A stretch of 64,000 nt of DNA, taken from the NCBI GenBank assembly GCA_030657355.1, contig CP131056.1:761001-825000 (forward strand), read 5' to 3'. The notes below the pieces were generated by a model, which saw only the letters and a list, made by a program, of their open reading frames with translations, searched no databases and was not told where the DNA came from. Source of the stretch: Radicibacter daui (lineage in GTDB: Bacteria > Pseudomonadota > Alphaproteobacteria > Radicibacterales > Radicibacteraceae). How positions within the stretch are numbered: position 1 is the first letter of the stretch; every line of letters starts with the position of its first letter. Of this stretch, positions 1-64,000 are shown in pieces. The translations under genes and the position numbers were made by a program.

Positions 1-232
1 AAAGGCGGCCGGGAACGGCGCCATCCGGGCGGTCAAGGGGAGGCCGGGCACAAAGGTATCCCTGCGGCGAAAACCGCCGCCCGGCACCCGTACATGCTCC
101 GTAATGTGTAGCGCTTGGCTAGCGGGTGCCCGGCTTCCTGTAAAGAGCACGCAAGTGCATAGCCGCCCTGCCGTGAGCAGCTTCACAGGTTACGTAAAAT
201 TGAAGCTATTTCCGCAGAGTTTCAGCCGGGTT
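1..232. other. Left edge, no gene assigned
   Basis: I see no convincing gene here. All three forward frames are short or lead only into frames antisense to the threonine aldolase gene. The stretch could contain the end of a gene lying outside the window, but nothing in it is recognisable. Confidence 0.4.
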
Positions 233-1306
233 TCAGCTTTCGGCCACGGCCTTGATATCGCTGGCAAGTTCGTCCACACGCGCCGGGCTTGCATCCCAGG
301 CGAACATGAAGCGGGCGCCGCCGCCGATGAAGGTATAAAAGCGCCAGCCGCGGGCCCGCAGCTTTTCCAGCACCCCTTCCGGCGCACGCAGGAACACGGC
401 ATTCGCCTCCACCGGGAACATCAGCTCCACACCGGGCACATCGGCAATCTGCGCGGCAAGGCGTTTGGCGCAATGGTTGCTGTGGCGGGCATTGCTGATC
501 CAGGCGCCGGTTTCCATCAGCCCGACCCAGGGCGCCGCCAGAAAACGCATCTTGGAGGCAAGCTGCCCCGCCTGCTTGCAGCGATAGTCAAAATCCTCCG
601 CCAGCACCGGGTTGAAGAACAGCACCGCCTCGCCCACGCCCATGCCGTTCTTGGTGCCGCCGAAACACAAGACGTCGACGCCGGATTGCCAGGTCATCTC
701 CGCCGGGCTGCAACCCAGATGCGCGCAGGCATTGGCAAAGCGTGCGCCGTCCATATGTAGCTTGAGGCCCAGCTCGCGGCAGGTGGCCGAAATCGCGCGG
801 ATTTCCGCAAGGCTATAGACCTGCCCCGTCTCGGTGGACTGGGTGATGGTGACGACCCGCGGCTTGGGATAGTGGATATCCTGCCGCTTGAGCGCCACCT
901 CGCGGATCGAGTCCGGCGTCAGCTTGCCGCCGGGGCTGGCGGCAACCAGCAGCTTGGAGCCGTTGGAGAAAAATTCTGGCGCGCCGCACTCGTCGGTTTC
1001 CACATGGGCACTCTCGGCGCAGATGACGCTGTGATAGCTCTGGCAAAGAGCCGAGAGGGCCAGAGAGTTGGCTGCCGTGCCGTTGAAGACGAAGAAGATT
1101 TCGCAGTTGGTTTCGAACAGCTGGCGAAAGGCGTCGGAGGCACGCTGCGTCCACGGGTCCTCGCCATAGGCCGGGGCATAACCGCTATTGGCCTCGGCCA
1201 TTGCCGCCCAGGCCTCCGGGCAGATGCCGGAATAATTGTCCGAAGCGAATTGCTGCGGCTGAGGGATGGCGCCGGCCACCGGGCGGGTTTGCGACTGAAC
1301 GGTCAT
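233..1306 (-). CDS. ltaE: Low-specificity threonine aldolase / beta-eliminating lyase family protein
   Basis: PLP-dependent fold-type I enzyme of 357 residues, expected to cleave L-threonine or L-allo-threonine to glycine and acetaldehyde in the cytosol. Visible motifs are FNGTAANSLAL near the N-terminus (phosphate site), HMDGARFANA (the Asp that contacts the PLP ring) and CFGGTKNGMG with the Schiff-base lysine at about residue 219. I start at the ATG at 1306 because an AAGGAGGA ribosome site lies just upstream; the longer open frame begins in non-conserved sequence. It lies 52 bases downstream of a cupin-XRE regulator on the same strand and is probably its target. Family assignment is firm; exact substrate preference is not readable. 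Confidence 0.9.
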   Translation of the reverse strand: MTVQSQTRPVAGAIPQPQQFASDNYSGICPEAWAAMAEANSGYAPAYGEDPWTQRASDAFRQLFETNCEIFFVFNGTAANSLALSALCQSYHSVICAESAHVETDECGAPEFFSNGSKLLVAASPGGKLTPDSIREVALKRQDIHYPKPRVVTITQSTETGQVYSLAEIRAISATCRELGLKLHMDGARFANACAHLGCSPAEMTWQSGVDVLCFGGTKNGMGVGEAVLFFNPVLAEDFDYRCKQAGQLASKMRFLAAPWVGLMETGAWISNARHSNHCAKRLAAQIADVPGVELMFPVEANAVFLRAPEGVLEKLRARGWRFYTFIGGGARFMFAWDASPARVDELASDIKAVAES

Positions 1307-1358
1307 GCTGTCCTCCTTCGAGAGGCCGCAACATGCAGCATCACGGATTATTTGTCCA

Positions 1359-1973
1359 CTATATCGGAATATCCGCCATGGCGACAATCATCAGCGCCCG
1401 GGCCGGCTGGTCGGAGCGGTTGTGGATGGCGTGGGGCACATCCACGGCATAACGCGCCGTCGCGCCGGCCCCCACGCTGTTTTCCTCCGCGCCGGAGCGC
1501 ACTTCCAGGATGCCGTCCAGTACGGTCAGATGTTCGGTGGCGCCGGGCGCGTGCGGATCGGAGATAAGGGCGCCGCCCGGCGCCATTTCCAGCTCGTACC
1601 ACTCCATGCGCGACGAGTTGGCGGCAGGGCTCAGGATGCGCAGCAGGCAGCGGCCATCCTCGCTTTTGATCTCGGGCGTGAAGTGGCGCGGCACGATTTC
1701 CATCGCCCGCCGCGCACTGCCGCTATGGCCTTCCACCAGCGCGGAAAGGTCGAGCCCCAGCGCCCGTGTCAGGTTCCACAGCGTGGCGAAGGTGGGGTTG
1801 GTCTGCCCGCGTTCAATCTGGCTCAGCATGGAGCGCGAGACGCCGGAAAGCGCCGCCAGATCATCCAGCGTCAGCTTGCGCTTCTTGCGGATCTGCTGCA
1901 GGCGGGGGCCAAGAAGGGGCGGGTCGAAGCTCACCGGAATTCCACTATGCTGGAGAAAATTTCCGCTGATCAT
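1359..1973 (-). CDS. XRE-family regulator with C-terminal cupin sensor
   Basis: A 204-residue cytosolic DNA-binding protein. Residues of about 22-80 form an XRE/HTH_3 domain (LDDLAALSGVSRSMLSQIERG), and residues of about 125-200 form a cupin_2 barrel (GALISDPHAPGATEHLTVLDG), the usual layout of small-molecule-responsive regulators of amino acid or amine catabolism. The threonine aldolase follows at once on the same strand, so co-transcription and control of amino acid breakdown are a reasonable inference. The ligand cannot be told from sequence. Confidence 0.85.
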   Translation of the reverse strand: MISGNFLQHSGIPVSFDPPLLGPRLQQIRKKRKLTLDDLAALSGVSRSMLSQIERGQTNPTFATLWNLTRALGLDLSALVEGHSGSARRAMEIVPRHFTPEIKSEDGRCLLRILSPAANSSRMEWYELEMAPGGALISDPHAPGATEHLTVLDGILEVRSGAEENSVGAGATARYAVDVPHAIHNRSDQPARALMIVAMADIPI

Positions 1974-2001
1974 ACGCCTTCGCAGACGGCCCGGCCATCC
2001 C

Positions 2002-3933
2002 TCAGCCGCGGCGCAGCCACACCCGCATGCCGCCTGCTGCCCGGTTGTCCCAGGCGAAATAGGGGATGGCCTGCACGTTCACCTCCCGCCGGGCCGGTGC
2101 TTCGGTACTATAGAGCGGCGCGCCGGAAGCGGCTTCTTCCACGGCCAGCACGGCCTCAAGGCTGACGACTCCGCCCAGCAGGTCGGCTTCGAACCGGGCA
2201 TTGACCGGTGCATCCGGCGCCAGCACCAGCCGGTGTAGCCCGGCGCCGGCATCCACCTCTTCCACGCAGTAGACCAGCGGGCCGCGCTTCAGCGCCACAA
2301 GGCCGGCATCCTGCCGGACGGCCGGATGGGCATGGAGCCGCTCCACCGGCATCGGCAGGTCAAGCTGCAGCACATCGCCCGGCAGCCACTCCCGCTCGAT
2401 ATGGGCATAACCCCGCCGGGTAAGGCTGGCGAGGTCCAGCGAAGCGCCGTTGAGGCTGAGGCTCGCCTTGCGGCACCAGCCGGGGATACGCAGGCTGAGG
2501 GTAAAGTGGCAGGGGCTTTCCGGTGCCACGGTCAGGGTCACCCGCCCGTCCCACGGATAGCGCGTTTGCTGGGTCAGGGTTACCTGACGTCCGCCGCCAA
2601 TCAGGAGCCGCGCTGTGCTTTCGCCATATAGATGCACCGCCAGGCCGCCTTCGCCTTCGCCATAACAATAGCGGCCGATGGCGGTCACGAAGCGGGCGAG
2701 GTTGGGCGGGCAGCAGGGGCATTCATGCCAGCGCCAGCGGCGGTGGTCACCCACGCTCTCCAGCCGGTTTTCGTAGAAGAACTGCGTGCCGTCCAGCGAC
2801 ATTCCGGCAAGGGCGCCGTTGTAGGCGGCAAGCTCCAGCGCATCGCCATAACGCCCGTCCGGGGCAATGCCCAGCATGCGCTGCATCCAGAAGGCAAAAC
2901 CTACCGAGGCGCAGGTCTCGGCATAGGAGGTGTCGTTGGGCAGGTCGTAGTCGGCGGTAAAGCCCTCGTTGGCTGCGCTCGCTCCCATGCCGCCGGTCAC
3001 ATAAAGCCGGGTTGCCGTCAGGTCCTGCCACAGCGCCTCCAGCGCCGCCGTCAGGCTGTCATCGCCGGTTTCGGCGGCGATATCGGCCATGGCGCTGTAC
3101 ATGTACATGGCGCGCACGGCATGGCCCACCACCTTTACCTGCTCGCGCACCGGCCGGTGGGACTGGTTATATTCCTGGGTGCGGAAGTGAAAATCGCCGG
3201 GTTTTTCTCCGCGCCGCCTGGCTTCTTCCTCGAAGAAATGCGGTGCCTGTCCGCGCTCGTCGATGAAGTAGCGCGCAAGTTCCAGATACCGGCTCTTGCC
3301 AGTAGCCCGTGCCAGCCTTACCAGCGCCAGTTCCAGTTCCTGATGGCCGGGATAACCCCGGTCCTGCCCCGCACCGCGGCCGAACCGGGCCGCGATATGG
3401 TCCATATAGCGGGCCATGATGTCCATCAGCCGGTGTTTGCCCGTCGCCTCGTAATAGGCAACGGCGCCCTCCAGCAGGTGGCCGGCGCTGTAGAGCTCGT
3501 GGCAGTCGCGCAGGTTCGTCCAGCGCTTTTCCGGCTCCCGGCGCTGATACCAGCTGTTGAGATAACCGTCCGGCGCCTGCAACCGGGCGTAAAGCTCGAC
3601 GATGGCGTCGATCTTTTCTTCCAGTCCGGGGTTTGGCCGGCGAGACAGGCTGTAGGCCGCTGTCTCGATCATCTTGCCGATGTCCGAATCCCAGAACATC
3701 TGCATGTTGAGCGTGCGGCCGGGCGCAAAGGGGATGCGCAGCGGCGGCACCGGCAGATCGGGGTTGATCTGCTCCAGCATGCCGGCAGCCACGCAGCGCT
3801 CGTAAAGAATATCCGCCGTGCGCGCGGCCACCGCGTCAGCCCGCTCGCCCCAGAACCCGCCAACATAGACGCGCGGCAGGGCAGGCGGACGATAAAAGGG
3901 AGAAAGGGCCGGGGCAGTGCTAGGGTCGGGCAT
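2002..3933 (-). CDS. GH127 beta-L-arabinofuranosidase-type glycoside hydrolase
   Basis: Glycoside hydrolase of family 127 (formerly DUF1680), 643 residues, close to usual length. By my count the residues equivalent to Bifidobacterium HypBA1 are present: acid/base Glu323, and the zinc and nucleophile set Glu339, Cys341, Cys405, Cys407 and Cys408, in the motifs NEGF, YAETCA and HECPCCPPN. The catalytic Cys-zinc site therefore looks intact. I start at ATG 3933 (MPDPSTAPALSP); the longer frame has an Arg-rich, non-conserved N-terminus. No signal peptide is seen, so it is probably cytosolic. No sugar transporter or other glycosidase lies nearby. Confidence 0.9.
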   Translation of the reverse strand: MPDPSTAPALSPFYRPPALPRVYVGGFWGERADAVAARTADILYERCVAAGMLEQINPDLPVPPLRIPFAPGRTLNMQMFWDSDIGKMIETAAYSLSRRPNPGLEEKIDAIVELYARLQAPDGYLNSWYQRREPEKRWTNLRDCHELYSAGHLLEGAVAYYEATGKHRLMDIMARYMDHIAARFGRGAGQDRGYPGHQELELALVRLARATGKSRYLELARYFIDERGQAPHFFEEEARRRGEKPGDFHFRTQEYNQSHRPVREQVKVVGHAVRAMYMYSAMADIAAETGDDSLTAALEALWQDLTATRLYVTGGMGASAANEGFTADYDLPNDTSYAETCASVGFAFWMQRMLGIAPDGRYGDALELAAYNGALAGMSLDGTQFFYENRLESVGDHRRWRWHECPCCPPNLARFVTAIGRYCYGEGEGGLAVHLYGESTARLLIGGGRQVTLTQQTRYPWDGRVTLTVAPESPCHFTLSLRIPGWCRKASLSLNGASLDLASLTRRGYAHIEREWLPGDVLQLDLPMPVERLHAHPAVRQDAGLVALKRGPLVYCVEEVDAGAGLHRLVLAPDAPVNARFEADLLGGVVSLEAVLAVEEAASGAPLYSTEAPARREVNVQAIPYFAWDNRAAGGMRVWLRRG

Positions 3934-3994
3934 GGTGGCTCGGAAAGCTGGCGGGCGCCCGTCCCCAGGAGAGCGGCGGGCGAGAGTGCCAGTG

Positions 3995-4726
3995 TTAGCC
4001 GTCCGCCCGTGCCTGGGCCAGCGTGCCCTTGAGAAAGATTTCAACCGCCCGGTGGGCGTGTTTGCGCAGCGCGTCCGGTGCCGGGATTTCGCCGCTGGCA
4101 AAACGCAGTGGCGACCACGGGCCTTCCACCATCAGCAGGAAAAGCTCGGCCGCTTCGTCCGGGTTCTCGATCCGCAGATGCCCTTCATCGGTCATGCGGC
4201 GCAGATAGGCACCGAGGCGCAGTTTCACCATGTTCGGCGCGCGGCGGAAGAAGTCGGCTGTCTCCGGGTAGTGCAGCGCCTCCTGCATGATCCGGCGGAT
4301 GCTGCGTAGCGATTCTTCCGAATAAATCTTGTCGAGAAAGGCGTTGGCAAACTGGCACAGCACCTCGCGCGGGTGATGCCCGGTGAGCGTCAGCTCGAAC
4401 ACCGGCCCCATCATGCTTTCGCAATGCTCGCGCAGCATCTCCTCGAACAGCCCGTCCTTGTTGCCGAACAGCTCGTAAAGTGTGCTGCGGGACCCGCCCG
4501 ACAGCGCAATCACGTCATCGAGGCTGGTGTGCTGCAGCCCTTTGGTGGTGAACAGCTGATAGGCGGCATCCAGCATGGCGCGCCGGCGCGCCTCGGCACG
4601 CTGGCTGGCTTTCGGGCCATGCCGGGGCAGGGTGTCCGTGCCGGCTTCAGTGGCCTGAAGCGGGGCATCACCGGTGATCTGTCGCTTGCGGGTGGTGCGA
4701 TGCTGCACCTGCGTGGTGTCGTTCAC
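3995..4726 (-). CDS. TetR/AcrR-family repressor of the adjacent RND efflux operon
   Basis: A 243-residue TetR-type repressor. The HTH lies at about residues 48-95 (AMLDAAYQLFTTKGLQHTSL, then SRSTLYELFGNKDGLFEEML), followed by an AcrR-like ligand domain. I choose the GTG at 4726 because GAGGGA precedes it and because the longer frame would run through the operator palindrome in the promoter region. It is transcribed away from the MFP-RND-OMF operon, with a perfect palindrome between them, as in acrR/acrAB, ttgR/ttgABC and similar systems. Control of the pump and of itself is inferred from this layout. Confidence 0.85.
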   Translation of the reverse strand: MNDTTQVQHRTTRKRQITGDAPLQATEAGTDTLPRHGPKASQRAEARRRAMLDAAYQLFTTKGLQHTSLDDVIALSGGSRSTLYELFGNKDGLFEEMLREHCESMMGPVFELTLTGHHPREVLCQFANAFLDKIYSEESLRSIRRIMQEALHYPETADFFRRAPNMVKLRLGAYLRRMTDEGHLRIENPDEAAELFLLMVEGPWSPLRFASGEIPAPDALRKHAHRAVEIFLKGTLAQARADG

Positions 4727-4776
4727 AGTTCCCTCGTTCCGGCCGATTTTGCACCTTGCCGCGCGGCCGAAGTTCC

Positions 4777-4795
4777 GTACTGTACGATACAGTAC
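4777..4795. promoter_or_regulatory. TetR operator palindrome for RND operon
   Basis: Perfect inverted repeat GTACTGTA-CGA-TACAGTAC (8-bp arms, 3-bp spacer) in the gap between the divergent TetR gene and the efflux operon. Position, symmetry and size suit an AcrR-type operator. Binding is inferred. Confidence 0.65.
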
Positions 4796-4949
4796 AAAGA
4801 TCAACAATGTCCCACCAGGCGATTTGAGCACGTCACCGGCTGGCCGCTTTTCATATAGGCGGCCAGAGCGCTCTTTCCATGCCTGCGCAAAGCTCCCGTG
4901 GGGCAGGGGCCCTCAAAACCGGGCCCCGAACTTTCCTGAAGGCCGACCC

Positions 4950-6131
4950 ATGAAACTGCATCACGCCCTCCTGCAAGCCATCGCCGGCGCCGCCCTCATC
5001 GCCAGCCTTTCCGGCTGCAATGACGAGAAGGCCGAGGCCGCGCAGGCCGCGCCGCGTCCGCCGGCCCAGGTCACCGTCATCACCGCCCAGCCGCAGGATG
5101 TGCCGCTGACCACCGAGCTTCCGGGCCGCACCACCGCCTTCCGCGTCGCCGAAGTGCGCCCGCAGGTGGGGGGCATCGTGCTGAAGCGCCTGTTCGAGGA
5201 AGGGGCCGAGGTCAAGGCCGGGCAGCAGCTCTACCAGATCGACCCTGCCTCCTATCAGGCTGCGCTCGACAGCGCGCGGGCCGACCTTTCCAAGGCGCAG
5301 GCCTCGGTCAAGTCGGTGAGTGCCAAGGCCAAGCGTTATGCCGATCTCGTCGCCATCAACGCCGTCAGCCGCCAGGATTATGACGACATCGTCGCCACCC
5401 TGCAGGCCGACGAGGCCGATGTCGCCGCCGCGAAGGCAGCGGTCGATACCGCCAGCATCAATCTGGAGTACACGAAGGTCACCGCCCCGATTTCCGGCCG
5501 CATCAGCCGCTCGGAAGTGACCGAGGGCGCGCTCGTCACCGCCAGCCAGGCAACAGCGCTTGCCACCATCACCCAGCTCGACCCGATCTATGTCGACATG
5601 ACGCAGTCGAGCTCGGACCTGCTGACCATGCGCCGCGCCATTTCGGGCGGCGAGGTTAATGGTGCGCTCGCTTCCGAAGCGCCGGTCAACCTCATCATCG
5701 AAGGGGCCGGCCTGCGTTATGGCCAGCCGGGCAAGCTGCAATTCTCCGATGTGACGGTCAGCGAATCCACGGGCTCGGTCAATCTGCGCGCCGTGTTCCC
5801 CAACCCTGAGCATGAGCTGCTGCCCGGCATGTTCGTGCGCGGCATCGTCAATCAGGGTGTCCAGCAGGGCGCCTTCGTCATCCCGCAACAGGCGGTGATG
5901 CGCAGCCCCGATGGCTCGGCCATCGTCTGGGTTGTCGGCGCCGACAGCAAGGTCAACCCGCAGCCCGTCATTGCCGCACGCGCCATCGGCGACAAGTGGC
6001 TGGTTACCTCCGGCCTCAAGGCCGGCGACAAGGTGGTGACCGAAGGCGTGCTCAAGATCGCGCCGGGCGCGCCTGTGCAGGCTGTTGATGCCGCCGCTCC
6101 CGCCGCCACCAACGTCGCTGCGACCAACTAA
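4950..6131 (+). CDS. RND efflux periplasmic adaptor lipoprotein (AcrA/MexA type)
   Basis: Membrane fusion protein of 393 residues that links the inner membrane pump to the outer membrane channel. It has a lipoprotein signal with lipobox LSGC near residue 20, a lipoyl/barrel-sandwich hybrid ([20 protein letters not shown]), an alpha-hairpin rich in Ala/Asp, and the second lipoyl half ([19 protein letters not shown]). I take the ATG at 4950; the upstream frame extends through the promoter and operator. It is the first gene of a three-gene operon, with only 14 bases to the RND gene. Expression is probably repressed by the divergent TetR. Confidence 0.93.
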
Positions 6132-6145
6132 GGCGATCCCCCATC

Positions 6146-9100
6146 ATGGCCAAGTTTTTTATCGACCGCCCGGTCTTCGCCTGGGTTGTTGCGCTCGTCA
6201 TCATGCTGGGTGGCCTGCTTGCCATCCGCACTTTGCCGGTGGAGCAGTACCCGCCGATCGCGCCGCCCTCCGTCTCCATCACCGCCAACTATCCCGGCGC
6301 GTCCGCCAAGACGCTTGAGGACACGGTGACCCAGGTCATCGAGCAGAAGATGAACGGCATCGATCATCTTCGCTACATGTCCTCCACCAGCGAAAGCTCG
6401 GGCCAGGTCACCATCACCATCACCTTCGACCCCGAGGCCGATCCCGACATCGCCCAGGTCCAGGTGCAGAACAAGCTGTCGCTGGCAACGCCGCTCTTGC
6501 CGCAGGAAGTGCAGCAGCAGGGCATCACCGTTTCCAAGGCGTCCGGCAGCTTCCTGATGGTGCTGGGTTTTGCCTCCACAAACGGGCAGATGGACCAGGA
6601 AGCCATCTCCGACTTCGTGGCTTCCAGCGTCCAGGACAATATCAGCCGCGTCAGCGGCGTGGGCGACGTCACCCTGTTCGGTGCCCAGCATGCCATGCGC
6701 ATCTGGCTCGACCCCAACAAGCTCAACGCCTTCGGTCTCACCACCTCCGACGTTTCTTCCGCCATCGAGGCGCAGAATGTCGAGGTGTCGGCCGGCCAGC
6801 TTGGCGGCTCGCCCTCCATCAAGGGCCAGCAGCTCAACGCCACCGTCATCGCCCAGACCCGTCTGGAAAAGCCGGAGGAGTTCGGGAAAGTCCTGCTGCG
6901 CGTCAATGCCGACGGCTCGCAGGTGCGCCTCAAGGATGTCGCCCGCGTCGAACTGGGCGCCGAGAACTACAACATGGTCGCCCGCTTCAACGGCAAGCCT
7001 GCCGCCGGTCTTGGCATCAAGCTGGCAACCGGCGCCAACGCGCTGGAGACCGCCAGCGCCATCCGCGCCCGGGTTGACGAGCTGAAGCCGTTTTTCCCTG
7101 AGGGGCTTCAGGTCGTCTATCCCTACGACACCACGCCCTTCGTCAAGATCTCCATCGAAGAGGTGGTGAAGACGCTGTTTGAAGCCATCGCGCTCGTCTT
7201 CGTCGTCATGTACCTCTTCCTGCAGAACTTCCGCGCCACCCTCATCCCCACCATCGCCGTTCCGGTGGTGCTGCTCGGCACCTTCGGGGTGATGGCGGCG
7301 TTTGGCTTCTCCATCAACACGCTCACCATGTTCGGCCTCGTCCTGGCCATCGGCCTTCTGGTCGATGACGCCATCGTCGTGGTGGAAAATGTCGAGCGCG
7401 TGATGAATGAGGAGAAACTCTCCGCCCGCGAAGCCACGCGCAAATCCATGGGGCAGATCACCGGCGCGCTCATTGGCATCGCCCTCGTGCTCTCCGCCGT
7501 GTTCGTGCCGATGGCCTTCTTCAGCGGCTCCACCGGTGCCATCTACCGCCAGTTCTCGCTCACCATCGTCTCGGCCATGGTGCTGTCGGTGGTCGTCGCG
7601 CTGGTGCTGACGCCGGCCCTCTGCGCCACCCTTTTGAAACCCGGCGATGTCGATCACGCCCACAAGCGCGGTTTCTTCGGCTGGTTCAACCGGGGTTTTG
7701 ACCGCGCGAACGCTCTTTATGAGCGCTCCGTCGGCCATGTCATCGGCCGCCGTGGCCGTTATCTGCTCATCTATCTCGTCATCGTCGGCGCGCTTGCCGT
7801 GCTGTTCTTGCGCCTGCCGACCTCCTTCCTGCCGGATGAGGACCAAGGCGTCATGTTCGTGCAGGTGGTTGCCCCGCCGGGTGCCACCAGCGAGCGGACG
7901 CGCGAGACGATGAAGCAGGTCGAGCACCACTTCCTCGTCGATGAAAAGGACAATGTGGAGAGCATTTTCACTGCCGTTGGCTTCAGCTTCAGCGGTCAGG
8001 GCCAGAATGCCGGCATTGCCTTCATCACCCTCAAGGACTGGTCGGAGCGCACCACGCCCGACCGCAAGGTGGGGGCCATCGTCGGGCGCGCCATGGGGGC
8101 CTTCTCCCAGCTGCGCGATGCGCTGGCCTTCGCCTTCGCCCCGCCCTCCATCATCGAGCTGGGCAACGCCACCGGCTTTGACTTCCAGCTGATGGACCGC
8201 GGCGGTCTGGGGCACGAAAAGCTCATGGCCGCGCGCAACCAACTGCTCGGCATGGCGGCTCAGCAGCCCGGCCTCGTCGCCGTGCGTCCCAACGGCCTCA
8301 ATGACGTGCCGCAGTTCCGGGTCGATATCGATCAGGAAAAGGCCAAGGCGCTGGGTGTCGATATCGCCGATATCAACTCCACCCTGGCGGCTGCCTGGGG
8401 CTCCTCCTACGTCAATGACTTCATCGACAATGGCCGGGTGAAGAAGGTCTATATCCAGGCCGATGCGCCCTTCCGCATGCTGCCGGATGACGTCAAGGAC
8501 TGGTATGTCCGCAACAGCGATGGCGACATGGTGCCGTTCTCGGCCTTCTCGACCTCGCACTGGAGCTACGGCTCGCCGCGTCTGGAGCGTTTCAACGGCA
8601 TTTCCTCGATGGAAATCCTCGGTGCTCCGGCTCCGGGCTCCAGCTCGGGTGCCGCCATGGCGACCATGGAGCAACTGGCGTCAAAACTGCCGGCCGGTAT
8701 CGGTTACGAGTGGACGGGCCTTTCCTATGAGGAGCGGCTTGCCGGCTCCCAGGCCCCGGCGCTCTATGCCATCTCCATGCTGGTGGTCTTCCTGTGCCTT
8801 GCCGCGCTTTACGAGAGCTGGGCCATCCCGGTCTCGGTCATGCTCGTCGTGCCGCTGGGCGTCATCGGTGCCGTCATCGCCGCAACGCTGCGCGGCCTGC
8901 CGAGCGACGTCTACTTCCAGGTTGGCCTGCTCACCACCATCGGCCTCTCGGCCAAGAACGCCATCCTGATCGTCGAGTTCGCCAAGGCACTCTACGAGCA
9001 GGGCATGAGCCTTGGTGAAGCCGCGGTCACGGCTGCCCGCCAGCGTCTGCGTCCGATCATCATGACCTCGCTGGCCTTCATCCTCGGCGTGCTGCCGCTC

Positions 9101-9316
9101 GCCATCGCCAATGGCGCGGGATCGGGCAGCCAGAACGCCATCGGTGTGGGCGTGATGGGCGGCATGATCTCGGCCACGGTGCTCGCCATCTTCTTCGTCC
9201 CGGTCTTCTTCGTGGCCGTGCTCGGCCTCGTGCGGCGTCGCCCGCGCCGGCCGGAAGGGGCAAGCGAGTCCGGCAATGAGGCCCCGCTGAACGCTCATCC
9301 GGTGGATGCGCCATGA
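6146..9316 (+). CDS. RND multidrug efflux pump, AcrB/MexB type
   Basis: Inner membrane proton/drug antiporter of 1056 residues, the normal length of HAE-1 RND pumps. It starts with the typical [20 protein letters not shown], has two large periplasmic loops, and shows the proton-relay motif in TM4 ([18 protein letters not shown], two adjacent Asp). TM10-11 contain [15 protein letters not shown] with the conserved Lys. It overlaps the outer membrane gene's longest frame by 4 bases, so the genes are translated together. The drug spectrum cannot be read from sequence. Confidence 0.95.
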
Positions 9317-9345
9317 CAAACGCCCTGCTTGAAAAGAGGCAGTCC

Positions 9346-10824
9346 ATGCTCAAGTCTCTGATCCTCTCCGTGTCGGCGGCGGCGCTTATCAGCGGATGTT
9401 CCTTCATCCCTGACTATCTGCGGCCGGACTCGCCGGTGGCCAGTAGCTGGCCCACCGGTCCTGCCTATGATGCCGATGGCGCCCGGGCGGGCACGGCCGG
9501 CCAGCCGCTGCTGGCCGACCTTTCCTGGCAGCAGTTCTTCCGCTCGGCCGAAATGCGCTCGGTCATCACCCGAGCGCTCGCGAACAACCGCGATCTTCGG
9601 GTCGCCGCCCTCAACATCGAGAAGGCACGCGCCACTTACCGCATCCAGCGGGCGGATCTGGCGCCGACCGTCGATGCCGGCGGCAGCTACAGTGGCACCC
9701 GCACGCCGGCCGATGTGGCCGGCACGCCCAAGGCCGTGGAATCGGAGACCTGGAGCGCCAATCTCGCCACCACCTCGTGGGAGATCGACCTTTTCGGCCG
9801 CGTACGCAGCCTGAAGGAAGAGGCGCTGCAGCAGTATTTCTCCACCGCGGCGGCACGCGACAGCGTGCAGGTCTCGCTGGTGGGGGAGGTGGCAAGTGCC
9901 TATCTCACCCTGCTGGCCGACCGTCAGTTGCTGCAACTGACGGAAGAGACGCTGGCAACCCAGGTCAAATCCTATGACCTCGTCAACACCAGCTTCTCGC
10001 GCGGCATCGGCAGCCGGCTTGATGTGGCGCAGGCAAAAACGGCGGTTGAATCCGCCCGCGCCTCCCGCGCGCAATACATCCGCCAGCTGGCGCAGGACCA
10101 GAATGCGCTGGAACTGCTGGTCGGCGCCCCGGTCGCCGATCTCGGTCTGCCGGGCGTGCCCTTCCTCGAGATGGGCGACTTCATGGCCGATGTGCCGGTC
10201 GGCCTGCCCTCCGAGGTGTTGCTGCGCCGGCCCGATATCCGCGAGGCGGAGTTTGACCTGAAGGCCGCCAACGCCAATATCGGCGCGGCGCGGGCTGCCT
10301 TCTATCCGCGCATCAGCCTCACGGCGTCTGCCGGCACCCAGAGCACCAGCCTGACCGACCTCTTCTCCAGCGGCAGCGGGGCCTGGTCCTTCGTGCCGTC
10401 GATCTCGCTGCCGATCTTTGACTATGGCTCCAACCAGGCCAATCTCGACAGCGCGACGGCAGATCAGAAGATCGCGGTCGCCACCTACGAGAAGTCGATC
10501 CAGACCGCCTTCCGCGAAGTCTCCGACGCGCTTGCCGCCCGCGGCACGCTGGGCGATCAGCTGACGGCCCAGCAGGCGCTCGTCGATGCCACGCAGGAAA
10601 GTTACGATCTTGCCAACGCCCGTTATTCGCGCGGTGTGGAGGATTACCTTTCCGTGCTCGACAGCCAGCGTTCGCTCTTCAGCGCCCAGCAGACGCTCAT
10701 CAATGACCGCCTGTCCCGCCTCACCAATCTGGTGACGCTCTATCAGGTGCTGGGCGGCGGCGCCGGCACGGTCGCGGTGGTCGATCCGGGGACGGATCCG
10801 GCTGTCACGCCGACCAGCGGCTGA
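9346..10824 (+). CDS. Outer membrane efflux lipoprotein, NodT/OprM family
   Basis: TolC-like outer membrane channel of 492 residues. Two OEP repeats are visible (first half around ALANNRDLRVAALNIEKARA, second half around LRRPDIREAEFDLKAANANI), as well as a lipobox ISGC in the signal peptide. The frame is also open from an ATG at 9313 that overlaps the RND stop; I prefer 9346 because it gives a short standard lipoprotein signal (MLKSLILSVSAAALISGC) with AGAGG upstream. It completes the tripartite pump, and a strong terminator follows. Confidence 0.92.
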   Translation: MLKSLILSVSAAALISGCSFIPDYLRPDSPVASSWPTGPAYDADGARAGTAGQPLLADLSWQQFFRSAEMRSVITRALANNRDLRVAALNIEKARATYRIQRADLAPTVDAGGSYSGTRTPADVAGTPKAVESETWSANLATTSWEIDLFGRVRSLKEEALQQYFSTAAARDSVQVSLVGEVASAYLTLLADRQLLQLTEETLATQVKSYDLVNTSFSRGIGSRLDVAQAKTAVESARASRAQYIRQLAQDQNALELLVGAPVADLGLPGVPFLEMGDFMADVPVGLPSEVLLRRPDIREAEFDLKAANANIGAARAAFYPRISLTASAGTQSTSLTDLFSSGSGAWSFVPSISLPIFDYGSNQANLDSATADQKIAVATYEKSIQTAFREVSDALAARGTLGDQLTAQQALVDATQESYDLANARYSRGVEDYLSVLDSQRSLFSAQQTLINDRLSRLTNLVTLYQVLGGGAGTVAVVDPGTDPAVTPTSG

Positions 10825-10874
10825 CCCTTGCCGGCATGGCTTCCGGCCCTTCCGGCGCAGGGTCGGGCCGCCTG

Positions 10875-10920
10875 AAAACCGGCCCCTTTCCCGTAATGCG
10901 GGCGAGGGGCCGGTTTTTCT
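10875..10920 (+). terminator. Rho-independent terminator of efflux operon
   Basis: Stem AAAACCGGCCCC...GGGGCCGG followed by TTTTTCTTTTC, about 50 bases after the channel gene's stop. Confidence 0.9.
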
Positions 10921-11000
10921 TTTCTTTTTAGCTAAATCCCTGCTTCATCGGCATCTGGCGGCCTTCCGCCCTGTTGGGTTTTCTTGAGGGAAAGTGGCGA

Positions 11001-12791
11001 ATGATCTTCGGGCTTGATCAGCTGGCTCCGTTTGTCGTTCTGCTGATCGTGGCGGGCCTGTTCATCGCGTTCCTGCGCGAGCGGCTGCCGCCCGATGTGG
11101 TGGTGATCTGCGGCGTGGCGCTGCTGCTGGCGCTCGGCATCCTGTCGACCGGCGATGTGCTGAAGGTCTTTTCCAACAACGCCCCCATCACCATCGCCTG
11201 CATGTTCATCATCTCCGGCGCTCTGGCCCGCACCGGCGTGATCGATGGCATCGGCTCGGCCATCGCACCCCTGGTGGCCAAAAGGCCGCTTCTGGGCATC
11301 GCCGCCATGCTGGGCGTCGTCATGCTGCTGTCGGCCTTCATCAACAACACGCCCGTCGTCATCGTGCTCATTCCGGTGATGACGCGGCTTTCACGCGTCA
11401 TCTCGCAGCCTGCCTCCAAGCTGCTGATCCCGCTTTCCTACGCCACCATCATGGGCGGCACCTGCACGCTCATCGGCACCTCCACCAACATCCTCGTCGA
11501 TGGTGTGGCCCGCCAGCGCGGGTTGCCCGAGCTCGGCATGTTCGAATTTACCGGCATGGGCATCATCCTCGGCCTTGTCGGCATCACCTATCTCATGCTC
11601 ATCGGCCGCCATCTGCTGCCCTCGCGCGACAGCGTGGCGGGCCTGCTGGAGGCGGGTGGCCGGCCGAGCTTCCTCACCGAAGTGATGATCCCCTACGACA
11701 GCCCCCTCATCGGCAGGAAGCCGCTCGAAGTGGCGGCCTTCAACCGGGCCGAAGGCCGCGTGGTTGACCTTCTGCGCGGGGAAGAATCGCTGCGGCGCGA
11801 GCTTGACAAGGTGGAGCTTGCCGGCGGTGACCGTGTGGTGGTGAAGACCCGCGTTTCCGAAGTGCTGACCATGCGCGAGCAGGCCGATGTGGTGATGGGT
11901 TCCGAGACCCATACCATCGAGCCGCTCTCCCAGCGCCGGGCCCAGGTGGTGGAAGCCATCGTCGGCCCCAGCTCCAGCCTCATCGGCCGCACCGTGCGCA
12001 CCATGCGCCTGCGCCGGCAGTTCGGCGTCTATGTGCTGGCCGTGCATCGCCATGGCGAAAACCTGCGCAGCGATTTCGACAGTGTGGAGCTGAAGGTGGG
12101 CGACAGCCTGCTGCTGGAAGGCGCGGCCGAGGATATCCGCCGCCTGCAGGAGGAGCGGGGCCTCATCAACCTCTCCGCCCCGCGGGAGAAGGCCTATCGC
12201 CGCACCAAGGCGCCTATCGCCGCCATTGTTGTCTTCGCCATCATGTTTCTGGCCGCCCTCAACGTCATGCCGATCGAAGGCCTTGCCGTCATCGGCGTGG
12301 CGGTGGTGCTGGTGACGCGCTGCGTCGATGTGGAGGAGGCCTATCGCTCGGTCGAGTGGCGCATCCTCATCCTCATCTTCGGCATGCTTGCCGTCGGTAC
12401 CGCGCTCGACAAGACCGGCGCCATGAAGATGATGATCGATGCGCTGGCGCCCTGGCTCATGCATCTGCCGCCCTGGGCGGTGCTGGCCGGCGTTTATGTG
12501 CTGACCTCCTTCCTCACCGAGATCATCACCAACAACGCCGTCGCCGTGCTGATGACGCCGCTTGCCATCGGCCTTGCCGGCCATATGGGGGTTGATGCCC
12601 GGCCCTTCGTCATTGCGGTGATGTTCGCTGCCTCGGCCAGCTTCGCCACCCCCATCGGCTACCAGACCAACACCATGGTCTATTCCGCCGGCGGTTATCA
12701 CTTCAGCGATTTCCTCAAGGTGGGTGCGCCGCTCAATATCCTGCTCGGCATCACCTCCATCTGCCTGATCCCGGTGTTCTGGCCCTTCTGA
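11001..12791 (+). CDS. SLC13/DASS-family permease with two RCK_C (TrkA-C) domains
   Basis: Inner membrane ion-transporter-superfamily permease of 596 residues. The N-terminal membrane half ends near residue 190 and contains the signature FINNTPVVIVLIPVM and the loop GGTCTLIGTSTNILVDG. Two soluble TrkA-C/RCK_C repeats follow at about residues 210-400, and the second membrane half repeats the pattern (EIITNNAVAVLMTPLAIG). Members carry dicarboxylates, sulfate or other anions with Na+; the substrate is not readable. The start is ATG 11001; the upstream TTG at 10974 is less likely. It stands alone between two terminators. Confidence 0.88.
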   Translation: MIFGLDQLAPFVVLLIVAGLFIAFLRERLPPDVVVICGVALLLALGILSTGDVLKVFSNNAPITIACMFIISGALARTGVIDGIGSAIAPLVAKRPLLGIAAMLGVVMLLSAFINNTPVVIVLIPVMTRLSRVISQPASKLLIPLSYATIMGGTCTLIGTSTNILVDGVARQRGLPELGMFEFTGMGIILGLVGITYLMLIGRHLLPSRDSVAGLLEAGGRPSFLTEVMIPYDSPLIGRKPLEVAAFNRAEGRVVDLLRGEESLRRELDKVELAGGDRVVVKTRVSEVLTMREQADVVMGSETHTIEPLSQRRAQVVEAIVGPSSSLIGRTVRTMRLRRQFGVYVLAVHRHGENLRSDFDSVELKVGDSLLLEGAAEDIRRLQEERGLINLSAPREKAYRRTKAPIAAIVVFAIMFLAALNVMPIEGLAVIGVAVVLVTRCVDVEEAYRSVEWRILILIFGMLAVGTALDKTGAMKMMIDALAPWLMHLPPWAVLAGVYVLTSFLTEIITNNAVAVLMTPLAIGLAGHMGVDARPFVIAVMFAASASFATPIGYQTNTMVYSAGGYHFSDFLKVGAPLNILLGITSICLIPVFWPF

Positions 12792-12820
12792 TCCGGCCTG
12801 CCCGGAACCGTTGTTCATCC

Positions 12821-12853
12821 GCCCTCCGGCCCCGCTGCCGGAGGGCGTTTTTG
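12821..12853 (+). terminator. Rho-independent terminator after SLC13 permease
   Basis: GCCCTCCGG...CCGGAGGGC stem followed by GTTTTTG, 30 bases after the stop. Confidence 0.88.
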
Positions 12854-12936
12854 TCGGATCCTGCCCTTTTTGGAAGGATTGGCCGCCCTGCCTTGCCGCT
12901 GGTCGGGCATCTTCCACATTGCGGAAAGCCGCCCGC

Positions 12937-13007
12937 TTGACCGCTGCCTAATTTTCGCACACGGTCAAAAAACAGGCATGTTGCGTTGCGGCAAAATTGA
13001 TTTTGCC
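12937..13007. promoter_or_regulatory. Two inverted repeats upstream of amino acid ABC operon
   Basis: TTGACCG and CGGTCAA (7-bp perfect arms, 18 bases apart, 12937-12968), then GGCAAAA-TTGA-TTTTGCC (12990-13007). Both precede the ABC binding-protein gene by 95-165 bases and may be operators or leader structures. The regulator is unknown. Confidence 0.4.
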
Positions 13008-13101
13008 CGGTGCACTTTCATCCAGAACGACAAAAAAGCACCGGCGGGCCAAAGGTTCCGGCGGGCATGAACAGCAGGCAGACTTTCGAGGAGGCTGGGT
13101 T

Positions 13102-13896
13102 ATGAAGAAGGGGCTTTTGCGTTTTGCTGCGGTTGCGGCTCTATCGCTGGCAGCATTTTCCACCGGGGCGGCCCGGGCCGCCGATATGGCGCTCGATGCC
13201 ATAACCAAGGCCGGCGTGCTCAAGGTCGCCGTGCCGCAGGATTTCCCGCCTTTCGGCAGCGTTGGCGCCGATATGCAGCCCAAGGGCTACGACATCGACA
13301 TGGCCGGCCTGATTGCCGAAAAGCTGGGTGTGAAGGTCGAACTGGTGCCGGTCACCAGCGCCAACCGCATTCCCTACCTCACCACCGGCAAGGTCGATCT
13401 CATCATCTCCAGCCTGGGCAAGAATCCGGACCGCGAGAAGGTCATCGATTTCTCCGATGCCTATGCGCCCTTCTATAACGGCGTCTTCGGCCCGGCCGAT
13501 ATCGCGGTCAAGGATGCGGCCGGCCTTTCCGGCAAGACCATCGGCGTGACGCGCGGCGCCATCGAGGATATCGAACTCACCAAGATCGCCCCGGCCGACG
13601 CCACGCTGAAGCGCTACGAGGATAACAACGGCACCATCTCGGCCTTCATGTCCGGCCAGGTGGACCTGATCGCCACCGGCAATGTCGTGGCAGCCGCCAT
13701 CATCGCCATGAACCCGCCCAAGAAGCCGGAGCCGAAGTTCCTCATCAAGAACTCGCCCTGCTATGTCGGCCTCAACAAGGACGAGCCCAAGCTGCTCGCC
13801 AAGGTCAACGAGATCATCGCTGCCGCCAAGAAGGATGGCAGCCTCGCCAAGATCTCCAACACCTGGCTCGGCATCGACCTGCCGGCCGATCTCTGA
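13102..13896 (+). CDS. Polar amino acid ABC transporter, periplasmic binding protein
   Basis: SBP_bac_3 family protein, 264 residues, with a Sec signal peptide of about 26 residues ending AARA. Family features include the GYDIDMAGLIAEKLGVKVELV segment and NRIPYLTTGKVDLIIS. I start at ATG 13102 because a GAGGAGG ribosome site lies 8 bases upstream. It heads an operon with two permeases and an ATPase. It binds a polar amino acid or opine-like solute in the periplasm; the specific ligand is unknown. Confidence 0.9.
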   Translation: MKKGLLRFAAVAALSLAAFSTGAARAADMALDAITKAGVLKVAVPQDFPPFGSVGADMQPKGYDIDMAGLIAEKLGVKVELVPVTSANRIPYLTTGKVDLIISSLGKNPDREKVIDFSDAYAPFYNGVFGPADIAVKDAAGLSGKTIGVTRGAIEDIELTKIAPADATLKRYEDNNGTISAFMSGQVDLIATGNVVAAAIIAMNPPKKPEPKFLIKNSPCYVGLNKDEPKLLAKVNEIIAAAKKDGSLAKISNTWLGIDLPADL

Positions 13897-13923
13897 TCGA
13901 CGGACCGGCCGGGCTTCTCGCTC

Positions 13924-14595
13924 ATGGCCTACCAGTTCGATTTCGGCTCCTTGTGGGAGTATCGCGGCGTGATCGCCGACGGCGTTGGCCTGACCATCAG
14001 GCTGACAGCCGTCGGCACCGTCGCCGGTGTGGGCCTCGGCATTGCCGGGGCCTTCGCGCGCACCTCGCGCTCGCCCGCGCTCAAGGCGGCGGTCGGCGCC
14101 TATGTGGAGTTCATCCGCAACACGCCCTTTCTCATCCAGCTGTTCTTCATCTTCTTCGGCCTGCCGGTCCTCGGGGTGAAGCTCAGCGAATGGCAGGCCG
14201 CAAGCCTTGCCATGGTGGTTAATCTCGCCGCCTATTCCACCGAGATCATCCGTGCCGGCATCCAGGCGGTGCCGAAAGGGCAGATCGAGGCGGCGGAGGC
14301 GCTGGCCATGTCGCGCCTCCAGATTTTCCGCCATGTCATCCTCGGCCCCGCCATGCGCAAGGTCTGGCCGGCACTTTCCAGCCAGATCGTCATCGTCATG
14401 CTTGGCTCGTCCGTCTGTTCGCAGATCGCGGCGGAGGAGCTGACCTATGCCGCCAACTTCATCCAGTCGCGCAACTTCCGCGCCTTCGAGGTCTATTTTG
14501 TCTCGACGGGCCTCTATCTCATCCTGGCCGTCGGCCTGCGCGCGCTGTTGAAGCTGGTGGGCTGGAGCCTCTTTAGGAGGCGCCGCCATGTTTGA
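13924..14595 (+). CDS. Polar amino acid ABC transporter permease (HisM/GlnP type)
   Basis: Inner membrane permease of 223 residues with the His/Glu/Gln family motif FIRNTPFLIQLFFIFFGLP and the EAA loop around EAAEALAMSRLQIFRHVILGPA, which docks to the ATPase. It overlaps the next permease by 8 bases, which implies a heteromeric permease and coupled translation. Confidence 0.92.
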   Translation: MAYQFDFGSLWEYRGVIADGVGLTIRLTAVGTVAGVGLGIAGAFARTSRSPALKAAVGAYVEFIRNTPFLIQLFFIFFGLPVLGVKLSEWQAASLAMVVNLAAYSTEIIRAGIQAVPKGQIEAAEALAMSRLQIFRHVILGPAMRKVWPALSSQIVIVMLGSSVCSQIAAEELTYAANFIQSRNFRAFEVYFVSTGLYLILAVGLRALLKLVGWSLFRRRRHV

Positions 14596-15238
14596 CATCT
14601 CGCTCTGGGATATCGTGCGCAACCTGCTGCTGGCAGCCCGCTGGACGGTGCTGCTCTCGCTGGTTGCCTTTATCTGCGGCGGCATCGCCGGCCTTGCCGT
14701 GCTGTTTGCCCGCGTTAGTGCCTTCCCCTGGCTGCGCCGCGCCATGGGCTGGTATATCGAGCTCTTCCAGGGCACGCCGCTTTTGATGCAGCTTTTCCTT
14801 TGTTTCTTCGGCCTGTCGCTGGTGGGAATAGAGCTGAGCCCGTGGGAGGCTGCGGCCCTGTCCCTCACGCTCTTTGCCAGCGCCTTTCTGGGTGAAATCT
14901 GGCGCGGCTGCGTGGAGGCGGTGCCGAAAGGCCAGTGGGAAGCCTCCTCCGCCTTGGCCATGGGCTATTTCCAGCAGATGCGTTACGTGGTGCTGCCGCA
15001 GGCCATGCGCCTTGCCGTGGCGCCGACGGTCGGTTTTTCCGTCCAGCTCATCAAGGGTACGGCCGTTACCTCCATCATCGGTTTTATCGAGCTGACCAAG
15101 GCCGGCACCATGATCACCAACGCCACCTTCCGGCCCTTTACCGTCTACGGGCTCGTGGCGGTCTTTTATTTCTGCCTCTGTTATCCGCTCTCCCTGCTGG
15201 CGCGCCGGCTTGAAAGGAAGCTCCATGCCGCTCGTTGA
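14588..15238 (+). CDS. Polar amino acid ABC transporter permease, second subunit
   Basis: A 216-residue partner of the preceding permease, with FQGTPLLMQLFLCFFGLS and an EAA-type loop (EASSALAMGYFQQMRYVVLP). An AGGAGG ribosome site lies inside the end of the previous gene. The stop overlaps the first codons of the ATPase gene by 14 bases. Together with the other permease it should form the transmembrane channel. Confidence 0.92.
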   Translation: MFDISLWDIVRNLLLAARWTVLLSLVAFICGGIAGLAVLFARVSAFPWLRRAMGWYIELFQGTPLLMQLFLCFFGLSLVGIELSPWEAAALSLTLFASAFLGEIWRGCVEAVPKGQWEASSALAMGYFQQMRYVVLPQAMRLAVAPTVGFSVQLIKGTAVTSIIGFIELTKAGTMITNATFRPFTVYGLVAVFYFCLCYPLSLLARRLERKLHAAR

Positions 15239-15962
15239 ACTTGCCGCCATCTGGAAGAGCTTTGGCCAGAACCCGGTGCTGAAGGGCATCGACCTGACGG
15301 TCGAGGAGGGGCAGGTCATCGCCATGATCGGGCGCAGCGGCTCGGGCAAGAGCACGCTTTTGCGCTCCATCAACGGCCTTGAGCGCATCGATGACGGCAC
15401 CATCCTCATCGATGGCGAGAAGATCGGCAGCAAGGATGCCGATCTGCGCACCCTGCGCCTGCAGGTCGGCATGGTGTTCCAGCAGTTCAATCTCTTCCCG
15501 CATCTCTCGGCGCGGGAGAATGTGATGCTGGCGCCGATGGTGGTTAAAAAGGCCTCTCGCAAGGCGGCCGGGGCGCTGGCGGACGCCATGCTGGCCAAGG
15601 TCGGACTGTCTGATCGTGCCGGCCATTATCCCGACCAGCTTTCCGGCGGCCAGCAGCAGCGTGTGGCCATCGCCCGCTCGCTCGCCATGGAGCCGCGCGT
15701 GCTGCTGTGCGACGAGGTTACCTCCGCGCTCGATCCCGAACTGGTGAACGAGGTGCTTGCCGTTGTCCGCCAGCTCGCGAAGGAAGGCATGACGCTCATC
15801 ATGGTCACCCATGAAATGCGCTTTGCCCGCGAGGTCTGCGACAAGCTCGTCTTCATGCATCAGGGCCGTATCCACGAGGAAGGCTCACCGGCCGAACTCT
15901 TCTCCGCGCCAAAGACGCCGGAGCTCGCCCAGTTCATCGGCCTTGTAGAGGCGGCGGGCTAG
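15225..15962 (+). CDS. Polar amino acid ABC transporter ATPase (GlnQ/HisP type)
   Basis: A 245-residue cytosolic ATPase. Walker [15 protein letters not shown]-loop [11 protein letters not shown], signature [16 protein letters not shown], Walker [15 protein letters not shown] and the H-loop MVTHEM are all intact. I use ATG 15225, with GGAAG upstream; the frame also opens at a TTG 15 bases earlier. Last gene of the four-gene amino acid import operon. Confidence 0.95.
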
Positions 15963-15980
15963 GTTCGGTCGCCGGGCGGG

Positions 15981-16436
15981 TCAGCCCTCTGACCGCAGCC
16001 GGTCCTTGAGGCCGGTGGGGTAGAGCTGCGGCCCGCCTTCGACATCCAGTTCTTCAAGGGCGTACCAGCGGGCGCGACAGACCATCCCGTTATCTTCGCT
16101 GTAGATGATGCAGTCCTCGCCGGCAAAGGCCCCGTCGGGGAAGGTCACTTCGCTGACAAACACCACCTCATGGCCGGTGGCGCCTTCGTGGCTGAAGATG
16201 TTTTCGAGGATAAGCGGCGCCCCGGTCAGGCTGATATCGAGCCCCAGCTCCTCGCGGAACTCGCGCCGCAGGGCAAGCTGCCAGCTTTCGCCGAACTCGA
16301 TGCCGCCCCCCAGCGGCCGCACGCCCTTCAGCCGGCCGGCGTCATCGCGCACTTCAGCGGCCAGCAGCCGTCCCTCGCGCCAGTGAAGGCCGATGGCAAC
16401 ACATCTGATCTGCGGGTGGGGGCGCCAGCTGGTCAT
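15981..16436 (-). CDS. NUDIX hydrolase
   Basis: A 151-residue MutT-like pyrophosphohydrolase. The NUDIX box is complete (GGIEFGESWQLALRREFREE followed by LGL), so the metal site is intact. I start at ATG 16436; the longer frame starts with a TTG inside the terminator of the neighbouring hydrolase gene. The substrate (nucleotide sugar, dNTP or other) cannot be inferred. It runs convergent to the amino acid ABC operon with only 18 bases between them. Confidence 0.85.
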   Translation of the reverse strand: MTSWRPHPQIRCVAIGLHWREGRLLAAEVRDDAGRLKGVRPLGGGIEFGESWQLALRREFREELGLDISLTGAPLILENIFSHEGATGHEVVFVSEVTFPDGAFAGEDCIIYSEDNGMVCRARWYALEELDVEGGPQLYPTGLKDRLRSEG

Positions 16437-16475
16437 GCTTTTCCCGTAGAACCTTTTATCGGCCCGGAAAAGCAA

Positions 16476-16507
16476 AACGGCCCCTTCCCGTAAAGGAAGG
16501 GGCCGTT
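16476..16507 (-). terminator. Terminator of the alpha/beta hydrolase gene
   Basis: Perfect stem AACGGCCCCTTCC and GGAAGGGGCCGTT with a 6-base loop. Read on the minus strand it is followed by TTTGCTTTT. It starts a few bases after the stop of the hydrolase gene. Confidence 0.85.
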
Positions 16508-16511
16508 CGGA

Positions 16512-17552
16512 TTACTTCGCCAGCGCCGCAGCCAGTGCCGCATTGGCCTGGGCGATGGCACCGCGGGCGGCCTGGGTATCGGCAACGCCGTTCAGCATCA
16601 CGAAGTCATGGATCGTGCCGTTGTAGCGCACGGAAGTCACCTTGACGCCGGCATCGGCCAGCTTGCGGGCATAAGCTTCGCCCTCGTCGCGCAGCACGTC
16701 ATTCTCATCCGTGATCACCAGCGCCGGCGGCAGGCCTTTGAGCTGCTCCAGCGAGGCGTTGAGCGGGGTTGCCAGCGGGTTGCTGCGCTTTGAAGCATCC
16801 GGAAGGTAGGCGTTCCAGAACCACTTCATCGCCGGCTTGCTCAGCCACGGGCCGCTGGCAAACTCATTGTAGCTGCCGTTTTCAAAGTTGGCGTCCGTCA
16901 CCGGATAGAACAGCAGCTGGAAGTCGATCTTTGGGCCGCCGCGTTCCTTGGCCATCAGCGTCACCGCGGCGGTCATGTTGCCGCCCACGCTGTCGCCGGC
17001 CACGGCAAAGCGCGAGACGTCGGCGTTAAATTCCTGGCCATGCTCGGCAACATATTTGGTCGCGGCATAAGCCTGCTCGATCGGCACCGGGAACTGCGCT
17101 TCCGGCGAGCGGTCATAATCGACGAAGACGATCTCGGCCCGGGCGCCATTGGCGATCTCCCGCACCAGCCGGTCATGCGTACCGGCATCGCCCAGCACCC
17201 AGCCGCCGCCATGGAAGTACATGACCACCGGCAGGGCTTCCTTCACGCCCTCGGGGCGAACGATGCGAACCTTCACCTTGCCGGTCGGGCCGACAGCGAG
17301 GTCACGCTCCTCGATATCCGCCGGCAGCTTGGCAACGGGGCCGGACTGGGCGCCGGCTAGCACGGCGCGGGCGGCGTCGGGGGCGAGGGTATAGATCGGC
17401 GGGCCGCCAGCGGCGGAAACGGCATCGATGAAGGCCTGGGCGCCGGGCTCCAGATGAGCCTTCTCACCGGCATGGGCGGGAGCGGCAATAGCGGCGGCAG
17501 CGGCGAGTGCGGAAGCGGCAACAGCGGCCTTCAGGGAACGATTGCGGGACAT
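16512..17552 (-). CDS. Secreted alpha/beta hydrolase, hormone-sensitive-lipase (family IV) type
   Basis: A 346-residue esterase/lipase with a Sec signal peptide (Ala-rich, ending APAHA). The oxyanion-hole motif HGGGW follows VVMYF, the nucleophile elbow is GDSVGG, and the terminal histidine is in GTIHDFVM, all typical of bHSL/family IV enzymes. I use ATG 17552, preceded by AGGAA, because the longer frame runs into the promoter. The product is probably periplasmic and hydrolyses short acyl esters. Two similar palindromes in the upstream region suggest repression by a dimeric regulator encoded elsewhere. Confidence 0.88.
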   Translation of the reverse strand: MSRNRSLKAAVAASALAAAAAIAAPAHAGEKAHLEPGAQAFIDAVSAAGGPPIYTLAPDAARAVLAGAQSGPVAKLPADIEERDLAVGPTGKVKVRIVRPEGVKEALPVVMYFHGGGWVLGDAGTHDRLVREIANGARAEIVFVDYDRSPEAQFPVPIEQAYAATKYVAEHGQEFNADVSRFAVAGDSVGGNMTAAVTLMAKERGGPKIDFQLLFYPVTDANFENGSYNEFASGPWLSKPAMKWFWNAYLPDASKRSNPLATPLNASLEQLKGLPPALVITDENDVLRDEGEAYARKLADAGVKVTSVRYNGTIHDFVMLNGVADTQAARGAIAQANAALAAALAK

Positions 17553-17669
17553 TTCGGCATTCCTTTCAGTCTCTTGAGATCGTCTCAACTGGTCGGGCCG
17601 CTCCTGGTCTCCAGCGGCCCCGGCCGGGTCATCCGTCGTTCGGATGAGCATTGGATACGGCGATAATAG

Positions 17670-17737
17670 ATCGTGCACGATATAAAATTCTGCATGGGTG
17701 TCATGTGTAAATCGCATACGTTATAATCGTGCGCGAT
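17670..17737 (-). promoter_or_regulatory. Paired ATCGTGCRCGAT palindromes in hydrolase promoter
   Basis: ATCGTGCACGAT (17670-17681, perfect) and ATCGTGCGCGAT (17726-17737, one mismatch from perfect symmetry) flank a possible minus-strand promoter: TTTACA at -35 and TTTTAT at -10, about 18 bases apart. The sites look like MarR-family operators, but no MarR gene is adjacent. Regulator identity is inference. Confidence 0.5.
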
Positions 17738-17774
17738 TTAAATCAGAAAAACCGCCACTTTCAGGCTCCATCAG

Positions 17775-17914
17775 CCTCCCCAATTCGGGGAGGCGGCCCG
17801 GAGGGCGGTGGGGGTAATGAGGTGCAACCCGCCTCCGGCAGAGCCCGTGGCCGCCTCATTACCCCCATCCGCGGCTGCGCCGCACCTTCCCCCCCGCTGC
17901 GGCGCGGGGAAGGA
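17775..17914. repeat. Dispersed palindromic intergenic element, copy 1
   Basis: Composite repeat: an end hairpin CCTCCCC...GGGGAGG, then GGTGGGGGTAATGA, a variable centre of about 35 bases, TCATTACCCCCATCCGC, and a second end hairpin CCTTCCCC...GGGGAAGG. Copies 2 (19415-19550, inverted) and 3 (27151-27284) share the same arms. It lies directly after the DUF1835 gene's 3' end. Confidence 0.8.
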
Positions 17915-17916
17915 AA

Positions 17917-19206
17917 TTATCCTCGCACCACCCGGCTTTCCGCTTCATCCCAAAACCAGACGGGTTTGCCGGCGGCAATCTCCACTCCGCCAACCCAGCG
18001 CGGCGGCAAGCCTGCCGTCAGGGCGTTGCGTTCCCCGGCCAGCACGGCAAGGCCGGCGGGCGTGACTTCCACGCTCTGCCGCCAGGGCGCGCCTTCTATT
18101 GCCGGGTGCAGGAGTATCGGCGGGTTTTCGGCGACGGTCAGTTGCCGGACTTCGTGCGCAAACATGATGTCGCCCAGAAAGGGCAGCGGCTCGGCATCCC
18201 GCATTAGCGCGCCGAACAGCTGGCCGATGGTGCGGGGTTTTTCTGCGGCAAGCCGCAGGATAAGCCGCTGCGTAAGCGACAGCCCGTCGGCCGTCGAGGG
18301 CAGCTCGGCCAGATGCCGCCGCAGCGCCCGCGCCATCATGGGCAGCGCCGGGGTGCCGGTGGCGGCAAGCCCGGCCAGCGCTTCGGGGGAGGGCGCGCGC
18401 AGTGCTTCCCAACCCGCTTTCCCCAGCGCCAGCAACTCCGGCCCGACCGTCAGGCGGCCCTGCCATAGCAGGCGGATCGCTTCTTCCGGCAATTGGCCAA
18501 GCCCGTCGAACCGCACCGTGCCGGGAAAGCGGTCGAGCGCGATCAGCTCCACCACCGGCAAGGAGCGCGCTTGGCAAAGCGCGGCCAGTACCCGCAGCAG
18601 GATCAACTGGTCGTAACTGTCATGCTCGAACCACAGCACCAGCCGCGCATAGGTGTCGGGAGCCGCGGCTAGTGCGGTTTCCTCCGCTGTCAGCCGGGCA
18701 AACACCGCGCCTTCATCCAGTTCCATCACCGGGCCGTAAGCCCCGGCGATAAAGCGGGCACGGGTTTGCAGCCAGTCCGCATCTGCGATTACAGGCCCCT
18801 GGCAGAGCGGGTTGGAGACTTCCAGAAAATCGCCGGCAAATCCCGCCGCTTTCAACGCTCCTTCAATGTCGCTGCCGCAGCGCAGATGCAGCGTCCGCAG
18901 ATCTGCGTCCGGGGCGGCAGCCTTGCCGGCGATGGCACGGCGCGCGGCCTCCATCGCCTCGATATGGACGGTGAGTTTCGGCCAGCTCGCAAGGCCGAGT
19001 TCGCGCGCGATACAAAGCTGGGCGGTGGTGAGCTTGAGTTCGCCGGGCTCCGTCCCGTCGCGCGCCACGCCGCTGGCGGCAAGGCGCTGAAGGGCGGCGG
19101 GGTCGCCGGCCTTTACCGCGCGCTGCAAGTCGCGGGCACGTTTTTTCTGCTGTTCAAGAGTGAGGCGAAACGGCTGGGGCGCCGGCACCTGTTGCCGGTT
19201 GGTCAT
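17917..19206 (-). CDS. DUF1835 domain protein
   Basis: A 429-residue protein with a DUF1835 domain beginning near residue 105 (LHLRCGSDIEGALKAAGFAG, then WFEHDSYDQLILLRVLAAL) and a C-terminal winged-helix-like DUF3658 half. Residues 1-80 resemble the short ankyrin-like N-terminus (RDLQRAVKAGDPAALQRLAA) often found before it. The biochemical function of the family is unknown. The start is ATG 19206, after a purine-rich AAGGGAAGG site. Both ends of the gene are flanked by copies of the same palindromic repeat. Confidence 0.8.
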   Translation of the reverse strand: MTNRQQVPAPQPFRLTLEQQKKRARDLQRAVKAGDPAALQRLAASGVARDGTEPGELKLTTAQLCIARELGLASWPKLTVHIEAMEAARRAIAGKAAAPDADLRTLHLRCGSDIEGALKAAGFAGDFLEVSNPLCQGPVIADADWLQTRARFIAGAYGPVMELDEGAVFARLTAEETALAAAPDTYARLVLWFEHDSYDQLILLRVLAALCQARSLPVVELIALDRFPGTVRFDGLGQLPEEAIRLLWQGRLTVGPELLALGKAGWEALRAPSPEALAGLAATGTPALPMMARALRRHLAELPSTADGLSLTQRLILRLAAEKPRTIGQLFGALMRDAEPLPFLGDIMFAHEVRQLTVAENPPILLHPAIEGAPWRQSVEVTPAGLAVLAGERNALTAGLPPRWVGGVEIAAGKPVWFWDEAESRVVRG

Positions 19207-19414
19207 GGCTGGCCTTCCCTTCTTCCCCTGTCCTTGGGGGAATCTGCCTCGTGCCCGCAACCGAGTGAAAAAGGGGAGGTAACCGTCTTCTAAGGGTACT
19301 GCTTTCCCCAAAGGCCGTGGGCGCTGCCCTTGCCGCGGGTCCGGATGCGTCGGCCAAGCAGGGGAAGTCTGGCGGGCGGGTACCGTGCCTGTCAATCGCT
19401 CCCGGCCGTAGAGT

Positions 19415-19550
19415 CCTTCCCCACTCGGGTGGGGAAGGTGCGGCGAAGCCGCGGATGGGGGTAATGAGCGAGAAGGAGGTACCGCCTGTGCCTGTTTCTG
19501 GCTCATTACCCCCACCGGCCCTGCGGGCCACCTCCCCAGGGCGGGGAGGA
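19415..19550. repeat. Dispersed palindromic intergenic element, copy 2 (inverted)
   Basis: Same architecture as copy 1 in opposite orientation: CCTTCCCC hairpin, GCGGATGGGGGTAATGA, variable centre, TCATTACCCCCACCGG, CCTCCCC hairpin. It lies between the DUF1835 gene and the 3' end of the Lrp gene. Confidence 0.8.
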
Positions 19551-19557
19551 TTTTCTG

Positions 19558-20013
19558 TCAGCGTCTTTGCCCCGGCAGCACCGGGCGGATGGCGAAGCTG
19601 GAATGGATGCGCGCCACCCCCGGCAGGCGGGACAGCACTTCCTTGTGGATGCGCTCATAATCCGCCGCGCCGCGCGCTTCGGTGCGCAGCACATAATCGC
19701 AGTCGCCGGTCATCAGGTAACATTCCCGGATTTCCGGGTGTTTGCGCACCGCTTCCTCGAACCGGTTCAGATATTCCTCAGTCTGCCGGTCGAGCGTGAT
19801 CTGCACGATCGCCACCAGCGCATCTTCCTCCGCCGGGCCTGCAATCAGGGCCGTATATCCCCGGATAACCCCGGCTTCCTCCAGCGCTGCCACGCGGCGC
19901 AGGCAGGCGGACGGGGAGAGGCCAACTTCGGCCGAAAGCCGCGCATTGCTGATGCGCCCGTCAAGGCGCAGCAGGCGGATGATGTTGCGGTCGATATTGT
20001 CGAGCTGACTCAT
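19558..20013 (-). CDS. Lrp/AsnC-family regulator, probable DadR
   Basis: A 151-residue Lrp/AsnC regulator. N-terminal HTH (DRNIIRLLRLDGRISNARLS) and C-terminal RAM ligand domain (ECYLMTGDCDYVLRTEARGA). I take ATG 20013; the longer frame adds 20 non-conserved residues. It is divergent from alanine racemase and D-amino acid dehydrogenase genes, the arrangement of dadR with dadA-dadX, so it probably activates alanine catabolism when bound to an alanine-type ligand. Function is inferred from context. Confidence 0.85.
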   Translation of the reverse strand: MSQLDNIDRNIIRLLRLDGRISNARLSAEVGLSPSACLRRVAALEEAGVIRGYTALIAGPAEEDALVAIVQITLDRQTEEYLNRFEEAVRKHPEIRECYLMTGDCDYVLRTEARGAADYERIHKEVLSRLPGVARIHSSFAIRPVLPGQRR

Positions 20014-20145
20014 GAGGCGGGGCGGGATGGTTGAAGGGGAATCGGGTCGGTGAAAGATTGCACCATCCTGCAACTAAATCACGGATATATGAAAAAATCG
20101 CCAGAAAATGCCGCCGAAACGCAGCAGCTTCGAACATCATTCGAT

Positions 20146-20158
20146 TAAGATAATCTTA
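20146..20158. promoter_or_regulatory. Candidate Lrp-type site between dadR-like and alr genes
   Basis: Perfect 13-base palindrome TAAGAT-A-ATCTTA in the AT-rich centre of the divergent intergenic region. It fits an Lrp/AsnC operator in size and place. Unproven. Confidence 0.4.
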
Positions 20159-20271
20159 CAAGGCAAAAGCCCGCCGGTTAACGGCAGGGCAACGCTGCCG
20201 GCATCGACCGGCAGCAGGGTTGTGATCACCGAACGGGCGACGGCGATACGGGGAAGACGGGGTTTTCAGTC

Positions 20272-21462
20272 ATGGCGGCTGGGGCAAGAGCGGTTGAGGC
20301 GGCGGGCGCAGGGCTTTCGGGCGAACCGGCGGGCAGCATCACCCACGACACCCTGGCGGATGGCGCGGCAGCCCTTCTGACCATCGATCTCGCCGCCCTG
20401 CGGCATAATTATCGGACTTACTGTTCTCTTGCGGCGCCGGCGTCTGTCGCCGGCGTCGTCAAGGCTGACAGTTACGGCCTTGGCGCCGCAAAGGTGGTGC
20501 CCGCCCTGCTGGCCGAAGGCTGCCGCACCTTCTTTGTCGCCCAGCTTTCCGAAGCCTTGGCCCTGCGGCCCCTCATTCCCGCCACTGCCGCGCTTTATGT
20601 GCTGAACGGCCTGCAGCCGGGCAGCGAGGCGCTGGCGCGCGAGGCCGGCATCCGCCCCGTTCTCAATTCCCTGCCGCAGGCCATCGCCTGGGCCGCGGCG
20701 GCCCCGGTCAAAGCGGCGGCGCTGCAGCTTGATAGCGGCATGTCCCGTTTCGGCCTTTCCGAAAGCGAGCTTGCGGCCCTTACCGGTGACAGCGTCCTGA
20801 TGGGCAAGCTCAATCTTGCCCTCATCATGAGTCATCTGGCCTGCGCGGATGAGCTTTCCCATCCGGCCAGCCGTGCCCAGCTGGCCGCCTTCAAGGCCAT
20901 GCGGGCGCGCCTGCCTGCCGGTATTCCGGCCTCGCTCGCCAATTCCGCCGGTGTTTTCCACGGCGCCGACTATCATTTCGACCTCGTGCGGCCGGGCATC
21001 GGCCTTTATGGCGCCCATCCGGTGGCGGGGCAGAATAACGAGGCGGCCGGCAGCCCGCTGAAGCCTGTGGTGCGCCTTGCCGCCCGCATTGTGCAGCTGC
21101 GCACCATCCCGGCTGGCACCGCTGTCGGTTATGGCCACACCCACAAGGCCGAAGGGCCGATGCGCCTTGGCGTCATCGGCGTGGGCTATGCCGATGGCTG
21201 GCTACGCTCGCTCTCGTCCAGCGGGGCCGCCTGGTTCGACGGTGTGCGCTTGCCCATCTGCGGGCGCGTGTCGATGGATAGTTCCATCCTCGATCTTTCC
21301 GCCTTGCCCGAAGGGGCGCTGAAGCCCGGCGACTTTGTCGAGCTGATCGGCCCGCAGCAGCCGCTGGAGCAGGTAGCGCAGGAAGCCGGCACCATCGCCT
21401 ACGAAATGCTGACCGGCCTTGGCCGCCGTTATGAGCGGCGCTGGACCGGCGCGGTTTCCTGA
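20272..21462 (+). CDS. alr: Alanine racemase (catabolic DadX type)
   Basis: A 396-residue fold-type III PLP enzyme that interconverts L- and D-alanine. The PLP lysine is in [11 protein letters not shown] (about residue 64), and the C-terminal barrel has [10 protein letters not shown] and [14 protein letters not shown], matching the second catalytic region. The first 35 residues are an extra low-complexity Ala/Gly extension. Next to D-amino acid dehydrogenase and an Lrp regulator, a catabolic DadX role is likely, though a cell-wall supply role is not excluded. Confidence 0.92.
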
Positions 21463-21509
21463 ATCTCTTCTCTTTTCCTGAACCTCTCGTCTTTCAAGCG
21501 GGGCCTTTG

Positions 21510-22760
21510 ATGCGCGTTGTCATTCTGGGTGGTGGCGTTATCGGTGTGACATCGGCCTGGTATCTCGCCAGGGCCGGGCACGAAGTCACCGTGATCGACC
21601 GGCAGGCCGGGCCGGCGCTGGAGACGAGTTTTGCCAATGCCGGCGAAATCTCGCCCGGTTACGCCTCGCCCTGGGCCTCGCCCTCGGTGCCCAAGAAGGC
21701 CATCGGCTGGCTGTTCCAGAAACATGCGCCGCTGATCCTGCGGCCCAAGGCCGATCCCTATATGGCGAAATGGATCTGCTCCATGCTCGCCAACTGCACG
21801 GCCGAGCGTTACGCCGTCAACAAGGGGCGCATGGTGCGCCTTGCCGAATATAGCCGCGACATGCTGCGCGCCCTGCGCGCGGAAACCGGCATCAGCTATG
21901 ACGAGCGCAGCCAGGGCACGCTGCAGGTTTTCCGCACGCAAAAGCAGCTCGATGGCATTGGCGGCGATATCGAGGTCTTGAAGAAGGACGGCGTGCCGTT
22001 CGAGGTGCTGGATGTTGCCGGCTGCGTGGCGGCGGAGCCTGCCCTTGCCTACGTGAAGGAAAAGCTGGTGGGCGGCCTGCGCCTGCCCAATGACGAAACC
22101 GGCGACTGCTTCAAGTTCACCAACGCGCTGGCCAAAATGGCGGCCGATGCCGGCGTTACCTTCCACTTCGAAACCGAGATCAAGGCCATCCATGCTTCGG
22201 GTGGCCGCATCACCGGCATCGATACCACCGCCGGCCGGTTTGATGCCGACCGTTATGTGGCGGCGCTGGGCAGCTACACGCCCAGGGCCCTGCGCCATCT
22301 CGGCATCTCGGTGCCGGTCTATCCGGTCAAGGGTTACTCGCTGACCCTGCCGATTGTGGATGAGGCACGGGCGCCCGTCTCCACCGTGATGGACGAGACT
22401 TTCAAGATCGCCATCACCCGCCTCGGGGACCGTATCCGCATCGGCGGCATGGCCGAGGTGTCGGGCTTCACCGACGATCTGCCGCCCGCCCGCCGGGCCA
22501 CGCTCGAGCATTCGGTGACCGATCTGTTCCCCGGCGGCGACAAGGCACGCGGCACCTTCTGGAGCGGCCTTCGCCCCATGACTCCGGATGGCACGCCGGT
22601 TATCGGCGCCACGCGCTATGACAACCTGCTGCTCAATACCGGCCATGGCACGCTGGGCTGGACCATGGCCTGCGGCTCCGGCCGGGTGCTGGCAGACCTC
22701 GTCAGCGGCGTGAAGCCGGAGATCGAGACGGCCGACCTTGCGCTTTCGCGTTATGCCTGA
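21510..22760 (+). CDS. dadA: D-amino acid dehydrogenase small subunit
   Basis: A 416-residue FAD-dependent oxidoreductase (DAO family) that deaminates D-alanine to pyruvate and passes electrons to the respiratory chain at the membrane. The N-terminus is a Rossmann FAD site ([20 protein letters not shown]), with the [20 protein letters not shown] segment typical of DadA and a C-terminal [19 protein letters not shown] 21510 directly follows a TTG. It lies 47 bases after the racemase gene and probably shares its transcript. Confidence 0.94.
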
Positions 22761-22789
22761 AGCCTTTTGAACGGCTGATCTTCTGAGGC

Positions 22790-22820
22790 GCCCCGGCCAT
22801 TCTGGCCGGGGCGTTCTTGT
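22790..22820 (+). terminator. Terminator after dadA
   Basis: GCCCCGGCCA-TTC-TGGCCGGGGC followed by GTTCTTGTTG. Confidence 0.85.
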
Positions 22821-23076
22821 TGTGGGGCATGGGATGCGGGGTTTGCCCGCTCAAGGGGCTTTCACAACTTTTCACGCAGATTTTACACCCAAATGTGTGG
22901 CCCCCCACAGTTCTGCCGGTTCTGTGAACTGTCTCTCTCGGATCCTTCAAGAAACACGCTCTATGGTCATCACATCTTGAGCACGACCTTGGGTGGGTGG
23001 CGTTTTACTTAACAATTCGTTAACGTGAAATGTAGCTGCTGACACGTAAAGTATTGAAAAGGAACTGGAGAAGCAG

Positions 23077-24777
23077 ATGTTGGCGTTACGAGACTGGAAG
23101 ATCTCCACGCGCGTTATCGTCGGGTTCGCTGGCGCGCTTCTTATCATGGTGGCAACGGCCGTTATTGGCGTGGTGCAGGTCAACAAGATCGATTCCGATC
23201 TGACCACGGTGAACGATGTGAACAGTGTGCGTCAGCGCTACGCCATCAACTTTCGCGGGAGCGTGCATGAACGTGCCATCCGCGTGCGGGACCTGGTGCT
23301 GACCGGCGATGCCACCCTGCGGCAGAGCCTGCTGTCGGATATCGACAAGCTGCAGCAGGATTACAAAGCGTCCGCCGCCCCGATGGAAGCGATGGCAAAG
23401 GCCGGCCAGTTCTCGCCTGATGAACTCAGGATCTATGAGAGCATCAAGGCGAGCGAAGCCGAGACCCTGCCACTGGTGGCCCAGCTCATTGACGGCACCA
23501 AGGATGCCGACCACGCCGACGCCAACAAGCTGGTGCTGGACAAGGCCGGCCCTGCCTTCGTGACTTGGCTGGCCCGCATCAACCAGTTCATCGACCTTGA
23601 AGAAGACCGCAACATGCAGGTCGGCTCCGAAGCGCGCGCTGTGGCGCACGGCTTCCAGGAGCTGATGATCATCGTCATCGCCATCGCGCTTGGGGGTGTC
23701 GGCCTGGTTGCCTGGTGGAACGTTGCTTCCATCACCCCGCTGCGCCGCCTGACACAGGCGATGCTGAAGCTCGCCGGCGGCGATCTGGATGTTGAAATTC
23801 CGCCTGCCCGGGGCCGCAACGAAGTGGCCGACATCGTGCGCGCGGTCGAGGTGTTCAAGAACAACGCGCTGGAAGCGGCCGATCTGCGCAGCCAGAAGGC
23901 AATGGCGGCAGAGCTTGCCGAAGCGGCCCGCCGCCGCGAGATGAACGCCCTTGCCGATGAGTTTGAAGGTTCGGTCAACGGCATCGTCAGCTTCGTCTCC
24001 TCCGCCTCCACCCAGCTGCTCACCACCGCGCGCGGCATGGCCGGCGTGGCGGAGGACACTTCCGTGCAGGCCGGGGCCGGTGCGCTCGCCTCCGAGCAGG
24101 CTTCGGCCAATGTGCAGTCCATCGTCACCACCGCCGAGGCGCTGCGCCACACGGTGAGCGAGATCGGCCATCAGGTCTCCGGCTCCACCGGTGCTGCCGA
24201 GCGTGCGGTCAAGGAAGCACGCGATGCCAGCAGCCAGATCGGCGCGCTGGTGGAAGCGGCCGGCAAGATCGGCGAGGTGGTCAACCTCATCACCGATATC
24301 GCCAGCCAGACCAATCTTCTCGCCCTCAACGCCACCATCGAGGCGGCGCGGGCCGGGGAGGCGGGCAAGGGCTTTGCCGTGGTGGCGAACGAGGTGAAGC
24401 ACCTCGCTTCCCAGACCGCCCGCGCGACGGAAGAGATTTCGGCGAAGATCGTGGAGATGCAGCATGTCTCCACCGGCTCGGCGGAAGCCATCGGCCGCAT
24501 CGCCGGGGTGATCGACGAGATCAGCAACTATGCCGGCGTGATCGCCGAGGCCGTCGCGCGCCAGGACGCCGCCACGGACGAGATCGCCACCAACATGGAG
24601 CAGGCCGCCATCGGCGCGAAGGAGGTGACGCGCAGCATCACCAGCGTCAACGAAGCTGCCCGCCAGGCTCACACCGCCTCCGACGAAGTGCTGGAGGCCG
24701 CCGATGCGCTCTCCGGCCAGTCCCGCACCCTGCATGACCGGGTGGAGGCCTTCATCCGGCAGGTACGCGCCGCCTGA
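23077..24777 (+). CDS. Methyl-accepting chemotaxis protein
   Basis: A 566-residue chemoreceptor. TM1 is near residues 10-33 and TM2 near 190-212, bounding a mostly helical periplasmic sensor of about 155 residues (four-helix-bundle type). The HAMP follows ([20 protein letters not shown]), then the MA signalling domain with the hairpin tip [20 protein letters not shown] and [20 protein letters not shown], which contact CheA/CheW. No C-terminal CheR/CheB pentapeptide is visible. The ligand is unknown. Monocistronic, with its own terminator. Confidence 0.93.
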
Positions 24778-24813
24778 GGCAAGACCTCACTACCTGCCGG
24801 GTTCCGGCATCAG

Positions 24814-24852
24814 CCGCCCCTTTCCGCCCGCCGGAAAGGGGCGGTTTGTTTT
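24814..24852 (+). terminator. Terminator after chemoreceptor gene
   Basis: CCGCCCCTTTCCG...CGGAAAGGGGCGG stem followed by TTTGTTTTTG. Confidence 0.9.
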
Positions 24853-25003
24853 TGGGCCTGCGCCTTCAGGGCGGCTGCCTGCGTGTCGTAGGGAGACAAT
24901 TCCCTTCTTCGGTCCCGGCGCGCTTCTCGCCTAGAATTTGCGGGAAGAAGACGAGCGGGAAAGGATGGTCGCCACAAGGCCACCCGACAGATCGAAGGGG
25001 ACG

Positions 25004-25369
25004 ATGATGAGCGCGACGGACGACTTGCCGGCCAGTGATGTACGGGTGCCTTTTGCCGACGCTTTTGCCCGGCTCTCGGCCAAGGCGCCGTTCCATGTTT
25101 TTTTCGAGCGGCCCGACGAGATTTCGGTCGAGCTTTATGCCCCCGTCGGTTTCGATGGCCAGTCGCCGCATGACCGCGACGAGCTCTACATCATCGCCAG
25201 CGGCACCGGCATTTTCTCGCGCGGCAAGGAGCGTGTGCCCTTCGGTCCCGGCGACCTGCTCTATGTGCCGGCATACGAGCCGCACCGGTTCGAGGAATTT
25301 ACCGAAGGTTTCAGCACCTGGGTCATCTTCTATGGCCCGGTGCGCCCGGCGCCGGAGTTGGCACCGTGA
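25004..25369 (+). CDS. Small cupin-domain protein
   Basis: A 121-residue single-domain cupin. The first metal motif region is HDRDELYIIASGTGIFSRG and the second is GDLLYVPAYEPHRF, so the metal-binding His/Glu pattern is largely present. Start ATG 25004 follows AAGGGG; in-frame codons further upstream are possible. Its stop overlaps the GTG start of the glutathione transferase gene, so the two are translationally coupled and may act on the same unknown compound. Confidence 0.8.
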   Translation: MMSATDDLPASDVRVPFADAFARLSAKAPFHVFFERPDEISVELYAPVGFDGQSPHDRDELYIIASGTGIFSRGKERVPFGPGDLLYVPAYEPHRFEEFTEGFSTWVIFYGPVRPAPELAP

Positions 25370-26025
25370 CCGGCCCGGTGCTCCATGGCTTCGGGCCGAG
25401 CGTTTATAGCTGGATCGCCCGGCTCGCCCTTGCCGAAAAGGGCATCGCCCATGACTGGCGCGAGGTAGATCCTTTCTCCCGCCCCCTGCCGGAAGGATAT
25501 GAGGCGCTGCACCCCTTCGCCCGGGTGCCGGCGCTTACTTTCGGCGACGTTACCCTTTACGAAACCGCTGCCATCATCCGTTTTGTCGACGAGGCTTTCG
25601 ACGGTCCGTCGCTGCAGCCGGAAGAACCGCTTGCCCGGGCGCGCCAGACGCAGATCATCGCGGTTGCCGACAATTATGCCTACTGGCCGCTCGTGCGGCA
25701 GATCTTCGCCCACGGTGTTTTCCGCCCTGCCCATGGCGAGGTTGCCGAACCGGCCAAACGGCAGGAAGGGGTAGAGCGGGCACCGGCCGTTCTGGCCGCC
25801 CTCGCGGCACTTGCCGGTCCCGGTCCCTGGCTCCTCGGTCCGGACCCGAGCCTGGCGGATATCCACCTCGCCCCGATGATCGCCTGCCTGATGGCCGCCC
25901 CCGAAGGACCGGACCTGCTCGCCGGCGCTCCGGTTCTCCAGCGCTGGTGGCAAGGTCTTGCCGGCTGGCGCGCCCTTGCCAATACGGCGCCGCCGCTGGT
26001 CGCCCTGCCCTCGGCAACGCGCTGA
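25366..26025 (+). CDS. Glutathione S-transferase family protein
   Basis: A 219-residue GST. The N-terminal thioredoxin-fold domain shows the cis-proline motif RVPAL and the glutathione-binding YETAAI; the C-terminal domain is helical (LADIHLAPMIACLMAAPEGP). The start is GTG 25366, overlapping the preceding TGA. It may serve in detoxification or stress; the co-substrate is unknown. Confidence 0.87.
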   Translation: MTGPVLHGFGPSVYSWIARLALAEKGIAHDWREVDPFSRPLPEGYEALHPFARVPALTFGDVTLYETAAIIRFVDEAFDGPSLQPEEPLARARQTQIIAVADNYAYWPLVRQIFAHGVFRPAHGEVAEPAKRQEGVERAPAVLAALAALAGPGPWLLGPDPSLADIHLAPMIACLMAAPEGPDLLAGAPVLQRWWQGLAGWRALANTAPPLVALPSATR

Positions 26026-26276
26026 TCTTCAGGTCCACCCCTCGCTCGCCGGATTGTGAAGCGACAAAGAGCCCTCGCCGGGTGTAGTATTTCCCATAGT
26101 GTGGCGTGGGTGGTCTGTTTTGATCAGGGCAGATGCCGACGACTTTCCTTGTGGGGTGAGCTGCTCCCGGGAAGGCCGCCGCCGTTTTTTTTAAGTGTCC
26201 GTCCTGCTTTCCCCGCGTCCTCCGCCCTCAATCATGGCCCCGACACCAGAAGGGCCTTCAAGGGAAGGAAACGGCA

Positions 26277-27137
26277 ATGACGATCAGGAACCCGCTTGAA
26301 TGGGCAGCCGGCTCGCTTGGCCTTGCCGGCCGGGCCATCGGGTCTGCCGGCGGCACCGTCTATCACCGCGAGGAAGCGGTGGACAAACTGGTGCCAGCCA
26401 TCCACCCGATCACCATGGAGGATGTGCGCGAGGCGCTTGCCATGGGCTGGCGCGATTTCACCCTGCACCGCACCGACGTCATCTTCCTCTGTCTCATCTA
26501 TCCGGTGGTCGGCCTTTTCATCGGCCATGCGGCGCTGGATTACCGCATGCTGCCGCTGCTGTTCCCGCTCGCTTCCGGTTTTGCCCTCGTCGGCCCCTTC
26601 GCTGCGCTCTTTCTCTATGAGATGAGCCGCCAGCAGGAGCGGGGCGTAACCATCGGCTGGATGCAGTCCTTCCGCATCTTCGCCTCGCCCTCGCTCGGCG
26701 GCATTCTCGGCCTTGGCGCCGTGCTGCTTACCATCTTCTTCTGCTGGCTGGGCGTTGCCGACCTTATCTACCGCACGACACTGGGGGCCGAGCCGCCGGA
26801 ATCGCTCTCCGCCTTCATCGACACGGTGTTCACCACCGCGGGCGGCTGGACGATGATCGTCATCGGCATGGGCGTCGGTTTCTTCTTTGCCCTGCTGGTG
26901 CTGGCACTCAGCGTCATCTCTTTCCCGCTGCTGCTTGATCGCCATGTCGGCATCGATACGGCGGTGTGGACATCGCTGCGGGTCTTTGCGGCCAGCCCCG
27001 GCCCGATGCTGGCCTGGGGCGCCATCGTCGCCGGCCTTCTGGTGGCGGGCTCGATCCCGCTGCTCATCGGCCTTGCGGTCACCCTGCCCATCCTCGGCCA
27101 CGCCACCTGGCACCTCTACCGCAAGACGGTGGGATAG
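26277..27137 (+). CDS. DUF2189 integral membrane protein
   Basis: A 286-residue inner membrane protein with about six hydrophobic segments. It carries the DUF2189 features: VREALAMGWRDFTLHRTDVI before TM1, the GPFAALFLYEMSRQQERG loop and SFPLLLDRHVGIDTAVWTSL. Start ATG 26277 has AAGGAAA upstream. Function of the family is unknown. A copy of the palindromic repeat lies between it and the convergent DUF1737 gene. Confidence 0.85.
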   Translation: MTIRNPLEWAAGSLGLAGRAIGSAGGTVYHREEAVDKLVPAIHPITMEDVREALAMGWRDFTLHRTDVIFLCLIYPVVGLFIGHAALDYRMLPLLFPLASGFALVGPFAALFLYEMSRQQERGVTIGWMQSFRIFASPSLGGILGLGAVLLTIFFCWLGVADLIYRTTLGAEPPESLSAFIDTVFTTAGGWTMIVIGMGVGFFFALLVLALSVISFPLLLDRHVGIDTAVWTSLRVFAASPGPMLAWGAIVAGLLVAGSIPLLIGLAVTLPILGHATWHLYRKTVG

Positions 27138-27150
27138 GGCGCCTTTTGAG

Positions 27151-27284
27151 CCTCCCCTCCCGGGGAGGCGGCCCGAAGGGCGGTGGGGGTAATGAGGTGG
27201 CTACAGGCGAGGGCCTTTAACCGGCCTTGCCTCATTACCCCCATCCGCCGCTTGCGCGGCACCTTCCCCGGAGCGGGGAAGGAA
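27151..27284. repeat. Dispersed palindromic intergenic element, copy 3
   Basis: Same layout and orientation as copy 1: CCTCCCC hairpin, GGTGGGGGTAATGAGG, a variable centre, CCTCATTACCCCCATCCGC and CCTTCCCC...GGGGAAGG. It fills the gap between two convergent genes. Confidence 0.8.
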
Positions 27285-27290
27285 AATCGT

Positions 27291-27497
27291 TCAGTAGTCC
27301 GAGAGCTTCGTCTCGGGCGTATAGTCCTCGCCTTCCACTTCCTTGCAGATGGCCTGCCCGCAGATCACCCGCTTTGCCTCGGCGTCATAGGTGAGCGTCG
27401 GGTTGCCCTGCAGGCTCCAGCCCTTGTTGAGCGCCGCGGTCACGCGGTGGCAGAAGGCGGCATCGTCAGGGCCGGTCAGGTAACGGTAGAGCTTCAT
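27291..27497 (-). CDS. DUF1737 small protein
   Basis: A 68-residue protein beginning MKLYRYLTGPDDAAFCHRVT, which matches the short DUF1737 domain (a one-domain protein of unknown role). I start at ATG 27497, where the family homology begins; the longer frame is rich in Arg and Pro and not conserved. It is convergent with the DUF2189 gene. Confidence 0.75.
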   Translation of the reverse strand: MKLYRYLTGPDDAAFCHRVTAALNKGWSLQGNPTLTYDAEAKRVICGQAICKEVEGEDYTPETKLSDY

Positions 27498-27801
27498 GGG
27501 GATTGCCCGCCTCGGGAAGGGGAAAGGGTCCGGGCGATAAAAGCGCAACCCTTTGGCAAAAGAAACCCGTCTCCAGGAAGTGGGGTGCATGCTCCCCCTT
27601 GCCGCGCAAATCCCTCAACGGTGCCCTGACCGCCTGACTGATCGACGCCGGCTGCCGGGTGCTATAGTGTGCCGGCATACATGACCTTGCCACGCGGCAC
27701 TGGTTGGCTTACTCCGGACCCGTCAGCCCCCGGGACGACGAACGAATGTCGACTGGTGGTGCTGCGCTTCGGCTCCATGCCCCCTCGACGTTGGAATCGC
27801 G

Positions 27802-30591
27802 ATGAACGCCTACCTGGAATACCTGACCGAGATCAAAAGCAGAGCTGCGCAGGGGCTCGCTCCCAAGCCGATCGATGATGGCGGGCTTGTCGGCGAGATC
27901 ATCACGATCATCCGTGATGCCGGCAGCGAGCACCGCGCCGATGCGCTCAAGTTCTTCATCTATAATACGCTGCCGGGCACCACGAGCGCGGCCGGCGTCA
28001 AGGCGGACTTCCTGAAGCAGATCGTGCTGGGTGAAGCCGTCGTTCCCGAAATCACCCCGGCCTTCGCGCTTGAGCTGCTGTCGCACATGAAGGGTGGCCC
28101 CTCCATCCGCGTGCTGCTCGATATCGCGCTCGGCGACGATGCCGCCATTGCGCGTGAGGCCGGTGAAGTGCTGAAGACCCAGGTCTTCCTTTATGATGCC
28201 GACATGTTCCGCCTGCGTGATGCCTACAAGGCCGGCAATGCCGTGGCGAAGGACGTGCTGGACAGCTACGCGAAGGCGGAGTTCTTCACCAAGCTTCCGG
28301 ATGTCGATGATGAGATCAAGGTGGTGACCTTCGTCGCCGCCGAAGGCGACATCTCGACCGACCTGCTCTCCCCGGGCAACCAGGCGCATTCCCGCTCCGA
28401 CCGTGAACTGCACGGCCAGTGCATGATCTCGCCGGAAGCCCAGCAGGAAATCCTCGCCCTGCAGAAGAAGCACCCCGACGCGCGTGTGATGATGATTGCC
28501 GAAAAGGGCACGATGGGCGTCGGCTCCTCGCGCATGTCCGGCGTCAACAACGTGGCGCTGTGGACCGGCAAGCAGTCCAGCCCCTATGTGCCCTTCGTCA
28601 ATTTCGCGCCCATCGTTGCCGGAACCAACGGCATCTCGCCGATCTTCGCGACCACGGTGGATGTGACGGGCGGCATCGGCCTCAATCTCAAGAACTGGGT
28701 CAAGAAGACCGGCGAGGACGGCAAGCCGATCCTCAACAATGACGGTAACCCGGTGCTCGAGCAGAAGTACGCGGTCGATACCGGCACCGTTCTGAAGATC
28801 GACACCAAGGGCAAGAAGCTGCGTGACGAGGCCGGCAACGAGCTGGTCGATATCGGTGCGGCCTTCACGCCGCAGAAGCGCGAATTCATGAAGGCGGGCA
28901 GCTCCTACGCCATCGTCTTCGGCAAGAAGCTGCAGACCTTCGCGGCCGAGACGCTGGGCGTCGAGGCAACGCCGGTCTTCGCTCCCAACAAGGAAATCTC
29001 GATCGAGGGTCAGGGCCTGACCGCAGTCGAGAAGATCTTCAACCGCAATGCCGTCGGCGTGACGCCGGGCAAGGTGCTGCATGCCGGCTCCGACGTGCGC
29101 GTGAAGGTCAACATCGTCGGTTCGCAGGACACCACCGGCCTCATGACGGCGCAGGAGCTGGAGGCGATGGCCGCCACGGTCATCTCGCCGCTGGTCGACG
29201 GTGCCTACCAGTCCGGCTGTCACACGGCTTCCGTCTGGGACAAGAAGGCCCAGGCCAATATTCCGAAGCTCATGTCCTTCATGAACAACTTCGGCCTCAT
29301 CACCGCCCGTGACCCCAAGGGCGTCTACCACTCGATGACGGACGTCATCCACAAGGTGCTGAACGACATCACCGTGGACGACTGGGCCATCATCATCGGT
29401 GGTGACAGCCACACCCGCATGTCCAAGGGCGTGGCCTTTGGCGCCGACTCCGGTACCGTGGCGCTGGCGCTGGCCACGGGTGAGGCGACCATGCCGATCC
29501 CGCAGTCGGTCAAGGTCACCTTCAAGGGCTCCATGCAGCCGCATATGGACTTCCGCGACGTGGTGCACGCCACCCAGGCGCAGATGCTCAAGCAGTGCGG
29601 CGACAACGTCTTCCAGGGCCGCATCATCGAGGTCCATATCGGCACGCTGCTGGCCGACCAGGCTTTCACCTTCACCGACTGGACGGCGGAGATGAAGGCC
29701 AAGGCCTCCATCTGCATCTCGCAGGATGAAACCCTCATCGAATCGCTGGAGATCGCCAAGGCGCGTATCCAGATCATGATCGAGAAGGGCATGGAGAACG
29801 CCGCCGGCACGCTGCGCGGCCTCATCGCCAAGGCCGATGCCCGCATCGCCGAAATCCGCTCCGGTGCCAAGCCGGCGCTGGCGCCCGACGCCAACGCCAA
29901 GTACTTCGCCGAAGTGGTGGTTGATCTCGACATCATCGACGAGCCGATGATCGCCGACCCGGACGTCAACAATGCCGACGTCTCCAAGCGCTACACCCAC
30001 GACACCATCCGCCCGATTTCCTACTACGGCGCCACCAAGAAGGTGGATCTGGGCTTCGTGGGCTCCTGCATGGTTCACAAGGGCGACATGAAGATCGTCG
30101 CCCAGATGCTGAAGAACCTCGAGAAGGCAAACGGCAAGGTCGAGTTCAAGGCGCCGCTCGTCGTCGCAGCGCCGACCTACAACATCATCGACGAGCTGAA
30201 GGCCGAGGGCGACTGGGACGTGCTCCAGCGTTATTCGGGCTTCGAGTTCAATGACGATGCGCCCAAGAACACCGCGCGCACCGAGTATGAGAACATCCTC
30301 TATCTCGAGCGTCCGGGCTGCAACCTGTGCATGGGCAACCAGGAAAAGGCGGCCAAGGGCGACACCGTGCTCGCCACCTCGACCCGCCTGTTCCAGGGCC
30401 GTGTCGTTGAGGACAGCGCCGAGAAGAAGGGCGAGTCCCTGCTCGCTTCCACTCCGGTTGTGGTGCTGTCGGCCATCCTCGGCCGCACCCCGAGCGCCGA
30501 GGAATACAAAGACGCCGTCGAAGGCATCGACCTCACCAAGTTCGCCCCGCCGAAGGGCGCGGCGGTCGGCGGTGCCTCGGTCCACTACTGA
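27802..30591 (+). CDS. acnB: Aconitate hydratase B
   Basis: A 929-residue aconitase B that interconverts citrate and isocitrate in the TCA cycle. It has the AcnB-specific N-terminal HEAT-like domain (MNAYLEYLTEIKSRAAQGLA) before the swivelling domain. 4Fe-4S ligands fit Cys in GSCMVHKGD and the pair in CNLCMGNQ. Active-site regions such as DSHTRMSKGVAFGADSGT and LLSPGNQAHSRSDRELHG are intact. The protein is about 60 residues longer than the E. coli enzyme, mostly through an insertion around residues 310-360. Monocistronic, with a strong terminator. Confidence 0.96.
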   Translation: MNAYLEYLTEIKSRAAQGLAPKPIDDGGLVGEIITIIRDAGSEHRADALKFFIYNTLPGTTSAAGVKADFLKQIVLGEAVVPEITPAFALELLSHMKGGPSIRVLLDIALGDDAAIAREAGEVLKTQVFLYDADMFRLRDAYKAGNAVAKDVLDSYAKAEFFTKLPDVDDEIKVVTFVAAEGDISTDLLSPGNQAHSRSDRELHGQCMISPEAQQEILALQKKHPDARVMMIAEKGTMGVGSSRMSGVNNVALWTGKQSSPYVPFVNFAPIVAGTNGISPIFATTVDVTGGIGLNLKNWVKKTGEDGKPILNNDGNPVLEQKYAVDTGTVLKIDTKGKKLRDEAGNELVDIGAAFTPQKREFMKAGSSYAIVFGKKLQTFAAETLGVEATPVFAPNKEISIEGQGLTAVEKIFNRNAVGVTPGKVLHAGSDVRVKVNIVGSQDTTGLMTAQELEAMAATVISPLVDGAYQSGCHTASVWDKKAQANIPKLMSFMNNFGLITARDPKGVYHSMTDVIHKVLNDITVDDWAIIIGGDSHTRMSKGVAFGADSGTVALALATGEATMPIPQSVKVTFKGSMQPHMDFRDVVHATQAQMLKQCGDNVFQGRIIEVHIGTLLADQAFTFTDWTAEMKAKASICISQDETLIESLEIAKARIQIMIEKGMENAAGTLRGLIAKADARIAEIRSGAKPALAPDANAKYFAEVVVDLDIIDEPMIADPDVNNADVSKRYTHDTIRPISYYGATKKVDLGFVGSCMVHKGDMKIVAQMLKNLEKANGKVEFKAPLVVAAPTYNIIDELKAEGDWDVLQRYSGFEFNDDAPKNTARTEYENILYLERPGCNLCMGNQEKAAKGDTVLATSTRLFQGRVVEDSAEKKGESLLASTPVVVLSAILGRTPSAEEYKDAVEGIDLTKFAPPKGAAVGGASVHY

Positions 30592-30631
30592 GGTCAGTGC
30601 TTAAAGGCGGGGGCCTTAGGGCCCTCGTGAC

Positions 30632-30672
30632 ATCGGCCCCCGCCCGGCAACGGACGGGGGCCGATTGTTTTT
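30632..30672 (+). terminator. Terminator after acnB
   Basis: ATCGGCCCCCG...CGGGGGCCGAT stem followed by TGTTTTTG. Confidence 0.9.
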
Positions 30673-30704
30673 GGGGCCGGCTTTCGGCGGGTTTTTTGAG
30701 GGGC

Positions 30705-31181
30705 TCAGGCCGCTTCTTCGGCCGTCAGTGTCGTGCCCAGCTTGTCCAGCATCTGCCCGGTGCCCTCTTCGCGCTGGCCGGCATCGTCATAGCCATCCAG
30801 ATAGACACCCTGCTCGGTGAAGGTCATCACCGTGCCGCCGCTGGAAGTCGGCGTCAGCTCGATGGTGGTCAGCGATACCGAGATGCGCTTTTCATCGAGA
30901 TAGAGGTCGTAGCTGTAGATGATGCGGCTTGCCTCGACGATGTCGTGATAGAGCGCATCGAAGCGGTGCACCGTGCCGCCCTTGGGGCCGCCGCTCAGCT
31001 GCTCGCGCCCGCCGATGCGAAAATCCAGCACATAAGGGCCGGTTGACCATTCCTCCGGCCCGCCGAACCAGCGCCGTTTGGCGGCCGGATTGGCAAAGGC
31101 GCGGAATACCCGCGCCGGGCTTGCCGGATAGATCCGGCTGAGCGTGAAGGTGGCGTGCTGGTTCTTGCGGGCCTCGTCCAT
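30705..31181 (-). CDS. SRPBCC / AHSA1-like protein
   Basis: A 158-residue START-fold (activator of Hsp90 ATPase homologue type) protein. It begins FTLSRIYPASPARVFRAFAN, continues with the typical KRRWFGGPEEW, and ends with a C-terminal amphipathic helix. Start ATG 31181 has AAAGGAA upstream. It is cotranscribed with an ArsR-type regulator 50 bases upstream, a very common pairing whose ligand is generally unknown. Confidence 0.85.
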   Translation of the reverse strand: MDEARKNQHATFTLSRIYPASPARVFRAFANPAAKRRWFGGPEEWSTGPYVLDFRIGGREQLSGGPKGGTVHRFDALYHDIVEASRIIYSYDLYLDEKRISVSLTTIELTPTSSGGTVMTFTEQGVYLDGYDDAGQREEGTGQMLDKLGTTLTAEEAA

Positions 31182-31231
31182 CGGGGCGTTCCTTTCCTTA
31201 GGGTTTTGCTTGTTCTCGGGGCAACGGGGGC

Positions 31232-31612
31232 TCAGCCCTCCGTGCCGTCTTCTGCCGCTTCGGCAGCCAGAAACTCGCCCAGCCGGTCGAAGCGGGCATT
31301 CCACAGTGCCTTGCGCTCTTCCACCCAGCGGGTGATGCCGCTCATGGCGGCAGGGTCGAGCCGGCAGGTGCGCACCCGGCCCTGTTTTTCGCTCAGCACC
31401 AGCCCGCTTTCCTCCAGCACCTTCAGATGCTGCAGGACGGCGGGCAGCGACATGGCGAGCGGCGCCGCCAGTTCGCTGACCGTCGCCGGCCCGGCGGAAA
31501 GCCGCTCCACCATGCCAAGCCGGGCACCATCTCCCAGCGCATGAAACAGCCGGTCGAGCGGCAGGCCGGTCGCCGGGTGGATGGTTTTGTCTGAAGGTCT
31601 AAACTTAAGCAT
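31232..31612 (-). CDS. ArsR/SmtB-type winged-helix regulator
   Basis: A 126-residue winged-helix repressor (RLGMVERLSAGPATVSELAA, then SLPAVLQHLKVLEESGLVLS). It lacks the Cys metal box of metal-sensing ArsR proteins, as expected for the group paired with SRPBCC proteins. The ATG at 31612 has no clear ribosome site and overlaps a repeated ACTTAA motif, so the mRNA may be leaderless and autoregulated. Confidence 0.85.
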   Translation of the reverse strand: MLKFRPSDKTIHPATGLPLDRLFHALGDGARLGMVERLSAGPATVSELAAPLAMSLPAVLQHLKVLEESGLVLSEKQGRVRTCRLDPAAMSGITRWVEERKALWNARFDRLGEFLAAEAAEDGTEG

Positions 31613-31620
31613 TCACTTAA
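31603..31620 (-). promoter_or_regulatory. Putative ArsR operator overlapping its start codon
   Basis: ACTTAA occurs twice, 6 bases apart, with inverted arms TTAAG and CTTAA at 31605-31620 that cover the ATG of the regulator. Autorepression is inferred. Confidence 0.4.
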
Positions 31621-31725
31621 CTATCATGTGGCGGTGGTGCCGGCAAGAGGCCGTGCTCGCCAAGGGGAATTTTTCTGGAAATAGATCTGCCCTGAGATCG
31701 GGTTTTCAGAAGCGGGGAGGGGAAT

Positions 31726-32079
31726 ATGAGCGCCGGGCAAACGTCGCCCCCAGCCGGGGCGGACCAATATTTTTTCTGCCGGCTGGTGCCGCCACGGCCG
31801 GATTTTGCCTTTACCCTCACCGGGGCGGAGCGGGCGCTGATGGCGCAGCACGGCGCCTATTGGCGGGACTTCATGGCCAAAGGGCACGTGGTGGTCTTCG
31901 GCCCGGTTGTCGACCCGGCCGGCCCCTGGGGGCTGGGGGTGGTGCGCTTTGCCGACAAGGCTGCCGCCCGCGCCTTCGCCGATGGTGACCCGACCATTCT
32001 CGCGGGCCTCGGTTTTTACTTCGAGGTCTTGCCGATGCTGCAGGCGATTGTGCCGGAAGAGGTGCATGCCGCCAGTTGA
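31726..32079 (+). CDS. YciI-like protein
   Basis: A 117-residue YCII-related dimeric alpha-beta barrel protein. The segment FTLTGAERALMAQHGAYWRD carries the family His, followed by HVVVFGPVVDPAGPWGLGVV and FADGDPTILAGL. Start ATG 31726. Function is unknown; related proteins have weak hydrolytic or dehalogenase-like activity. It stands divergent from the ArsR gene. Confidence 0.8.
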   Translation: MSAGQTSPPAGADQYFFCRLVPPRPDFAFTLTGAERALMAQHGAYWRDFMAKGHVVVFGPVVDPAGPWGLGVVRFADKAAARAFADGDPTILAGLGFYFEVLPMLQAIVPEEVHAAS

Positions 32080-32089
32080 GGCCGCCTCG

Positions 32090-32839
32090 TCAGCCCTCTT
32101 TCAGCAACCAGCCGAACGCCCGGCTGAGCTCTGCGGTGCCGTTATGCGCATACCAGCGCCCGTGGGCCAGGATCACCCGCTCGGGCTGCCAGCCGATCAT
32201 GCGCTCCACGGCTTCCTTCATCTGCGGCCGCTGTTTGCGAAAGGTCAGGCGCAGGTCGCGCGGCATGCTGCCCAGCGGATCCACTGCGCCGCCCAGCCGC
32301 GCCAGCCAGCGTACCCAGAAGGCTCCGAGGCGCTGCGGCTCGAAATTTTCGATGAGGTCGGTGAGGATCAGCGTGTGGCTCGAGCGGTGGAAAAACTCGA
32401 ATTCGGTCATGAAGCTGCCAGTAACCGGCAGTGTCGCTACCTCAGAGTCCCACGGATAGCCGCTTTCCCCTTCCATCGGATGATAATTGAAGGCGATGCG
32501 TCCCCTGGCCTGTTCCACGATGCCGGGCGCAAGCCAGGCATCGGCATGCGGCCAGGCGGTTTTCCACTGCGGCAGCCACCAGTAATGGAGGCGGTTGGGA
32601 CCAATCAGCCAGCGCGGCTCCCCCAGCGCCTCCACCAGCACTTGCAGCTCCGGTGTCAGCTCGGTCGGGGAATGGATGAAGAGCCCATCGGCCAGCCGCA
32701 GGATGGTCATGCGGGTGGGAAACGGCATTTTGAGCCAGGGTAGAATGCCGAAGCGGATCACCGGCCCATCGATAACCCACACCTCATGCGCCACCTGCCG
32801 CGGGTGGTTGATGGGTTCATAAGCGGTGGAGGTCTGCAT
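32090..32839 (-). CDS. DUF4336 domain protein
   Basis: A 249-residue protein of the DUF4336 family, distantly like metallo-beta-lactamase folds (IHSPTELTPELQVLVEALG, GPNRLHYWWLPQW, RVILAHGRW). The frame remains open far upstream through the LysE gene region, but the ATG at 32839 with GGAGGA in front is the sensible start. It follows the LysE gene on the same strand with 23 bases between them. Role unknown. Confidence 0.8.
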   Translation of the reverse strand: MQTSTAYEPINHPRQVAHEVWVIDGPVIRFGILPWLKMPFPTRMTILRLADGLFIHSPTELTPELQVLVEALGEPRWLIGPNRLHYWWLPQWKTAWPHADAWLAPGIVEQARGRIAFNYHPMEGESGYPWDSEVATLPVTGSFMTEFEFFHRSSHTLILTDLIENFEPQRLGAFWVRWLARLGGAVDPLGSMPRDLRLTFRKQRPQMKEAVERMIGWQPERVILAHGRWYAHNGTAELSRAFGWLLKEG

Positions 32840-32862
32840 GGCTGTCCTCCCTGGCGTTGCCA

Positions 32863-33492
32863 TCAACTCGCCGGCCGACGCACCAGCGCAAGCGCCACGC
32901 CGAAGGCCATCATCAGGGCGCCGCTGGCGCGGTTGACCCAGGTGAAGGTGCGGGCATTGCGCATCAGCCCCTTGAGCCGGGCGCCCGCCAGCGCATAGAG
33001 CGTGATCGCCACCATCTCCAGCAGCAGAAACAGCACACCCAGCACGGCGAAGCTCTGCCAGTAAGCATCCGGCTGGATGAATTGCGGGAAAAAGGCGGTG
33101 AAGATCAGGATGGCCTTGGGATTGCCCGCCGCCACCAGCAGCTCCTGCCGGAAAAGCCCGCTGAAATTCCGCGGCCCGCCGGCGGCCAGCTTGTTTGCCG
33201 CCGCACCGTCCCGGGTCAGGACGAGCTTGAGCCCGATCCACACCAGATAGGCCGCTCCGCCCCATTTCACGAGCGAGAAGGCAAGTTCCGACGCCATCAG
33301 CAGCGCGCCGAGCCCGAAGGCGGTGATGAGAATCATCACGGCAAAAGAAAGGAGCCGCCCCGTCGCCGCCCCGATGGCGAGCCCCGCTCCCCGGCTCGCC
33401 CCGGTGGTCAGCGACAGCAGATTGTTGGGCCCGAACGCCATGTTGAGCGCGAAGCAGGCAGGGATGAAGAGGGCGAGGGTGTTGAGCGGCAT
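32863..33492 (-). CDS. LysE/RhtB-family amino acid exporter
   Basis: A 209-residue inner membrane protein with six hydrophobic segments. It has the LysE pattern: N-terminal FGPNNLLSLTTGASRGAGLA, middle WGGAAYLVWIGLKLVLT and NPKAILIFTAFFPQFI. It should export an amino acid or derivative. The DUF4336 gene follows it; the WYL regulator is divergent. Confidence 0.88.
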   Translation of the reverse strand: MPLNTLALFIPACFALNMAFGPNNLLSLTTGASRGAGLAIGAATGRLLSFAVMILITAFGLGALLMASELAFSLVKWGGAAYLVWIGLKLVLTRDGAAANKLAAGGPRNFSGLFRQELLVAAGNPKAILIFTAFFPQFIQPDAYWQSFAVLGVLFLLLEMVAITLYALAGARLKGLMRNARTFTWVNRASGALMMAFGVALALVRRPAS

Positions 33493-33585
33493 GGATCGCG
33501 CTTTCCGGTGAGAGGCGCTGGGCGGTGGAGGCGATCACTCTAGCGATGATGTTGAAGCCCTGCCAGAAGGCCGGATCGTGATAGG

Positions 33586-33608
33586 CTGCTGCCGGCTTCT
33601 GGCAGCAG
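33586..33608 (+). promoter_or_regulatory. WYL-regulator operator, copy 1
   Basis: 23-bp palindrome CTGCTGCC-N7-GGCAGCAG, 28 bases before the regulator's ATG. Its reverse complement matches the site at 34370-34392 at 20 of 23 positions. Autoregulation is inferred. Confidence 0.6.
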
Positions 33609-33636
33609 CAGCGCGAGGAGGCGCTGGCGAAATCCC

Positions 33637-34332
33637 ATGTCACGCACCGAACGTCTCTTCGACCTGCTGCAGGTCCTGCGCCGCCATCGCCAGCCCGTCA
33701 CCGGGCGACAGCTGGCGGCGGAGACCGGCATCAGCCTGCGCACGCTCTATCGCGACATGGCGAGCCTTCAGGCCCTCGGCGCGGATATCGAGGGGGAGGC
33801 GGGGCTCGGTTATGTGCTGAAACCGGGTTTTCTGCTGCCGCCGCTCATGTTCTCGGCTGACGAGATCGAGGCGCTGGTGCTGGGCTCGCGCTGGGTGGCG
33901 CAGCGGGCGGACGGGCCGCTGGGCAACGCCGCCCGGGTGGCGCTCAGCAAGATCGCCGCCGTGCTGCCGCCGGAGCTGCGCGGCGAGATGGAAGGCTCCA
34001 CCCTGCTGGTCGGGCCGGGGGAGGCGCTTGCCGATGCCGCCCCGGTTGACCTGACGGCCATCCGCCTTGCCATCCGGCGCGAGCGCAAGCTTCTACTGGA
34101 CTATGCCGATGGCCAGGGCGCGGCGAGTGAACGCATCGTCTGGCCCTTCGCGCTGGGCTTCTTCGACCGGGTGCGCGTGGTAGTGGCCTGGTGCGAGCTG
34201 CGGCAGGATTTCCGCCATTTCCGCTGCGACCGGATCGGCGCGCTCACGGCGCTGGAGGCGCGTTATCCCCGCCGCCGGCAGGCCCTGCTTGCCGACTGGC
34301 GCCGCCAGCAGGGCATCACCACCCCGGCCTGA
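33637..34332 (+). CDS. YafY-type HTH regulator with WYL domain
   Basis: A 231-residue regulator. HTH_11 is at residues 1-60 (RTERLFDLLQVLRRHRQPVT, then GISLRTLYRDMASLQALGAD), and the WYL ligand domain at about 130-215 (AIRRERKLLLDYADGQGA, then WPFALGFFDRVRVVVAWCEL). The strict WYL triad is not obvious. The VOC-domain gene lies downstream, and the same palindrome precedes both genes, so this protein probably controls both. Confidence 0.88.
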   Translation: MSRTERLFDLLQVLRRHRQPVTGRQLAAETGISLRTLYRDMASLQALGADIEGEAGLGYVLKPGFLLPPLMFSADEIEALVLGSRWVAQRADGPLGNAARVALSKIAAVLPPELRGEMEGSTLLVGPGEALADAAPVDLTAIRLAIRRERKLLLDYADGQGAASERIVWPFALGFFDRVRVVVAWCELRQDFRHFRCDRIGALTALEARYPRRRQALLADWRRQQGITTPA

Positions 34333-34369
34333 TCGCCGGTGGCTCATCCTGGGGGTTCTGGCAATCATA

Positions 34370-34392
34370 CTGCTGCCAGAAACTGACAGCAG
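34370..34392 (+). promoter_or_regulatory. WYL-regulator operator, copy 2
   Basis: Palindrome CTGCTGCCAG-AAA-CTGACAGCAG, about 50 bases before the VOC gene's ATG, near-identical to the site before the regulator gene. Confidence 0.6.
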
Positions 34393-34441
34393 CTGCCCCT
34401 ATCCTCTGCCCGTCGCCCACCAGAGGAACAAGGCAAACGCC

Positions 34442-34816
34442 ATGACCCCCGATCCGCGTTACATCCTGCTTTTTGTTGAAAGCCCCGCCGCCAGCGCCGC
34501 TTTTTATGCCGGCCTGCTGGGGGCACAGCCGGTCGAGAACTCGCCGACCTTCGCGCTCTTTGTTTCCCCCGCCGGCCTCAAGCTCGGCCTCTGGTCGTGC
34601 CATGCGGCTGAGCCGGCACCGATCGCCGCCGGAGGCGGGGCGGAGGTCGGTTTCCCTGTCGACAGCAAGGCCGAAGTGGATGCCCTGCATGCTCGCTGGG
34701 CGGTGCAGGGCGCAGCCATCCTGCAGGCGCCCAGGGAGATGGATTTTGGCTATACCTTCACCGCTGCCGATCCGGATGGCCACCGGCTGCGCGTCTTCTG
34801 CCCCGCCCCGCGCTGA
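34442..34816 (+). CDS. VOC-family (glyoxalase/bleomycin-resistance-like) protein
   Basis: A 124-residue vicinal-oxygen-chelate protein (YILLFVESPAASAAFYAGLL, then FGYTFTAADPDGHRLRVFCP). Start ATG 34442. Such small VOC proteins bind or modify small molecules, but several metal ligands are not conserved here, so it may be a binding protein. The shared operator suggests induction by the same signal as the WYL regulator. Confidence 0.85.
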   Translation: MTPDPRYILLFVESPAASAAFYAGLLGAQPVENSPTFALFVSPAGLKLGLWSCHAAEPAPIAAGGGAEVGFPVDSKAEVDALHARWAVQGAAILQAPREMDFGYTFTAADPDGHRLRVFCPAPR

Positions 34817-34843
34817 GGGCATTTCCTGTAAAAGCGCCCTGCC

Positions 34844-35479
34844 TCAGCCTCCGGCAGGCGGGGCGCCGCTTTTTATGGCTTCCAGCCGGCCTGCGGCGCC
34901 GGCCAGCAGCAGCTCCAGCCCGTACTCGAAGGCGGCCCCGAACCCCTGCCGGCGGTAATGCGCAACCGCCCGGCCCAGATGGGGATAGGCGGTCACGGCG
35001 GCATCGAGCCTTTCCGTCGCCTCGCCGGTTTTGGCTGCCTGTTCTTCCAGTACGCAGCCCACGATGTAGCGGCTGATGGCCACCAGGAGGTCCAGCGCCT
35101 CTTCCACCGGCCAGCCGGCAGCCACCATGAAGGCAAGCTCGGCTTCCGTCGGGGCCAGTTCCTCAAGGCTTACCTCCGTGCCGGCATGTACCCGTGCGCC
35201 GTCGCGGTGTCGCAGCAGGCAGGCCCGGAACTGCCTGGCATTGGCACGCAGATAGTCCCGCCAGTGCGCGTCCGGCCGGGGCGGCTCGCGCCCGGCAAGC
35301 TCCAGCATGCGGTCATTCATGGCGTCCATGAGCGCCTGCCGGTTTTTGAAATGCCAGTAGAGCGCCGGCTGCTTCACCCCCAGCCGCTCCGCCAGCAGGC
35401 GGGTGGTGAGCGCATCCAGCCCCACCTCGTCCAGCAGGTTGAGCGCGGTATCGACGATATGCCCCTTGTCGAGCGCCAT
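34844..35479 (-). CDS. tetR: TetR-class repressor divergent from TetA-like exporter
   Basis: A 211-residue true TetR-subfamily protein: HTH (TRLLAERLGVKQPALYWHFK) plus a TetR_C domain (LRANARQFRACLLRHRDGAR, VHAGTEVSLEELAPTEAELA). I start at ATG 35479 with AGAGGA upstream; the longer frame runs through the operators. It faces away from a TetA-type exporter across three tetO-like sites, the classic tetracycline-inducible layout. The inducer is inferred. Confidence 0.88.
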   Translation of the reverse strand: MALDKGHIVDTALNLLDEVGLDALTTRLLAERLGVKQPALYWHFKNRQALMDAMNDRMLELAGREPPRPDAHWRDYLRANARQFRACLLRHRDGARVHAGTEVSLEELAPTEAELAFMVAAGWPVEEALDLLVAISRYIVGCVLEEQAAKTGEATERLDAAVTAYPHLGRAVAHYRRQGFGAAFEYGLELLLAGAAGRLEAIKSGAPPAGG

Positions 35480-35502
35480 GAGAGTCCTCTTGCCCGGTTT
35501 CC

Positions 35503-35549
35503 TTATCGATGATAAATACCTTATCAATGATAAAGTTTATCGCCGATAA
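35503..35549. promoter_or_regulatory. Three tandem tetO-like operators
   Basis: TTATCGATGATAA (35503-35515), TTATCAATGATAA (35521-35533) and TTATCGCCGATAA (35537-35549), spaced 18 and 16 bases apart centre to centre. The core TATCAATGATA is the reverse complement of the tetO1 core TATCATTGATA. Confidence 0.8.
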
Positions 35550-35560
35550 GGTGCTCTCCC

Positions 35561-36787
35561 ATGGATAGACGATTAATTCCCGTTCTGGCCACCGTGTTGA
35601 TTGACGGCATGGGCCTTGCCCTCGTCGTGCCGGTGCTGCCCGGCCTGTTGCGCTCCGTTGGCCATCTCAGCGATCTCAGCTGGTTGTTCGGCGCGTTCCT
35701 TGGCCTTTATGCGCTGATGCAGTTTCTGGCCTCGCCGCTGCTGGGCACGGCATCGGACCGGTTCGGTCGCCGGCCGGTGCTGCTGCTCTCCCTTGCCGGG
35801 GCGGTGGCGGACTATCTCTTCATGGCGCTTGCCCCCAGCTTGGCCCTGCTCTTTCTCGGCCGCGCCATTGCCGGCATCACCAGTGCCAGCCTTGCGATTG
35901 CCAGCGCGGCGGTTGCCGACATCACGCCCGAGGCCGGGCGCACCCGCCGTTTCGGCCAGTTGAGCGCGGCGATGGGGCTGGGTTTCATTGTTGGCCCGGC
36001 GCTGGGCGGCCTTGTCGGGGGTTATTCCGTGAGGGCGCCCTTTCTGGTCGCCGCGCTGATGGCGGCAGCCAATCTGGCGCTGGCACTCCTGTTCTTCAGG
36101 GAGACGAAGCCCGCCCGGCCGGCCGAAGGTCTGGCCGAAGAGGCAGGTGCGCCCGCCCCGGTGTCGCTCAATCCGCTGGCACCGCTGCGCTGGGCCCTGA
36201 GTTTCCCGGTGCTGGCCCCGCTGCTCGGCGCCTTTATCCTGCTCTGCATGGCGGGGCAGGTGCCCGGCGCGCTCTGGGTGCTTTATGGGGAAGACAGGTT
36301 TGGCTGGTTGCCGGTCACCACCGGCCTGTCGCTGGCGGTTTTCGGTCTTTTTCACGCCCTGATCCAGGCTTTTGCCGCCGGCCGGATTTCCCGTCGCTGG
36401 GGAGACCGGGTGACGCTCGTCATCGGCATGCTGGCCGATGCCACGGCCTATCTCGCCATTGCCTTTGCCACCAGGGGGACGGTTGCCTTTGCGCTGCTTC
36501 CGTTCTTCTGCCTTGGCGGCATCGCCATGCCGGCCTTGCAGTCCCTGCTGTCCGGCCGGGTAAAGGGCGAGGCGCAGGGCCGGCTGCAGGGCGTGCTGGC
36601 GAGCCTTAACAGCCTCGTCAGTAGTGCCGTGCCGCTCGCCATCAGTGCCGGTTATTTCGCCGCCCGCCAGCACGGGGCGCCCGGTCTTGTCTGGATCGGC
36701 GGCGCGGCGCTTTACCTGCCGTGCCTTGTGCTGGTGCTGGGCCGGATGGCGAACCCCGCTTCAAGGCCAGGCCCGGCCAGGCCCTGA
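35561..36787 (+). CDS. tetA: TetA-type MFS tetracycline/drug exporter
   Basis: A 408-residue 12-TM major facilitator of the DHA1/TetA class. The start is MDRRLIPVLATVLIDGMGLA, as in class A/G TetA; motif A is GTASDRFGRRPVLLL and motif C is GLGFIVGPALGGLVGG. With tetR and tetO-like sites it probably exports tetracycline-metal complexes in exchange for protons. Because it lies in ordinary chromosomal context it may be a native pump for related compounds. Confidence 0.88.
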   Translation: MDRRLIPVLATVLIDGMGLALVVPVLPGLLRSVGHLSDLSWLFGAFLGLYALMQFLASPLLGTASDRFGRRPVLLLSLAGAVADYLFMALAPSLALLFLGRAIAGITSASLAIASAAVADITPEAGRTRRFGQLSAAMGLGFIVGPALGGLVGGYSVRAPFLVAALMAAANLALALLFFRETKPARPAEGLAEEAGAPAPVSLNPLAPLRWALSFPVLAPLLGAFILLCMAGQVPGALWVLYGEDRFGWLPVTTGLSLAVFGLFHALIQAFAAGRISRRWGDRVTLVIGMLADATAYLAIAFATRGTVAFALLPFFCLGGIAMPALQSLLSGRVKGEAQGRLQGVLASLNSLVSSAVPLAISAGYFAARQHGAPGLVWIGGAALYLPCLVLVLGRMANPASRPGPARP

Positions 36788-36822
36788 CCGGGCCTGGCCG
36801 GGCTTTCTGACTGCGGGGCTCG

Positions 36823-37707
36823 TCAGTGCGCGGCCCCGCCGGCGCCGCGCAGCGCCTCCAGTTCGGCCATCACCGCCTCGTCCAGCACCAGCTTCGCCGC
36901 GGCAAGGTTCTGCTCCAGATGTTTCACCTGCGAGGTGCCGGGGATGAGCAGGATGTTGGGGGAGCGCTTGAGCAGCCAGGCCAGCGCCACCTGCATCGGC
37001 GTGGCCTCCAGCCGGGCCGCCACTGCGTTCAGCCCCTCGCTTTGCAGCGGGCTGAAGCCGCCAAGCGGGAAAAACGGCACATAGGCAATGCCGGCTGCCG
37101 CCAGCTCATCCACCAGCGCATCGTCGGCGCGGTGGACGAGATTGTACTGGTTCTGCACGCACACCACCGGCGCGATGGTCCGCGCTTCGGCCACCTGGGT
37201 GGAGGTCACGTTGCTGAGCCCCAGATGGCGGATAAGGCCTTTTTGCTGCAGCTCGGCCAGCGCGCCGAAACGTTCGGCAATCGAGCCTTCCGCCGGCTCA
37301 TGCACTTCGCCCACGATGCGCAGATTCACAACATCCATGGCCTCGAGCTTCAGATTGCGCAGGTTGTCCTCAACCCCGCGCTTCAGTTCCGCCGGGCTCT
37401 GCGCCGGTATCCAGGAAGCATCGCTGCCACGCACCGCTCCTACCTTGGTCACCAGCACCAGGTCGTCGCTGTAGGGATAAAGCGCCTCGCGGATGATCTC
37501 ATTGGTCACATGCGGCCCGTAAAAATCGCTGGTGTCGATATGGTCGACGCCGGCTTCCACGGCCGCCCGCAGCACGGCAACAGCCGCCGCCCGGTCCTTG
37601 GGCGGGCCATAGACGCCCGGCCCCGCCAGCTGCATGGCGCCATAGCCCATACGAAACACATCTTTGCGGCCAAGCGAATAACGGCCGGCCTTGCTGATAT
37701 CGGTCAT
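36823..37707 (-). CDS. Aldo/keto reductase (YdbC/AKR-like)
   Basis: A 294-residue AKR with NADPH-type barrel features: GVDHIDTSDFYG (catalytic Asp and Tyr), VTKVGAVRG (catalytic Lys), and a C-terminal LLIPGTSQVKHLEQNLAAAK, the cofactor loop. It reduces an unknown aldehyde or ketone. It is divergent from a LysR regulator, with two palindromes between, and is likely its target. Confidence 0.9.
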   Translation of the reverse strand: MTDISKAGRYSLGRKDVFRMGYGAMQLAGPGVYGPPKDRAAAVAVLRAAVEAGVDHIDTSDFYGPHVTNEIIREALYPYSDDLVLVTKVGAVRGSDASWIPAQSPAELKRGVEDNLRNLKLEAMDVVNLRIVGEVHEPAEGSIAERFGALAELQQKGLIRHLGLSNVTSTQVAEARTIAPVVCVQNQYNLVHRADDALVDELAAAGIAYVPFFPLGGFSPLQSEGLNAVAARLEATPMQVALAWLLKRSPNILLIPGTSQVKHLEQNLAAAKLVLDEAVMAELEALRGAGGAAH

Positions 37708-37808
37708 GAAGAAACTCCGTCGAAAGGAAGGAGATAGAGGGAGGAAAGGAGGCGGAAGAGGGTGGCCCCTTCCGGCTTGCCGCCACTATGCACCTGCGGA
37801 CCTGTGCG

Positions 37809-37854
37809 CGATAATCCGGTATTATCGGCACGGGTTGTGCAAAATTCGGCACAA
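37809..37854. promoter_or_regulatory. LysR sites between AKR and LysR genes
   Basis: CGATAAT-N5-ATTATCG (37809-37827) and TTGTGC-N8-GCACAA (37835-37854), both with perfect arms. The first fits a LysR-type T-N11-A box. Placement is between the two divergent genes. Confidence 0.5.
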
Positions 37855-37880
37855 TCTTCGGTGCAGTGGGGGCGGGTGCC

Positions 37881-38777
37881 ATGGCAGCAGAGCTTCAGGA
37901 TCTCTTTGCTTTCCTCACCGTGGTGGAAGCCGGCGGTTTTCGCGAGGCGGCCCGAACCGGCGGCCAGTCCGCCTCCAGCCTCAGCGAGGCGGTGCGCCGG
38001 CTGGAAGCCCGGCTTGGTGTGCGCCTCCTCAACCGCACCACCCGCAGCGTGGCGCCGACGGAGGCCGGCCAGCGCCTTGCCGAGCGGCTGAAACCGGCGC
38101 TGGGGGAAGTCTCCGCCGCGCTCGATGTGGTCAGCAGCTTTCGTGATCGCCCGTCGGGCACGCTGCGCCTCAATGTGCCGGCCAATGTGGCCCGGCTGGT
38201 GCTGCCGCCGATCATCACCCCGTTCCTCAAGCTCTATCCGGATATCAGGCTGGAGGTGGTGGTGGAGGACAGTTTTGTCGATGTGCTGGCGGCGGGCTGC
38301 GATGCCGGCATCCGGTATGGCGAGCGGCTGGAGCAGGACATGATCGCCCTGCCAATCGGCCCGCGTACCCAGCGCCTCGCCCTTGCCGCCAGCCCTGCCT
38401 ACCTTGCCGGGCGTGGCATGCCGCAGCACCCGCGCGATCTGCTCTCCCACCCCTGCCTGCGCGGCCAGTTTGCCGGCGGTGCCATCCCCAGCTGGCAGTT
38501 CCAGCGCGGGGCGGAAAGCATCATCCTCGATCCTGCCGGCCCGCTCCTCGTGCGCACCGGCGCCTCCGCCGATCTGCTGGTCTCCGCCGCGCTCGATGGT
38601 CTTGGCATCGTACGCCTGTTCGAGGACTGGCTGGCCCCGCATCTCAATAGCGGCACCCTGGTGCCGGTGCTGGAAGAGTGGTGGGAGAGTTTTGACGGCC
38701 CCTTCCTCTATTACCCCGGCCGCCGCCACCTGCCGTCGCCGCTCAGGGCCTTTGTGGATTTTGTGAAGGCGGGGTGA
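37881..38777 (+). CDS. LysR-family regulator
   Basis: A 298-residue LTTR: N-terminal HTH (FAFLTVVEAGGFREAARTGG, SLSEAVRRLEARLGVRLLNR) and a periplasmic-binding-like effector domain. Start ATG 37881; the upstream GTG at 37866 is possible. It is divergent from the aldo/keto reductase and, as such pairs often behave, probably regulates it. Confidence 0.9.
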   Translation: MAAELQDLFAFLTVVEAGGFREAARTGGQSASSLSEAVRRLEARLGVRLLNRTTRSVAPTEAGQRLAERLKPALGEVSAALDVVSSFRDRPSGTLRLNVPANVARLVLPPIITPFLKLYPDIRLEVVVEDSFVDVLAAGCDAGIRYGERLEQDMIALPIGPRTQRLALAASPAYLAGRGMPQHPRDLLSHPCLRGQFAGGAIPSWQFQRGAESIILDPAGPLLVRTGASADLLVSAALDGLGIVRLFEDWLAPHLNSGTLVPVLEEWWESFDGPFLYYPGRRHLPSPLRAFVDFVKAG

Positions 38778-38818
38778 GGGCGGGTTATACGGAAAGGCCG
38801 TTGCGATGAAGGCTCACT

Positions 38819-38846
38819 ATTGTTACCGTGGTATTAGTATAACAAT
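38819..38846 (+). promoter_or_regulatory. Inverted repeat before the 88-aa protein gene
   Basis: ATTGTTA and TAACAAT, perfect 7-bp arms, 14 bases apart, ending 21 bases before the ATG. Possible operator for the short helical protein itself. Confidence 0.4.
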
Positions 38847-38867
38847 TGGCGGAACGGCGCTGTCCCC

Positions 38868-39134
38868 ATGCTTGTGGAAAGAGTGCAGACCGGCATGCGC
38901 ATCGAGCGCAGCCTGCTGAAGGTGTTGAAGGGCCTTGCGGAACATCTGGAGATGCCGCTGGGCGAGCTTATTGAAGGCATCGTGCTGCATGCCTTTGAAG
39001 GCGCGCCGCCCTTCTCGGAAGCGACACGCCGCAAGATCGACGGGTTGAAGGCGGTTTATGACCTGACACTGACCGCCGCCGACAGCCACCAGCTGACAGA
39101 AGCCCGCAAGGACGCGGCAGGCCAGAATGGCTGA
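38868..39134 (+). CDS. Short helical protein, ribbon-helix-helix-like, of unknown function
   Basis: An 88-residue protein. The segment VQTGMRIERSLLKVLKGLAE followed by MPLGELIEGIVLHAFEG looks like a beta-strand plus two helices, so an RHH-type DNA-binding fold is possible. Its stop overlaps the start of the SRPBCC gene by 8 bases, so the two are coupled. An inverted repeat lies in the promoter. I do not recognise the family with certainty. Confidence 0.65.
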   Translation: MLVERVQTGMRIERSLLKVLKGLAEHLEMPLGELIEGIVLHAFEGAPPFSEATRRKIDGLKAVYDLTLTAADSHQLTEARKDAAGQNG

Positions 39135-39606
39135 CCCGGCAAGCGGCGCCCTGCGCATCCGCCGGCACGGATCGTTCGAGCTGGCCTTGCCGCCGGCCGA
39201 TGCCTTCAAGCTCTTCACCGCCGAGGGCGAAAAGCTGTGGGTGCCTGGCTGGTCTCCCATCCTTCTGGGCCCGCTGCCGCAGCAGGCGGGTCTGGTCTTC
39301 CTCACCGGCGATGGCGCCGAACACACCATCTGGACGGTTATCGACCATGATCCTGTTGCCGGGCGAGTGTGTTACTCCCGCGTCACCCCGGCCTCCCGCG
39401 CCGGTTTCGTGCGTGTGCAGGTAACACCCGCCAACGGCGGATCGCGGGTGGCAGTGGAGTATGACCTGACGGCTCTGGACGGCGAGGGGGCTGCGCTCCA
39501 AAGCTGGTCGCCGGAGTATTTCAGCGGGATGATGGCGGAGTGGCAAAGCCGCATCCTGGCCCTGCCGGCGGAAGTCCGGGCCAGCCTCGGCGATCTCGTC
39601 GTCTAG
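39127..39606 (+). CDS. SRPBCC-family protein
   Basis: A 159-residue polyketide-cyclase/START-like protein (SFELALPPADAFKLFTAEGE, LWVPGWSPILLG, a C-terminal WQSRILALPAEVRASL helix). Start ATG 39127 inside the end of the preceding gene. Ligand unknown; probably a binding protein controlled by, or working with, its small partner. Confidence 0.78.
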   Translation: MADPASGALRIRRHGSFELALPPADAFKLFTAEGEKLWVPGWSPILLGPLPQQAGLVFLTGDGAEHTIWTVIDHDPVAGRVCYSRVTPASRAGFVRVQVTPANGGSRVAVEYDLTALDGEGAALQSWSPEYFSGMMAEWQSRILALPAEVRASLGDLVV

Positions 39607-39613
39607 TCTCGCG

Positions 39614-40042
39614 TCAGCGCCGGCGATGATAGGTGAGGGCCTGCCGGATGCAGGAAGCCAGCACGGCTTCCGGTAACGGCTCGGCAGCGTCCAGCAGGAT
39701 GGCGCGGTTTTTCTCGAACCTTAGCCTGTCGCCAAACTGCTCCCTGAACCCCTCCACCAGCGTGGTGTTGCAGTTGAAGAAGAGCGCGCAGTCTTGCATC
39801 GATCCGCGCGGCCGGCCCAGCCGGATGGTGCTGCCGCTGCCGGTTCCCTCCGTCAGATAAGCCGGCTCGCCCCATTTCAGCATCTCCGTCAGCGGGCCGA
39901 CGCCTTCGGTAGCTGCCGCAACGGCAAAGACAAGCTCGCGTATCTCAAGGAGCCGTGCGGTGATCCCGGGCGGCAAGGCCGCAAAAGTGGCAGCCACTTC
40001 CGGCGGGACGGTGTGGGGCAGGGGGCGCGCCATTGCGGGCAT
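39614..40042 (-). CDS. DUF1801 domain protein
   Basis: A 142-residue protein with the DUF1801/YdhG-like pattern (ITEMLKWGEPAYL-like segment LTEMLKWGEPAYLTEGTGSG, then FFNCNTTLVEGFREQFGDRL). Family function is unknown. It is convergent with the SRPBCC gene, with 8 bases between them. Confidence 0.8.
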   Translation of the reverse strand: MPAMARPLPHTVPPEVAATFAALPPGITARLLEIRELVFAVAAATEGVGPLTEMLKWGEPAYLTEGTGSGSTIRLGRPRGSMQDCALFFNCNTTLVEGFREQFGDRLRFEKNRAILLDAAEPLPEAVLASCIRQALTYHRRR

Positions 40043-40056
40043 CTGCGCTGTGGCCT

Positions 40057-40302
40057 TCAGGCCGCCGGGTGCCGGTGGCGGGCCCCGCGCAGTCTGGCGT
40101 GCCGCAGCGCAAGCCTCAGGGTAAGGCCGGCGCCGATGAGCGCATAGGCTCCCGTCAGGAACAGGCCGGCTTCCACCATCTGCCGGAAGGCGGGGTTGAC
40201 CGTTATTGTCAGAACCGTCGCAACAAGATTGAACAGCACCAGCAGTGCTGCCGTGCCCAGCAGCAACCCGGCGGTCCGGTCAATTTTCAGCACGCGGCGC
40301 AT
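40057..40302 (-). CDS. Small membrane protein
   Basis: An 81-residue protein with two predicted transmembrane helices (LLLGTAALLVLFNLVATVLT and AGLFLTGAYALIGAGLTLRL) and a basic C-terminus. It lies 14 bases upstream of the DUF1801 gene on the same strand. No family recognised. Confidence 0.55.
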   Translation of the reverse strand: MRRVLKIDRTAGLLLGTAALLVLFNLVATVLTITVNPAFRQMVEAGLFLTGAYALIGAGLTLRLALRHARLRGARHRHPAA

Positions 40303-40378
40303 GATCCGGTCTCCCTGTCAGCCAGGGCAGTATCCGGGGATCGCTGCGTTGCTGCAAGCGATTCGCAAGGGGGGCCAA

Positions 40379-41050
40379 TCAGGTCGTTCGGGCATCCCAG
40401 CCGGCCATGGCAAGCTCGGCCACACTTTCCAGTTCGCGGCGCTCCACCCCGTCACGGGCAAGGATCGACATGCCGTTTTGCACGGTCTGCACAAACCGGG
40501 CGAGGGCGTGAATATCCACGGTGGCGGGGATTTCGCCTTTGCTCGCGCCCTCTTTTATTCGCGCCGTCAGCCGTTCAAGCGTGATGGCGCGGAAAGACCG
40601 CACCAGCTCGCCAAGTTCCGCATGCCCCTCGCTGCCCACGGAGGAGAGCGTCACCATGCATCCGCGCGGCAGATCGGCGATGCAGCCGGTCAGCGCGGCG
40701 GCGGAATCCATCAGCAGGCACTGCACGGCCTCCCGTGCCGTTCTGGCGGTCAGAAAACCGGCCCAGGCATAAGGCTCGTTCTTCTCGCAATAATGGTGCA
40801 GCGCCTCGGCATAAAGCGCCTCCTTGGAGCCGAAGGCGGCGTAAAGGCTGGGCGATCCAATGCCCATCACCTCGGTCAGGTCGCTGATGGAGGTTGCCTC
40901 ATATCCCCGTTCCCAGAACAGCCGGGTTGCGCGCGCCAGCGCCGCCTCGCGGTCAAAGGCCCGCGGGCGTCCCCGGCTGCGGCCTGGCGGGGCGCTTTTG
41001 CCGGGGGCAGTGCTTTCGGTGGGGAGGGCGGGATCGTCTGAATTTTGCAT
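40379..41050 (-). CDS. TetR/AcrR-family regulator divergent from SDR genes
   Basis: A 223-residue TetR regulator with an HTH at about residues 35-75 (LARATRLFWERGYEATSISD, GIGSPSLYAAFGSKEALYAE) and a TetR_C_16/AefR-like ligand domain. The N-terminus has a basic low-complexity tail. It stands divergent from two short-chain dehydrogenase genes and a palindrome overlaps their promoter, so local repression is likely. Confidence 0.88.
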   Translation of the reverse strand: MQNSDDPALPTESTAPGKSAPPGRSRGRPRAFDREAALARATRLFWERGYEATSISDLTEVMGIGSPSLYAAFGSKEALYAEALHHYCEKNEPYAWAGFLTARTAREAVQCLLMDSAAALTGCIADLPRGCMVTLSSVGSEGHAELGELVRSFRAITLERLTARIKEGASKGEIPATVDIHALARFVQTVQNGMSILARDGVERRELESVAELAMAGWDARTT

Positions 41051-41069
41051 CGATCACTATATATATCCA

Positions 41070-41118
41070 TTGACAGGGCCGGGCAAGGTTCCTAGCTATT
41101 TTTGTGTCAATCGACACA
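41070..41118 (+). promoter_or_regulatory. SDR promoter and TetR operator
   Basis: A perfect -35 TTGACA (41070-41075) and a weak -10 region about 17 bases later, then the palindrome TGTGTC-AATC-GACACA (41103-41118), 13 bases before the SDR ATG. The last is a good TetR operator candidate. Confidence 0.55.
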
Positions 41119-41131
41119 GAAATGGAAAATC

Positions 41132-41872
41132 ATGACCGACCTCACTGGAAAACGGGCCCTGATCACCGGTGCCTCACGCGGTATCGGGGCTGCTATCGCG
41201 CTGGAATTCGCCCGCAAGGGCGCGGATGTCGCCATCACCTATGAGCGCTCGGCCGAAAAGGCGGGCGAGGTTGTCCGGGCCATCGAGGCCATGGGCCGCA
41301 AGGCGGTTGCCCTTCAGGCCGATAGCGGCGATCCGGCGGCGGTCAAACGCTCGGTGGACGCGGCGGCGGGCGCGCTCGGCGGCCTCGATATCCTTGTCAG
41401 CAATGCCGCAATCGCGCTTTACGACACCATTGCCGGCATGGCCGTGGAGCAGATCGATGCCATGCTTGCGGTCAATATCCGCGCTCCCCTGCTGGCGGCG
41501 CAGGCGGCCATTCCGCACCTCAAGGCCGGCGGGCGGATCATCGCCATCGGCTCCGCCGGGGCGGAGCGTATCGTGGGTGATACCGGCACGGTCTATTTCA
41601 TGACCAAATCCGCGCTGCATTCCTTCACGCGCGGCCTTGCCCGCGAGCTTGGGCCCCGGGATATCACTGTCAACCTGGTCCAGCCGGGCTCCACCGATAC
41701 CGACATGAACCCCGCCAATGGCGAATTTGCCGATTTCCAGCGGTCCCTGAGCCCGCTCGGCCGGTTTGCCGAGCCGCAGGATATCGCCGCCGCCGTTGCT
41801 TTCCTTGCCAGCCCGGCGGCCCGGCACATCACCGGCGCCATCCTCACCGTGGATGGCGGTCAGGTTACCTGA
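41132..41872 (+). CDS. Short-chain dehydrogenase/reductase (classical SDR)
   Basis: A 246-residue FabG-like SDR. Cofactor motif TGASRGIGAAIALEF, NNAG variant SNAAIAL, catalytic Ser in IGSAGAE, and the usual YxxxK position reads YFMTKSAL (Tyr and Lys present). Start ATG 41132 immediately after the palindrome. Substrate unknown. Confidence 0.88.
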   Translation: MTDLTGKRALITGASRGIGAAIALEFARKGADVAITYERSAEKAGEVVRAIEAMGRKAVALQADSGDPAAVKRSVDAAAGALGGLDILVSNAAIALYDTIAGMAVEQIDAMLAVNIRAPLLAAQAAIPHLKAGGRIIAIGSAGAERIVGDTGTVYFMTKSALHSFTRGLARELGPRDITVNLVQPGSTDTDMNPANGEFADFQRSLSPLGRFAEPQDIAAAVAFLASPAARHITGAILTVDGGQVT

Positions 41873-41899
41873 GGCATGCACCCTTCAGCCTGAGCCATG

Positions 41900-41936
41900 C
41901 CGATAGCGCCATCGGAATTTCCGATAGCGCTATCGG
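41900..41936. repeat. Tandem 16-bp palindromes between two SDR genes
   Basis: CCGATAGCGCCATCGG (41900-41915, one mismatch) and CCGATAGCGCTATCGG (41921-41936, perfect palindrome), 5 bases apart. They could be a double operator for the second SDR gene or a transcript hairpin; there is no strong T run. Confidence 0.55.
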
Positions 41937-42017
41937 TTTCTCCCGTTTCCGGCACGCCGCCTGATGCGCCCATCCTCCGCCCGGTCTTTCCCTCACCGCG
42001 CAAGGAACCGGGCTTTC

Positions 42018-42746
42018 ATGACCCTTCAGAACCAGAAACTCCTCATCATCGGCGGCAGCTCCGGCATGGGGCTCGCGCTGGCGCGCCGGGCGCTGCACGA
42101 AGGCGCCGACGTCACCATCGTTGGCCGCAATGAAGAAAGGCTGGCCCGTGCCGCAGCCGATCTTGGAGCACCGGCTACGCTGCAAACCATTGCTGCCGAT
42201 ATGACGGACGAGGCCCGGGTGGCCGCGCTCTTCGCCCGCCTTGGCACGCTTGACCATATCGCCTGCACCGCTGCCGATATCGCCGGTGCCTACAGGCTGC
42301 TGCCGGAACTGGAGCTGCCGGCGGTGATGCGGGTGGTGGAGAGCAAGTTCATCGCCCCGCTGCTGATCGCCAAATATGGCGCGCCGGTGCTCTCGTCCGG
42401 CGGCTCCCTCACCTTTACCTCGGGCATTGCCGCGTACCGCCCGGCCGCCCGGGGTACGGTGGTGGCCGCCATCAATGCCGCGCTGGAGGGGCTGGTGCGG
42501 GCGCTGGCGGTGGAGCTGGCGCCGCTCCGGGTCAACGCCGTCTCGCCCGGCTGGGTCGATACGTCGATCTGGCAGTTCGTGGCCGGGGACAGAAAGGCCG
42601 AGGTGCTGGGCGGTATGGCGGAGCGCCTGCCTGTCGGCCGTGTCGGGCGGCCGGAAGATATCGCCGATGCCATCGCCTTCCTGATCGGCAATGGTTTTAC
42701 GACCGGCGAGGTCCTGCATGTTGAAGGCGGACATCGTCTGGCCTGA
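42018..42746 (+). CDS. Short-chain dehydrogenase/reductase
   Basis: A 242-residue SDR. The N-terminus has a GGSSGMGLALARRALHEGAD cofactor site. The catalytic Ser is in FTSGIAAYR. The usual Tyr-x3-Lys is not clear (the segment reads YRPAARGTVV), so the active site may be altered. Start ATG 42018. Its last 50 bases overlap the 3' end of a convergent LysR gene. Confidence 0.82.
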   Translation: MTLQNQKLLIIGGSSGMGLALARRALHEGADVTIVGRNEERLARAAADLGAPATLQTIAADMTDEARVAALFARLGTLDHIACTAADIAGAYRLLPELELPAVMRVVESKFIAPLLIAKYGAPVLSSGGSLTFTSGIAAYRPAARGTVVAAINAALEGLVRALAVELAPLRVNAVSPGWVDTSIWQFVAGDRKAEVLGGMAERLPVGRVGRPEDIADAIAFLIGNGFTTGEVLHVEGGHRLA

Positions 42747-43794
42747 GACTCTGCGCGGCCGCTGGCCCTGCGGGCCTGCCCGCCCCGGAATCGCCAGTCC
42801 CGAAATCGCCCGTTCCTAAATCACTCGTCCCGAATCCACCCTCAAGCGCCGCCAGTACCTGCTTCAGGGCTGGCGGTTGTACCCGACGCCGGCGCCAGAA
42901 CAGCGCCAGCGCGGCGGTCAGTGGCCGGGCCGGTACGCCTTCCTCTGCCCCATCTGGCCCGCCACCCGGCCACTTCAGTTCCTTGAGATCCCCGCGCTCC
43001 AGCGCCTGCGCCACCGCGATCTGCGGCACCAGCGCAAGGCCCGCCCCGGCCGCCACCATGCGGCCGATGGCGCCGATGCTGCCGGCCTCCGCCGCCACCG
43101 TCGGAGCTGGCAGACCGGCGCGGGCAAAGGCCTCTTCAAACAGATGCCGGTAGATGCAGCCGCGCTCGGTTGCCACGAAGGCAAAGCGGGTGAGGGCGGC
43201 AAGGCCCGCTTCCCCCGTCGGCAGCTCATCCACAAGCGCCCCGGCAGCCTCGCTGGCGGCAGGCGCCACCAGCACCATCGGTTCTTCGGTTATCACCCGC
43301 CGGGCGAGCCGCTCATCCGGTGCGCCGCGCTCGAAGCAGAAGGCAAGGTCCATGTCGCTATCCAGCACCCCGCGCAGCAGCCCCCCGCTGCCTGCCACCT
43401 TCAGCACCAGCCGGATGCCGGGCTGCGCGGCGCTGAAACGTGCCATCCAGTCCGGCAACCGCGCGGCGGCAATCGTCTCCAGCGCGCCCAGTGTCACCAC
43501 CCCGCCGGCGCTGTTCGCGCCGCCGCCGTCTGCCCCGGCAACACTCTCCACCGCCGCCCGCGCCTCATCCGTCAGCGCCAGAATTTCCTCGGCATAAGTC
43601 CGCAGCACCTCGCCCGCGGCCGTCAGCACCAGCCCCGTCCGGGCCCGCTCGAACAGCGCCGTCCCCAGCTCGCCCTCAAGGCTCTGGATCTGGTCGCTGA
43701 CGCTGGACTGCGCCAGATGCACCTCCTGCGCAGCCCGCGTCACATTCAGGTGGCGGGCAACAGCGAGGAAGGTTTTGAGAAATCGGGGGTGCAC
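42697..43794 (-). CDS. LysR-family regulator with low-complexity C-terminal tail
   Basis: A 365-residue LTTR. HTH at residues 1-60 (FLKTFLAVARHLNVTRAAQE), then an effector domain. A 45-60-residue Gly/Asp/Pro tail follows, with a short tandem repeat (GTSDLGTGDFGTGDSG) after the normal end. I choose the GTG at 43794 with GGAGC upstream; the longer frame has no LTTR homology before it. The gene's 3' end overlaps the convergent SDR gene. Confidence 0.82.
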   Translation of the reverse strand: MHPRFLKTFLAVARHLNVTRAAQEVHLAQSSVSDQIQSLEGELGTALFERARTGLVLTAAGEVLRTYAEEILALTDEARAAVESVAGADGGGANSAGGVVTLGALETIAAARLPDWMARFSAAQPGIRLVLKVAGSGGLLRGVLDSDMDLAFCFERGAPDERLARRVITEEPMVLVAPAASEAAGALVDELPTGEAGLAALTRFAFVATERGCIYRHLFEEAFARAGLPAPTVAAEAGSIGAIGRMVAAGAGLALVPQIAVAQALERGDLKELKWPGGGPDGAEEGVPARPLTAALALFWRRRRVQPPALKQVLAALEGGFGTSDLGTGDFGTGDSGAGRPAGPAAAQSLRPDDVRLQHAGPRRS

Positions 43795-43930
43795 CGCTGC
43801 TCCTTGGCTGTGCCTGGCGTCGCGCCACTGGCCTTGCAGGATAGCAATATAACACCGGCACTCTTCCGGCCCCTGTGAAGTGGGCGGAATTACCAAGTGT
43901 GATCAGGTTGGTAAATCTCTGGGAGAAAGA

Positions 43931-43944
43931 TGGCGGAGAGGGTG
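43931..43944 (-). other. Candidate attachment core, tRNA-Ser 3' end
   Basis: Read on the minus strand, this is CACCCTCTCCGCCA: end of the T stem, acceptor strand, discriminator G and CCA of a tRNA-Ser. The sequence beyond it is not a tRNA. It lies 155 bases before a tyrosine integrase gene. It may be the left att copy of an integrated element; if so the intact tRNA should be beyond the right edge. Confidence 0.5.
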
Positions 43945-44098
43945 TCTTCCGTAGTCGAACTCGCTGACGGTCGCGAATGTCCTCTGACGTGTGGCTAACA
44001 TACAGATAATAAGTTATTTTCTTCACATATGTCTTCCGACGTTCGTCGGCGTCCGTTAGAATCCACGTCATGATTGGGGGTTGGCTTGTGGGTTGAAG

Positions 44099-45340
44099 AT
44101 GGCGCGAGTGACGAACCGGCTGACGGCCATGACCGTTCAGAAGCTGAAGGAACCCGGCAGATATGCGGACGGGGGTGGGCTCTATCTGCAGGTCGGGCCC
44201 ACGGGGGGTAAGAGCTGGCTTTTCCGGTACACTCGCCAAGGGAAGGCCCGCGAAATGGGACTCGGGGCCGTCAATGTGCTGTCGCTCGCCGACGCTCGCG
44301 AGGTAGCGACTTCTGTCCGGCAAGTTTTGGCTGCGGGTCTCGATCCTCTTGAGGCGCGGGAGGAGAGGCGGAGAACCCAGGAGGCGGAAGCCTCCAAAGG
44401 CATGACCTTCGCGCAATGCGCTGCCGCCTATATTGCCGCGCACAAACCCGGGTGGCGGAATGAGAAGCATGCCGCCCAATGGTCTGCGACGATCAAGACT
44501 TATGTAGAGCCGGTCTTTGGCACGTTGCCAGTTCGAGCCATCGACCTTGATAAGGTGCTGAAGGTCTTGGAACCCATCTGGCACCAGAAGCCTGAGACAG
44601 CGACGCGGTTACGGGGGCGTATTGAAGCTGTCTTGGATTGGGCGGCCGTACGCGGTTATCGCTCATCAGAGAACCCCGCCCGCTGGAGGGGGCATCTCGA
44701 CAAACTGCTGCCGCCAAGATCAAAGGTGCAAAGGGTCCGGCATCATCCCGCGCTGCCTTATGAGGAGATCAGCGTCTTTATGGCGGAGCTCCGCCAAAAG
44801 GAAGGGGTGGCTGCCCGCGCTTTGGAGTTTGCTATCCTGACGGCCTCTCGGACCAGCGAGGTGCTTAATGCCCGTTGGACGGAATTCGATTTTGATCTTG
44901 GAGTTTGGTGCATTCCAGGCGAGCGCATGAAGGCCGGGAAAGACCATAGGGTGCCCTTATCCGGGGCCGCAAAGGTTGTTCTAGGTCAGATGGCTGAAAT
45001 TCGATGCAGCGCTTTTGTCTTTCCCGGTCAGAAAAGGGACTCTCCACTCTCGAACATGGTGTTCTTGCAGTTGCTCAAAAGGTTGGGGCGACCTGATCTT
45101 ACGGCTCACGGCTTTCGCTCTTCCTTCAGAGATTGGGCCGCCGAGCGGACGGCTTTCTCTCGCGACGTGGCAGAGATGGCTCTCGCCCACAGCATCGGCG
45201 ACAAGGTTGAGGCCGCCTATCGCCGCGGCGATTTGTTCGATAAGCGGCGAGAGTTGATGGAAGCGTGGGCTAGTTTCTGTGCCGTTCCAGAAGGAGGGAC
45301 AGGAAAGATGTCGTCTGATGACGCGCGATTGATTGGGTAG
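44099..45340 (+). CDS. int: P4-type tyrosine integrase
   Basis: A 413-residue integrase with an N-terminal DUF4102 domain (YADGGGLYLQVGPTGGKSWL), a core-binding SAM-like domain, and a tyrosine recombinase catalytic domain. Catalytic residues visible: Arg in TASRTSEVL, HxxR in AHGFRSSFRDW, His in LAHSIGD and nucleophile Tyr in AAYRRGDLF. Start ATG 44099. An IS1595 element was inserted 51 bases after its stop. It should mediate integration and excision of the accessory region to its right. Confidence 0.93.
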   Translation: MARVTNRLTAMTVQKLKEPGRYADGGGLYLQVGPTGGKSWLFRYTRQGKAREMGLGAVNVLSLADAREVATSVRQVLAAGLDPLEAREERRRTQEAEASKGMTFAQCAAAYIAAHKPGWRNEKHAAQWSATIKTYVEPVFGTLPVRAIDLDKVLKVLEPIWHQKPETATRLRGRIEAVLDWAAVRGYRSSENPARWRGHLDKLLPPRSKVQRVRHHPALPYEEISVFMAELRQKEGVAARALEFAILTASRTSEVLNARWTEFDFDLGVWCIPGERMKAGKDHRVPLSGAAKVVLGQMAEIRCSAFVFPGQKRDSPLSNMVFLQLLKRLGRPDLTAHGFRSSFRDWAAERTAFSRDVAEMALAHSIGDKVEAAYRRGDLFDKRRELMEAWASFCAVPEGGTGKMSSDDARLIG

Positions 45341-45391
45341 CGCATTCAGAGGACTCAAGACAGACGCTGTAGCGTGGGTTGCTTTAAATAA

Positions 45392-46223
45392 GGTAATGCC
45401 TAACGAAGCTGGACCAAATCTGAGAGGATTTGGGTATGGCGAGTTGCACGGCATGTGGTTTTGGCTGGAGCTGGGTGCTTTCCGACGGGCGCCTGAAATG
45501 CCGTCGGTGCGGGCATCGCTGGCGGCGGCGAAGCTTATGGGACGCCTCGCGGCTGGACAGCCGGACCAAGACTGAACTGGTGCAGCGTTTTGTGTGGGGT
45601 GTGCCGGTCTATCGGCAGCGCTTTTCGCTGGCGGCTAGCCGTCCGGCGAGAGAGCGGTTTTACCGGCTCATCCGGTTTGCGATGGCACAGGCCGAGCAGC
45701 TGCGCGAACCCTTTGAAGGCAGCCTTGAATGCGACGAAACCACCTTTGGCGGCGCGCGCAAAGGCAAACGGGGCTGGGGTGCGGCCGGCAAGGTGATCGT
45801 CTTCGGGATCATCAAGCGCAATGGTCTTGTAAAGGCCGAGCCGATCCCTGCGCACGACCGGGCCTCGATCATGCAGGTGATCCAGGCGCACAGCCGGGAA
45901 GGCTCACTCTATTACACCGACCAGTGGCAGGCCTATGCCACCTTGCGCCTGCGCGGCGACCATGTCGTGATCCGCAAGGAGAAGGGGCGCCCCGTCGGCA
46001 GAGACCATATCAACGGCATCGAAGGCTTCTGGTCTTATGCCAAAAACTGGCTCTATCCGTACCGGGGCGTACCGAAAAAGTTCTTCCATCTCTACCTGGG
46101 TGAAACCTGCTACCGGTTCAACCATCGAGACGAAGACCTCAAGCCCTTGATTATCAAACTCTTGAAGGCAACCGCCTTCGAGGAAATTGACATCAATCCG
46201 GTCCAGGTTAGTTAGGCATTACC
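45392..46223 (+). mobile_element. IS1595-family insertion sequence, intact
   Basis: 832-bp element. The terminal inverted repeats are 24 bases, beginning GGTAATGCCTAAC at both ends (22 of 24 identical). An 8-bp target duplication TTAAATAA flanks it (45384-45391 and 46224-46231), the size typical of this family. The transposase frame is intact. Confidence 0.95.
45436..46215 (+). CDS. IS1595-family transposase
   Basis: A 259-residue ISXO2-type DDE transposase. An N-terminal zinc ribbon (CTAC...CRRC) precedes the catalytic core: Asp in LECDETTFGG, Asp in YYTDQWQAY, and the acidic residue in HINGIEGFWSYAK. Start ATG 45436. A 59-bp remnant of a second copy's 3' end lies at 60972-61030. Confidence 0.93.
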   Translation: MASCTACGFGWSWVLSDGRLKCRRCGHRWRRRSLWDASRLDSRTKTELVQRFVWGVPVYRQRFSLAASRPARERFYRLIRFAMAQAEQLREPFEGSLECDETTFGGARKGKRGWGAAGKVIVFGIIKRNGLVKAEPIPAHDRASIMQVIQAHSREGSLYYTDQWQAYATLRLRGDHVVIRKEKGRPVGRDHINGIEGFWSYAKNWLYPYRGVPKKFFHLYLGETCYRFNHRDEDLKPLIIKLLKATAFEEIDINPVQVS

Positions 46224-46255
46224 TTAAATAATGTCCCGATATCCCGATCAGTGCT

Positions 46256-46624
46256 TCAAGCGGGTTTCGCTGTGCGTTTAGGGGGCGAAGCTGGTGAGGG
46301 CGATGCCGCTAGGGCTTCGAGCTGCCGTACAGCGACCTGTAAGTCCCTATCTTGCAGAGTTCGCGCGATGTTCATCAGTCGCGCGAGCAATTCGGCCCGA
46401 TGAGGGGGCTCGTCGTGATCAACATCAAAGAAATCACGAACAGGCACATGCAGGGCTGTCCCCAGTCGCTCCAGCGTTTCAAAATTCGGTAGGCTGAGGC
46501 CTCTTTCCAAATTCGAAATAGCGTCGACTGACCGGTCTATTAAGTCGGCCAGTCGCTCCTGAGACAATCCCTGAGCCTTTCGCAGGTCCCTGAGCCGTCG
46601 TCCTACGCGGTCTTTTAGTGTCAT
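46256..46624 (-). CDS. XRE-family regulator
   Basis: A 122-residue HTH_3 repressor (LRDLRKAQGLSQERLADLID, ISNLERGLSLPNFETLERLG) with a short C-terminal helical tail. Divergent from a Sel1-repeat gene across a 312-base AT-rich gap that carries palindromes. It is a likely element-specific repressor. Confidence 0.85.
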   Translation of the reverse strand: MTLKDRVGRRLRDLRKAQGLSQERLADLIDRSVDAISNLERGLSLPNFETLERLGTALHVPVRDFFDVDHDEPPHRAELLARLMNIARTLQDRDLQVAVRQLEALAASPSPASPPKRTAKPA

Positions 46625-46670
46625 TCCCGGAGTGTTGTCCGGGTGTGTGGATTTTATAACGGACCATAAT

Positions 46671-46705
46671 CGGATTTTATGTGTTGAATCCGTATTAAAA
46701 ATACG
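46671..46705. promoter_or_regulatory. Overlapping palindromes in XRE/Sel1 intergenic region
   Basis: CGGATT-N10-AATCCG (46671-46692) and CGTATT-AAA-AATACG (46691-46705), both with perfect arms. The rest of the 312-base gap is strongly AT-rich, with no gene seen. Candidate XRE operators. Confidence 0.5.
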
Positions 46706-46936
46706 ACATCGTCGATCTTGGGCGAACGGAATGTTTGTTTTGCTGTCACGTTAATGGGTGAAAATATTAAACCCTACAATGATGGAGATTTTTGCCGTGT
46801 CCATGTCATGTGTAAAAAAATTCACGCCTGATAAAGAATTTATAAATAAAAAATATCCTCAATTATAAAATTTTTTGTATCAATATTATATAAATCATAA
46901 AAACTAACCGAAATGATGCGAATTTAGGAGGGTTAT

Positions 46937-47725
46937 GTGAGTTTTTTGTCGAATATCGTCGTCTTTTCTCTTGCGTCAGCGTTTTCCCTTCCTGTCATTG
47001 CGGGAGGAATTTCAGAAGACGGCGCAAGAAGCGCTATCGAGGCGTACAAGGCTAAAAACTATCAAATAGCTTGCAATAAATTTGCGGATCTAGCCGCGAA
47101 GAATGATCCAGTGGCCATATATTATCTTGGTTACGACGTTGATTTTAGTAATAGCTACTGCCTACCAATCACAAAAACATTGAAAATTTACACGGATTTC
47201 TGGTGGGGCATAGTCAGGGATCGCAATTTCAAAGACAAAATAAATAAACCAAATTCATCGCTGTTGATAGGATATATCTCAGGAGAAGCGGCTGGCAAAA
47301 TGATTGAAGTCTCTGCGGAAGCAGGATATGGACCAGCTCAAACTCGTCTAGGTCAATTATACATGAGATTTGAAGTTGATGCTTATTTTGTTCGTAATTT
47401 GGATCTAGCAGCTAAATGGTTGCAAAAAGGAAGTGAGTCCGGTAGCGATCTCGCTGAATATCTTCTCGGCGTTTTGGCTGAAAATGGGGCCGCGCAAGGG
47501 ACGCCGGCTGAGCATTATATTAAGGCTGCTGACCGTGGAAACTTTTATTCAATGCAATTAGTCGCGCAAAATATGTACAATGGGGATAATGGATTCCCAA
47601 AAGATAGGGAAAAGGCGCTTTATTATCTTAAAATTCTTGCCAATCAGAACGAAGACATGAATAAGAAGAAATGGGCAATTACAGTGATTCAAAATTTGTA
47701 CAATCAAAACGTCTATAGAAATTAA
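46937..47725 (+). CDS. Secreted Sel1-repeat protein, AT-rich
   Basis: A 262-residue protein with a Sec signal peptide (LASAFSLPVIAGG) and several Sel1-like repeats (AGYGPAQTRLGQLYMRFEVD, GSDLAEYLLGVLAENGAAQG, YSMQLVAQNMYNGDNGFPKD). The start is GTG 46937, with a perfect AGGAGG in front. Its base composition is far more AT-rich than the chromosome, a sign of transfer. Sel1 proteins act as protein-protein scaffolds; target unknown. Confidence 0.82.
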   Translation: MSFLSNIVVFSLASAFSLPVIAGGISEDGARSAIEAYKAKNYQIACNKFADLAAKNDPVAIYYLGYDVDFSNSYCLPITKTLKIYTDFWWGIVRDRNFKDKINKPNSSLLIGYISGEAAGKMIEVSAEAGYGPAQTRLGQLYMRFEVDAYFVRNLDLAAKWLQKGSESGSDLAEYLLGVLAENGAAQGTPAEHYIKAADRGNFYSMQLVAQNMYNGDNGFPKDREKALYYLKILANQNEDMNKKKWAITVIQNLYNQNVYRN

Positions 47726-48110
47726 TAATTGCTGGTTAGAACGTAATTTTTAAATAGGGAATTTTAAAATAAATGCAATTTAGCGGGCATATTATCTATT
47801 AAGTGAGTTTTTTTTGGGAGGATGCGGAGAGTTTTATTTACGCTTATAGGTGTGCGCGGTTCTGCTATCTCTGATGGAACGCCATAACTTTTTGGCGTCT
47901 TTTTGTGTTTTATAAATATTTTAAATAGAGAATATCAGGAGAATTTCTTAAAAAAGAGTAGATTTTGAGACTTCTTCCAAAAGTCAAGAATTTTATTTGC
48001 ATTTTTGAGGCGGATTTCCGCCCGGATCCCCCGTTTCCAAAATTTTTAATCGTTAAGGGCCCCCGCCAGTAGCAATTGTGCCTGGCCTCTACCAGAGGGC
48101 TAAACAAATT
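47726..48110. other. AT-rich gap with weak terminator
   Basis: No gene seen. A short stem ACGCC...GGCGT followed by CTTTTTG at 47878-47906 may end the Sel1 transcript, and GGCGGATTTCCGCC at 48010-48023 forms a small hairpin. Confidence 0.4.
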
Positions 48111-50906
48111 ATGAAAGATATGGGGAAAACGGATCGCATCGCCGGATCCGTAAATGAGTTCTGTTCTGCTGTGGGTATCGGTAGGACGCTTTTCTATCGG
48201 GAAGTCAGGCAGGGGCGTATCCGGATATTGAAGGCAGGCAGGAAAACGCTTGTTCCTGTCGCTGAACGAGAGGCCTATCTGAGGATCCTTGGGGGGGGCG
48301 GCCAAATGAAGCGCCACCACCAGTCGATTCCCTTTGCCGACATCAATGCCGCAGCCAGTCAGATTTTCCCCGAGCTCATCCGGCAGTGGTTTCCGAGCGG
48401 GCGAGCCAACGGTAATACGTGGCGCGTTGGAAATCTGGCGGGGGAGCCAGGTCGGTCGCTGAGTATTATAGTGTCTGGACCGCAATGTGGCCGCTGGAAG
48501 GATTTTGCTACCAATCAAGGCGGGGCTGATCCGATCTCGCTGTTTGCAGCTAAGTTGGGGGTCGGCCAGGCTGAGGGCGCCATGCAACTTGGCCAGATGC
48601 TGGGGGTGGGAGGGGCTGGCGGCCAGCGCTTTTCCGATAGTCGCCCCCCATCCCGGAGCCTTGAAAAGACGGCTGTGTCGTCTTCCATGGTCGATGATGA
48701 GCAGGCTGGACGCATTGGCAAGGCTCAAGCCTTACTCCGAGACTGCGTACCGGTCGGTGGAACGCCTGCCAGCCACTACCTTGCGGAACGTGCAATTGAC
48801 CCGGAGAAATTGCCTGTCGCCGAAGTTGGGTGGCATCAGTCGAGCGGCGCCGTTTTGTATGCTGCTCGAAACCCGAACGGGGTTCTGACGGCTGTTCAGC
48901 GCGTCTTTCTCGACCCGGACGGCAGGGCGCAGATAGGGGTGGCGGGCAGGAAGAATAAGCGGACAAACGGCGTGCTAAAGGGCTCTGCCTTTACGCTCGC
49001 TGGAAACGGCTCCGACATCCTTATTTGTGATGGTCCAGAAGATGCCTTGTCCCTATGGCAGGCGACCGGTGCTCCGGTTCGGTGCGCCTTCGGCATGGAC
49101 TGGGGGGAGATTCCCCTGCCCGAGAGTGGGGCGGTGGTTTTGGTCGCTGACAATGACGATCAGGATAGCGCTGCTGACAATGCGGTCACAAAGGCCGCCA
49201 GTCGCCTAATGGAGCGGGGCTATCGTGTGAAACTCACGCGTCCCCCAGCCGATGTTAAGGATGCCAACGATCTGCTGCGGAAACTGGGCCCTGATGCCGT
49301 CAGGTCAATGGTGGCTGCTGCTGAGCAGGTACCTGCGGCGGAGCTTGGGCAAGAGGGCGCTCCTACCGACCTCAAGTCGGAGGTTATTCGCCTTAGTAAA
49401 CTCGACCCGCTTGACTACGCGCTGGAGCAGAGTGCGGCTGCAGCACGCTTCGGACTGAAGCTCGCAGTCTTGGAACGATTGGTTGAGGCAGCTCGCTCAC
49501 GTAAAACGTCAGTAGGAGGTTTGGACCTATTTCCTGTCATCGAGCCTTGGCCCTCGCCAGTGCCGCTCGGGGAGCTTCTTGACGATATGTGCGACACCAT
49601 GCGGCGCTTTATTGTCTGTGACCCCGGCGTTTTGAAGGCTGTGGCGTTGTGGGCGGCGTTTACGTGGCTGATCGACAAAGTGCAAGTGGCCCCTCTCTTG
49701 GTGATCACAGCGCCCGAGAAACGCTGCGGAAAGTCAATGCTTCTTTCTCTGCTTAAGCGGCTGGTTCGTCGCCCTCTGCCCGCCGCCAATATTACGACGG
49801 CCGCCACCTTTCGGGCTCTTGCTGGTTGGAAGCCGACCTTGCTGATTGATGAGGCCGACACCTTTTTGGGAGGGAATGCCGAATTGCGGGGCATTCTCAA
49901 CTCGGGACAGACCCGCGACTTCGCCTACTCTCTCCGTATCGAGGGTGATAGTCGCGAACTGATGGCTTACGGGACCTGGGGAGCAAAGGCGATTGCCGGT
50001 ATTGGTCACTTGGAAGGCACCATTATGGATCGCTCGATTGTGGTGGAACTCCGCCGTAAACGGGAGGGAGAGGTGGTGGAAAAACTGCGCCATGCTGAGC
50101 CGGAAGACTTTGAACGGTTGGCCCGAATGCTCGCCCGCTTTGCACAAGATGCAGGGGAAATGATCGGGGCGATGCGACCTGACGCGCCCGTTGAGTTGAA
50201 TGACCGCGCGCAAGATAACTGGGAGCCACTCTTGGCTATCGCCGATCATGCCGGGGGGCATTGGCCAGAAACCGCGCGGGCAGCCGCTTTGCAAATTTCA
50301 GGAAAAGAAAGTGAGGCGCTGTCCGTATCTGCGGAGTTGCTGTCCGACATCCGCGATATCTTCGAGCGTCTGGGATGCGACAAGATTACGACGGTTGATC
50401 TGCTGGCGGCGCTAAATGCGAACGAGACGGCGCCTTGGTCGACCTATAACAAGGGGGAGCCTTTGACGCCGCGCAATCTCGCTAAATTGCTTGGAGAATA
50501 CCGCATTAGGCCGCGCAATATTTCGCTGAAAGGGACGAGTCCGAAGGGGTACCTTACGAGCAACTTCGAGGACGCTTTTGGACGATATCTGCCGCCAAAG
50601 GCCGCAGCGGCTGAGGTGGCCTCAATGTCACCGGCTCCGAAGCTGTCGGATTTTTCCAGTCCGCCAGGGGCGGATTTCACGCCGTCATTGCCTCCGCCGG
50701 GAACTCCCTTTCCCCCGCCACCTACTCCGCCACCATATGTGGCCCCGAAGTCTGTATCGTCGTTTGGCGCCGGACGGCGGCCCATGCCGAATAGCGGACA
50801 TCCGCAGCCTCTGGCGGCGGATGTCTCGCCTTCCGCTGGTCTCAAGGCCGCAGAAAGCCTAGATCCTAGCGTTATAGCGGATAAATCGAAAGGTACTGGA
50901 GAGTAG
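48111..50906 (+). CDS. Excisionase-like HTH fused to primase-helicase (P4 alpha-like)
   Basis: A 931-residue single frame. Residues 1-62 are an excisionase-type HTH (SVNEFCSAVGIGRTLFYREV). A replication protein starts at an internal ATG (48306): a primase-like N-terminal region, a TOPRIM (DILICDGPEDALSLWQAT, VLVADNDDQDS), then a DUF3631-type helicase with Walker A APEKRCGKSMLL, Walker B TLLIDEAD and an Arg finger near DRSIVVELRR, and a Pro-rich tail. It probably primes and unwinds the element's own DNA. The fusion crosses a G8 tract; one G less would end the HTH at a TGA overlapping the internal ATG. The first start could instead be the GTG at 48078 or the ATG at 48120. Confidence 0.85.
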   Translation: MKDMGKTDRIAGSVNEFCSAVGIGRTLFYREVRQGRIRILKAGRKTLVPVAEREAYLRILGGGGQMKRHHQSIPFADINAAASQIFPELIRQWFPSGRANGNTWRVGNLAGEPGRSLSIIVSGPQCGRWKDFATNQGGADPISLFAAKLGVGQAEGAMQLGQMLGVGGAGGQRFSDSRPPSRSLEKTAVSSSMVDDEQAGRIGKAQALLRDCVPVGGTPASHYLAERAIDPEKLPVAEVGWHQSSGAVLYAARNPNGVLTAVQRVFLDPDGRAQIGVAGRKNKRTNGVLKGSAFTLAGNGSDILICDGPEDALSLWQATGAPVRCAFGMDWGEIPLPESGAVVLVADNDDQDSAADNAVTKAASRLMERGYRVKLTRPPADVKDANDLLRKLGPDAVRSMVAAAEQVPAAELGQEGAPTDLKSEVIRLSKLDPLDYALEQSAAAARFGLKLAVLERLVEAARSRKTSVGGLDLFPVIEPWPSPVPLGELLDDMCDTMRRFIVCDPGVLKAVALWAAFTWLIDKVQVAPLLVITAPEKRCGKSMLLSLLKRLVRRPLPAANITTAATFRALAGWKPTLLIDEADTFLGGNAELRGILNSGQTRDFAYSLRIEGDSRELMAYGTWGAKAIAGIGHLEGTIMDRSIVVELRRKREGEVVEKLRHAEPEDFERLARMLARFAQDAGEMIGAMRPDAPVELNDRAQDNWEPLLAIADHAGGHWPETARAAALQISGKESEALSVSAELLSDIRDIFERLGCDKITTVDLLAALNANETAPWSTYNKGEPLTPRNLAKLLGEYRIRPRNISLKGTSPKGYLTSNFEDAFGRYLPPKAAAAEVASMSPAPKLSDFSSPPGADFTPSLPPPGTPFPPPPTPPPYVAPKSVSSFGAGRRPMPNSGHPQPLAADVSPSAGLKAAESLDPSVIADKSKGTGE
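48291..48298 (+). other. G8 homopolymer at the HTH-primase junction
   Basis: Eight Gs. With G8 the reading continues LGGGGQ into the primase ATG. With G7 the first frame would read LGGAAK and stop at a TGA that overlaps the primase ATG by four bases (ATGA). Confidence 0.7.
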
Positions 50907-50920
50907 TCTCTGAAGAGATG

Positions 50921-50974
50921 TATCCGCGCCCCGCTGCTACCGACCAAGCCGGTGGCAGCGGCGGGGCGCGGATA
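50921..50974. repeat. Long hairpin after the primase gene
   Basis: Perfect 14-bp arms TATCCGCGCCCCGC and GCGGGGCGCGGATA, with a further paired inner segment (TGCTACCG with CGGTGGCA). No T run follows on either strand. It could be a terminator-like or replication structure. Confidence 0.65.
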
Positions 50975-50998
50975 GTGTCCCGACGAGAAGCGGGCTCT

Positions 50999-51130
50999 GG
51001 ATATTGTTCCGAAAATACAAATATAAAATGCAGATAGTTATCCATATTTTAATTATTATTTGAAATTTTAATTATTTTACTTTTGGAATTTCATATAATT
51101 TTGAAACTATAAGGGGGCGCAATTATAGTG
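50999..51130. other. AT-rich tract, possible origin region
   Basis: Strongly AT-rich, non-coding, between the primase hairpin and the next gene. AT-rich tracts next to a replication protein often hold the element's origin. No iterons were recognised. Confidence 0.3.
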
Positions 51131-51163
51131 ATCTTGTAACATGCGCCCATAGAGGGCTGTGCT

Positions 51164-51991
51164 ATGGACATCGGTTTGCTGTCTTTTCGATTTGATTCAA
51201 ATTATCCGCGCGTAACTCAGCACTATATAGCCTGGCTTGTTGAAGCCCTTCAGAAATATGAAGACCAGGAAGGCGGTTTGCCTGAACTCGTGCTGTGTGC
51301 AGGGTTCACATGCATGGACCCCAACGGCCTTTCAATTTTGCAGCGCGAGTTGGGGCACAAAAGGATATCGCTCGGGATTGAAATGCTTGACCCGGGAGAT
51401 GATCCCCTCGTTGAGCCCACAGGCCTAAAGGGCAGTGGCCAGTTTTATGTTCTAGGCAACGGTAAGTGTCTGATGCTTGGGCCGAGACAGCAATTTTCGT
51501 CAACAGGCAATGTTGATGAGGTCCGGGCTGGGAATGTCGTTGCGGGTCTCGCTGTCGATGGTGGAAGGCGCTTTTCCACGCAGTCGCTTCAAATTGGCTG
51601 GCTAGAGTGTGGCGAGATAAATTTGCTGCGCTGTCAGCAAGATGGTTCGGTTGCCGTTAGATATCCCGCTCTGGAGCAGCCCTTCTTTGACGCCATGGCA
51701 TCGCTCGACATCATCCTCAATCCCCAGCACACGAGAATGAGTAGGCTTCATCTGCTGAGGCGTAAGGTTGATGCTCTCTCTGAGGGGGCGATTGTCAACG
51801 CTCCCTCCGGGAGGCACTGGCCCGTTTATGTGGGGACGGCAAACTGGAACGAAGCCCGCCAGCGCAAATCGCAGGGAAATCTCCAGTCTATAATGTGCAA
51901 CGGGGATAATTTGACGCCGAGGATTACAGGTGAGACTGAGGATTATATCTTCGCCATTTATTCAGTGGAGGTGTCCCATCGCCCATATTAA
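51164..51991 (+). CDS. Orphan protein with nitrilase-like features
   Basis: A 275-residue protein that I do not recognise firmly. The start resembles the nitrilase superfamily (MDIGLLSFRF..., a helix, then LPELVLCAGFT), and a mid-protein LQIGWLECGEIN followed by LDIILNPQHTRMSRLHLLRR resembles the nucleophile Cys strand and following helix of carbon-nitrogen hydrolases. The catalytic Glu and Lys are unclear, so it may be inactive or unrelated. It lies alone between an AT-rich tract and a large inverted repeat on the accessory element. Confidence 0.6.
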   Translation: MDIGLLSFRFDSNYPRVTQHYIAWLVEALQKYEDQEGGLPELVLCAGFTCMDPNGLSILQRELGHKRISLGIEMLDPGDDPLVEPTGLKGSGQFYVLGNGKCLMLGPRQQFSSTGNVDEVRAGNVVAGLAVDGGRRFSTQSLQIGWLECGEINLLRCQQDGSVAVRYPALEQPFFDAMASLDIILNPQHTRMSRLHLLRRKVDALSEGAIVNAPSGRHWPVYVGTANWNEARQRKSQGNLQSIMCNGDNLTPRITGETEDYIFAIYSVEVSHRPY

Positions 51992-52056
51992 ACGCCATGC
52001 TAATTTGGAGCTCATTGGCGGCTCTCCGCTTGCGCGGCAGATTCTGTGTGGCGTGT

Positions 52057-52162
52057 ATTCCCTTACCCTGACACCTCCTTTTGGGGAGCGCATCTCTTAA
52101 GGCGGAGCGCTGTTGCGCCCGCCAAAGGCGCTCCCCAAAAGGAGGTGTCAGGGTAAGGGAAT
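52057..52162. repeat. 35-bp perfect inverted repeat, 106-base cruciform
   Basis: Arms 52057-52091 and 52128-52162 are perfectly complementary over 35 bases (outer end ATTCCCTTACCCTGACACC). The 36-base centre contains a second stem (GGCGGAGCGC with GCGCCCGCC). It starts 66 bases after the nitrilase-like gene. No target duplication is clear. It could be a MITE-like element, a replication origin structure or a strong bidirectional terminator. Confidence 0.85.
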
Positions 52163-52727
52163 GTTTATTAATAATAGTAATCATTATGATTTTGCGGGAT
52201 GTATAATAATCTCAATATATTTATTTTATAGTTCTGGGTGGCTGGGGCGTGATGGTTTTCGGGTGCGATCTCGCTATGGGTACCACTTCTGAGGCGATTT
52301 TCCGCTGATGGTCGAGAGACCGTAATCGTCTTATCGGGTGCCCTGGGTGTTGGCCTCGGTTTTTGGTGGTGGATCATCCGCGCAGGAATGGGGGAGGCGC
52401 TATGGGATTAACCAGAAGGTAGAAGGTCGTATCCAGGTGGAAGCGGCGCCCAAGGTGGGGCTGCCAACGGGTCCGAAAGTGCGCATTCGACAACGCTTTC
52501 CCTCGAAGAAGGGGCGACCATTGTTGTTTTCTGGCGGTACGCACTATCCACCAGACGATCCGCCACTGCGCCCAAGAAGGGCCTCGGCTCTAACCGCTTA
52601 GCGCCAGTTTGATCGCCCCGCCGAGTTCTGCGTCGGTTGATGTACGTAATTTATGTCGATCTCAACCGAGGTTGATGTTAAAAAGAGATTCGTTCGTTGT
52701 AAATATATTGTAAAAGCAGAAATCAGT
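52163..52727. other. 565-base gap, no confident gene
   Basis: The first part is AT-rich. A short forward frame at 52338-52601 has no clear start signal or family and was not called. The tail before 52728 is AT-rich again. Confidence 0.4.
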
Positions 52728-53069
52728 TTACTCAGTATATGTATAGCTTGCCGTCTCGCAGACATTTATTCTGCTTTTAACTAGATCGCTTCCGTCATCG
52801 AACACAGCCCTGAAGTCGAATTTGCAGGCGCCAGTGCCGTCATCAATGTCAATGATGATAGACTGGCCGGGTTCCAGTACGTCGGCGCCAAGGATGTCCT
52901 CTTCCCATGAATCGGTGCCGCTATTTGAGGCATAGAATTCTTCAATATTTCCGCCTGTTTTGTTGATTATTTCAACTCGGCGATCTGCTGCAGAGGCGGG
53001 CGCGACGGCCACGATCCAAAGGACACTTCCTAAGGCGCTAAGAACAGTTAATTTTTTGAGTATAGGCAA
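52728..53069 (-). CDS. Small secreted protein of unknown function
   Basis: A 113-residue protein with a Sec signal peptide (KLTVLSALGSVLWIVAVAPASA) and a mature beta-rich part with two Cys (GTGACKFDFRAVF, NVCETASY), possibly a disulfide. The frame opens at ATG 53084, which lacks a ribosome site. A TTG at 53069 has GGAGGG just in front and puts a basic residue pair right before the hydrophobic core, so I prefer it. No family recognised. Confidence 0.65.
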   Translation of the reverse strand: MPILKKLTVLSALGSVLWIVAVAPASAADRRVEIINKTGGNIEEFYASNSGTDSWEEDILGADVLEPGQSIIIDIDDGTGACKFDFRAVFDDGSDLVKSRINVCETASYTYTE

Positions 53070-53496
53070 TTGATAACCCTCCATGAAATTTTATTAGGAT
53101 GAATATGATATCAATCGCACAACGGTGGCGCAATAATTAAGATAGAGAATCATGTTAAGTCGTAGGTATTGCTTCTGTAATTCCAAAATTTACTCTCTTG
53201 GGTTCGGATTTAATCCCTTGCTTGAGGGCTAAAATGAGGGGCGCTCATTGTGGTTATTCAGCTTTCCTCATCTTCTATGCAAGCACTGCTGATGTTCTCA
53301 ACGCATTGCGCTGTAAGTGCCTAGCGCGCCTTATGTGTCCTATCAGGGGTCGGTGCTAGCGCGCCGAGGTTGCACATTCATGCCAAGCCCTGCAACCGGA
53401 GAGAGGGTTTCTGGGCTTTGCCACGCGGGCTTAAGCGTGGCCTTGGGCGAGCAGGTTCTTGCTCGGGTGAAGCCCCGATTTGGCAGGGATTTGCCT

Positions 53497-53534
53497 AAAA
53501 AAAGCCGGGCATCGCGCTGCAAGCTCGCGGCTTT
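53497..53534 (-). terminator. Minus-strand terminator without an assigned gene
   Basis: On the minus strand, AAAGCCG...CGGC is followed by seven Ts. It lies in the 690-base gap before the ABC operon. The rest of that gap has small hairpins (GCCACGC...GCGTGGC; CGAGCA...TGCTCG at about 53420-53466) but no gene I can support. Confidence 0.5.
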
Positions 53535-53675
53535 CTGGTGAACGAGCACCGATATGCGCGAAACTAACAGCCGAAGAAAAACGAAATTCTTCAGTGAATT
53601 AACGGGCACAGGTGGAGAGCCTCACCGTTCAAAACCACTCTCGAATTCGGCTCATTCAGGGGTTCGTGCTCCCGC

Positions 53676-53690
53676 TGGCACATCGCTTGC
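53676..53690 (+). promoter_or_regulatory. Sigma-54 (RpoN) promoter of ABC operon
   Basis: TGGCAC-ATCGC-TTGC matches the -24/-12 consensus TGGCAC-N5-TTGC at every fixed base. It lies 67 bases before the binding-protein ATG. A sigma-54 activator with an intact GAFTGA loop is encoded downstream in the same cassette. Confidence 0.8.
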
Positions 53691-53757
53691 GGAACAGGTG
53701 ATGGCGGTGCGTGCAGGCGCGCCGACCTAAGAGACCCTAATAATCGGGAGGAAATCG

Positions 53758-54723
53758 ATGAAGTACCTCGTGCGCCACCTCGCGGTGGCGGCAATGGCCG
53801 TTCTTGCGTCCAGCTCAGCCCATGCAGCGGACAAGGTTCGCCTCGCCAATCTCAAATTCGCGCATTACGGCGCGATCTCCTACATGAAGGAACTGGCTCC
53901 CAAATACGGGCTGGAGATCGAGGAACGGTTCTTCGCCAAGGGCATAGACATCCTGCCGGCCGTCATTGCCGGCGAGGTTGACATCGCCGCCAGCGCCGTG
54001 GATGCGGCCATCGCCGGCCGTGCGCAGGGGGTGCCGATCTATGCCGTTGCCGGTTTTGCCAAGGGCGGGGCGCGGATCATCGCCGGCTCCAAGCTGGGGA
54101 TTACCTCGATCGCCCAGTTCAAGGGCAAGAAGGTCGGCGTGGCACGGGGCGGCGCACAGGAATTGCTGCTGCTGGCCGAGTTGGACAAGGCCGGCCTTAC
54201 CTGGTCGGACAAGCCGGGCAAGGATGTGCAACTGGTCTATATGGCCTTTGCCGATCTGAACCTCGCCCTGATGACCGGCCAGATCGACGCCATGTGCCAG
54301 TCCGAGCCGCAGGCGAGCCAGGCGCTCAACAAGGGCGTCGGCGTTGAGATCATGAAACCTTATGACACCCCGCTCGGCATGCCGGTGCGCTCGCTTGTCT
54401 TCTCCGAGGATTTCTACAAGAAGCGGGATGTTGCCGAACGCACGATGAGGCTGTTCGTGGAGGCGACAAAAACCTTCATTGAACATCCGGATGTCGCCGA
54501 GGACTATGTCATCAACGACATGTTCAAGAAGCGGATCACCGATCAGGATTTCAAGGACGCGATCGGCAATTCGCCCTACAGCTACGACATCACGCCCGAG
54601 CATGTGCAGACCACCACGGACCTGATGCTCAAATATGGCGTCGGCAAGCTGCAAAATCCGCCCAAGGCGACCGAGTGGGTCAAGACCGACCTGCTTGAGG
54701 AAGCCCTCAAGGCCGGGCAGTAA
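53758..54723 (+). CDS. ABC transporter periplasmic binding protein (SsuA/NrtA type)
   Basis: A 321-residue NMT1/OpuAC-like binding protein with a signal peptide ending SSAHA. Typical features are RFFAKGIDILPAVIAGEVDI and FKGKKVGVARGGAQELLLLA. Start ATG 53758 after GGGAGGAAATCG. Substrate may be a sulfonate, nitrate, taurine, pyrimidine or aromatic acid; not decidable from sequence. It heads the operon and has its own sigma-54 promoter. Confidence 0.9.
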   Translation: MKYLVRHLAVAAMAVLASSSAHAADKVRLANLKFAHYGAISYMKELAPKYGLEIEERFFAKGIDILPAVIAGEVDIAASAVDAAIAGRAQGVPIYAVAGFAKGGARIIAGSKLGITSIAQFKGKKVGVARGGAQELLLLAELDKAGLTWSDKPGKDVQLVYMAFADLNLALMTGQIDAMCQSEPQASQALNKGVGVEIMKPYDTPLGMPVRSLVFSEDFYKKRDVAERTMRLFVEATKTFIEHPDVAEDYVINDMFKKRITDQDFKDAIGNSPYSYDITPEHVQTTTDLMLKYGVGKLQNPPKATEWVKTDLLEEALKAGQ

Positions 54724-54726
54724 ACC

Positions 54727-55533
54727 ATGGGCGCGCGTCTGTTTCGTGTCCTGGCGGTTCCGGTCATCCTCATCCTGCTCTGGCAGGGGTTTTCGATGCT
54801 CGGTTACGTGCGGCCGGCAATTCTCCCGTCGCCCGTCGCCATCATCGAAAGGCTCTGGCTTTATCTGCTGCCCGGGCAGTCCTTTGCCGAGAGCACGGGG
54901 GTGCTGGACTGGCTGCAATCGAGCGAACTGCTCAGCGACATGTTTGCCAGCCTGCACCGTGTCGTGCTGGGCTTTGTCGTGGGCGCGGGATTGGCGCTGC
55001 CGCTTGGTTTGCTGATGGGGACGGACCGGCGGGTCGAAGGCTTGCTCGACCCGCTGGTGCAGTTCCTGCGGCCGATCCCGCCGATTGCCTATATCCCGCT
55101 GGCGATCCTGTGGTTCGGCCTCGGTGATCCGCCGGCCATCTTCCTGATCGCCATCGGGGCGTTCTTTCCCGTGCTCATCAATACGATCACGGGGGTGCGC
55201 AACGTTGATAGCATCTATGTGCGGGCGGCCACCAATCTCGGGGCCGGCAGGATGACGATGTTCCGGCGCGTCATCCTGCCGGCAGCCACGCCCTACATCC
55301 TTACCGGCATGCGCATCGGCATCGGTACTGCCTTCATCGTCGTCATCGTCGCCGAGATGATTGCGGTGAACAGCGGCCTTGGTTACCGCATCCTGGAAGC
55401 CCGTGAGTATCTCTGGTCCGACAAGGTGATCGCCGGAATGATCGCCATCGGCACGCTCGGCCTCGCGATCGATGTCGGTGTCAACAGGCTCAACAACCAC
55501 CTGCTGCGCTGGCACCGCGGCATAGAATCCTGA
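54727..55533 (+). CDS. ABC transporter permease (SsuC/TauC type)
   Basis: A 268-residue inner membrane permease (BPD_transp_1). The EAA-loop region is AATNLGAGRMTMFRRVILPA, preceded by QFLRPIPPIAYIPLAILWFG. It starts 3 bases after the binding-protein stop and is followed by a GC-rich hairpin before the ATPase gene. Confidence 0.93.
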   Translation: MGARLFRVLAVPVILILLWQGFSMLGYVRPAILPSPVAIIERLWLYLLPGQSFAESTGVLDWLQSSELLSDMFASLHRVVLGFVVGAGLALPLGLLMGTDRRVEGLLDPLVQFLRPIPPIAYIPLAILWFGLGDPPAIFLIAIGAFFPVLINTITGVRNVDSIYVRAATNLGAGRMTMFRRVILPAATPYILTGMRIGIGTAFIVVIVAEMIAVNSGLGYRILEAREYLWSDKVIAGMIAIGTLGLAIDVGVNRLNNHLLRWHRGIES

Positions 55534-55546
55534 CCCCCCGCCGGCG

Positions 55547-55572
55547 GTCCCCGAGGCGCGCGCTTCGGGGAC
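55547..55572 (+). other. Intra-operon hairpin
   Basis: GTCCCCGA-N10-TCGGGGAC just after the permease stop, with no T run. It may stabilise the upstream mRNA or lower ATPase expression. Confidence 0.45.
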
Positions 55573-55689
55573 TGCCCCGGGCTGGCTGAAACATTTCCCA
55601 ATCATAAGGCATCGCTCCGGCACGGGGGGCGCGGCACGCCCGCGCGGAAAACCGTGCGCGCCCGATGCCAAAGGCAGGAGAGAACGTCC

Positions 55690-56532
55690 ATGTCCAACAT
55701 GTTTCCGTCCCCCACGCCGTCGCAGGACGAGACCACCCGTTTGCCCCAGGTGCGCGCCGTCGGCGTCAACAAGATATTCGGCAGGGAGCCCGGCGCGGTC
55801 ACGGCGCTCAAGGACATCGATCTGGAGATTGCAGCGGGAGAGTTCGTCTGCCTGCTGGGGCCGTCCGGCTGCGGCAAGTCCACCTTGCTAAACGCCATTG
55901 CCGGCTTTGCGCTGCCGACCTCCGGCACGCTGGAAGTCTGCGGCAAGCCGATTACGGCGCCGGGACCCGACCGGGGCATGGTGTTCCAGGAATATGCGCT
56001 GTTTCCCTGGATGACAGTGGAGCAGAACGTTGCTTTCGGCCTGGAGATCCGTGGCCTGTCCAAGGTACAGATAGCCGAGGCGGTGGACAGGCTGCTGGAG
56101 ACACTGGGGCTCAGGGAGTTTCGTCGCCGTTACCCCAAGGACCTGTCGGGCGGCATGCGCCAGCGCGTCGCCATCGCCCGTGTGCTGGCTCTTGATCCGC
56201 CGATCATGCTGATGGACGAGCCCTTCGGTGCGCTCGACGCGCTGACGCGTCGCTCTCTGCAGGATGAGTTGCTGCGCCTGTGGCAGGCGGTCGGCAAGAC
56301 CATCGTTTTCGTCACCCACTCCATCGAAGAGGCGGTTTATCTCGGCTCGCGCGTGGTGATCCTGACCTATCGGCCGGGCACCATCAAACGGGATATCCGC
56401 ATCGAGCTGCCCTATCCGCGCGACAGCAACTCCGCCGCCTTCAACGAGATCAAGAAGGAACTCGCGCAGATGGTCCATGCCGAACATGACCGGTTTGCGC
56501 TCGATGAGCGTCAGGGGTTAACCTTGGACTAA
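55690..56532 (+). CDS. ABC transporter ATPase (SsuB/TauB/NrtD type)
   Basis: A 280-residue ATPase: Walker A GPSGCGKSTLLNA, Q-loop VFQEYALFPWM, signature LSGGMRQRVAIARVLA, Walker B IMLMDEPFGALDA, H-loop FVTHSIEEAV. Start ATG 55690 with a GGAG site upstream; the longer frame is in the spacer. It drives the preceding permease. The DctB-like kinase gene follows 57 bases later on the same strand. Confidence 0.95.
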   Translation: MSNMFPSPTPSQDETTRLPQVRAVGVNKIFGREPGAVTALKDIDLEIAAGEFVCLLGPSGCGKSTLLNAIAGFALPTSGTLEVCGKPITAPGPDRGMVFQEYALFPWMTVEQNVAFGLEIRGLSKVQIAEAVDRLLETLGLREFRRRYPKDLSGGMRQRVAIARVLALDPPIMLMDEPFGALDALTRRSLQDELLRLWQAVGKTIVFVTHSIEEAVYLGSRVVILTYRPGTIKRDIRIELPYPRDSNSAAFNEIKKELAQMVHAEHDRFALDERQGLTLD

Positions 56533-56589
56533 CCGACGGTAGCGTAGAACTAACCGGCCCATTCAGAAGGCACGCCCGGAAGAACAAGA

Positions 56590-58455
56590 GTGACGGAAGC
56601 GCCCCCGCATAGATCCGCTTTTGCGGATCGCCTGCCACGCCGAAAGCTGTTGCCGCTGCTGCTGGTGTTTGCGGTGCTGCTTGCGGGCATCTTCAAGCTG
56701 GCCCGCGACGCCTCGATCAAGCAAGGGCTGCAGGATGCGGCCGGCAACTCCGGCGAGCGGCTGAAGCTGATTGCGGCCACCCTGTCGACCCGCATCGAGC
56801 GCTTTCGTTATCTGCCGGAGGTGATTGCCCGCTCGCGGGAGACGGAGGAGCTGTTCGCCTCCGGTGGGCAGACCGACAAGCGGGCCGAGGCCAACCGGCT
56901 GCTGGCACGCATTGCCGGCGCCTCCGGCGCGCTCGCGCTGTTCGTGACCGATGCCGACGGACTTACCATTGCCGCCAGCAATTACGACCAGCCGGGTTCC
57001 TTCGTCGGGCAGAATTACAGCTATCGCCCCTACTTTCAGAATGCGCTCGCCAGCGGGTTCGGCAGCTATTACGCGGTGGGCGCCACCACGGCGCAGCCGG
57101 GTTATTTCCTGGCAGTGCCGATTCGCTTCGGCGGAGCGTCGGTGGGGGTGGCCATCGTGAAGATCGACCTGCTGCCGGTGGAGACACAATGGCGCGACGC
57201 CTCGGAGCTTGTGGCGATGAGCGACCGGCAGGGCATCGTCTTCCTCTCCTCCCGCTCCGACTGGCGCTATATGGCGACGCGCGCGGTGGATGCGGCGACG
57301 CTCGGCCGGCTCAGGGCCGAAAGGCGCTATGGCGAGGCGGTGATATCCGACGTGAAGTTCCGCACCACCAGCCTCGCCGGTCATGAGGTGGTGAGCTTCG
57401 GGCGGGGAACCACGCGTGACGAGCGCCTGCGCGTGACCATGCCGTTCGGCCAGGAGGAATGGACGCTCAATTATTTCGCCGCGCTCGATGATATCCGCAA
57501 TCAGGCGGATATTGTGGCGGCCGCTTCAGTAATGGCGGCCATGCTGGTGGCCGCCGGGGTCATCATTGCCTTGCAGGTTGGCCGTGGCCGGGCCATCGCG
57601 CGCCGCACGCTCGGAGAGCTGGAGCGGCGGGTGGCGGAGCGCACGGTTGCCTTGCGCACCGCCAATGAAAGGCTGGAGCAGGAGATCATCGAACGCCAGC
57701 AGGCCGAAAAGCAGCTGGATGTCACCCGCAGCAACCTGTCGCGGGCGGAGAAACTTGCGCTGATGGGCGAGGCCTTCGCCGGCATGGCGCATGAGATCAA
57801 CCAGCCGCTGGCTGCGCTTGCCACCTATGTCGCCTCGACCCGGCTGCTGGTGCGGCGCAGGAGCTACGAGGCGATCGAGGGCAATGTCGACATGATGGCG
57901 GAAGTGATCGGCCGTGTCTCCAGCCTGACCGACCAGTTGAAGCGTCTGGCGCGGCGGGAAGAAGACAGCTTTGCCGAACTTGATCTCGGCGCTCAGGTGG
58001 AAAAGACACTGAAGCTGCTGAAGTTCCGCTTTGCTGATCTCGATATTGCCGTGTCCTGCCGCATGGAGGCAGCGCTGCCCGTCTATGGCAATGCCATGCA
58101 GCTGGATCAGGTAATCCTCAACCTGCTCAACAATGCCATCGACGCCGTTCGCGAGCGGGACGGCCGACGCATAGAGGTGCTGGGACGGCGGGTGGATGGC
58201 CGCTGTGTCGTGACCATCGACGACAGCGGGCCGGGGGTGGATGCGAGCATGGGCGAGCATATGTTCGAGCCGTTCCACACCACCAAGGCGCCGGGCGAAG
58301 GGTTAGGCCTCGGGCTCGCAACGGCGCATCGCATCGTGACCGATCACCATGGCAGTCTGAGTTTCGGCCGCTCGTCGCTGGGTGGGGCCAGTTTTGCCCT
58401 CAGCTTCAACAGCGCGGCGGAAGATGCTCCGACCCCGACGAGGTGCAGCGCATGA
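56590..58455 (+). CDS. DctB-type sensor histidine kinase
   Basis: A 621-residue membrane kinase. TM1 is near residues 20-38; a large dCache-like periplasmic sensor (ETEELFASGGQTDKRAEANR, SYRPYFQNALASGFGSYYAV) runs to TM2 near 312-332. After a coiled coil comes the H-box MAHEINQPLAALATYVASTR, then N box LLNNAIDAV and G boxes DDSGPG and GEGLGLGLAT. The start is a GTG. It overlaps the response regulator gene by four bases. DctB homologues sense C4-dicarboxylates; here the next transporter is an ABC type. Confidence 0.92.
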   Translation: MTEAPPHRSAFADRLPRRKLLPLLLVFAVLLAGIFKLARDASIKQGLQDAAGNSGERLKLIAATLSTRIERFRYLPEVIARSRETEELFASGGQTDKRAEANRLLARIAGASGALALFVTDADGLTIAASNYDQPGSFVGQNYSYRPYFQNALASGFGSYYAVGATTAQPGYFLAVPIRFGGASVGVAIVKIDLLPVETQWRDASELVAMSDRQGIVFLSSRSDWRYMATRAVDAATLGRLRAERRYGEAVISDVKFRTTSLAGHEVVSFGRGTTRDERLRVTMPFGQEEWTLNYFAALDDIRNQADIVAAASVMAAMLVAAGVIIALQVGRGRAIARRTLGELERRVAERTVALRTANERLEQEIIERQQAEKQLDVTRSNLSRAEKLALMGEAFAGMAHEINQPLAALATYVASTRLLVRRRSYEAIEGNVDMMAEVIGRVSSLTDQLKRLARREEDSFAELDLGAQVEKTLKLLKFRFADLDIAVSCRMEAALPVYGNAMQLDQVILNLLNNAIDAVRERDGRRIEVLGRRVDGRCVVTIDDSGPGVDASMGEHMFEPFHTTKAPGEGLGLGLATAHRIVTDHHGSLSFGRSSLGGASFALSFNSAAEDAPTPTRCSA

Positions 58456-59807
58456 CGGGCGAGAGGGCGAGCGTGCTGCTGGTGGAAGATGACGCGCCGC
58501 TGCGCCGTTCTCTGGCGCAATGGCTGCAGCTGAATGATCTGCAGGTGGTCGAGGTGGCCAGCGGCCGGGAAGCGATGAGAGCTATCGAGGCGCAAGACAT
58601 TGATGTCGTCCTCTCCGACGTGCGCATGCAGGGTATGAGCGGGCTTGAGCTTCTGGCGCTGGTCGGCCGGCAGCGGCCCGACCTGCCGACCATCCTGCTG
58701 AGCGGCCATGGCGACGTGCCGATGGCGGTGGCGGCAATGCAGGCGGGAGCCTTTACCTTTCTGACAAAGCCTTACGTGCCGGAACAGCTGATCGGCATGC
58801 TGCGCAATGCCATCGAGCAATCGCGGCTGCGCCGACGCCTCCTGTCACTGGAGCGCAGCCAAGAGGTGCGCTCTCTCCTCAGCGAAAGGCTGATTGGAAC
58901 CGATCAAGCGACGGCCCGGCTGCGGGCAGTGCTGGCACAGCTTGCGGCCTATCCGGTCGATGTGCTGATCCATGGCGAGACAGGCTCCGGCAAGGAAGTG
59001 GTCGCCCGGCTGCTGCATGATTGCAGCACGCGCCGCAACGCGCCTTATGTGGCGATCAACTGTGCCGCCGTGCCGCTCGATATCCTAGAGAGCGAACTCT
59101 TTGGCCACGAGGCGGGGGCCTTTACCGGGGCCGGGAGCACCCGGGTCGGCAAGTTCGAATTTGCGCAGGGCGGCACGCTTTTTCTGGACGAGGTGGAAAG
59201 CATGCCGCTTTCCGCCCAGGCCAAGCTGCTGCGCGTGCTGCAGGAACGCAGTGTGACCCGCCTGGGCTCGAACCGCGAGATCGCCATAGATATCCGGGTG
59301 GTGTCGGCCACCAAGGAGAGCCTCGCCGCACTCGCCGCCCGCGGGCTGTTCCGGGAGGATCTTTATTATCGCCTGATGGCGGCCGAGATCGCCCTGCCGC
59401 CGCTGCGCGAGCGGGGGCACGATGCGGTGCTGCTGTTCGAGCATTTCATGCGGTCGATGGCCGGCCGGCTGGGGCGCGAGGTGAGGCCGCTTGGCGTTCA
59501 GGAAACCCATCTCATCCTCTCTTATGGCTGGCCGGGAAATGTCCGCCAACTGAAACTGCTGGCGGAACGGCGGGCGCTCGGCCTCGACTGGCAGCCGGAC
59601 GCAGCCGCCATGCCGGCTGCGGTGGCGGAAGACGCGTCGCTGCCGGAGCGGGTCGACCGGTTCGAGCTCAGCCTGATCGAACAGGCGTTGAAGGAGGCTG
59701 ACGGCAAGGCCGGCCTTGCCGCCGGACTCCTGAAGATCCCGCACCGGACCCTCAACGAGAAGCTGAAGCGGCTGGGGCGCTACCGCCAACTGCCCGGGGC
59801 CGGATAG
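58452..59807 (+). CDS. DctD-type sigma-54 response regulator
   Basis: A 451-residue NtrC-family activator. Receiver: acidic VEDD, phosphate-accepting Asp in VLSDVRMQGM, Lys in LTKPY. AAA+: Walker A GETGSGKE, GAFTGA loop (sigma-54 contact), Walker B GGTLFLDEVE, and sensor regions intact. C-terminal Fis-type HTH (AAGLLKIPHRTLNEKLKRLG). ATG 58452 overlaps the kinase stop. With the sigma-54 promoter upstream of the ABC genes, the likely target is that operon. Confidence 0.93.
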   Translation: MTGERASVLLVEDDAPLRRSLAQWLQLNDLQVVEVASGREAMRAIEAQDIDVVLSDVRMQGMSGLELLALVGRQRPDLPTILLSGHGDVPMAVAAMQAGAFTFLTKPYVPEQLIGMLRNAIEQSRLRRRLLSLERSQEVRSLLSERLIGTDQATARLRAVLAQLAAYPVDVLIHGETGSGKEVVARLLHDCSTRRNAPYVAINCAAVPLDILESELFGHEAGAFTGAGSTRVGKFEFAQGGTLFLDEVESMPLSAQAKLLRVLQERSVTRLGSNREIAIDIRVVSATKESLAALAARGLFREDLYYRLMAAEIALPPLRERGHDAVLLFEHFMRSMAGRLGREVRPLGVQETHLILSYGWPGNVRQLKLLAERRALGLDWQPDAAAMPAAVAEDASLPERVDRFELSLIEQALKEADGKAGLAAGLLKIPHRTLNEKLKRLGRYRQLPGAG

Positions 59808-60094
59808 GCGCAGCCTTTGCCTGGCCGATGGCTTCACCGGCCAGGAAACGCAAGTCGGACTCACAGAAGGCAGCCGCCATGGTGCCCTTGTCGACGCCGA
59901 AGATATAGGTGTTCATCCGCGGGCTTTCCGCCAGTTCGACGAATTTGCCGACCTCCGTGGCGGTGTTGCTGTCCCGGGCTGCTGTCCCGGGCACCGGTAT
60001 CTGCCAGATGCACTCCCAAGCCGCAGATGCTCGAGCCGGTGAGGTTGGCCGGCATGTTGCGGAAACCGGGCATACGCCGCCAGAGGCCACGCAC
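59808..60094. other. Junction between regulator gene and IS3 remnant
   Basis: No intact gene. A minus-strand frame here reads VGKFVELAESPRMNTYIFGV and runs on to AGEAIG, which looks like the C-terminal end of some protein, but it has no start and no family I recognise. Probably decayed sequence. Confidence 0.35.
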
Positions 60095-60945
60095 ATGAGC
60101 GAGCGTCGGGCGTGTTTGCTGGTCGGGATTGCGCGGCGGGTGCTGCGCTATCAGTCCTGCCGCGACGATGATGAGGCGATCCGGAGCCGGATGAGGGAAC
60201 TGGCGGCCGAGCGGCGGTGGTTCGGCTTTCGGCGGATCGGTGTTCTTCTGGCCCGGGAGGGCATCGTGATGAACCACAAGAAACTCCTGCGGCTTTACCG
60301 CGAGGAGAAGCTGATGGTCCGGCGCCGGGGCGGCAGGAAGCGGGCGCTTGGCACAAGGACTCCGCTGGTACTTCCGGCCGGTGCAAACCGGCACTGGTCG
60401 CTGGACTTCGTGTCCGATGCCTTTAGCGATGGGCGGCGGTTCCGGAACCTGACGGTTGTCGACGATTCACGCGGGAGTGTCTGGGGCTCGTTGCCGATAC
60501 CTCGCTCTCTGGCGCGCGGGGCGCCCGGGAACTCGGCCAGCTGATTGCGCATCGCGGTACCCAACCGACCTGCGTGGTGTCGGACAACGGCACGGAGCTG
60601 ACCAGCACGGCGATCCTGCGCTGGAGCCAGGATCGCAAGATCGACTGGCATTACATCACTCCCGGCAACCCGACCCAGAATGCCTTCATCGAGAGCTTCA
60701 ACGGCAAGCTGCGGGATGAATGCCTGAACGAGACCCTGTTCCGCTCCCTCGGCCATGCAAGGCAGGTGCTGGCTGCGTGGCGGGAGGATTACAACCACGT
60801 GCGGCCGCACTCGGCGCTCGGCGGCATGACGCCGGCTGACAAGGCCGCAAGATCGATCCCGCAACGGGAGCCGGGGCATGCCCCGGCTCCCGTTGCATCC
60901 CCTGCCCATACCGGGCATCAATTGCAGTCAGGACTCTACTGCTGA
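60095..60945 (+). pseudogene. IS3-family transposase OrfB, frameshifted and 5'-truncated
   Basis: Two frames together form an IS407/IS511-group OrfB. The first (SERRACLLVGIARRVLRYQS ... [17 protein letters not shown]) has the first Asp. The second ([40 protein letters not shown]) has the second Asp and the Glu. The frame breaks near 60466 in GTCGACGATTCACGC, where one T appears lost; restoring it gives an uninterrupted [15 protein letters not shown]. OrfA is absent and no left inverted repeat was found. The right end looks like GGGGAACAGGTCA, near 60971. The transposase is surely inactive. Confidence 0.85.
60861..60896. repeat. 36-bp perfect palindrome inside the IS3 remnant
   Basis: GCAACGGGAGCCGGGG and its exact complement meet at CATG, with no loop bases. 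It falls in the last part of the transposase remnant. Confidence 0.75.
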
Positions 60946-60971
60946 ATGCTAACATGTTGGGGAACAGGTCA

Positions 60972-61030
60972 AAGGCAACAGCCTTCGAGGAAATTGACAT
61001 CAATCCGGTCCAGGTTGGTTAGGCATTACC
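60972..61030 (+). mobile_element. IS1595 3'-end remnant
   Basis: 59 bases matching the last coding bases (reading ATAFEEIDINPVQVG) and right inverted repeat of the IS1595 copy at 45392-46223, with about two differences. It starts directly after the apparent IS3 right end, as if IS3 inserted in or deleted the rest. Confidence 0.9.
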
Positions 61031-61132
61031 TTTTATAAATTCTTGATTTCCAAGTAAGCTGGCTAATGGATAGTGAGTGGCGGCAGCCTAAGTTTATATT
61101 TCATCCAGCTGCCGCCGTTTTGTACAGTGCGT

Positions 61133-61294
61133 TTATTTTTGCTCAAAATGATGATTATTCAATGATGGCGGGAACGTTTTCCCCTTCTCGACGTATCTAT
61201 CATACGTCGAACCCGCATATTTATTGTTGGTATCGTGGTATTGTCCATAGTTTGCGGATTTGGGGCACTCTTGACCCGACCAATACTTAGCCAT
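61133..61294 (-). CDS. Small YjzC-like protein
   Basis: A 53-residue protein (MAKYWSGQECPKSANYGQYH). The pattern CPKS..Y, a central turn and VEKGKTFPPSL resembles the YjzC family of short hypothetical proteins. Start ATG 61294 follows a perfect AGGAGG; the longer frame is AT-rich and not conserved. Function unknown. Confidence 0.65.
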   Translation of the reverse strand: MAKYWSGQECPKSANYGQYHDTNNKYAGSTYDRYVEKGKTFPPSLNNHHFEQK

Positions 61295-61733
61295 GGGGTT
61301 CCTCCTATTATGAGCCAACCCCATGACTGAATACCTGAGGACGTCGAAAAGAAACAAAAAAAGCCTACAAAATGAAATTAACAACTTATAAATGATTTCT
61401 ACAGCAAAAATATGCCTCCCTTTAGAGAGAAAATAAACAAAAGTGCCGTTAATTACGCGATTAACGATTCGGAAATTCCCGACATTGGACAATCGTAATT
61501 TTTCCTAAATCCAATAACTCCTTTTTATAACGACCTCTCCATCTTGGTAAGGAATCGTACATAACTTCCTACTTATTAACTTGCCCGTATTTAGAAGCAG
61601 GGTTGCTGCTCATTGGCAGTGGAACCTGCACTAGCCGCAGTATTTTGTGTCCAACGCCTCCAGCGCAGGTCTCCCCTTTCGGAGACCGACCGTTGTCGGT
61701 GGCCCCCGCGATCAAGGGGGCAAATCACTGACC
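61295..61733. other. AT-rich gap ending in a hairpin cluster
   Basis: No gene seen. At 61668-61721 three hairpins lie next to each other: GGTCTCC...GGAGACC, CCGAC...GTCGG and GCCCCC...GGGGGC. On the minus strand they follow the lipoprotein gene, so they may end its transcript without a T run. Confidence 0.4.
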
Positions 61734-62255
61734 TCAACCGCCGCAACTCTGCCTAGCCGTTGCCACTGCCTCGGCGGCCGTCCCATCATATGCGTCGGCC
61801 TGCTGCAACGCCTGTGCATTCTGCTCGCCGCTATAGAACTGGGCACAATAGCGCGCCTTGGCGGCGCCTGCCGTGTTGATGACATAAGCCCCCTTGGCAG
61901 CGGCACAGACGTCTCCGCTGGAGGAGGCCGCCGTAACACTATTGATCCAACGGGTAAAATCGCTGTCGTCACTGTTGCATTGCGAGGGATCGTCCGTCGG
62001 TTGTAGCGGAAAGTCTGCACTCCAACTCTCCGCCATCGCACGATCAGCAGAGTTCAATGTTGGATACCCGGTCGCAGCGCCATTTGGATCGAAACCATTC
62101 GGGGCGGCATCCGCCGTGGTCTCCGGCTCCTGCTGAGAAGGGAGAGGCTGGCCTGCCATCGCAGCGGCAAAATCACCCAACACCATACCGGTGCCTTCAC
62201 AGCCAACGACCAAGGGCAATGTCCCTAGAACCAGAAACAAGCGGACCGTCTTCAT
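61734..62255 (-). CDS. Putative lipoprotein of unknown function
   Basis: A 173-residue protein with a lipoprotein signal (RLFLVLGTLPLVVGC, lipobox VVGC). The mature part is rich in Ala/Asp/Ser and holds several Cys (DPSQCNSD, GDVCAAAKG, RYCAQFY, RQSC). It may start at ATG 62255 or at 62294; I choose 62255 because it begins the signal. No family recognised. Confidence 0.65.
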   Translation of the reverse strand: MKTVRLFLVLGTLPLVVGCEGTGMVLGDFAAAMAGQPLPSQQEPETTADAAPNGFDPNGAATGYPTLNSADRAMAESWSADFPLQPTDDPSQCNSDDSDFTRWINSVTAASSSGDVCAAAKGAYVINTAGAAKARYCAQFYSGEQNAQALQQADAYDGTAAEAVATARQSCGG

Positions 62256-62794
62256 TTGGCTTCTAACCTTGTTCTTCAGGGTTCTTCTGAGCATTTATTA
62301 TCCCAACCTTAAGGGCCCACGTACCATGGTAGATAATGGATAGCGGTCTGGGCAGCGGCTCTGTATTCCGTGCGTCGCCGAAATATGCGGCATTGCGCCG
62401 CATATGGTGAGGAAGGACAAAGCAAACTAGGCTCAGTTGGATTAGCCCCAACGCCTTCCGTAACCTACGTATGATGCACGAACGCCCTTGCTCTCTGGCG
62501 AAAGGGGAACTCCCGCCATCTGTATAGACAATATTTTTGAGGGTCCAAATGTGAAGATCGAGAGACAAGGACAGACGCTCGCTAGCGCTAGACTCTCTAT
62601 GGTGCTGAGGAAGACCACGGCTATCCTACGACTGATTATGGCATGCCCCGAAGCGTTCTGATTGACGATTTGACGTGTCTTAATCCGCTCGGACCATAAA
62701 TTTCGCGAGGATGAAACCAATAACCGTCTTGGAACTAGACAAGGTCGAAAGAGAAGGTCCCGTGTACGGCGCCGATCTCTTGATGCTGATGCGC
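62256..62794. other. 539-base gap, no confident gene
   Basis: A minus-strand frame ending at 62263, seven bases before the lipoprotein start, contains a hydrophobic stretch and could be a small membrane protein, but it lacks a clear start and family. Nothing else stands out. Confidence 0.3.
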
Positions 62795-63022
62795 CTATAA
62801 TTCGCCGAGATAAGCGGCAGCGCAGTTCTGTGCCTCGTCCGAACAGGTAAAGACGGACCACCGGGGGAACAGGGGGCAGATGGCGTGGACGCCGAAGAAC
62901 TCCCCGCCAGGATGTATGATCCTGTAGACGGCGATGTCCAGATCAAGGTTGCCCTCCTCGGCCGGGACGAAGTCCGTCGCCCCTTCGACGACCGCTTTCG
63001 CACGCTCCATATCGAGGCGCAT
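62795..63022 (-). CDS. Small acidic hypothetical protein
   Basis: A 75-residue protein (MRLDMERAKAVVEGATDFVP) with a central strand-rich part (DIAVYRIIHPGGEFFGVH) and two Cys near the end. It starts 11 bases after the small membrane protein gene on the same strand, so the two are probably cotranscribed. No family recognised. Confidence 0.6.
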   Translation of the reverse strand: MRLDMERAKAVVEGATDFVPAEEGNLDLDIAVYRIIHPGGEFFGVHAICPLFPRWSVFTCSDEAQNCAAAYLGEL

Positions 63023-63033
63023 TCAGCCACCGG

Positions 63034-63258
63034 TCACAAAGTCAGACCATGCTGCCGCCACCATCGCCGACCGGCAACGAGGCCCCAAATCGCTTCGATC
63101 AGGCCAAAGGGCCACGCCCCTTGCAGGAAGCCATAGGCGGACCCGAGCCAGCAAGACACGGCAAAGGCCAGCACCCACCGGGGTGAACGGCTTTCCAACG
63201 CATAGCAAACCAGCATCGCGGTTACCGCGAACAGCCCAAAGGCGGTTAACAGATCCAT
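63034..63258 (-). CDS. Small membrane protein
   Basis: A 74-residue protein with two membrane helices (LLTAFGLFAVTAMLVCYALE and WVLAFAVSCWLGSAYGFLQG) and a basic end (AGRRWWRQHG). Similar short proteins are common in Rhizobiales-like genomes, without known function. I start at ATG 63258, at the point where the hydrophobic helix begins; the longer frame adds an Arg-rich tail. Confidence 0.65.
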   Translation of the reverse strand: MDLLTAFGLFAVTAMLVCYALESRSPRWVLAFAVSCWLGSAYGFLQGAWPFGLIEAIWGLVAGRRWWRQHGLTL

Positions 63259-63418
63259 CTTTCTGCCAGTAGCAACAAAGTCGTCAGAGCGGCGACGAGG
63301 CGCCCTCACTATGTCAAAGAACCGTTCGGTGGCAAAGCTTCTAACAGCTTGCCTTTCTCGAAACCCGGCAGCTATAGAAGGCGCCGAAAGAGCATTCCGA
63401 TAATCTCAAGGAACGGGC

Positions 63419-63658
63419 ATGTCAGAAGAACGGAAGCCGGTCCCGTTGAAGGGTGTCATCAGCGCCATCTGCGCCACCGGAGTAGTGGCCGGACAGACGC
63501 TGGCATTGGCGATTGGTGTTGTCTGGGCCTTGAGCGGTTCGCTTGGCTTGTCTTCCATGGGCTTTTATATTTGCAGCGGCCTGGTCACGCTCGTGATTGC
63601 CTATGGTGCCTTCAAGTATGGCGCCAGGGCCATCGCCGCCGAACGCGAATACAACTGA
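63419..63658 (+). CDS. Small membrane protein
   Basis: A 79-residue protein with two membrane helices (AICATGVVAGQTLALAIGVV and FYICSGLVTLVIAYGAFKYG) and a charged N-terminus (MSEERKPVPLKG). Start ATG 63419 after AAGGAAC. No family recognised. Confidence 0.65.
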   Translation: MSEERKPVPLKGVISAICATGVVAGQTLALAIGVVWALSGSLGLSSMGFYICSGLVTLVIAYGAFKYGARAIAAEREYN

Positions 63659-63714
63659 CTGGACAGGCCCGCTGACCACACTGACCGTCGATCTGCACGA
63701 ACTTGAAATTTCAT

Positions 63715-64000
63715 CTACTCGATCTGGCGGCGCACAGGATGGCCGATGCGCTCCATGATGGCCTTGGCATCCCGCGAATTGCCCATCCAGGCCGCCAGTT
63801 CGCCAAGGGTGCGAAAGGCAGCAGCCCTGTTGATCATCTCGCGGCCGCGTAGTGCATTTCGCCGTTGCTCGGCAACATAGGAGCCGGCTCGGGTTTTATA
63901 AATCCTGAGCATGCCTAGATCGGCAGAGCGCTCACGGATAATAACAGACCCCTCGAATTCAATGTCGGGGCCGTCCGGATTGTGAATAACATGCTTCTCC
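63715..64000 (-). CDS. Hypothetical protein, 5' end cut by window edge
   Basis: The frame is open to the right edge; the visible 95 residues run from EKHVIHNPDGPDIEFEGSVI to GHPVRRQIE. An internal ATG (63912) gives only 65 residues and lacks a good ribosome site, so the gene likely starts beyond the window. The part AAAFRTLGELAAWMGNSRDA is a helical segment. No family recognised. Confidence 0.6.
   Translation of the reverse strand, partial: EKHVIHNPDGPDIEFEGSVIIRERSADLGMLRIYKTRAGSYVAEQRRNALRGREMINRAAAFRTLGELAAWMGNSRDAKAIMERIGHPVRRQIE

What the first reader, a model, noticed from the sequence alone, without database searches (positions are those of the whole stretch)
48111..50906. G8 tract may switch between a fused and split excisionase-primase
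The sequence shows an excisionase-type HTH joined in frame to a P4-like primase-helicase across a run of eight Gs. With seven Gs the HTH would end at a TGA that overlaps the primase ATG (ATGA), the normal gene-pair layout of integrative elements. Poly-G tracts of this length slip in replication, and sometimes in transcription. The element could therefore toggle between separate Xis-like and primase proteins and a fusion that ties excision control to replication. A plain indel or sequencing error is the main alternative.
Basis: partly seen in the sequence, partly recalled or inferred. Interest (0 to 1): 0.72.

Follow-up and report, generated by a model that had tools for sequence, protein, structure and literature searches.

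The report
HTH gene fused to primase by G8
In one integrated mobile element, a small excisionase-type DNA-binding gene and the replication (primase) gene behind it read as a single protein because of an eight-G run, but every related element examined keeps the two genes apart and the G run is most simply the primase's ribosome-binding site plus a one-base length change, so this is probably an ordinary indel and not a demonstrated switch.

Summary
In detail: a G8 tract (48291-48298) joins a 60-residue excisionase-type winged HTH in frame to a Toprim/DUF3631 replication protein. G5, G8 and G11 give the fusion; G7 and G10 give a 65-66 aa HTH ending at a TGA that overlaps the primase ATG (48306).
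Relatives support 'two separate genes' as the normal state. In 161 related loci, 74 HTH ORFs and 159 primase-side ORFs never coincide. Relatives' primase genes start near ATG 48306, and their HTH proteins end where this HTH would end with G7.
The switch itself has no support. No relative has a G run of 7 or more at the junction (56 pairs, maximum 6). The tract makes a strong Shine-Dalgarno sequence for ATG 48306 (-10.3 kcal/mol at G8, -10.1 at G7). An A follows about one ATG in three, so the ATGA overlap is weak evidence.
Best reading: a normal HTH-primase gene pair whose Shine-Dalgarno G tract lies in a +1 state, from a real indel or an assembly error. Free primase should still be made by internal initiation; only the free HTH is lost. 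Reads and sister strains could not be examined.

The parts
48111..48290 (+). excisionase/AlpA/TorI-type winged helix-turn-helix domain (residues 1-60 of the fused ORF); alternative start ATG at 48120
   Evidence: HTH_17 in 23 of 23 aligned relatives, 'excise' domain in 19 of 23; AlphaFold pLDDT 82; closest solved fold mycobacteriophage Pukovnik Xis
48291..48298 (+). G8 tract; joins the two frames and pairs well with the anti-Shine-Dalgarno sequence 7 nt before ATG 48306
48306..50906 (+). Toprim/DUF7146/DUF3631 primase-ATPase replication protein, likely native start ATG 48306
   Evidence: relatives' ORFs start near this point (MKNRLDFDAIN..., MPETIDFAGIN..., against MKRHHQSIPFADIN...)
44081..45340 (+). 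tyrosine recombinase (integrase) of the same region
   Evidence: Arm-DNA-bind_3, Phage_int_M, Phage_integrase
46256..46624 (-). Cro/C1-type HTH regulator (repressor candidate)

Best explanation
This is an ordinary two-gene replication/excision module of an integrated element: a ~65-aa excisionase-family wHTH gene followed by a Toprim/DUF3631 primase gene. The end of the HTH gene doubles as the Shine-Dalgarno sequence of the primase, and here that sequence is a G tract. In this assembly the tract has 8 Gs, so the HTH stop is out of frame and the ORFs read as one. The cause is a one-base length change, either a real indel or a sequencing/assembly error, and not a programmed toggle. Shown: the tract, the fused frame, the domains, split genes in all relatives examined, and computed Shine-Dalgarno strength. 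Inferred: that the ancestor had G7 (or another split state), and that primase is still made from ATG 48306 by internal initiation whatever the tract length.
For: No fusion among 74 HTH ORFs and 159 primase-side ORFs from 161 related loci. Relatives' HTH proteins mostly end 5-15 residues after the last helix, where the window HTH would end with G7. Relatives' primases start at the position of M48306. The G tract gives a predicted -10.3 kcal/mol pairing with CACCUCCUU, 7 nt from the ATG, and -10.1 at G7; only 2.5% of random window positions are as strong. Shorter G-rich stretches (G4-G5) sit at the same place in several relatives, e.g. gaGGGGGtaaATG in L027 and L084 and gcaGGGGGtgaATGatg in L122. 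Singleton frame transitions are likely indels or sequencing errors (PMC3711429), and G-tract lengths in databases need caution (PMC9187656).
Against: No close relative (over about 55% protein identity) was found, so the ancestral sequence at this junction is not seen directly. In-frame adjacent genes with a stop between them also occur (L011, L025, L027), so the fusion could have come from loss of an in-frame stop instead. Other runs of 8 or more in coding parts of this genome lie inside long ORFs, which speaks mildly against widespread homopolymer errors.
Confidence: 0.75

Rival explanations
1. Sequencing or assembly error (a sub-case of the best explanation, scored on its own): the true tract is G7 or G10 and the genes are separate with an ATGA overlap.
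For: All relatives are split; homopolymer miscounts are common; the G7 product has the right length and end.
Against: The genome is in 2 contigs and other coding-region runs of 8 or more lie inside long intact ORFs, so homopolymer errors are not obviously rampant.
Confidence: 0.3
2. Genuine, functional gene fusion: G8 is fixed and the element uses an HTH-primase fusion, the wHTH acting as the DNA-binding part of the replication protein.
For: The sequence as given encodes it without interruption; the Gly4 linker would be flexible; primase and replication-initiator genes are reported to be sometimes fused in PICIs (PMC6092414).
Against: No relative shares the HTH-primase fusion; free HTH would be lost; internal initiation at ATG 48306 is predicted to be strong.
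Confidence: 0.15
3. Reversible slippage switch (replication or transcription) between separate Xis-like and primase proteins and a fusion.
For: G5/G8/G11 and G7/G10 give the two states. A G-tract switch between two split ORFs and one joined ORF is shown in bifidobacterial pilus genes (PMC9187656).
Against: G8 is shorter than the G11 tract quoted for that case; no relative has a tract of 7 or more G; the Shine-Dalgarno role explains the tract; most known phase-variable genes encode products exposed to the cell's environment (PMC3711429).
Confidence: 0.06

Closest known systems
HTH/AlpA-primase gene pairs of integrated elements and PICI/P4-type satellites (PMC6092414)
   Same: integrase, regulator, excisionase-family HTH and a primase-replication gene on the same strand
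   Different: there the HTH and primase are separate genes; no helper-phage or packaging genes were identified here; the primase carries DUF3631
G-tract slippage switch of bifidobacterial sortase-dependent pili (PMC9187656)
   Same: a G tract lies between two ORFs and its length decides whether they are joined
   Different: there length variation was measured experimentally; here there is one assembly, a shorter tract, and a Shine-Dalgarno role available
DUF3631 (RepAM-type) replication proteins of actinobacterial AICEs (PMC3218068)
   Same: DUF3631 replication protein in an integrated element with an integrase and an RDF-type protein
   Different: here DUF3631 is joined to a Toprim primase part and the nearest relatives are proteobacterial

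Membership tests
excisionase-family DNA-binding protein (TIGR01764/HTH_17) | sequence match to the family model | tested here: inconclusive
   TIGR01764 E=1.4e-5, 25.3 bits against cutoff 28.8; HTH_17 20 bits against 27; 19 and 23 of 23 aligned members match at E<=0.01
excisionase-family DNA-binding protein (TIGR01764/HTH_17) | winged HTH fold like known Xis proteins | tested here: met
   model pLDDT 82; best PDB matches Pukovnik Xis 4j2n (TMq 0.66, probability 1.00) and, lower down, RdfS 8dgl, though Foldseek E-values are weak
excisionase-family DNA-binding protein (TIGR01764/HTH_17) | promotes excision by its integrase | not testable with these tools
   needs an excision assay
Toprim/DUF3631 phage-type primase-ATPase | Toprim_3 and DUF3631 domains above curated cutoffs | tested here: met
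   Toprim_3 39.2 bits (cutoff 27.2), DUF3631 176.7 (cutoff 24); PHROG 'DNA primase'
slipped-strand phase-variable gene | length variation of the repeat between clones or strains | not testable with these tools
   no reads and no sister strain held; only the window's own genome in its order
slipped-strand phase-variable gene | repeat conserved at the same site in homologues | tested here: not met
   56 HTH/primase junctions, maximum G run 6, none of 7 or more
translationally coupled gene pair | downstream start close to upstream stop, with a Shine-Dalgarno sequence | tested here: inconclusive
   21 of 56 relative pairs have a gap of 30 nt or less; strong Shine-Dalgarno here; but at G8 the window itself has no HTH stop at the junction

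The most novel reading that the evidence does not exclude
A G-tract length switch in a mobile element that alternates between free excisionase plus primase and an excisionase-primase fusion, coupling excision to replication.
Probability: 0.06. Interest if true: 0.7.

Novelty: new member of a known kind. Interest (0 to 1): 0.2.

Why it matters
If the switch were real it would be a new way to tie excision to replication in an integrated element. As the evidence stands, it is a useful example of how a G-rich Shine-Dalgarno sequence at a gene overlap can turn a one-base length change, or a sequencing error, into an apparent fusion protein.

Tried and rejected
Close relatives or sister strains: the order, relatives, class and phylum genome searches gave no close relative and no fused ORF. 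The exact junction pattern has no hit in viral contigs and DNA similarity finds none in plasmids. Phages: only 3 distant protein hits. tRNA target: none in the window. Rfam: nothing. The alternative that an in-frame TGA/TAG stop before the ATG was lost (as laid out in L011 and L025) cannot be excluded.

Full report
Observation. The G8 tract at 48291-48298 and the in-frame joining of the HTH ORF to the primase are in the sequence as described. Reading the junction with different tract lengths gives a fusion at G5, G8 and G11, a 65- or 66-aa HTH at G7 and G10, and a ~100-aa dead end at G6 and G9. In this 5.06-Mb genome there are 14 runs of 8 or more and 98 runs of exactly 7, so such a run is uncommon (about 0.18 per 64 kb) but not exceptional. 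The window holds one other run of 7 (17889-17895).

Proteins. Residues 1-60 form a winged HTH. HTH_17 matches all 23 aligned family members and the 'excise' domain 19 of 23, although the window's own scores are just below the curated cutoffs. Profile matches in the PDB are TorI (Tor inhibition protein), an AlpA-family regulator and Gp37 (Pukovnik Xis, 4j2n). The AlphaFold model (pLDDT 82) is closest to mycobacteriophage Pukovnik Xis. Residues 66-931 carry DUF7146, Toprim_3 and DUF3631 and match PHROG DNA primases. 'P4-like' is therefore loose.

Relatives. Related loci came from GTDB contigs, class, kinship and phylum genome sets, viral contigs and chosen regions. Across 161 loci, 74 HTH ORFs and 159 primase-side ORFs were found and none was both; the longest HTH ORF is 172 aa. 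In 56 neighbouring HTH/primase pairs the longest G run around the HTH stop is 6 (one case), then 5 (13 cases); none reaches 7. The HTH genes mostly end 5-15 residues after the last helix, where this one would end with G7, and the primase genes start at the position of M48306. The closest overall relative (L011, Rhodospirillales bin) has an ORF ending in TGA immediately before an ATG in the same frame, then ...MRAHHLSIPYGAIN, matching MKRHHQSIPFADIN. That its upstream ORF is an HTH was judged by eye only; the profile search did not list it.

Role of the tract. GGGGGGGG lies 7 nt before ATG 48306. Predicted pairing with CACCUCCUU is -10.3 kcal/mol, against -10.1 for G7 and -9.0 for G5, close to the strongest Shine-Dalgarno sequences of neighbouring genes; 2.5% of random positions do as well. 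Several relatives have G4-G5 stretches at the same place, such as gaGGGGGtaaATG. The primase is thus expected from ATG 48306 at any tract length; the length decides only the fate of the HTH.

How suggestive is the geometry? The ATGA overlap at G7 needs only that an A follow the ATG, which holds for 21 of 67 first ATGs of long ORFs in this window. A stop in a given frame within nine codons of a random position has a chance of 0.16. So the layout is consistent with a broken gene pair but is not strong evidence by itself. The relatives carry the argument.

Is G8 real? It cannot be decided here: reads are not available, no sister strain is held, and the junction pattern is absent from viral contigs. 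Other runs of 8 or more in coding parts of this genome lie inside long ORFs, a mild argument against pervasive homopolymer error. Published work shows both that G-tract joining of split ORFs can be a real switch (bifidobacterial pili, PMC9187656) and that database tract lengths can be wrong (same paper), and that isolated frame transitions are likely indels or errors (PMC3711429).

Verdict. Observation confirmed; interpretation partly supported. The most likely case is an ordinary excisionase-primase gene pair with a G-rich Shine-Dalgarno sequence whose length change fuses the frames, by real indel or sequencing error. A toggle is possible but has no direct evidence (about 0.06).

Noticed in passing
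45384-46231: IS1595-like insertion sequence (transposase 45430-46215) with GGTAATGCCTAAC inverted ends and an 8-bp target duplication TTAAATAA, inserted just downstream of the integrase gene.
   Followed up: partly
52057-52162: A perfect 35-nt inverted repeat with a 36-nt loop in a gene-poor stretch of the element region.
   Followed up: no
50921-50974: A 21-nt, 90% complementary G+C-rich hairpin directly after the primase stop codon, a possible terminator.
   Followed up: no
L017, L047, L108, L124, L043, L181 (right after the HTH stop): Strong C-run/G-run hairpins (e.g. AAACCCCCACGCGCTGCAACGCATGGGGG) follow the HTH gene in many relatives, like an attenuator or terminator between HTH and primase.
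   Followed up: partly
L011, L131, L135, L136, L137, L138, L141, L181: The domain matching residues 66-167 of the window protein is a separate ORF of about 105-125 aa in several relatives, so the primase itself looks modular.
   Followed up: partly
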